A stretch of DNA of 23,366 nt from a virus: the IMG/VR virus record IMGVR_UViG_3300032323_002420, positions 1-23,366 of that record; one strand, 5' to 3'. Below are positions 1 through 23,366 of the stretch, in pieces. A program made the position numbers and the translations under genes. Numbering within the stretch: position 1 is the first letter of the stretch; each line of letters opens with the position of its first letter. The notes below the pieces were generated by a model, which was given only the letters and a program-made list of their open reading frames with translations, searched no databases and was not told the DNA's origin.

Positions 1-216
1 ATGGGTCGTCGATTCCGTGCTCAGATTGGTAGCCGTTTGTATAACGGAGCTAAGAAGAACGAAATCAAGAACTACTACCCAAGCGCACAAACAGTTGCTG
101 CAATGAATGGCGAGACAGCCTCTCCAGCACCTGTTGCAGCTGCTCCAGCTCCTGCTCCAGCGCCAGCACCTGCTGCCGCTCCTGCACCTGCTGCAGCCCC
201 AGCCTCACCGTTCTAA
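1..216 (+). CDS. Small basic protein with Ala/Pro-rich tail (possibly 5'-truncated)
   Basis: I do not recognise this 71-residue protein. Residues 1-32 are strongly basic (MGRRFRAQIGSRLYNGAKK and onward). From about residue 41 to the end the chain is an Ala/Pro low-complexity tail of repeated PA/APA units ending in SPF. The first base of the window is the A of an ATG, so no ribosome binding site can be inspected and the Met may be internal to a longer protein. Ala/Pro tails usually act as flexible linkers or extended exposed tails. The gene is followed 15 nt later by a strong stem-loop, so it probably ends a transcription unit. The reading frame is convincing; the function is unknown. Confidence 0.6.
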   Translation: MGRRFRAQIGSRLYNGAKKNEIKNYYPSAQTVAAMNGETASPAPVAAAPAPAPAPAPAAAPAPAAAPASPF

Positions 217-231
217 GCTGGTTTTGCTAGG

Positions 232-260
232 TTGCTACCCAACGATTTGTTGGGTAGCAA
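232..260 (+). terminator. Stem-loop, probable intrinsic terminator
   Basis: A perfect 12-bp inverted repeat (TTGCTACCCAAC / GTTGGGTAGCAA) flanks a 5-nt loop (GATTT) and is followed by a short TTTAG. It begins 15 nt after the stop of the small basic protein and ends 25 nt before the next start codon. The T-tract is weak, but stem length and placement fit a transcription terminator separating the first gene from the following run. A processing or regulatory hairpin for the next gene is the alternative. Confidence 0.7.
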
Positions 261-285
261 TTTAGTAATCCAAGATAAGGAAATT

Positions 286-1314
286 ATGAAGATACTAGTT
301 ACTGGATGCACAGCATCTCAGTCGTCCCAGAACGCAATAAGTCGTTATCCGACTTTTACTGGTCTTCTGCACAATGCTTTTATTGAATTAGGACATGAAG
401 TTGTTCTTACAAAGCCACACTTTACATATACAAAAGAGTATTTAGATCAATACGATGCTATTTTTGTAGGGCTAGCATCTCCATCAAACATATCAGCGCA
501 TTATGCTCACGGAGCTTTTGCTTTAGCAAATAAAGCGAGGGAGCTTGGCAAGCTTCGTTTAATTTTAGATATGCCAGAGCCACAAAAGATTAAGACAACT
601 ATTAGAGATTTTTATACAGGGACTGATAATTTTTACAAAGATTTTTACTCAAAAAGACTTCAATACGATAATGCAGTAAAACCAGAAAATAAAGAACAGA
701 TTATGTCTTTTGTAGATTACCTACATAACAGTAAATGGGATCAGACATACGTTCCTAGCATGCCTTGGTTCTCTAAAAAGATAGTAACTGATAACATCCC
801 AAGCTTAAGCGAAGAAAATATAGTAGCTCTTTGCTTTGATAGAGTTTTGATAGACGACTCTGAAGATAGAGTTTCTCTTGTACATAAAACATATTGGTGT
901 GCAGATAACCCTAAATCAGCGTGGACAAAAAAAGTATCTTCAAACTTAACTGTTCCTATCGAGTCTATTAGATACAATAATTACACCAAAAAAGATGTAG
1001 TTCAAGAAAAGATGCAAAGATCAATAGGTACTTTGATAAGTACTTATCAGGGTGGAGATCCTTGGTGGTCTGTTGCAATATCACAATCACTTGTAGCAGG
1101 TGTTCCTGTTGTTACTGAATGGCGTCATACCGCCGAGCTAGGAGCAGAATGGGCGTATTTACCTTCGACAATAGAGGAAATGAGTCCAGAGGAAAGACTG
1201 GTAGTGGCTCAAACACAGAAAGATTTTTACAGAGAGGCAGTGCCTTCATACACCGACTCTCTGGAAAAAACAGCGAGAGCTCTGGACAACCAGAGCCAGT
1301 TGTTGTTAGTCTAG
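286..1314 (+). CDS. GT-B-like glycosyltransferase
   Basis: This 342-residue protein looks like a GT-B fold glycosyltransferase. The N-terminus (MKILVTGCTA, then FIELGHEVV around residues 30-45) has the beta-strand/Gly-loop/helix pattern of an N-terminal Rossmann domain. The C-terminal half carries YQGGDPWWS (from residue 254) followed by SLVAGVPVVTEW. That resembles the group-1 glycosyltransferase segment where a conserved acidic/Gly region contacts the sugar nucleotide and is followed by an EA-x-G-x-PV-like motif. I start it at the ATG at 286, preceded by AAGGA at 278-282. An upstream in-frame TTG at 232 would fall inside the terminator stem and is rejected. Substrate is unknown; possible targets are virion proteins, phage DNA or host surface glycans. 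Family assignment is moderate and rests on pattern only. Confidence 0.6.
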   Translation: MKILVTGCTASQSSQNAISRYPTFTGLLHNAFIELGHEVVLTKPHFTYTKEYLDQYDAIFVGLASPSNISAHYAHGAFALANKARELGKLRLILDMPEPQKIKTTIRDFYTGTDNFYKDFYSKRLQYDNAVKPENKEQIMSFVDYLHNSKWDQTYVPSMPWFSKKIVTDNIPSLSEENIVALCFDRVLIDDSEDRVSLVHKTYWCADNPKSAWTKKVSSNLTVPIESIRYNNYTKKDVVQEKMQRSIGTLISTYQGGDPWWSVAISQSLVAGVPVVTEWRHTAELGAEWAYLPSTIEEMSPEERLVVAQTQKDFYREAVPSYTDSLEKTARALDNQSQLLLV

Positions 1315-1340
1315 GCAAAACTGTACGAAAGGACAGCGAG

Positions 1341-1781
1341 ATGGCCAAAGTAGATATGCCGTGGGTCAAAGAACAGTTGACCAACAATCGCACTAAACGG
1401 ATTGTTGGCGATCATGTTATTGCTCTACTAGAAAAGTGGGAAGAATTAAAGAATACAGATCCAGACCCACAAAAGAACGAAGCAAACCTAAGTCAAATTA
1501 TTGAACTATTTGGTAAATTGGCATTAGGTCATGCGATTATTGCAGAAAACAAAAATGAACGATGGGTACCAGCTCAGTCTGGTCAGATTGTTGTTGCCGA
1601 TGAAGTCAGAGTTAAATGGAATGCATTTGATGGCGAGATGGGTAAACTACACAATGGTCGTCGTGGCAAAGTAGTAAGTATTCGCTACGGAGACATTATT
1701 GTAAAGACAACTGATGGCAGAGAACCTGTACTTGAAGGCTACCACTACACACCTCAGCAGCTTGAGAAACGAGTTCCATAG
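1341..1781 (+). CDS. Hypothetical protein with C-terminal KOW/SH3-like segment
   Basis: This 146-residue protein is of unknown function. The N-terminal two thirds are predicted helical and charged (VIALLEKWEELK around residues 26-37). Residues about 82-143 look like a small beta-barrel of KOW/SH3 type: VADEVRVKW, then GRRGKVVSIRYGDIIVKT with the Gly-Lys-Val turn typical of KOW motifs. Such domains often bind nucleic acid or proteins, but no partner can be read here. The start chosen is the ATG at 1341 with AAAGGA at 1328-1333. The longer frame back to 1119 overlaps the glycosyltransferase and has no supporting ribosome site. It follows the glycosyltransferase by 26 nt and its stop overlaps the next start by one base, so they are probably cotranscribed. 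Confidence 0.7.
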   Translation: MAKVDMPWVKEQLTNNRTKRIVGDHVIALLEKWEELKNTDPDPQKNEANLSQIIELFGKLALGHAIIAENKNERWVPAQSGQIVVADEVRVKWNAFDGEMGKLHNGRRGKVVSIRYGDIIVKTTDGREPVLEGYHYTPQQLEKRVP

Positions 1782-1993
1782 TGAATTCAGCAGTTTTTAA
1801 GTTTAGAGTTGATGGCAGTGATTATCAAAACATACAAGAAAAAGCTAAAAAAGAACTTTCTGGATTTATTGAGGTAGATCTTGAAGAGCTTAACAAGTAT
1901 GTTAGCTATGAATTAGAGATTGAACCGAATACAAAAACAACTAGTACCTACTCATATACCGCTTTAGTGACTGCGAGGTTGAAGAATGTCTGA
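1781..1993 (+). CDS. Hypothetical small protein, GTG start
   Basis: This 70-residue protein begins at a GTG that shares its first base with the preceding TAG stop and ends 8 nt inside the next gene, which points to translational coupling. The chain alternates charged helices (EKAKKELSGF, DLEELNKYVSYEL) with a Thr/Tyr-rich C-terminus (TSTYSYTALVTARL) that may form beta strands. I see no known motif, no Cys and no membrane segment. I do not recognise the family; the strict overlaps with both neighbours make it a likely real gene. Confidence 0.6.
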   Translation: MNSAVFKFRVDGSDYQNIQEKAKKELSGFIEVDLEELNKYVSYELEIEPNTKTTSTYSYTALVTARLKNV

Positions 1994-2336
1994 TAATGTA
2001 AATAACACAGTTCCCCCTGTTAATGAATATATGAAACAGACTTCTGATACCCCGCATCGAGTAGAGGCTCTTCGTGAAGCTGCTCGAATTACTACACAAG
2101 ATAGAAATGCTAACTATGGCGGACCAGAAGAAAACTTTACAAGAACTGCAAAAATCTGGTCTGTAATTCTTGGACAAGAGATTACAAACGAGCAGGTTGC
2201 AATGATGATGGTTGGTCTAAAGATGGCACGCTTTGCCCATGGGTCTGGCTTCCAACCAGATACTTGGATAGACATTGCTGGATATGCAGGATGCGGATAT
2301 GAAGTAGGAAAGATAGAGTCAGAAAAACTTAAATAG
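1986..2336 (+). CDS. DUF6378-like protein
   Basis: The 116-residue protein matches the pattern I associate with phage DUF6378 proteins. An R-x-x-NYGGPEENF segment (residues about 38-48) is followed by an IW-SVILG-x-EITNEQVAMMM helix. The C-terminus has LKMARFA and then DTWIDIAGYAG. The conserved charged residues resemble those of small all-alpha nucleotide-binding or MazG-like folds, but the family has no established activity that I can assert. It overlaps the preceding gene by 8 nt and is followed by the Wbl gene 16 nt later, so it sits in the middle of the forward operon. The family call is fairly confident from the RNANYG / DIAGYA pattern; function is unknown. Confidence 0.75.
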   Translation: MSDNVNNTVPPVNEYMKQTSDTPHRVEALREAARITTQDRNANYGGPEENFTRTAKIWSVILGQEITNEQVAMMMVGLKMARFAHGSGFQPDTWIDIAGYAGCGYEVGKIESEKLK

Positions 2337-2352
2337 TTTCTTGGAGGGGAAC

Positions 2353-2649
2353 ATGTCTGAGCTTGTACCACCTTGGAAGTATGAACAACCGCTCTGTGCT
2401 GAGATAGGCGCAGAGCTGTTTTATATTGAAGATAAAGATGAAGTAGTTGTTGGCCAAAGACTTAATGCTTATGTTGAAGCTAAAAAGATATGTTCATCAT
2501 GTGCTCACATAGTTGAATGTGGTCAATGGGCTATAAAAAATGAAAAGCATGGTTTTTGGGGAGGATATTCTCCAGAAGAAAGAAAACAAATAAGAGGTAA
2601 ATTAAATATAATACTTACAGAAGATATGACGTTTGCTCTACAAGAGTAG
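2353..2649 (+). CDS. WhiB-like (Wbl) iron-sulfur transcriptional regulator, first copy
   Basis: This 98-residue protein has the four-cysteine arrangement of Wbl proteins. Numbered from the ATG at 2353 these are Cys15, Cys47, Cys50 and Cys56 (C-x31-C-x2-C-x5-C), followed by the turn GFWGGYSPEERKQIR, the family's G-[VI/F]-W-G-G signature with adjacent basic residues. Wbl proteins hold a [4Fe-4S] cluster and act with the primary sigma factor; phage members are known to alter host transcription and superinfection. The start is set by a strong GGAGGGG at 2343-2349, and the in-frame TTG at 2341 lies within that site. The x31 spacing is slightly long for the family but acceptable. Its presence is the main evidence for an actinobacterial host. 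Confidence 0.9.
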   Translation: MSELVPPWKYEQPLCAEIGAELFYIEDKDEVVVGQRLNAYVEAKKICSSCAHIVECGQWAIKNEKHGFWGGYSPEERKQIRGKLNIILTEDMTFALQE

Positions 2650-2658
2650 ACTATTGTC

Positions 2659-2952
2659 ATGGCTGCTGAACCAGTAATTAGTCCCGTGCCGATTTGCGAA
2701 GCATGTTGGATGGAAAACCATGCTCGGTGGGAGCCAGAAAGTATGGATACCACTGGTCGAATAATTATGCGTTTAAAGGGCGTAGATGTGCCTAATAAAG
2801 TAAATAACGGATCTGTTGAAGTATGCGCTATGTGTGGGGCAGTGACGATAGCTGGGATATTTGAAATGAAACTTACTAGCGAAATGTATTTTTTGGACCA
2901 GCAGAGTCCAGATTTTGAGCTTAATATTAACCCTGAAGATGATCAAATATAA
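2659..2952 (+). CDS. Small four-cysteine zinc-ribbon-like protein
   Basis: This 97-residue protein has two CxxC knuckles, CEAC at residues 13-16 and CAMC at residues 56-59, a layout expected for a zinc ribbon binding one Zn(II). Between them lies a mixed segment (WEPESMD, RIIMRLKGVDVP); the C-terminus is acidic (NINPEDDQI). It starts 9 nt after the first Wbl gene and has only a weak purine stretch upstream, so translation may depend on coupling. Small zinc ribbons in phages often bind nucleic acid or RNA polymerase, but nothing here proves that. Function unknown. Confidence 0.7.
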   Translation: MAAEPVISPVPICEACWMENHARWEPESMDTTGRIIMRLKGVDVPNKVNNGSVEVCAMCGAVTIAGIFEMKLTSEMYFLDQQSPDFELNINPEDDQI

Positions 2953-2961
2953 GGTAGGTAT

Positions 2962-3297
2962 ATGAGAAGCGATAGACCAGGCGACTTCCTTTGGGAGGAA
3001 TGGGAAGGATCTGGATACGACCCACAGGTAGATTGCTCAGTTATTTATTACACCTTTGAACATATTGATTTAGAGAATGACTTAGTAAGAAGAGCTTTAG
3101 CTTCTGCCCTACAAAGAGATGGGGTAGCAATCTCTCTTGGAGATGGGTTTAATTTAATTGACAAATGCTCTCCAAATTATGGGTGGACTGGAATAATAGA
3201 AAATGAAGAAGATTATGTAGTTTGTGATGAATTAGGTGAAACAGAGTATGGAGAGTTTGTAGACTCCATCCTTCCTGCAACTTGGATAGAGATATAA
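2962..3297 (+). CDS. Hypothetical acidic protein
   Basis: This 111-residue protein is rich in Asp/Glu and aromatic residues (DFLWEEWEGSGYDP near the start). A helical middle (LVRRALASALQRDG) and a beta-like C-terminal half (DEEYVV-type strands ending in ATWIEI) follow. The ATG is preceded by AAGGTAGG, a good ribosome site, 9 nt after the zinc-ribbon gene. I recognise no family, signal peptide or membrane segment. It is the last gene of the forward run before an AT-rich promoter region. Confidence 0.65.
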   Translation: MRSDRPGDFLWEEWEGSGYDPQVDCSVIYYTFEHIDLENDLVRRALASALQRDGVAISLGDGFNLIDKCSPNYGWTGIIENEEDYVVCDELGETEYGEFVDSILPATWIEI

Positions 3298-3309
3298 TTT
3301 TTTAATAAA

Positions 3310-3358
3310 TATAGTGTCATAGACAATATTTTTATAATTTATAGTCTAATATAGTCGC
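3310..3358 (+). promoter_or_regulatory. Putative leaderless promoter of the second Wbl gene with TATAGT repeats
   Basis: The 61-nt AT-rich gap ahead of the second Wbl gene contains TAATAT at 3347-3352, exactly 6 nt before the ATG at 3359. A transcript starting at the usual distance would begin at or beside the start codon, and no Shine-Dalgarno sequence is present, so a leaderless mRNA is likely. TATAGT occurs at 3310-3315, 3340-3345 and 3350-3355, spaced 30 and 10 nt apart (about whole helical turns). A clear -35 is lacking (TAGACA at 3320-3325 would need a 21-nt spacer), which is compatible with an activator-dependent promoter. Confidence 0.4.
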
Positions 3359-3883
3359 ATGTGGAAACCAGCGGAAAACCTTAATTGGCAGTCAGAAGCT
3401 ACTTGCGCCAAACCTTCTAATAGATACGCTTTAGACTGGTTCTTCTCTAAAGACTTTAAAGAAAAATATGCGGCTAAGAACATGTGCTTTACCTGTCCTG
3501 TGCGCTCAGAATGCCTTCAGTGGGCTCTAGAGCATCGTCAGATCTGGGGTATCTGGGGAGGAAGAGATGAAGTTGATATTCGTAGAGCTCTATCTGTGTC
3601 CTATAACGGTGAAGAAACAAGACGCCGCAGATTCCCTAACTGTCCTTATTGCACAGCTAGACCTTCAAAGTTAGAAACTTCTATTGAACAGCTTCCTAAT
3701 GGTGGTCGTTGGACCACAGCAAAAGTTGTTACATGCACGGAGTGTGGTTTTGCTTGGAGAAGCCGTACTAGTGCAAATGCAGTTGAAGCTTATAAGTTAG
3801 AACGTAATGAAAAGTCTAATAGAAAAACTAAATCTAAAAAATCTTCCTCGTCCAAACCTGTAAGCCTTTCTCCAAAACAGTAA
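3359..3883 (+). CDS. WhiB-like (Wbl) regulator with added C-terminal zinc ribbon, second copy
   Basis: This 174-residue protein has an N-terminal Wbl domain with Cys16, Cys43, Cys46 and Cys52 (C-x26-C-x2-C-x5-C) and the signature GIWGG at residues 64-68, followed by the basic helix RDEVDIRRAL. Unlike standard Wbl proteins of about 80-120 residues it continues with a second four-Cys unit: CPYC at 95-98 and CTEC at 126-129, a zinc-ribbon layout preceded by RRRRF. It ends in a Lys/Ser tail (RKTKSKKSSSS). Expected role: [4Fe-4S]-dependent partner of host sigma factor, with the extra ribbon and tail perhaps contacting DNA or polymerase. It appears leaderless. Its last 50 nt overlap the convergent methyltransferase gene. 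Confidence 0.88.
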   Translation: MWKPAENLNWQSEATCAKPSNRYALDWFFSKDFKEKYAAKNMCFTCPVRSECLQWALEHRQIWGIWGGRDEVDIRRALSVSYNGEETRRRRFPNCPYCTARPSKLETSIEQLPNGGRWTTAKVVTCTECGFAWRSRTSANAVEAYKLERNEKSNRKTKSKKSSSSKPVSLSPKQ

Positions 3884-4409
3884 CTTTGTTTGTGTAAGGG
3901 ATTAAAAATGCATCAATACCAGTTTTTGGCTGATCCATTTTAGGCAAAGAAGATCCCCACATATAATCATCAAAGGCAAGTATTCCTCCGTTGTTTAAGC
4001 AAGAATACCCGTCTAAGCCATCTCTAAGAGCCCAGATTGCATGATGATCTGCATCTACATAAACAAACTCATACTTTTTGTCGTTTGACTTAAAAAATTC
4101 TTTAGTTGTCATTTTCTTTTTTATTAGCTGACCTGAGTCAAGAAAAGGTCTTAACTTTTGATCGTAGGTATCTTCTACGCTTTTCCAGTCCATATCCATA
4201 TGCTCTTCTTCTTCAGAGCCTTCCCATGTGTCAACATCTGTCAAAGTTGACTCTGGGTGGGTAAGAACATTATCAAAAAGCCATACTGAAGCATCTCCTG
4301 TGTATGCTCCTAATTGAAGAAAATCTACCTTTACATCTTTATACACAGGTAGAAATTTAGAAAAGTTATGAATTGCTCCACCTTCAATAAACCAATTAGG
4401 GTATGTCAT
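3834..4409 (-). CDS. Class I SAM-dependent methyltransferase (Methyltransf_24-like)
   Basis: This 191-residue protein has class I methyltransferase features. Motif I is LQLGAYTGDAS (residues 31-41), which binds S-adenosylmethionine. An acidic DVDTW around 58-62 fits the ribose-binding position. VYVDADHHAIWALRD (117-131) and GGILAFDDYMW (141-151) resemble the D-x-DH and G-G-x-x-x-x-DDY segments of metal-assisted O-methyltransferases such as the CmcI/TylF type. Its first four bases overlap the end of the GT2 gene (ATGA), so the two are translationally coupled and may act on the same sugar-bearing product. The acceptor is unknown. It overlaps the second Wbl gene tail-to-tail by 50 nt. Confidence 0.8.
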   Translation of the reverse strand: MTYPNWFIEGGAIHNFSKFLPVYKDVKVDFLQLGAYTGDASVWLFDNVLTHPESTLTDVDTWEGSEEEEHMDMDWKSVEDTYDQKLRPFLDSGQLIKKKMTTKEFFKSNDKKYEFVYVDADHHAIWALRDGLDGYSCLNNGGILAFDDYMWGSSLPKMDQPKTGIDAFLIPYTNKVTVLEKGLQVWTRKIF

Positions 4410-5467
4410 GCTTTTTGCTCGCAGAATGCTAAGTTATTAGAAAGTCGTTCCTTGTGCTCAGGGGTGGCAATCTCTAAAGCAGCTTTGGCATGGACAACTG
4501 CATCTTGATATCTTCCTAAGTTGTAAGCAGCAATTGCCGCCATATCGTGCGGTGTATGTCCCCAAGCCTCTGCTTCACAGAGATACTCCATAGGCTTAAC
4601 AGTAATTGCTAAAGCTTGAGTTGCTACGTCATAACACTCTTCCCATTTACCGATTGAGTAGTAGTGCTGAGCGAGATCAACATATGCTTCTCTGCGCTCT
4701 GGAGCTTCTTTTATTGCCATGGTAAACCATAGTTCTGCATCTTCTTTAGAAAGCTTTCCTATAAAACGCATAGATGCTGCACGCTCTGGTGCCCATCTTG
4801 CGGTGTGTAGCTGTAGATGACGTTTAAATTCTTCTTTTGCTTCATCAAGTCTATTGTAGAAATATAGCTCTCTTGCGTAGTAGAAAGCATTTCTGTCATC
4901 GTATGGATCTTCTTCAACAGAAGTTTTTAGTAAATCTAAATACTGTCCTCGTGATTTTGTGTTATCTGCGTGGTGCTCCATAGTCGCTTGAGTCCAATAC
5001 TGAACCTCTTGCATGCGATCAGGCACTAAAACTTCATGTACTGGATGCTTCCAACGGTATCCGTGACGAGCATGGATTTTATCTCCGCCAAAGGTAAGTC
5101 CGGGAGTTCCGTCTTCATTCCAATTCCAAATATAATTGTATCTAGGGCGAGTGGCTTTAGCTTCAAATGCTTTCTCAAGCTCTGCCTTCCATCCCGGCAA
5201 CATAATCTCATCCATATCTAGTGGGATGCAATAGTCAATATCAGCTGGAAGTAGTCCTAAAGAAACATTTCTTGCTTGATCGAAGCGCCAAGGTCTTACA
5301 CAGATAGATACAACATTAATCCCTAAAGCAAGAGCCTTCTCAACAGTCTTATCTGTTGATCCCGTATCAGCTATGAGTAGGTAGTCTGCTTCATCTTTTA
5401 CAGAGTTATACCAAGTCTCAACAAATTTTTCTTCGTTGAGGGCTATTGTGTAGACAGCTACTTTCAT
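4406..5467 (-). CDS. Family 2 glycosyltransferase with TPR-like C-terminal region
   Basis: This 353-residue protein begins with the GT-A pattern of GT2 enzymes: TIALNEEKFVETW (7-19), then ADTGSTDKT (33-41) for nucleotide-sugar binding, and the metal-binding D-x-D as PLDMDE (82-87). HPVHE at 141-145 fits the acceptor-side region. From about residue 190 the chain turns into helical pairs with TPR spacing (NAFYYARELYFYNRLDEAKE, AYVDLAQHYYSIGKWEECYD, AAYNLGRYQDAVVHAKAAL). That combination is known from bacterial SunS-like and phage glycosyltransferases, where the TPR part can bind a peptide or protein acceptor. The ATG has GGAGAG 8 nt upstream. It is the first gene of a two-gene reverse unit with the methyltransferase. 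Confidence 0.88.
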   Translation of the reverse strand: MKVAVYTIALNEEKFVETWYNSVKDEADYLLIADTGSTDKTVEKALALGINVVSICVRPWRFDQARNVSLGLLPADIDYCIPLDMDEIMLPGWKAELEKAFEAKATRPRYNYIWNWNEDGTPGLTFGGDKIHARHGYRWKHPVHEVLVPDRMQEVQYWTQATMEHHADNTKSRGQYLDLLKTSVEEDPYDDRNAFYYARELYFYNRLDEAKEEFKRHLQLHTARWAPERAASMRFIGKLSKEDAELWFTMAIKEAPERREAYVDLAQHYYSIGKWEECYDVATQALAITVKPMEYLCEAEAWGHTPHDMAAIAAYNLGRYQDAVVHAKAALEIATPEHKERLSNNLAFCEQKA

Positions 5468-5496
5468 ATTTTATCTCTCCATCACCTATTTTTATT

Positions 5497-5502
5497 ATTA
5501 TA
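5497..5502 (-). promoter_or_regulatory. Possible -10 element for the GT2/methyltransferase unit
   Basis: Read on the reverse strand, TATAAT lies 29 nt upstream of the GT2 start codon, giving an expected leader of about 20 nt that contains the GGAGAG ribosome site. No good -35 hexamer is visible at the normal spacing. The 177-nt divergent gap (5468-5644) must hold promoters for both directions, and this is the best reverse-strand candidate I see. Confidence 0.35.
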
Positions 5503-5561
5503 TAAACCTACCACATTAGAGTTAGCATACCAGAATCCTTTCATAAATCTTGCCTAATCTA

Positions 5562-5637
5562 TAAGATCTGTACAAATAAAATGTTTATAATAAAACTTAA
5601 AAGATATAGTTGCTCTATAGTCAATTAAGATCTATAC
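5562..5637. repeat. Direct repeat TAAGATCTRTAC in the divergent promoter gap
   Basis: TAAGATCTGTAC at 5562-5573 and TAAGATCTATAC at 5626-5637 differ at one base, are 64 nt apart, and contain the palindrome AGATCT. The second copy overlaps the proposed -10 (TATACT) of the forward promoter, so this could be an operator pair controlling the divergent units. It may also be chance similarity in AT-rich DNA. Confidence 0.3.
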
Positions 5638-5638
5638 T
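5605..5638 (+). promoter_or_regulatory. Putative leaderless promoter for the forward DUF6065-like unit
   Basis: TTGCTC at 5610-5615 and TATACT at 5633-5638 are separated by a 17-nt spacer, a good primary-sigma promoter. The -10 ends 6 nt before the ATG at 5645, so the transcript should start at or next to the start codon. No ribosome site is present, consistent with leaderless translation, which is common in Actinobacteria. TATAGT occurs at 5605-5610 and 5616-5621, as it does upstream of the second Wbl gene. Confidence 0.5.
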
Positions 5639-5644
5639 GAACTT

Positions 5645-6367
5645 ATGAAAAAGCATATAATTAAATTTAAAGCAATTGACTCATATGCTATGAATGTGGC
5701 TATGCCCCCAGAACCAGCTTCAAATTATGTACCTAAATGGTGGAAAAATATGGAAGCTTTTACATCAGATAAGCTTCTTTCTAAAGAAGGATCATCTAGA
5801 TTCTATCCTCACGTTACATCTAAAAAATGTTTTCCAATGATTGATGCTATGACAGCTGGATATATTATTCCACTTTGGGCAGATCTAGAAGTTTCTTATG
5901 TTGGAGAAGATACTGAGCCTACTGTTACTTGGCTTACTGATAGAGCAGTAGTGACTTCTTGGGCTAAAGAGTTTACAGAAGATATGGAAAAACCAGACGA
6001 TTGTGCAGGTATTGCTTTTAAATTAAGTAATCAGTTTATTATTGAAACACCAGCAGGGTGGTCTTCTTTGTTTATTCATCCTATAGGATACCCTAATCTT
6101 CCCTTTAGATCTATAGCAGGGGTAGTTGACACCGATAAACTAAAAACAGACATTAATCAACCATTCTGGATTAAAAAAGGTTTTACAGGGGTTATTCCTC
6201 AGGGGACTCCAATAGCTCAAGTTATACCTTTTCAAAGACAAGATTGGGAATCTACAGTTGAAGAAATGGAAAAAGATGCTCACTACTTTAACCATCAAAA
6301 ATTTTTAAAAACAAAAGCTCAGGGGGCTTATGGCTTGTATCAAAGAGTGAAGAAGTCTTTTAAATGA
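5645..6367 (+). CDS. DUF6065-like protein A, paralogue of the reverse copy at 8118-8843
   Basis: This 240-residue protein is of unknown function. It shares a clear pattern with the reverse-strand neighbour: ASNYVPKWW (25-33), KKCFPMIDAMTAGY (60-73) followed by LWADLEV, TVTWL (93-97), ETPAGWSSLFIHP (134-146), LPFRSIAGVVDTD (152-164), and GTPIAQVIPFQRQDWES (187-203). The conserved Cys-x3-D and G-T-P-I-A-Q-x-x-P segments suggest a soluble enzyme-like or binding fold. I associate this pattern with DUF6065, tentatively. The Pro/Trp-rich N-terminus and lack of a signal peptide point to the cytoplasm. It is leaderless and overlaps the next gene by ATGA. Together with the halogenase-linked copy it suggests a role in the same pathway. 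Confidence 0.65.
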   Translation: MKKHIIKFKAIDSYAMNVAMPPEPASNYVPKWWKNMEAFTSDKLLSKEGSSRFYPHVTSKKCFPMIDAMTAGYIIPLWADLEVSYVGEDTEPTVTWLTDRAVVTSWAKEFTEDMEKPDDCAGIAFKLSNQFIIETPAGWSSLFIHPIGYPNLPFRSIAGVVDTDKLKTDINQPFWIKKGFTGVIPQGTPIAQVIPFQRQDWESTVEEMEKDAHYFNHQKFLKTKAQGAYGLYQRVKKSFK

Positions 6368-6642
6368 ATTTTGAGTGGATTCAAGCCCTAAAAACTATGG
6401 GCACAAAAAAGTATTGGACAAAACCTAACACAGTTGAGTTTTTTGCTTTTGTAGCAAAAGCAATAATTATTATTCCAGGACTGCTATTTGGTATTCAAAT
6501 ATGGTGGTTATACATATTTGCTTTAGTCTCAAGTCTGGCCTTAATATGGTCTTCAACTGTAAAAACTATACCTACACTTATTTGGTTCAACATACTCTGG
6601 AGTATCCTAGCTTCAGTAGCTATATTGAAACAATTCTATTAG
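6364..6642 (+). CDS. Small multi-pass membrane protein
   Basis: This 92-residue protein overlaps the preceding gene by 4 nt (ATGA). After a short polar N-terminus (EWIQALKTMGTKKYWTKP) it is mostly hydrophobic, with likely membrane segments around residues 26-53 (FFAFVAKAIIIIPGLLFG and the WWLYIFALV stretch, perhaps two close helices) and around 70-87 (IPTLIWFNILWSILASVA). It fits an inner-membrane protein with two to three helices; basic residues before the first helix suggest a cytoplasmic N-terminus. Coupling to the DUF6065-like gene suggests a partner function such as export or anchoring, but a holin-like or immunity role cannot be excluded. Its 3' end overlaps the convergent halogenase by 23 nt. 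Confidence 0.65.
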   Translation: MNFEWIQALKTMGTKKYWTKPNTVEFFAFVAKAIIIIPGLLFGIQIWWLYIFALVSSLALIWSSTVKTIPTLIWFNILWSILASVAILKQFY

Positions 6643-8116
6643 CAGGAACTATTTCAAACTTAGAAAAAACTGTTTCTTCTTTAAAGTCATAGTAACTAGC
6701 AAATAGTTTATATTCCACTTCGGCAGAACCATATAAATTATGTTTTTCTAATGTTTGTTTTGCAATTTTTGGGTCTATAAAATCTAATCCAGATAAAATC
6801 CAGTTCCATAAATGAGAAGATGAGCCCCACCTAGAGTTAGCGTAATGTATAGCGCTCGGTACTTGAGTCTTACACCTTTCTATAGTATCGGCAACAAAAG
6901 GGGTGATAACTTCTCCAGTTTTAATATACTTCCAAAACTCTGAATCATCTCTTCCACCTAAATAATGTAAAACAATAAAATCTCTATACTCGTCATATAC
7001 ATCCGTGATAATTTTATTGTAGGTTTTTATATTTACTTCAGTTGCTGTTTTTTCAACAGTCACGTCTAGATACTCTTTTGCAAATATTAAAAGCTGCAGA
7101 ATAGTAGAATGTATTGATGTAGCTTCTAAAGGCTCGCTAAAAGCTCCAGCTAACCCTGTAGCTAAACAATTACCACTCCACAACTGATCTAACCTGCCTG
7201 AGTCAAATTTAAGATGACGAATTGGTTGTATTTTTTTCCCTAAAAAAGTTTCAACTTCTTCTTGTGCCTCATCCTCTGAAAGAAAATTAGAGTTATACAC
7301 ATAACCACATCCTTTTCTTGTTGTTAAAGGGATATCCCATAGCCAGCCAGAAGAAAGTGCAGTTGAAGTTGTTAAAGGCTCTACAATCTCTGTAGATAAA
7401 GGGTCATACTCAACTATAAATGGCATAGCTCTGTCTGCAGTAAGATTTTTAGAATAGGACTTCCATCCTACTCCTAACTTATTCATTAAAACTCTTGCAA
7501 ACCCCGTACAGTCAATAAAAAAATCTCCGCTAATAGTTTGATTATTATCTAAAACTATACTTTCAATTGTTCCATTGCTATTAACTTTTACGTCTTTAAT
7601 TAATGAGTCTATATGTGTAACTAAATTGTCTTTTAAAAGTTTTTCTTTAAAAAAATTTCCAACTTTTACAGCATCAAAATGAAATCCATGCCCACCTGAA
7701 GGCATTCTTTTTCTATCATAGGATTGTCCTATATGAGAAGATAAATAGGCTTTTTTATTTCCATATTTTGATATAACATAATTGAAAGTAGGATCTGGAG
7801 ATGATTGTATAGACTTACTTGAGTCTAAAGGAGCGAAGTAAAAACTTTTTGCATCATTACCCCAGTTGGCATGTTTAATCCCCATTTTTATTGTTGAGTC
7901 TGTTTTTTCAAAAAAATCGTCTAAAGAATCATTACGACCCCAAATATAACCAGTAACAATATCAAAAAGAAGACCAGTTGAGCCTTCTCCTGCACCAATA
8001 ATTCCTATTGATGATGATTCTACAACTGTAATATTATGTTTTTTTGGTTGAGTATTAGAAATAATGTATGCTGCAAGCCATCCAGCAGTTCCACCACCGC
8101 ACACAACAATGTTCAT
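6620..8116 (-). CDS. prnA-like: Flavin-dependent tryptophan-halogenase-like enzyme
   Basis: This 498-residue protein has the landmarks of flavin-dependent halogenases. The FAD-binding loop is GGGTAGW (7-13), with GAGEGST (41-47) after the first domain. A lysine in STIKMGIKHANW (Lys77) matches the catalytic Lys of PrnA. The halogenase signature WxWxIP is present as WLWDIP (258-263), followed by GYVYNSNF. AFSEPLEATSIHST (325-338) contains Glu331, matching the second catalytic Glu. These enzymes use FADH2, O2 and halide to form HOCl or HOBr, delivered through a tunnel to the Lys. Start: Met at 8116 with a plausible AAGGA, one base after the upstream stop, not the longer frame to 8164. Substrate is unknown; a flavin reductase must come from the host. 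Cyanophage relatives are known. Confidence 0.9.
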   Translation of the reverse strand: MNIVVCGGGTAGWLAAYIISNTQPKKHNITVVESSSIGIIGAGEGSTGLLFDIVTGYIWGRNDSLDDFFEKTDSTIKMGIKHANWGNDAKSFYFAPLDSSKSIQSSPDPTFNYVISKYGNKKAYLSSHIGQSYDRKRMPSGGHGFHFDAVKVGNFFKEKLLKDNLVTHIDSLIKDVKVNSNGTIESIVLDNNQTISGDFFIDCTGFARVLMNKLGVGWKSYSKNLTADRAMPFIVEYDPLSTEIVEPLTTSTALSSGWLWDIPLTTRKGCGYVYNSNFLSEDEAQEEVETFLGKKIQPIRHLKFDSGRLDQLWSGNCLATGLAGAFSEPLEATSIHSTILQLLIFAKEYLDVTVEKTATEVNIKTYNKIITDVYDEYRDFIVLHYLGGRDDSEFWKYIKTGEVITPFVADTIERCKTQVPSAIHYANSRWGSSSHLWNWILSGLDFIDPKIAKQTLEKHNLYGSAEVEYKLFASYYDFKEETVFSKFEIVPANRIVSI

Positions 8117-8117
8117 A

Positions 8118-8843
8118 TTATTTATATTCCTTTTTTGTCCAATGTATTTTTTTATATAAACCACCTAATGATCTTCTAGAATCATAAGATTGTTGAATTG
8201 CTTCTTGTTCAAGGTTTTTATCTCCTATTTCAGATTCCCAAGACTCTCTTTTATATGGGAACAACTGAGCGATAGGGGTACCAGCTTTTATAATTCCCTC
8301 AAAATCACTTCTTAAAAAGAAAGGAATAATTCCTGCAGGAAAATAAGAGTCGCTATCAATTATTCCAGAAAGAGTAGTAAACGGAAGATCAAATCTATTT
8401 TGCGGATGAGTCAGTAGAACGCTGTAACCTTTGGGAACTTTGATAGCAAATTGAGAAACCCAACCATAATGAACGCTATCGTGTCCTGCTGGACGAGGTA
8501 TGTTAGCCCCAGAACGTTGATCTCTTACTACTAATGGGTCTGGTGGAACAAGCCATGTTAGGTGTGCTTCACCATCCACAGACCTTGTTACTTGTATATC
8601 TGTCCACAGCTCTACCATATATCCAGATGTCATAACATCTAAAAAAGAAACGCAATGTTTCAATCCTTGATTAGCAGAATAGTTCTCAATCTGAGGCTTA
8701 TCTGAGCCCAGCCATCTTTCAGATTGTGTGTACCAGCTGGGAAGATATGTAGAAGATTTTTTAGGTTCTGGAAGTTTAATATCTACGTTTTGAGATATTT
8801 GACCTAAAGTTCCTTGTCCTATAAAAGTTATTTTTTTAGTCAT
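8118..8843 (-). CDS. DUF6065-like protein B, coupled to the halogenase
   Basis: This 241-residue protein is a diverged paralogue of the forward copy at 5645-6367. Shared segments are KSSTYLPSWY (29-38), LKHCVSFLDVMTSGYMVELW (61-80), HLTWL, KVPKGYSVLLTHP (135-147), LPFTTLSGIIDSD (153-165) and GTPIAQLFPYKRESWES (188-204). The Cys64 and the GTPIAQ block are retained. Its ATG is preceded by AAGGA at good spacing and its stop lies one base before the halogenase start, so the two are translationally coupled and probably function together, for example in substrate handling or as a partner of the halogenase. The family call is tentative and the activity unknown. It lies 32 nt downstream of the fibre operon. 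Confidence 0.65.
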   Translation of the reverse strand: MTKKITFIGQGTLGQISQNVDIKLPEPKKSSTYLPSWYTQSERWLGSDKPQIENYSANQGLKHCVSFLDVMTSGYMVELWTDIQVTRSVDGEAHLTWLVPPDPLVVRDQRSGANIPRPAGHDSVHYGWVSQFAIKVPKGYSVLLTHPQNRFDLPFTTLSGIIDSDSYFPAGIIPFFLRSDFEGIIKAGTPIAQLFPYKRESWESEIGDKNLEQEAIQQSYDSRRSLGGLYKKIHWTKKEYK

Positions 8844-8875
8844 TATGTCCTTATCTTTATCTTCTATTAATTTTA

Positions 8876-9511
8876 TTAGTAAGGAGTTGCCCCACTAAAA
8901 CTAGCATTAGCTGATCCTGTCCAAAAACCGTTACTGCCTCCGTCAAAGTACGACTTTAGCGTAGTTGACTTCTCTAGCATAACAGAATCCACATAAAAAA
9001 TCTCTCCTGCAGTAGTTGAGCCTGTAACTACTCTAATAATCATAAAATTTGCAGAACTTTGCTTTGTCACGGAAGCACCTAAACGCACCCAGTTACCTGT
9101 ATATGATAAAGATTGAAGGCCAATGTTTGTTGCCGAAACTGTGCTAACAGAGTTCTGTTCCTCATACTGTAACTGACGTATAAAATAGGTTGCTGGTGAA
9201 TTACCGCTGGCAAGTTTTACATACGCACTTATATAATAAGTACCTTCTCCTGCTACTAAAGGAATCATAGATCCTTCGTTACCAAACTGAGCAGCTGACC
9301 CAGAGGCGTTAGTAACAGCTAGAGATGCAGAACCAGTATTAGATTCACCTGTTGTTCTAGCAATAGTCCCTCCTGCAGTTGCAACCCAATTCGTTGTATC
9401 TACCTCAAAAGATGGGTTAGTAATATAATTAACTCTATATCCAAGTGCTGCAGGTTCGGCACGGTTCTTTAAAAACCCAGCTCCACTAGATATTCCTAAA
9501 CTTAATGGCAT
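8876..9511 (-). CDS. Putative tail protein with carbohydrate-binding jelly-roll domain
   Basis: This 211-residue protein has a short N-terminal anchor-like segment (MPLSLGISSGAGFLK) and then NYITNPSFEVDTTNW (28-42), the typical entry to CBM4/9-like galactose-binding beta-sandwiches. TYYISAYVKLASG (91-103) and a C-terminal strand region with EIFYVDSVMLEKS complete the fold. The last residues (YFDGGSNGFWTGSANAS and onward) are a common closing motif in phage and bacterial adhesins. It probably sits on the tail tip or fibre and binds host glycans. The ATG follows TTAGGAGC, and the gene begins 12 nt downstream of the collagen-like fibre gene's stop in the same operon. Confidence 0.75.
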   Translation of the reverse strand: MPLSLGISSGAGFLKNRAEPAALGYRVNYITNPSFEVDTTNWVATAGGTIARTTGESNTGSASLAVTNASGSAAQFGNEGSMIPLVAGEGTYYISAYVKLASGNSPATYFIRQLQYEEQNSVSTVSATNIGLQSLSYTGNWVRLGASVTKQSSANFMIIRVVTGSTTAGEIFYVDSVMLEKSTTLKSYFDGGSNGFWTGSANASFSGATPY

Positions 9512-9523
9512 ACTTGCTCCTAA

Positions 9524-10810
9524 CTATGTGAGGGCTACGTCGCCAGCTAGAACCCATTCGTCTGTTCCAATTTTAATAATAGATGCAGTTGAGTAGGTAG
9601 CTCTTAGTTTATTTGTAGGTGTAGATCTAAGAGTAACTCCAGTATCACCGCTAACAGTTACTTGACCTGCTCCATATTGCATAATGTCAACTCTTTGTCC
9701 TATTGAATATGCTGCTGCAGCATTTGTAGGGATGATAATTGACATTGCTGTACCTTTTGTACATCTAATAAGTTTTCCAGCATCACCTAAAACTAAAGTA
9801 TATGTATCAGATTTAACTTCGATTGTTTGAGCTGTATCCCAAGTTCCTTGTGCACCTGTAGGGCCACTAGCGCCTGTCGGACCAGTTACCGCTGCACCAG
9901 TAGGTCCAGTAGGACCAGTTACAGTTGACGGTGCTCCAGTAGGACCAGTTGCCCCAGGTAATCCTTGAGGACCAGTGGCTCCTGTTGCTCCAGTAGGTCC
10001 TGTTAATCCTGTTGGACCAGTAGCTCCCGTAGGACCCCCTGAAGGACCTGTTGGGCCAGGAACTGTGCTTGCAGCTCCAGTTGGCCCTGTAGGACCTGTA
10101 ATACTTGCACCAGTAGGGCCAGTTGGACCAACAAAAGGGCCAGCATTGCTCCATGCCGAGTTTAAATCGTTCCAAATATAAAGATTAGTACCTACTAGAT
10201 ATGAATCTCCAATTGATGCAGTTGGGTTATCTGCTTCAAGTAGTTCAACTGTTGCATAAGATCCAAGAACAGAAACACCTGATCCTTGTGGACCTGTAGG
10301 TCCAGAAACTCCTGTAGGACCAGTTGGTCCTTGGGGACCTGTAGGTCCAGTTGGTGCAATTGTAGCTACTGTATTAAAACCACTTCCTGTGTAAAGTGAT
10401 ACAGCATTAGATGAACTATTTACCCAGATGTCTCCAACTTGAGGAGATCCTGGCTGTGTTGATTGATAAACAATATTTGATCTACCACTTGATTCATATG
10501 CTGCAGTGGCAGAAAAAGACGCATTAGCAGTGCTTGCTCCAACATAAATTTTATCGCCAACAGCTAATGCAAATCTAAATGTTTCAAAAGACTGTCCTAC
10601 TCCAATAAGCAAACTACTGACAATATAAACACGAGTGTTAGGGTTTCCTGGAGACTCGACTGGTTCAATAAAAACAGTTGCCGTTAAATCTACAGCACCT
10701 TTATTTGCAATAATTACTGAAGCAACGCATGCAACATCTGCAGTAGCAAGTTCTGTAAATGTACTTACAAAAGCAGCAGGAGAAACTAATCCTAAACGTT
10801 TTACTGGCAT
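9524..10810 (-). CDS. Collagen-like tail fibre protein
   Basis: This 428-residue protein has four parts. Residues 1-105 form an N-terminal module ([36 protein letters not shown]) shared with the 460-aa fibre. A short collagen-like tract (153-177) precedes a small spacer ([17 protein letters not shown]). The main collagen tract (228-322) is dominated by G-P-T triplets, with interruptions such as [10 protein letters not shown]-terminal beta domain (327-426) follows, a likely receptor-binding or trimer-capping tip. Collagen triplets without hydroxyproline form triple helices in phage fibres. The start has AAAGGAGC upstream, and its first bases overlap a 49-aa membrane protein gene. Confidence 0.85.
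9845..10354 (-). repeat. Collagen-like G-P-T triplet tracts of the 428-aa fibre
   Basis: Two tracts, at 10280-10354 and 9845-10129, encode tandem Gly-x-y triplets, mostly Gly-Pro-Thr. On the plus strand they read as repeated GGACCAGTAGGTCC-like DNA, which creates misleading open frames on the opposite strand. Such DNA is prone to recombination and length change. Confidence 0.85.
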
Positions 10811-10950
10811 TTACAGCTCCTTTTCTTCCACATCCAAATATGATGCACTGCCATAATAGCCATAAGAGCCCACATTAACTGCATCTCTGTAAAAGGAAAC
10901 GACCAGTCGGTAGAAGTAACTATTGTCTGATTATGGTTATCATGCTCCAT
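10801..10950 (-). CDS. 49-residue single-pass membrane protein
   Basis: A 50-codon frame starts at the ATG at 10950 (after a GAGGGGGA ribosome site) and stops at 10801, inside the next gene. The product has a polar N-terminus ([16 protein letters not shown]), one hydrophobic helix (about residues 22-40, [19 protein letters not shown]) and a basic C-terminal tail with two Cys (KKRSCKC). It overlaps the 83-aa gene by 11 nt and the collagen-like fibre gene by 10 nt, the pattern of a real coupled gene that fills an otherwise empty gap. The topology fits a small bitopic membrane protein; a holin-like, spanin-like or assembly role is possible but unproven. Confidence 0.55.
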
Positions 10951-11187
10951 TAGTTTCCCCCTCTACTAAAGAAACTTTTCCTTGATAACAACAATGATCT
11001 GCTCCTTCAAGGGTTTCTACAGCTGTATTGTATACACCTTCAAGAAAATCTTCACGTCCAGTTGCCCATACTACATCTGAGATTAACACCGTCTTGTTCT
11101 CAGAAATGTTTTTAATAGTTAGGTTAAGCAGTGGAGCGTTTTCGCTCTCCTCTGCTTTCCACTCAAATTTGCCTACTGTTTCCATTA

Positions 11188-11191
<4 letters not shown>
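10940..11191 (-). CDS. Hypothetical protein between two fibre genes
   Basis: This 83-residue acidic protein begins with an ATGA overlap on the stop of the 460-aa fibre gene. A second Met three codons in (ETVGKFEWK) is an alternative start. The sequence alternates strands and loops ([22 protein letters not shown]), then has [19 protein letters not shown] with two adjacent Cys. I recognise no family. Its placement inside the structural operon suggests a small virion component or fibre chaperone, but that is inference only. Confidence 0.6.
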
Positions 11192-12570
<1,379 letters not shown>

Positions 12571-12579
12571 TTGAGCCTC

Positions 12580-15500
12580 CTATGCCTGAGCTTCAGACCA
12601 TGAAAGTTTGGCTGATGTTAGTGTTGAGTTTCCTGATAAACGAGCTACTGCAATAGTAATAATATCAGGTCCGTCTGGGAAAATGCTATCTCCACCAAGA
12701 ATTGAGTTAGACATTTCAAACAAACTACTTACGTTTGCCACTGTAGTTCCTATAGCTCCACGGAAGTTGTAGATCTGAACTCCACCAGAAACAGTATCTG
12801 CTGCAGTGTGCTCAACAACCTGTGTCAGAGAAGGTGAATCAACACCAACAAAGTTCAAGTTATTAAGACGTGGGTTAAGAAGAACCTTAACGTCAACAAG
12901 CTGGTCAGATGAGACACCAACTTCAGACAGACGTAACTGCATTCGGTTAATAACATCTCTATCTCCAAGCTTACCTGTTAAACCTTCAGATACAGATGGA
13001 CTCAAGCGTAGTGAGATCAGTGGCTGATAGTTTGGACCAGATGTGTTGTTCAAAGAACCATCTGGATATAGGAAGTATGTAAACTGAGTATTTCCTTGAC
13101 CAGTAAAGTCAATAACTTCTGCAAGAATAGATCCAGACTCAACTAAAATTGTCTGGTTAGTTCCAACAGATGGATATGTGAAGGTATTAGTTCCAGTTAC
13201 AGTAACTGTAAAGGCTCCATTTGCAACTCCAGTTGGGGAAGTTGCTGGTTGGTTACCATTTAGAACTGTATTTGCTACTCCATAAACACCAACATACATA
13301 CCAGTTGTTAGATTATGAGGCGCTACAGTAGTAACTGTCATAACGTTAGATGTGCGTGCAAATGATGCACCAGTGCTAATTGTAGCTGTAAGAGGTGTTA
13401 AGTGGATTAAGTTTGCAGAGTTAACAAATGCTCTATAGCGAGCGCCGTTTGTTAAGTTAGCAAGCGTGTTAGATCCTACAACTCGAGTTGGAGGGTTTTG
13501 TGTGTTTGCTCCTCGTAAACCATTTGAGCCAATTGACTCGAACTGAAGAATATCTCCACTTCTAAATCCGTGAGTCTGAACAGTCATTAAATCGTTTGTT
13601 AGGTTGATACCAGTAGACGCAAATGACTTAGCTGTAGTTCCTCGGATATCCAAGGTCTGGCTGTTTTGAGTAAAGAGGTATGCGTTGTCGTCATCAAAAC
13701 GACCATCCATCATTACCGAAGTACCCCAGTGGAACAGGGATGGAATGTATGTAGGGTTATCGTATGTAACTACTTCATAACGAGCTGGCATGTTACCAGA
13801 ACGCAAGTATGACTCATACAAATTGTTATTGTGAACATACTCGTGAACATATTGAACTTGTCCGTCAGTTGTCTTAAAACCATAACGAATCTTACCTGCT
13901 CCGTACCAAGAATAGTCGATATAAGCCATTTGAATTCTTGATAGATCAAGATTGTAACCAGTCACACCAGTTCCATCGCAAGGATCAACTGACCAATCTT
14001 CTTGCGGAGTTTTTGTATCAACAGTTTTTGTTACAATAATTCCTGATTTAGCGGGTGTAAGTGAGTGAACTGTTGTAGTTCCAACACTTGAAAGATTTAC
14101 ATCACCAGCATCATCTGGAGCAGCTTTGAGTTTAAAAGTATTTCCATTAATAAGATTGATGTAGTAAGTTCTACCGTTTACTAATCCACCAATTGGCTCA
14201 CCGTCGATTGAGTTATAAACAACTGGAAGCAAGTTAGTTAGACCATGTCCAATAATTGTAAAGGTATCTGTTGAAGTATTTACAACTGTTGCTGGGTTAA
14301 ACTCTTTTTCTGGGCCAGATGAACCCTTATATTCAGGACGAACTGACATACGAGTTTCTGAGTCAATCTGTGTTACGCGATAGCTTTGACCACGCATAAC
14401 AATAAAATCACCGACATCTAACTGAGCTTGGAAACTTGTCCCAGTTCCAAAAATAACTTCGTTACCTTGTAAGGCAGATGCAGTACCGCCCAATTGCTGA
14501 GTTGAAGAGCGACGCACTGCATAAATTTTTTGTCCATCAAACTCAAAGAACATACCGTTCTGGAAATCATACATACCAGTACGAACAGCTCCACCTCGCC
14601 ACTCGCGGACATAGAACTGAGGGAATCCATAAGCACGATTTTCTGGAATACCTCCAGATTTGCTAATTCTAAATGTAGTTAAATCAACTACAGTTACTTG
14701 GAACGTACCGTTATAGACAGTGCTTGTAACACCATTAGAATCTTTTGCTTCACTAATAACTATAAACAAGTCATTAATCAAACCGTGGGGACGACGAGTT
14801 TTACATGTAATAACACTATCGCTAAATTTAATCATACTTTCAAGGTCAATTGATGGCTTGAAGTTAATACCGCAAGAAGTCTGCAAACCCTTACCTGACT
14901 GGTAACGGAAATACTTACGAGTCTGACGAACGATAGATCCCCAAGAGGTTCCACTTCCTACTGACATTTCAACTCCACCATCGAATGGTCGGTGTAGAGA
15001 ATATCCTTCAGGACGAACATAGATAAATGTTGGATATGAATACGACGCAGCTGTGTATGCAGCTCCATAAGGACGATCTACAGAAATCTGTGTATCAGAG
15101 CCAATAGCAGCAATACGACGAATAATTGGTCCAACTGGTGTTGTACTTATAAGTGTAAATAGAGAGCCAGTTCCTGCTGTACTAAGATCTGCTGGACTTG
15201 TATTAGATGTTGCATCTGCTGCAGATCCATGTAGAGATATTTGAGTATCGTTAATTTTACGGACAAAGTAGTAGTAACCATCAACTAATGGACTAGGAGC
15301 TACTCCACCATTTGCTGCAAACTTAACAGTGTCTCCAGTTACAAAGTTATGAGATCGTGTAATGCGATTAGTTGTCGTATCAACGTTTACAGCAGAAAAA
15401 TTTGTATTATCTGAATAAAGTCTAAACGCTGTGCCAGTGCCAGCGGCACTGATATCAACTGTGTTACTTCCAGCTATAGCATCTGCTTCTGTTGGGTGCA

Positions 15501-18500
15501 ACGTTAAAGTTGTAGCACCTGTTCTACGAACAAAGTAAGAGTCATTATTTGTTAGCCCAGTTGGGGAAGTTCCTCCGCCATTGTTAAATATAACTTGACA
15601 ACCTGTAGAGAAATTATGTGCTTTAGTAATAACTTCAGTGCTTGTATTGATATCTGATGCTGCAAATGTTATATCTAAATTAATAGTATTTGCATTTATT
15701 GTAAATGCACTACCAGTACCAGCAGTTGTTATGTCTATGATATTAGTGTTAGCAATAGCGTCTGCCACAGTTGGGTGTAGAGATATACTTGAAGAAGATG
15801 CTGCTCTAACAAAATAAGTAGTACCTTCAACTAAAGGTGCTGGAGCTGTTCCGCCACCTGCAGAGAAGACAACTGCTTGTCCTGTAGGAAACGTATGAAC
15901 TTTGCCAATTAAATTAGTTGATGTATTTACATCCGCTGCTGCAAATGTTAAAGCTCCATGAGTTTTTGTTATGTTAGGTGGGAATAAACGGAATCTATCT
16001 CCCACTTTAAGAATTTTTGTAAATTGAGTACCAACACCTGTTACAAGAACAGAGCCAGAACCAATAGTTACCGAACCAGCTCCAGTTACGTTTCCGTTAA
16101 TCTGAGTAGAGGTAAATTTGTGTCCAACACCTGTACCAAAGTCAGCTACAGTAATAACTACACCTGTTGCTGCATTTGCAGCAGAGGATGCAAGACGTAA
16201 ATAATCTTTATTAATAGCAACTACATAGTAATTTGTTAAATCTGTTAAACCAGAAATAACTGTCGCTGCAGCACCTTTATCATATAAAACTTTTGTTCCA
16301 GTTATGAATCCATGAGAAGGAACATAAAAAGCATTTTGAATGATATCAATTGAAGATCTTGGGTTAAATATTTTTTGAATCTCTGGAACTTGACCTCGTG
16401 CTGTAACTGTAAATGTGTTTGGAGCACCGTTAGGTAAGCTTGTAATGTTGTAAATACCGTCTGGAGTCTTCGATAAAGACTGTAAACTATGACGACCAAC
16501 ACCTGCGGGTGTGTCTGTAATGTTTACCGCTGTTCCAGAAGCAGCATTTTCTGGTGTCGTTGCAAGCTTAATATTATCTCCATCTACAAATATAATGTAG
16601 TAAGGAGTTGCTGTTGTTAAGCCATTAACTACAGTCTGACCCTTTGCATCGTAAAGGACCAACTCGCCTTGCAAAAATCCGTGACTTGGAAGAGTGATTG
16701 TTTCTGTTGCATAGTCAAGTGCAGTAATTAAAAGCTGCTGGGTTCCAGTTCCTGCTCCAGTAATATTAGCAAAAGTAGTAAGTGCAGTTGTTGTAGCAAG
16801 TTTTACAATACTGTTGTCAACTTTTTTAATATAATAAGTACTATTGTTAGTTAAACCTGGAATAGTGGTTCCACCATTATTTGAATAACGAACAGTTTGA
16901 CCATCGACTAGTCCATGGTTTGCAATATACAAACTGTCTTCAGCAATATTAACTGTTGCAAATATGAAGCTATGCGCTGTTCCAGTTCCTGAAGAAGTAA
17001 AATTAATATAACTTAAAGAATTAAGAGCAAGTTTTAATCTAATTCTATTTGCATCAATTACTTCTTGAACATAATATGTTGACCCGTTCACAAGAGGAAC
17101 GATTGGGGTTCCACCACCTGTACTATAAATTAAAGGTTGATCTACTTGAAAACCATGGCTTGAAATAGTTAATGTGTCTTCAATAGTATTAACTACAACT
17201 CGACTAATAGTTGAACTTGTAGCAGTTTCACGACCAGAAGGTGTCGTTAAGTTAATCGTTGTAAAAGTTGGACTAGGGGTAGTGCTTAATCTATATGTAA
17301 AATTATTAACTTTATCAATATAATAAGTAGTACCGTTAGTAAGACCGGCGGGAGTTTCTTGATTAAATCCAAGTATAACTGCTTCTCCGCTAACTAACCC
17401 GTGAGCAGTTGCAGAGTGTATAGTATCATTTTGTATATCAAAGTTAACTGGTACAAATGAGTGATAAGAACTGCCAGCTGCAGCAATAGAAATTTTATTT
17501 GTTCCTGCTTCTGAGTCAGCAGCAGTTGGGTAAACTTCGTTACCAGTTGTAAATGTTGACACAATTGTCATAACAACTGAGCCTTCACCAGTATTGTATG
17601 AAGCAAGGTTTGTAATAGCAGCGCCATTAAAAGTATTTTGTCCATCAAATAAACCTGTAGATGTTCCTACGTTAGTAGCTGTAGCAACAATAAATGAGCC
17701 ACCACCACCACCAGAATGATTTGCACTTGTAGAGCGAGCACCACCACCACCAGAGTAGCCACCACCACCACCAGATTGACCGATGATAGTTCCGTCAGAT
17801 TGTCCACCACCACCAAAGCCACCATATCCACCAGCTCTTGTGTTTGTACCCATGGTAAGTCCGTCTAAGAATGATCCTCCACCAAGATCTTGACCATTCT
17901 GTCCACGAGAGTTAAATCCACCTCCACCACCAGAATATCCACCAACTGAAAGGCCACCAAAACCAGCTAAACCACCAGCAACTTGGTTGTTAGTACTTCT
18001 GCCGCCTAATTGTGTAAGTACACCATCTCTACCAGCTCCAACGTTAGGCTCACCTGCACCACCACCAGCAACAAACAAAGGCTCGTTACCATTTTTACGA
18101 ACAACAAATGTTCCACCACCAGAACCACCCCAAGGTGGATTTGTTGCAGATGCGGCACCTTGCTGTCCTACAGCAATAGTAATAATTTCACCTTTAGTAA
18201 GCGCAACTCTTCCCTTTACAATTGCACCACGTCCAACGCTACCAGCTCCAGAGCCATTATTTCCAGAAGCACCTGCTGCTGTGAATTCATAGATACCAGA
18301 AACTGGAACTGTCCAGTCTTGGTAACCTTGAAAAGCCCCTTGAGAAAGATATGTTTCATCCCAAGTAGTTACATATGCAGAACGCATTTGCGCTTGAGTA
18401 GGCCCTACTCGTCCTGTTTGACCGCAAGTGGTAAATGTATGTGTATTGCTTGCCACTTCATATAAAGCTTGAGATCCAGCAAAACCAGATGCGGATACGT

Positions 18501-18918
18501 TCTTTAAGAAATATGTGTTTCCACTTGTAAGACCAGTTAAAGGTGTGGAATTTGTATAATATTTTACTGCTTGATTTGATGCAGTAGAAGAGTCAATATT
18601 TAAAATATTATTATATACAATAGGAGTATTAAATTTAACTGGACCTGAAACTGCTCCTGTTAAATCAACATTAAGCCCTCCAGATGTCAAAGAAAAACTA
18701 AATCTATTAGCAGCTGATTTCTTTATATAGTAAAGAGAGTTATTTGTAAGGCCAGTTATACTTCCAATACCAGTTGTATAAAGCCAAGTAGTGTTGTCTA
18801 GCAGTGCTGCTGGAGGGTTATTATCTTTAAAGTAGACATAGTTTTCTGTTGTATTAACATTTACTTTTTTAAAAGTATGTGTTCCAGTTGCGCCAGCGGC
18901 TAAAATATCAATCGCCAT
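12580..18918 (-). CDS. 2112-residue tail structural protein with glycine-rich adhesin and repeat domains
   Basis: This very long virion protein has several regions. Residues about 1-190 are beta-rich. About 205-452 form a glycine-rich domain (repeats of GGGGGYSGGGG type) like phage adhesins. About 480-1250 hold tandem modules of roughly 75-80 residues with the pattern HG-x3-G, L-x-NG-x-x-YYV and GTGT. About 1295-1750 contain segments I associate with T4-like cyanophage structural proteins (RQTRKYFRYQSGKGLQ, IDYSWYGAGKIRYGFK, YLRSGNMPARYE). A C-terminal beta region (RMQLRLSEVGV, LLNPRL) closes the protein. It is probably a baseplate- or tail-tip-associated fibre. Its start lies just after the stop of the 853-aa gene. 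Domain borders are approximate; exact virion location is unknown. Confidence 0.85.
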   Translation of the reverse strand: MAIDILAAGATGTHTFKKVNVNTTENYVYFKDNNPPAALLDNTTWLYTTGIGSITGLTNNSLYYIKKSAANRFSFSLTSGGLNVDLTGAVSGPVKFNTPIVYNNILNIDSSTASNQAVKYYTNSTPLTGLTSGNTYFLKNVSASGFAGSQALYEVASNTHTFTTCGQTGRVGPTQAQMRSAYVTTWDETYLSQGAFQGYQDWTVPVSGIYEFTAAGASGNNGSGAGSVGRGAIVKGRVALTKGEIITIAVGQQGAASATNPPWGGSGGGTFVVRKNGNEPLFVAGGGAGEPNVGAGRDGVLTQLGGRSTNNQVAGGLAGFGGLSVGGYSGGGGGFNSRGQNGQDLGGGSFLDGLTMGTNTRAGGYGGFGGGGQSDGTIIGQSGGGGGYSGGGGARSTSANHSGGGGGSFIVATATNVGTSTGLFDGQNTFNGAAITNLASYNTGEGSVVMTIVSTFTTGNEVYPTAADSEAGTNKISIAAAGSSYHSFVPVNFDIQNDTIHSATAHGLVSGEAVILGFNQETPAGLTNGTTYYIDKVNNFTYRLSTTPSPTFTTINLTTPSGRETATSSTISRVVVNTIEDTLTISSHGFQVDQPLIYSTGGGTPIVPLVNGSTYYVQEVIDANRIRLKLALNSLSYINFTSSGTGTAHSFIFATVNIAEDSLYIANHGLVDGQTVRYSNNGGTTIPGLTNNSTYYIKKVDNSIVKLATTTALTTFANITGAGTGTQQLLITALDYATETITLPSHGFLQGELVLYDAKGQTVVNGLTTATPYYIIFVDGDNIKLATTPENAASGTAVNITDTPAGVGRHSLQSLSKTPDGIYNITSLPNGAPNTFTVTARGQVPEIQKIFNPRSSIDIIQNAFYVPSHGFITGTKVLYDKGAAATVISGLTDLTNYYVVAINKDYLRLASSAANAATGVVITVADFGTGVGHKFTSTQINGNVTGAGSVTIGSGSVLVTGVGTQFTKILKVGDRFRLFPPNITKTHGALTFAAADVNTSTNLIGKVHTFPTGQAVVFSAGGGTAPAPLVEGTTYFVRAASSSSISLHPTVADAIANTNIIDITTAGTGSAFTINANTINLDITFAASDINTSTEVITKAHNFSTGCQVIFNNGGGTSPTGLTNNDSYFVRRTGATTLTLHPTEADAIAGSNTVDISAAGTGTAFRLYSDNTNFSAVNVDTTTNRITRSHNFVTGDTVKFAANGGVAPSPLVDGYYYFVRKINDTQISLHGSAADATSNTSPADLSTAGTGSLFTLISTTPVGPIIRRIAAIGSDTQISVDRPYGAAYTAASYSYPTFIYVRPEGYSLHRPFDGGVEMSVGSGTSWGSIVRQTRKYFRYQSGKGLQTSCGINFKPSIDLESMIKFSDSVITCKTRRPHGLINDLFIVISEAKDSNGVTSTVYNGTFQVTVVDLTTFRISKSGGIPENRAYGFPQFYVREWRGGAVRTGMYDFQNGMFFEFDGQKIYAVRRSSTQQLGGTASALQGNEVIFGTGTSFQAQLDVGDFIVMRGQSYRVTQIDSETRMSVRPEYKGSSGPEKEFNPATVVNTSTDTFTIIGHGLTNLLPVVYNSIDGEPIGGLVNGRTYYINLINGNTFKLKAAPDDAGDVNLSSVGTTTVHSLTPAKSGIIVTKTVDTKTPQEDWSVDPCDGTGVTGYNLDLSRIQMAYIDYSWYGAGKIRYGFKTTDGQVQYVHEYVHNNNLYESYLRSGNMPARYEVVTYDNPTYIPSLFHWGTSVMMDGRFDDDNAYLFTQNSQTLDIRGTTAKSFASTGINLTNDLMTVQTHGFRSGDILQFESIGSNGLRGANTQNPPTRVVGSNTLANLTNGARYRAFVNSANLIHLTPLTATISTGASFARTSNVMTVTTVAPHNLTTGMYVGVYGVANTVLNGNQPATSPTGVANGAFTVTVTGTNTFTYPSVGTNQTILVESGSILAEVIDFTGQGNTQFTYFLYPDGSLNNTSGPNYQPLISLRLSPSVSEGLTGKLGDRDVINRMQLRLSEVGVSSDQLVDVKVLLNPRLNNLNFVGVDSPSLTQVVEHTAADTVSGGVQIYNFRGAIGTTVANVSSLFEMSNSILGGDSIFPDGPDIITIAVARLSGNSTLTSAKLSWSEAQA
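15150..17480 (-). repeat. Tandem ~75-80-residue beta-module array
   Basis: Within the 2112-aa protein about eight consecutive modules share one pattern: a start like VNTSTDTIT, then SHGF-x-TG, V-x-F/Y-x-GGG, PLVNG-x-x-YYV, a short I-x-LH/LA strand and a TGTA-F end. Another one or two diverged copies lie near 14040-14290 and 13370-13600, and related units occur in the 853-aa protein. Three modules (about 15150-15950) are closer to one another than to the rest (HPT-x-ADA, DI-x-TAGTG), suggesting recent local duplication. Confidence 0.75.
17560..18300 (-). repeat. Glycine-rich low-complexity domain in the 2112-aa protein
   Basis: The segment encodes long Gly-rich runs with repeated GGGGG and GGYGG units between GIYEFTAAGASG and GEGSVVMTIVS. 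These borders match the glycine-rich domain seen in tail-fibre adhesins. On the plus strand it appears as repeated CCACCACCA. In phage adhesins such stretches can pack as polyglycine II helices. Confidence 0.75.
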
Positions 18919-18921
18919 TTA

Positions 18922-21483
18922 TTATGCCCTCCATCTTAGAATAACGATGCCAGATCCACCAGCACCACCAGGGTTTCCAGCGTTATAGTGAGCACCGCCA
19001 CCACCACCACCACCAGTGTTAGCACCAGCGTTACCGCCTGGAGTTTGAGCCCAAGTACTAGTACCGCCGCCGCCACCAGGAGATCCATTATTAAAACCTG
19101 AGCCACCAGATGTTGAACCAACAGCACCGCCGCCGCCTCCACCTGCACCACCATCTCCGCCTCTTGCAGAGTATCCTGACCCGCCGCCACCGCCAGCCCA
19201 GAAGTAAGAAGTTCCAAGTAAAACACTTTGAAGACCGTTTCCACCTCTAGGGTTTCCACCGTCTGCTCTACCAACTTCAGAAGCTCCACCGCCACCAGCT
19301 GGATACCAATATCCTCCACCTACACCGCCAGCAAAACCTTGTCCCGGAGTTCCTTCACCCCAACGGCCTCCGCCATAACCAGAACCGCCTCGTGCTCCAC
19401 CTTCACCACCAGATGCTCCACCACCAGAACCACCGTTAGCAGCAGGGTTGTTTGACTGATCGTGGTTAGAAGCTGCACCTCCACCACCAATTGCTGTAAG
19501 AGTTCCAACTACAGGACCAGATAAAACAGAGTTTCCTCCGCTTCCGCCTCTTGCTTGTCCTTGTCCAGCTGCAGCACCGCCGCCGCCTCCGCCTACAGTA
19601 ATTGCGTATGTTCCACCTTGAGTGGTAAATGAACCTTGTAACAAACCACCTGCGCCGCCGCCGCCGCCCATATCAGAACCGCCGCCACCGCCACCTGCAA
19701 CAATTAAGTAGTCAACTACACCTTGTCCAGCAAATATAACTTGACCACCTGAACCAGCATTTACATATCTTAGAGTCTTGTAAGCTACACCACCAAAACT
19801 AACATCTTGAGCAGTTACCCCTAGACCACTTGCTGTTGCAGTTAAGTTTAGAGTAGCTCCTAAGTCAAAATTATGAATGTCATATACGGTTTCAACAAAG
19901 TAATGGTCTACTTCATCTGCACCTGAAACACATGTAAATCTCTGCCCTGCCCCAGCTGGAAATTCATACCTGACCATATCTTTTGCTGCAAAACCGTGGT
20001 TTTTAATATGAAAAATATTTCTATCTAAAGATACACCAATTGCACTAAATTTTTGAGTACCTGTTCCTCCAGATATTGATGTTACGGCAGCTCCGTTTGG
20101 AGTTGGTTTAACGGTAAAAGCATAGTTAATACCGCCTGTAGGAAATACTGTGTCAATAAAGTATGTTGCATTGTTTGTTAAACCAGTTGCAGCTGAGCCT
20201 GTAGTTGTATATCTCAGCATACTTCCAGTGTAGAAATCCAAGTTTGCTACACCTGAATCTGAAGCTACAGTAATCAAAGAACCACTGTAACTAACAACAG
20301 TTCCAGATCTATTTGTCAAAAGAATTGTATTTAAAGTTCTATCATTTGCACCATCAAATACTTGTGCAGCATCTTCAATAATTGTTACTGTATTTTCTGT
20401 TAAAGGGTTTACGTTATTTCCAGAAAAAGTACGAGCTTGATTTGCAAGCTGGAAGGTTCCAGACATAGATGAAACAATATCTATAACATCTCCATCAGGA
20501 GTGGCACTTACTTGAAAAGTAGATTGCCCTGCTGGGCTATTTAAGGCTGTAGTTGTTTTTAAAAATACAACGCCTCTAGGGTTATCAAAGAAGTATCCAG
20601 AAGATGCTGGAACTGTTAATCTGTAGTATAAAGGAGTTCCTAACGGTCTGCTAGCAAAAGTCTCTGCACCATGAGTAACGGTAATTGTGTCAGCTGAAGT
20701 ATTTACTGCTGAAATTGTGCTGGTAGATCCTCCAACAGTTGCGCTGTTTGACCAATCAATGTTAAAAGTTGAAAGGCTGTTAGATCCATCAAATGTTTGA
20801 GCTGTTGCAGAGTTTGATGAGTCAAAAGACTTAGCTGCAGTATTTGAAGCTTCAAACTCTTGAGAAATTGTAGAGTTAAGGTTTAGGAAGTAAAAAGGTG
20901 TATTAAGACCAAAACCGTGAGTTGAGTCTGTTTTTACTGTAAGAGTAGAAGTTGCTTCTCCATTTGTAGTGATACCTTCTGCGTCTGCAATACGAATTTG
21001 TGAGCCTTGGAAAAACTCGCCAGTAATGATAGATGTATAAAGATCTTCAATGGCGTTATTGCCTTGCTGAATATCTTTACAAAGATATGTAAAAGTAAAT
21101 GTATTCGGGATAGAGTTAATAATATAAGCACCGTCTGCGGTAACTGATTTTGTTCCAGTTACGTTAATAGGAATACCTACAGCTAGGCCATGATCTGTAG
21201 CGGTTACTACAGTAATTTCACGGGTACCTGTGTTTGTTGCAATAGATACAATACCTGGAATAGTAGTATCACCGCTCTTAGAAAAGAACGATGGAGTGTT
21301 GTTGATAAGCTCAACTGTTTCCCACTTGGTTGGCTGCAGACCGTATTCAAAGTCTGTATCAATGAGGTTTTCAGGCTGCGAGATACGGAGTTTAGTTACT
21401 GGATCTATAAACTCTTTTGGAAAACGAATTTCTCCGCCAGCACCACTGGAGCCACTACTGCTACCGCCTAAAAAGCCTGGCAT
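18922..21483 (-). CDS. 853-residue virion structural protein with C-terminal glycine-rich domain
   Basis: The N-terminus (GEIRFPKEFIDPVTKLRIS, then LIDTDFEYGLQPTKWET at about residues 40-56) is a pattern I associate with T4-like cyanophage structural proteins and marks a likely baseplate attachment domain. The middle (about 80-570) is beta-rich with diverged copies of the HG / L-x-N-x-x-Y-F module also found in the 2112-aa protein. From about 590 the chain enters a glycine-rich domain starting VDYLIVAGGGGGG and ending GGSGIVILRW, a classical closing motif. It is probably a tail-tip adhesin or baseplate-fibre connector. The ATG follows GAGAGGTG. It is separated from the collagen-like gene upstream by 81 nt, in which I see no convincing promoter. 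Confidence 0.85.
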   Translation of the reverse strand: MPGFLGGSSSGSSGAGGEIRFPKEFIDPVTKLRISQPENLIDTDFEYGLQPTKWETVELINNTPSFFSKSGDTTIPGIVSIATNTGTREITVVTATDHGLAVGIPINVTGTKSVTADGAYIINSIPNTFTFTYLCKDIQQGNNAIEDLYTSIITGEFFQGSQIRIADAEGITTNGEATSTLTVKTDSTHGFGLNTPFYFLNLNSTISQEFEASNTAAKSFDSSNSATAQTFDGSNSLSTFNIDWSNSATVGGSTSTISAVNTSADTITVTHGAETFASRPLGTPLYYRLTVPASSGYFFDNPRGVVFLKTTTALNSPAGQSTFQVSATPDGDVIDIVSSMSGTFQLANQARTFSGNNVNPLTENTVTIIEDAAQVFDGANDRTLNTILLTNRSGTVVSYSGSLITVASDSGVANLDFYTGSMLRYTTTGSAATGLTNNATYFIDTVFPTGGINYAFTVKPTPNGAAVTSISGGTGTQKFSAIGVSLDRNIFHIKNHGFAAKDMVRYEFPAGAGQRFTCVSGADEVDHYFVETVYDIHNFDLGATLNLTATASGLGVTAQDVSFGGVAYKTLRYVNAGSGGQVIFAGQGVVDYLIVAGGGGGGSDMGGGGGAGGLLQGSFTTQGGTYAITVGGGGGGAAAGQGQARGGSGGNSVLSGPVVGTLTAIGGGGAASNHDQSNNPAANGGSGGGASGGEGGARGGSGYGGGRWGEGTPGQGFAGGVGGGYWYPAGGGGASEVGRADGGNPRGGNGLQSVLLGTSYFWAGGGGGSGYSARGGDGGAGGGGGGAVGSTSGGSGFNNGSPGGGGGTSTWAQTPGGNAGANTGGGGGGGAHYNAGNPGGAGGSGIVILRWRA
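18945..19720 (-). repeat. Glycine-rich low-complexity domain in the 853-aa protein
   Basis: Glycine-rich sequence with GGGGGG blocks separated by short polar or hydrophobic turns (TYAITVGGGGGG, GGNSVLSG, YFWAGGGGGSGY). It resembles the domain in the 2112-aa neighbour in composition but not in exact order. Opposite-strand open frames over this region are artefacts of its base composition. Confidence 0.75.
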
Positions 21484-21564
21484 TAGTTAGCACCTCTCTT
21501 TAATTTCAAGATATTTGTCAATAGAATAACAGTTTTTACGCACACTGATTTTGGATTCATTTAA

Positions 21565-22215
21565 TTATACACCTAACCACCAAGACATAGATGTGGAAAA
21601 AGAGCCTTGCGGACCAGTAGGACCTGAAGGACCCGTTGCTCCACCTTGTGTTTCAATAAAAACACCATTGTTATAGACATAAGTCCTAGCATTGCTTGTA
21701 TTAAACCAAGCATCTCCATTTGTTGAAGTTTCAATGTCTGGTTGTGTAGCACTTGCAGTAAATTTTCCAACACCACCAGTAGGACCAGTTGGGCCTTGTA
21801 CTGTTGAAGTTGGGCCTGTAGGTCCTGTAAAACCAGTTAATCCTCTAGGACCTGTTGGTCCCTGAGGTCCAGTTACCGTTGACGCAGCTCCAGTTGGTCC
21901 CGTTGGTCCCGTTGGTCCTGGATCTCCAGTAAGTCCTTGTGGACCAGTAAGTCCTTGAATACCTGTAGGACCAGTTGGACCTTGAGGTCCTGCTACATCG
22001 GATACTGGACCTGTCGGACCAACGTTACCTGTCGGACCAGTAGCACCAGTAGGGCCTAAAGGTCCAGTTGGTCCTTGAATTCCTTGTGGTCCTGTAGGAC
22101 CTGTTGGTGTTACACGAAGTGCTTCCCAATAAACACCAGTCCAAACCCAGGACTGACCACCTACGGTAAATACTTCTCCAATAGCTGCTGGTGTTGGAAA
22201 ATTAATAGCTACCAT
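21565..22215 (-). CDS. Collagen-like structural protein
   Basis: This 216-residue protein starts with a short beta module ([22 protein letters not shown], then TGVYWEALR) of a kind common at the N-terminus of phage fibre proteins. It continues with a collagen tract (37-147, mostly G-P-T and G-x-Q/T triplets with GAASTVTG-like breaks). A non-collagen segment (150-190, [20 protein letters not shown]) follows, then a short second triplet stretch and a C-terminal SMSWWLGV. It is smaller than the other two collagen-like proteins and lacks their shared N-terminal module. The ATG follows GAGAGGACG. It is probably a minor tail fibre or spike component. Confidence 0.8.
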
Positions 22216-22261
22216 GTGATCCGTCCTCTCTTTCTTTGGTTTATATGTATTTTATCAGTGA

Positions 22262-22444
22262 TTAAATTTGTGGTTCTTCTACGCCAGAATTTTTCATGCC
22301 AACATAAGCTTGAGCCCAATTTGCTGCTGAAGAAGCTGACTCCCAAGGCCCGCTCTCATCAATAACATTATCTCCATAAAGAATCTGCACTAATGGCCCA
22401 TTTTCAGCAAAAGGACCACTTTCAATAAGTAGATATGAAAACAT
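22262..22444 (-). CDS. Hypothetical 60-residue protein
   Basis: This short frame has a good ribosome site (AAAGGA) and fills the gap between the propeller gene (14 nt away) and the collagen-like gene. It contains two ESGP motifs (IESGPF, DESGPW), then an Ala/Ser/Trp helix-like stretch (ESASSAANWAQAYVGM). No membrane segment or Cys is present. I recognise no family. Position, spacing and ribosome site make it a likely small structural or accessory gene of the operon. Confidence 0.6.
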   Translation of the reverse strand: MFSYLLIESGPFAENGPLVQILYGDNVIDESGPWESASSAANWAQAYVGMKNSGVEEPQI

Positions 22445-22458
22445 AATAGGTTCCTTTT

Positions 22459-23366
22459 CTATACCGAATAGGTAATTCTTCCAGCTGCACCTGCAGCTAG
22501 ACCATTGTTGTTGTCAATATATACACCGTTAATAGTTGATGTACCAAACCCGCTTGTTCTTTGGATCCAAGTAACTCCGTCAAAAGATGTAGCTAGCTTA
22601 CCGCTAGCTCCACCAGCAATGTATGTTCCATCTGGAGATATATCCACTGCTCTAACTGTTGAAGCTCCAAAACTACTTGTAGGAAATGCTTGAGTCCATG
22701 TAGTTCCGTTGTCTGAGAATGCAAATTTACCAGCTTCTCCGCATGCAAAGAATCTTCCACCAGATGTGGCTGTCACTGCAAAGATACTGCTTGTTGCAAA
22801 GCTAGAAGTTCTCTGAGTCCATGTAGTTCCGTTTGTTGAAGTGGCAAGTTTTCCGTCATAGCCTACTGCAACAATAATAGAGTTTGAAGCCCATAAACCA
22901 TTTATATATGTTGTACCAAATGATGAAGTCCTAAGTACCCAGCTAATCCCATCAACTGAAGTAGCAAGCTTTCCAGCACCACCTGCTGCAATCCATAAAG
23001 ATGCTGATGGTGAATATGTAACTGCAAGAATAGGAGTTGCGCCAAAACCAGATGAACGAGCTGTCCAATTTATTCCGTCTGTAGACGTTGAAATTTTTCC
23101 AGAGCTTCCTCCAGCAACGTATAAATTATTTCCATATGAAACACAGAAAATGCTGTTTTCATCAAAGTTACTTTCTCTTTGAACCCAGTTTTGGGTGTCA
23201 ATAGATGTAGCAATTTTTCCATTGTTTCCAACAGCAACGTATTGATCTAATGATTGATTATAATTAATTGCATTTATATTTGATAAAGCAAAGCTACTAT
23301 CTGGAACTGATGACCATGTTACGGGAGTAAAAGGAAAAGCTAAAGTAGCGTGCATAGCGTGAACGG
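22459..23366 (-). CDS. Seven-bladed beta-propeller-type protein (5' end at or beyond window edge)
   Basis: The protein is built of seven units of about 40 residues with the pattern W-x-x-R-x-SSF, then IN-x-V-x-Y, V-AGG, GKLATS-x-DG, resembling BNR/sialidase or tectonin-like propeller blades. The last unit ends in GRITYSV, which would complete the ring by pairing with the first unit (VTWSSVPDSSF). Such propellers in phage tails usually bind glycans or form a structural cap. The first Met (23355) gives 298 residues but no ribosome site is visible in the remaining 11 bases and the frame stays open to the edge, so the true start is probably outside. It appears to be the most upstream gene of the reverse structural operon in this window. 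Confidence 0.8.
   Translation of the reverse strand, partial: VHAMHATLAFPFTPVTWSSVPDSSFALSNINAINYNQSLDQYVAVGNNGKIATSIDTQNWVQRESNFDENSIFCVSYGNNLYVAGGSSGKISTSTDGINWTARSSGFGATPILAVTYSPSASLWIAAGGAGKLATSVDGISWVLRTSSFGTTYINGLWASNSIIVAVGYDGKLATSTNGTTWTQRTSSFATSSIFAVTATSGGRFFACGEAGKFAFSDNGTTWTQAFPTSSFGASTVRAVDISPDGTYIAGGASGKLATSFDGVTWIQRTSGFGTSTINGVYIDNNNGLAAGAAGRITYSV

Follow-up and report, generated by a model that had tools for sequence, protein, structure and literature searches.

A modular slot beside the collagen-like fibre genes of a probable actinobacterial phage carries a halogenase, a linked membrane protein and putative tailoring enzymes

The window analysed here is the whole 23,366-nucleotide stretch of the record IMGVR_UViG_3300032323_002420, from a virus whose inferred hosts are probably freshwater actinobacteria. 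A check of its ORFs recovered all six genes of the accessory cassette (3834 to 8843) where a preliminary description of this DNA had placed them (Table 1), and the cassette occupies a slot that has a WhiB-like gene, overlapping the 3′ end of the methyltransferase gene MT, at one border and a CBM-like gene with 88% identity in two relatives (L016 and L017) at the other. The three transcription units proposed in that description are suggested by the strand pattern, which would group DUFa with HAL downstream of the fibre genes, DUFb with MEM, and GT with MT, but they gain no support from a promoter scan that returned 11 promoter-like sites versus 20.5 expected by chance. Rfam and tRNA searches gave no match, and a defence system was rejected because a PADLOC search matched none of the six proteins.

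Table 1. Genes of the slot and its borders, with the evidence for each assignment.
Feature	Position	Strand	Basis
WhiB-like regulator, slot border	3359..3883	+	PF02467, E 1.5e-16
MT, SAM methyltransferase (Methyltransf_24)	3834..4409	-	PF13578, E 1.2e-9
GT, GT2 domain + TPR repeats	4406..5467	-	PF00535, E 3e-10; phrog_13126, E 1e-117
DUFb, second phrog_7084 protein	5645..6367	+	phrog_7084, E 5e-44
MEM, 92-aa membrane protein	6364..6642	+	no known family; predicted helices; halogenase linkage
HAL, flavin-dependent halogenase family	6620..8116 from likelier ATG; 6620-8164 from GTG	-	PF04820, E 4e-84
DUFa, phrog_7084 protein, dUTPase-fold model	8118..8843	-	phrog_7084, E 6e-40; no Pfam match
CBM-like gene, slot border toward fibres	8876..9511	-	PF02018, E 1.4e-8
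Two collagen-like (GPT/GAT-repeat) fibre genes, small ORF between	9524-10810 + 11188-12570 (9524..12570)	-	tail-fibre PHROGs; repeats seen and found by rule

The halogenase gene is real and was correctly located, except that its start is more likely the ATG at 8116, one base past the stop codon of DUFa, than the GTG at 8164, which makes the product 498 amino acids long. Flavin-dependent halogenases are marked by a GxGxxG motif, a catalytic lysine, a WxWxIP motif and an active-site glutamate, and HAL displays the landmarks that had been reported for it, namely GGGTAGW (containing GGGTAG), K77, WLWDIP and SEPLE (E328), with K77 and E328 invariant among 17 aligned halogenases and the PF04820 family profile passed above its cut-off. 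The HYHGFESYSY stretch of tryptophan 5-halogenase, a Tyr/Glu-bearing segment that we take to be substrate-binding in free-tryptophan halogenases, aligns with SRWGSSSHLW in HAL. We know of no phage halogenase with an established natural substrate. A flavin reductase (PF01613) was found in 0 of 20 records, and HAL would be expected to take FADH2 from a host reductase and, with oxygen and halide, to halogenate an aromatic group.

MEM, with one short and three long predicted helices, is found together with halogenases. In 35 of 52 non-identical MEM loci no more than 2.5 kb lies between MEM and a halogenase, and halogenases account for 35 of 375 genes near MEM versus 2 of 325 far from it (p 3e-8). 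A halogenase is missing within 1 kb in 29 of 76 MEM loci (4 of 80 were dropped, their MEM ORF being uncalled), and 19 of those 29 records, most of these 19 being short, contain none at all; among the 11 such records of at least 30 kb, 10 carry a halogenase further off, versus 3 of 24 DUF-only control records (p 1.5e-5; the 38 control records were DUF loci that we picked ourselves from records >20 kb with no halogenase in the fetched stretch, and the selection of such loci was incomplete). MEM had no match among 50,697 named phage records and was found in 0 of 296 actinobacterial genomes by a search that detected it in 8 of 8 positive virus records and 0 of 3 others. Comparison of its predicted fold, in which the three-helix carrier fold of SemiSWEET and mitochondrial pyruvate carrier (MPC) half-carriers was considered, gave nothing significant: the best Foldseek match had an E value of 2.1, and the best VIA-align row was MPC (Z 8.5, rmsd 2.8, 80 aligned), with unrelated helical rows scoring up to 7.8. 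MEM may best be pictured as a candidate partner of the halogenase, either an anchor or a carrier of substrate or halide. In one locus (L174) an in-frame halogenase-MEM fusion ORF is present whose halogenase part appears shortened, and we made no use of it.

The paralogous pair described as DUF6065-like shares 27% identity, and both members belong to phrog_7084; DUFb scores 21.3 bits against PF19541/DUF6065, under the 26.6 cut-off, and DUFa has no match, so the name holds by PHROG and homology and not by the Pfam cut-off. The DUFa model (pLDDT 75.9) has a dUTPase fold: all 50 of the structural matches listed are of this fold (Z 9.4-10.3, rmsd 2.8-7.2), and stretches resembling dUTPase motifs III and IV are in register in the alignment. 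In local mode, hhalign gave a probability of 79% (E 1.6e-5) from dUTPase to DUF and of 29% (E 6e-4) in the reverse direction, with a shallow dUTPase set of 9 sequences. Motif V, the Gly-rich C-terminal arm, is missing from the DUFa sequence and unaligned, and neither protein matches the PF00692 profile at E 0.1, and on these sequence grounds we rejected the reading of DUFa and DUFb as ordinary dUTPases. A PF00692 protein in addition to the DUF is present in HF2 only (1 of 11 records); none was seen in HSTV-2 or S-RIM4, and redundancy with the DUF is therefore not general. Haloviral and cyanophage DUFs are located close to ribonucleotide reductase (RNR) or thymidylate synthase genes, and no fibre or halogenase link was seen there. 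For DUFa and DUFb the likeliest role is the binding or conversion of a small ligand, nucleotide-like or of another kind. A tie between halogenase and DUF in bacteria was not kept, as no halogenase ORF passed in the DUF-bearing bacterial loci L107-L123, where simple ORF calls perform poorly in the G+C-rich DNA and recovered the DUF itself in 13 of 17. PF04820 matches, some of them marginal, occur somewhere in 10 of the 16 genomes behind these loci and were given no weight.

The glycosyltransferase GT contains a visible DMD (DxD-type) motif and combines its catalytic domain with TPR repeats in the manner of GT2-TPR protein glycosyltransferases of the GmaR and SunS type. The GT domain is weakly similar to SunS-type enzymes (E 0.005-0.017) and falls below the SunS equivalog cut-off of TIGR04195 (23.7 versus 350 bits). 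Its gene is linked to collagen-like genes, an ORF of this kind being present in 9 of 14 loci with GT versus 12 of 245 without it (p 4e-8), a count that leaves out near-duplicates (L017, L028, L261), non-viral loci and named-phage loci; in the other five GT loci, of which one (L152) is a short fragment, the rule recognised no collagen-like ORF. GT and MT are few among the loci gathered with the DUF and halogenase queries, and near/far contrasts for them were not significant there; such contrasts are partly circular, since the neighbourhoods of the same loci supplied the 2OG, F10, GT, MT, CMD and WhiB profiles. Our best guess is that GT and MT decorate fibres: the likeliest target of glycosylation is the collagen-like fibres encoded next to them, which the TPR part would bind as protein acceptor in the way suggested for GmaR in the available text of the paper that describes it as a flagellin glycosyltransferase with TPR (PMC9638930), and MT would then methylate the sugar or a residue.

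Two other destinations for these enzymes were considered. The cassette could make a halogenated, glycosylated and methylated metabolite, as is proposed, in the available part of the source, for a cluster of halogenase, 2OG oxygenase, carbamoyltransferase and methylase genes in cyanophage S-SSM6a (PMC7824862), and 2OG oxygenases do lie within 2.5 kb of the halogenase in 45 of 86 halogenase loci. The 23 window ORFs scanned, from a record that is a fragment, gave no PHROG match to a carbamoyltransferase or a 2OG oxygenase, and the resemblance of GT to protein glycosyltransferases and its tracking of collagen-like genes also speak against a small-molecule product, which we regard as improbable. 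Alternatively GT, MT and the membrane protein might modify a glycan or lipid of the host, for example against superinfection, a reading that would suit both the presence of MEM and the annotation of named-phage relatives of GT as LOS or beta-1,4 glycosyltransferases; but MEM goes with the halogenase, GT-MT occurs without MEM in L016, L027, L030, L031 and L214, and MEM has no Pfam match to GtrA-type flippases, for which reason Gtr serotype conversion was rejected and a change of the host surface appears very unlikely. Weak, chance-level matches of MEM family members, the best to Asp5 (E 0.012), were set aside in that search.

Comparison of relatives shows that three modules move separately into the one slot flanked by the fibre genes and the WhiB gene: GT with MT (module A), HAL with MEM (module B), and the two DUF6065-like proteins (module C). 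The 76-kb record of the relative L016 has DUF, GT and MT without any halogenase, and halogenase, GT and MT occur without DUF in the stretches examined of L173, L178, L179 and L214. The preliminary description inferred that all six genes act together, and it named co-occurrence of halogenase and DUF genes in related genomes as the test; among non-identical loci, 12 of the 86 with a halogenase have a DUF no more than 2.5 kb away and 8 of the 82 with a DUF have a halogenase at that distance, and halogenase, membrane protein, GT and MT are together again in L152, L173, L178 and L179, so the grouping passes this test and goes beyond chance, but the separation of the modules led us to reject a single six-gene pathway. 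These counts come from profile scans of viral contigs in which 80 of at least 504-585 relatives were kept, which biases the samples towards close kin of the window; removal was confined to identical or near-identical rows, and related phages are not independent. Our preferred reading, to which we assign a probability of about 0.42, is that a modular tailoring slot ends the tail-fibre gene run of an actinobacterial phage, with module A glycosylating fibres, module B halogenating and module C handling a small ligand. The slot might instead be a tolerant hot-spot in which unrelated accessory genes gather beside fibres without any two of the six having to cooperate, as its free reshuffling and the lack of a nearby halogenase at most DUF loci would suggest; this is rather unlikely, since the MEM-halogenase linkage spans distant halogenase clades and sites outside this slot, the link of GT to collagen-like ORFs persists within WhiB-positive loci (5 of 8 with GT versus 1 of 40 without, p 2e-4), and HAL and MEM have a low G+C in the relatives as well, so that it gives no sign of recent import here.

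A bolder version of the modular reading is that HAL and MEM form a phage-borne, two-component, membrane-coupled halogenation system in which MEM, as a half-carrier, halide channel or docking anchor, would be the obligatory partner supplying substrate or halide at the membrane; the pair would combine with varying decoration modules, in this phage with one that glycosylates fibres, and the dUTPase-fold proteins with an invariant cysteine would be a further enzyme or ligand-binding family. We consider this speculative and on balance doubtful. Within the reach of the searches, three results are new: the linkage of MEM to halogenases, the assignment of a dUTPase fold and the linkage of GT to collagen-like genes. 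Aquatic phages often carry halogenase genes, and a linked membrane protein together with a fixed slot by collagen-like fibres and a protein-type glycosyltransferase narrows the search for a substrate and makes it testable, with fibre peptides and the HAL-MEM pair as the places to look. No paper under the name DUF6065 was found in the literature searched, and the dUTPase fold offers a starting point for a family that numbers at least 585 relatives in the viral stretches covered by the scan.

There is a precedent for a halogenase in an actinobacterial phage: the Actinomycetia phage DSL-LC01 (OQ999401) already has fibre genes, halogenase, GT and WhiB in the same order with the same WhiB border, and the available part of its paper names the halogenase (PMC10611076). 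The DSL-LC01 GT is 62.5% identical to the one described here, but its halogenase is distant from HAL (21.5%), no MEM was found in its whole record, and no DUF was seen in the stretch viewed. The published cluster of the jumbo cyanophage S-SSM6a, according to the accessible text (PMC7824862), likewise joins a halogenase to tailoring enzymes including methylases, but has carbamoyltransferases, 2OG oxygenases and cupins in place of the GT, MEM and DUF pair. VirX1 (6qgm), the halogenase of cyanophage Syn10, is like HAL a phage-borne member of the flavin-dependent family, but its match to HAL (E 4.5e-44) is weaker than those of bacterial tryptophan halogenases, the best of which reaches E 1.2e-58. 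The DUFs have the fold and the motif III- and IV-like stretches in common with the dUTPase/dCTP deaminase superfamily (PF00692) and differ from it in the features given above and in their own conserved Cys64 and Tyr230. In the case of GmaR, the succession of a GT domain and TPR repeats given in the available text (PMC9638930) is that of GT, with weak similarity between the GT domains (E 0.0013).

The gene set of the window is real, recurrent and modular, and we infer functions for all three of its modules: glycosyltransferase GT with methyltransferase MT, halogenase HAL with membrane protein MEM, and the DUF6065-like pair DUFa and DUFb. All six ORFs that the preliminary description had placed in a single tailoring cassette exist in this viral record of 23,366 bases, as judged from ORF and profile matches. 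On the minus strand, collagen-like fibre genes and a CBM-like gene are followed by DUFa and HAL, whose likelier start is the ATG at 8116, one base past the DUFa stop; DUFb and MEM on the plus strand are directed at HAL and overlap its 3' end, and GT and MT, which overlap by four bases, are convergent with a WhiB gene. In related loci, mapped with genes named by profile and fibres by eye, the slot lies between a border of fibre or CBM genes and, in many cases, a WhiB gene at the opposite end (see table). The CBM gene, GT and MT of L178 look very like those of the window and its halogenase comes from another clade, and the L016 CBM protein is 88% identical to that of the window. Among 20 records searched, PF04820 is absent from the 76-kb L016 record and from L027, L030, L031 and L081, and is matched in the remaining 15.

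Coordinates of features and gene order of slots in related loci
Locus	Coordinates (strand)	Content	Remark
Window	1986-2336	116-aa ORF	matches phrog_474, annotated phosphofructokinase, a doubtful name for so short a protein
Window	2341-2649	second WhiB-like ORF	
Window	3834..4409 (-)	MT	SAM methyltransferase
Window	4406..5467 (-)	GT	GT2 domain plus TPR repeats
Window	5645..6367 (+)	DUFb	phrog_7084
Window	6364..6642 (+)	MEM	92 aa
Window	6620..8116 (-)	HAL	
Window	8118..8843 (-)	DUFa	phrog_7084
Window	18922-21483	853-aa protein	long Gly-rich end
Window	near 19-20 kb	local G+C climbs to 0.52	strong skew
L016		MT-DUF-GT	
L027, L030		DUF-MT-GT	WhiB not in reach
L031		DUF-GT-MT	
L071		MT-GT + two DUFs	
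L152		HAL-F10-MEM-GT-MT	5' side cut off
L173		MT-MEM-GT-HAL	
L178		HAL-MEM-GT-MT	
L179		HAL-GT-MT	5.8-kb fragment; MEM convergent on HAL, as in window
L214		MT-GT-HAL	
DSL-LC01		HAL-GT	
L004	1-10281	halogenase	flanked by ORFs resembling QueE, QueC and a dCTP-deaminase-like protein (by eye)
L036	9030-10007	GlcNAc-type glycosyltransferase (PF11397)	near DUFs; family in 10/96 DUF loci
L043	6153-7094	low-complexity Tyr/Asn-rich protein	near DUFs; family in 12/96 DUF loci
L084	4878-5735	low-complexity Pro/Phe/Cys-rich protein	near DUFs; family in 13/96 DUF loci
L174	6423-7865	one ORF joining halogenase and MEM sequence in frame	halogenase portion apparently lacks internal sequence

The most interesting part of the set is MEM, an undescribed halogenase-linked membrane protein, with one short and three long helices predicted (model pLDDT 80). 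Fold searches with this model gave no significant match. The window protein has no match in Pfam, PHROGs, NCBIfam or PADLOC, among 50,697 phage records, or in 296 actinobacterial genomes (a search run with a control); viral contigs hold at least 504 relatives. Of 80 MEM loci, 76 gave a called MEM ORF; a halogenase lies no more than 1 kb away in 47 of them, or for 38 of the 56 distinct MEM sequences, and the two genes usually touch or overlap. The linkage is tighter from the MEM side than from the halogenase side, since a halogenase lies within 2.5 kb in 35 of 52 non-identical MEM loci (near 35/375 genes versus far 2/325, p 3e-8) and MEM lies within that distance in 13 of 86 halogenase loci (near 13/709 versus far 0/325, p 0.013). 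Ten of the 29 MEM records with no halogenase within 1 kb carry one further off, at just 1.1 kb in L173, and these make up 10 of the 11 records of at least 30 kb, versus 4/38 control DUF-bearing records with no nearby halogenase (3/24 at 30 kb or more; p 1.5e-5), though many of the non-adjacent cases seem to come from a single lineage, in which MEM is flanked by a primase-like and an SSB-like gene (named by eye), so that their independence is limited. On a FastTree phylogeny of 162 halogenases, MEM adjacency takes 16 changes, a count made without a shuffled baseline, and is spread to distant clades. An AhpD/CMD-like protein, which might handle peroxide or hypohalite, adjoins MEM or the halogenase in L029, L155, L156, L173 and L198; one member of its family, in L243, matches PF02627.

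HAL keeps the family landmarks in alignment, as had been claimed, and its closest halogenase is that of L179 (58%). Its SRWGSSSHLW stands opposite HYHGFESYSY of a tryptophan 5-halogenase, a region that binds free tryptophan, and this difference would make free tryptophan a less likely substrate. Elsewhere, four or five halogenase genes are arrayed within 15-21 kb in marine-type viral contigs (L005-L007, L010), their members falling into separate, position-like clades of the tree, and the L004 halogenase has a possible link to 7-deazaguanine bases.

For DUFa, the member of the pair that was modelled (pLDDT 75.9), the top Foldseek matches are dCTP deaminase and dUTPases (best E 2.2e-4), and dUTPases make up all 50 VIA-align rows listed (Z 9.4-10.3). 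In profile comparison motifs III and IV line up; going from dUTPase to DUF the E value is 1.6e-5 and the probability 79%, and in the opposite direction the probability is 29%. Conservation across 173 DUFs is, after rounding, 100% for Cys64 and Gly74 and 98% for Trp37, Ser141 and Tyr230, with Gln193 at 94% and Asp163 at 93%. F10 (phrog_17480), a distant DUF relative (E 4e-7, probability 93%) adjoining some halogenases, is next to a halogenase or MEM in L018, L029, L046, L106 and L152. The scan of viral stretches yields at least 585 DUF genes, which often come as tandem pairs; 49 halovirus records and a single cyanophage also have them, and all three of these that were inspected show RNR or thymidylate synthase genes nearby. 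Within 2.5 kb, 82 non-identical DUF loci have a 2OG oxygenase in 32 (near 105/718 genes versus far 3/426, a partly circular contrast) and a halogenase in 8 (near 10/718 versus far 0/426, p 0.017). The low-complexity proteins of L084 and L043 are conceivably substrates of oxidative enzymes, and the L036 glycosyltransferase might be seen as reminiscent of the hydroxyproline glycosylation of Skp1.

The best matches of the GT domain among solved structures are all weak (GmaR E 0.0013, 7msk 0.0053, SunS 0.0096 and 0.017) and are slightly outscored by TPR proteins. Collagen-like ORFs, defined by at least six G-x-y triplets rich in P/T, occur within 5 kb of an anchor gene (GT, HAL, DUF or MEM) in 9/14 loci with GT versus 12/245 without (p 4e-8), and in 5/8 versus 1/40 of WhiB-positive loci (p 2e-4); at ten triplets the counts are 7/14 versus 4/245, and 3/8 versus 1/40 (p 0.012). 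As GmaR is described as transferring GlcNAc to flagellin, with a TPR domain thought to bind the acceptor (PMC9638930), this linkage and the GmaR likeness lead us to read GT as decorating Thr-rich collagen-like fibres. GT may instead act on a host glycan, since its family in named phages (67 records) is partly annotated as LOS or beta-1,4 glycosyltransferase.

The WhiB genes of the window, its gene order in common with Actinomycetia phage DSL-LC01, and L107, a phage-like contig of 3,469 bases with apparent tail genes and two DUFs that was binned to a Microbacteriaceae MAG, point to a probable actinobacterial host; Megablast found no near relative among named phages.

Literature searches found no paper naming DUF6065, no earlier report of MEM (which has no searchable name), of a dUTPase fold for the DUFs or of a link between GT and collagen-like genes, and no paper combining tryptophan halogenase with viruses and actinobacteria; such searches miss things, since a Trp-7-halogenase homologue of DSL-LC01 is already published (PMC10611076). 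Halogenase genes are recorded in cyanophage surveys (PMC3037559, PMC10452541), and VirX1 of cyanophage Syn10 is described as preferring iodide (PMC8407142). The jumbo-cyanophage cluster of Iyer et al. 2021 is described as joining a halogenase to 2OG oxygenases, carbamoyltransferases and methylases, and is proposed there as a putative metabolite or polysaccharide-decoration system (PMC7824862).

Follow-up and report, generated by a model that had tools for sequence, protein, structure and literature searches.

The stretch of DNA analysed here, a 23,366-base virus record (the window), carries a flavin-dependent halogenase gene (HAL) with two homologous genes, A and B, on either side of it. The question raised by this locus is whether the two proteins serve the halogenase. 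A preliminary description had proposed that they arose by duplication followed by specialisation, one copy as a partner of the halogenase and the other for export or self-protection. Comparative analysis revealed that A and B are not freshly duplicated halogenase helpers, since they are anciently separated and their family usually occurs without a halogenase.

Gene organisation of the locus

The genes are arranged in the order WhiB (+), methyltransferase MT (-), glycosyltransferase GT (-), A (+), small membrane protein gene T (+), HAL (-), B (-), CBM-like and collagen-like fibre genes (-), and tail genes (-) (Table 1). RNA families and tRNAs were searched for and none was found. The WhiB gene, the collagen-like fibres and synteny with the Actinomycetia phage DSL-LC01 suggest that the host is a freshwater actinobacterium; DSL-LC01 is an assembled phage from Dishui Lake with a predicted Actinomycetia host (PMC10611076). 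The collagen-like fibre encoded at 9524-10810 is rich in Gly-Pro-Thr triplets and adjoins a glycosyltransferase, and may be a Thr-glycosylated fibre.

Table 1. Features of the halogenase locus (positions in the window)
Feature	Position	Strand	Description
MT	3834..4409	-	SAM methyltransferase (PF13578)
GT	4406..5467	-	glycosyltransferase family 2 with TPR; borders the island
AT-rich block (A, T, HAL)	5468..8117	.	2.65 kb; not in sister phage L007
Possible leaderless promoter	5610..5638	+	TTGCTC-N17-TATACT, read by eye; just before A
A	5645..6367	+	240-aa beta-clip protein (dUTPase fold, predicted); phrog_7084 / DUF6065-like; A clade
T	6364..6642	+	92-aa small membrane protein; overlaps A by ATGA
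HAL	6620..8116	-	flavin-dependent (Trp-type) halogenase; PF04820, 283.6 bits
B	8118..8843	-	241-aa beta-clip protein (dUTPase fold, predicted); phrog_7084; 71% identity to its orthologue in sister phage L007
CBM-like and collagen-like (Gly-Pro-Thr) tail fibre genes	8876..10810	-	upstream of B

HAL has the characters of a Trp-type flavin-dependent halogenase. In addition to the PF04820 match, reading of the sequence found GGGTAGW (GxGxxG), WLWDIP (WxWxIP), KMGIKHANW and PLEATS, the putative catalytic Lys and Glu being assigned by reference to PrnA. Its real start is probably the ATG at 8116 rather than the GTG at 8164, and the stop codon of B (8120-8118) then lies 1 nt away; on the other strand, the overlap of A and T falls at 6364-6367. 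Such spacing fits the translational coupling of B with HAL and of A with T that had been suggested, and makes it plausible, though short of proof. A separate promoter for A and T had also been put forward. A scan of the 177-nt gap before A for the sigma-70 consensus gave no match; the candidate read by eye agrees with the consensus at 8 of 12 positions, which is under the scan threshold. The -10-like TATACT of this candidate (5633-5638) stops 6 nt short of the ATG of A, which would fit a leaderless transcript.

A and B belong to one large phage family

BLASTP alignment of A with B gave 67 identities over 234 positions (29%, full length; 111 bits, E 2e-34), which confirmed the description of two homologues on opposite strands around the halogenase. 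Both proteins matched the phrog_7084 profile over its full length (E 5e-44 for A and 5.5e-40 for B) and are members of one large uncharacterised phage family. The second label given to them, DUF6065-like, was found to be right at the level of profiles. The Pfam profile PF19541 (DUF6065) scored 21.3 bits against A, under its curated cut-off of 26.6, did not match B, and was matched at E<0.01 by 17 of 63 relatives; comparison of the phage family profile (133 members) with the bacterial DUF6065 profile by hhalign gave a probability of 99.2% (E 8.5e-20). The link to DUF6065 is therefore real but remote. In a sample of 240 bacterial genomes (alphaproteobacterial class), DUF6065 was present in 30, with 26 above the cut-off, and among the genomes sampled it was mostly alphaproteobacterial. 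The literature searched contained no mention of DUF6065. A second family, phrog_17480, is located near some of the loci (L151:6278-7024 and L022:9452-10198) and appears to be a more divergent relative.

Predicted fold and conserved residues

AlphaFold2 models, built from an alignment of 62 natural sequences, reached pLDDT 92.6 and pTM 0.87 for B, and pLDDT 95.2 and pTM 0.89 for A. Among the 50 best Foldseek matches in the PDB for each model, the top ones were all dUTPases or dCTP deaminases, nearly all with a probability of 1.00, and the best E values for these predicted models were 1.3e-4 (B) and 3.9e-4 (A). TM-scores were roughly 0.4-0.7 on the target, with maxima of 0.64 for B and 0.73 for A; on the query they were just 0.3-0.4, since an additional N-terminal part and an insert make the family proteins longer. 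The models thus place A and B together in the beta-clip fold of the dUTPase superfamily, with a predicted core in common with dUTPase and dCTP deaminase to which the family adds these two elements. A common fold of the two copies, on which their treatment as paralogues had been made to depend, is supported by the models, and the copies do not fall into unrelated families. The analysis provides a predicted fold, and specific residues to test, for a large family of phages and bacteria that had been uncharacterised.

At the sequence level, neither A nor B matched PF00692 or PF22769 in a Pfam search, and searching PDB sequences with the family profile returned chance matches only. The hhalign comparison of the family with an alphaproteobacterial dUTPase profile was weak (P 0.009, probability 4.5%); the elements aligned in it were P-x-G-Y, G-[IV]-[IV]-D-x-D with motif III, and G-T-P-I-x-Q (GTPIxQ) with motif IV, RIAQ. 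The acid of motif III is present, as GIVDxD aligned with PGTIDsD, and is ~90% conserved. According to the profile alignment and the list of conserved positions, the family is missing the RS (Ser/Arg) of motif II, the Arg of motif IV and the Gly-rich motif V. In dUTPases, these three elements handle the triphosphate. Since they are absent, A and B probably do not carry out ordinary dUTP hydrolysis. The residues that are conserved in the family (B numbering) include Cys64 (100%), Gly74 (99%), Asp163 and Asp165 (~90%) and Arg199 (92%), with Asp69, Asp82 and Tyr230 also strongly conserved; invariance at Cys, Asp, Arg and Tyr positions is suggestive of an enzyme.

Separate histories of the two copies

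Scanning viral contigs with the family alignment turned up 429 stretches that encode a member, and 80 loci from these were retained. In the family tree, A lies within a clade of 11 rows (100/99) and B in the other half of the tree (100/98), so that the two are not each other's nearest relatives as expected of a locally duplicated pair. Forcing A, B and the copy of the sister phage L007 into one clade was rejected by the AU test (p 0.0004). By this phylogeny A and B stand in separate old clades and are ancient out-paralogues, not a recent duplicate pair. Two to four family copies were found in 65 of 117 loci, mostly without a halogenase (some of the contigs are redundant).

L007 is a close sister phage, with an adjacent tail protein 96% and a CBM-like protein 88% identical to those of the window. 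It carries an orthologue of B (dN/dS ~0.13) which is followed after ~36 nt by GT, and HAL, T and A are absent. The three genes therefore form one block between B and GT that is present in one phage and absent from the other. Their GC content is 0.33-0.35, compared with 0.40 for the whole window, and this low GC favours a gain of the block here over a loss in L007, though B is low in GC too (0.36). A search for repeats at the borders of the block found nothing convincing.

Linkage to the halogenase

The family does not regularly co-occur with halogenases. Of 91 loci retrieved by querying with the family, 4 contained a halogenase, as did 2 of 35 whole records that carry the family. Bacterial members near halogenases had been anticipated; none was found beside the 30 bacterial DUF6065 loci checked by phmmer with HAL, a check limited by rough prediction of ORFs in GC-rich DNA. 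On the family tree the 23 halogenase-linked copies are scattered and require 18 changes. That A, B or both are dedicated partners of the halogenase, as substrate carrier, docking protein or flavin and halide handler, accords with the 1-nt spacing of B and HAL and with ~12 loci where a family protein, HAL and T stand together in several orders (e.g. HAL-D-HAL-T with overlapping reading frames in L009), but it is improbable given these counts, the halogenase-free orthologue of B in L007 and the DSL-LC01 halogenase, which occupies the same island with no family member present. Together with the rejection of a joint clade, these data leave the proposal of duplication and specialisation unsupported.

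The halogenase is more closely accompanied by T, which directly adjoins it in 37 of 63 distinct cases. Among loci found with the family as query, T was present in all four with a halogenase and in 2 of the 87 without one. Nor does the family depend on the halogenase for its proximity to T, being nearby for 12 of 40 distinct T genes that have a halogenase and for 5 of the 23 that lack one (odds ratio 1.5, p 0.56). Judged by gene neighbourhood, the halogenase-linked element is T, neither A nor B. It is not universal, being absent from all 14 loci that a search with HAL as query returned.

Matches to T were found in 345 stretches of environmental viral contigs, from which 80 loci, 71-86% identical, were kept (L099-L178); a search of a phage collection of 50,697 records gave no match. 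Environmental phage contigs with T thus number in the hundreds, while the collection searched has none, and attention in looking for partners of freshwater phage halogenases turns from A and B to this small membrane protein. T also occurs in a setting that lacks a halogenase, flanked by a primase gene and an SSB-like gene (names from sequence), and in several halogenase-free loci it lies beside a gene named by eye as AhpD-like (L130:5454-5987). A tandem operon of halogenase, family protein, halogenase and T with overlapping reading frames was seen at L009:3326-7441 and in L088. The small protein preceding cyanophage halogenases was considered as a relative of T and rejected, as it is hydrophilic.

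Possible function of the family

The neighbours of 132 non-redundant copies comprised 75 genes of the family itself, 20 halogenases, 17 GlcNAc-type glycosyltransferases (PF11397), 15 2OG-Fe(II) oxygenases (PF13640) and 15 T genes, which suggests a tie of the family to tailoring enzymes. Because this set resembles tail-adjacent modification islands, we favour, with about even confidence, the reading that A and B are anciently diverged members of one family of repurposed beta-clip accessory proteins in such islands, and not dUTPases. Most likely they would be oligomers in an accessory role, either binding a ligand or acting as enzymes, in support of nearby tailoring enzymes (glycosyltransferases, 2OG-Fe(II) oxygenases, methyltransferases and sometimes halogenases), whose substrate may be the virion fibres or the host envelope. 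B would be part of the island next to the tail genes and A would have come, or been lost, together with the halogenase cassette, the proteins being exchangeable among phages and not dedicated to the halogenase. Tail genes were near 7 of 16 copies of the B group versus 15 of 116 others (p 0.016), a modest difference for a group picked after the tree was seen. A more specific proposal is tentative: PHROG 7084 and DUF6065 might together constitute a new lineage of enzymes within the dUTPase fold, which phages would carry as multi-copy tailoring modules alongside halogenases, glycosyltransferases or 2OG oxygenases for the chemical modification of fibres, envelope or nucleotides, and which is joined here by a halogenase and its linked membrane protein.

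Some copies lie in clusters of replication genes (helicase, primase, SSB), a setting equally compatible with a function on nucleotides. The second-ranked explanation, an unlikely one, is that the family acts on nucleotides as a divergent enzyme like dUTPase or dCTP deaminase, in nucleotide metabolism or DNA base modification. The predicted fold and the motif-III-like acidic pair agree with it, as do the clustered copies, the copy of Halorubrum phage HF2 beside ribonucleotide reductase, and the finding of canonical dUTPase in 0 of 35 and dCTP deaminase in 0 of 21 carrier records, these being raw counts from partial records. Against this, motif II, the motif IV Arg and motif V are missing, many copies adjoin tail fibres and glycosyltransferases, and HF1-group viruses with the gene also list dCTP deaminase (PMC7230728).

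Placed after it, and doubtful, is a non-enzymatic protein of virion or tail assembly. The B group adjoins collagen-like fibres, and beta-clip trimers would suit fibre attachment, but HF2 gene 475 runs in the direction opposite to the tail genes, just four major virion bands (VP1-VP4) have been reported (PMC7230728), A lies outside the tail operon, and the invariant residues look enzymatic.

Comparison with known systems

HF2 gene 475 (L013) represents haloarchaeal tailed viruses in which one family copy lies between ribonucleotide reductase and the tail genes, and these viruses are culturable. HAL belongs to the same enzyme family as the flavin-dependent halogenases of cyanophages and of DSL-LC01. 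The latter phage has the order collagen-HAL-GT-WhiB, as here; unlike the window, it has no A, B or T alongside its halogenase. PHROG 7084, of which A and B are full-length members, carries no assigned function or fold. PF19541, homologous to the phage family by profile comparison, aligns its GIIETD with the phage GIVDxD and constitutes a bacterial branch with E-T-D, with no halogenase alongside in the loci checked. With dUTPase (PF00692) and dCTP deaminase (PF22769), A and B have in common the predicted fold, the motif-III-like acid and a strand like RIAQ, and they differ from both enzymes in the extra N-terminal part, which includes the invariant Cys.
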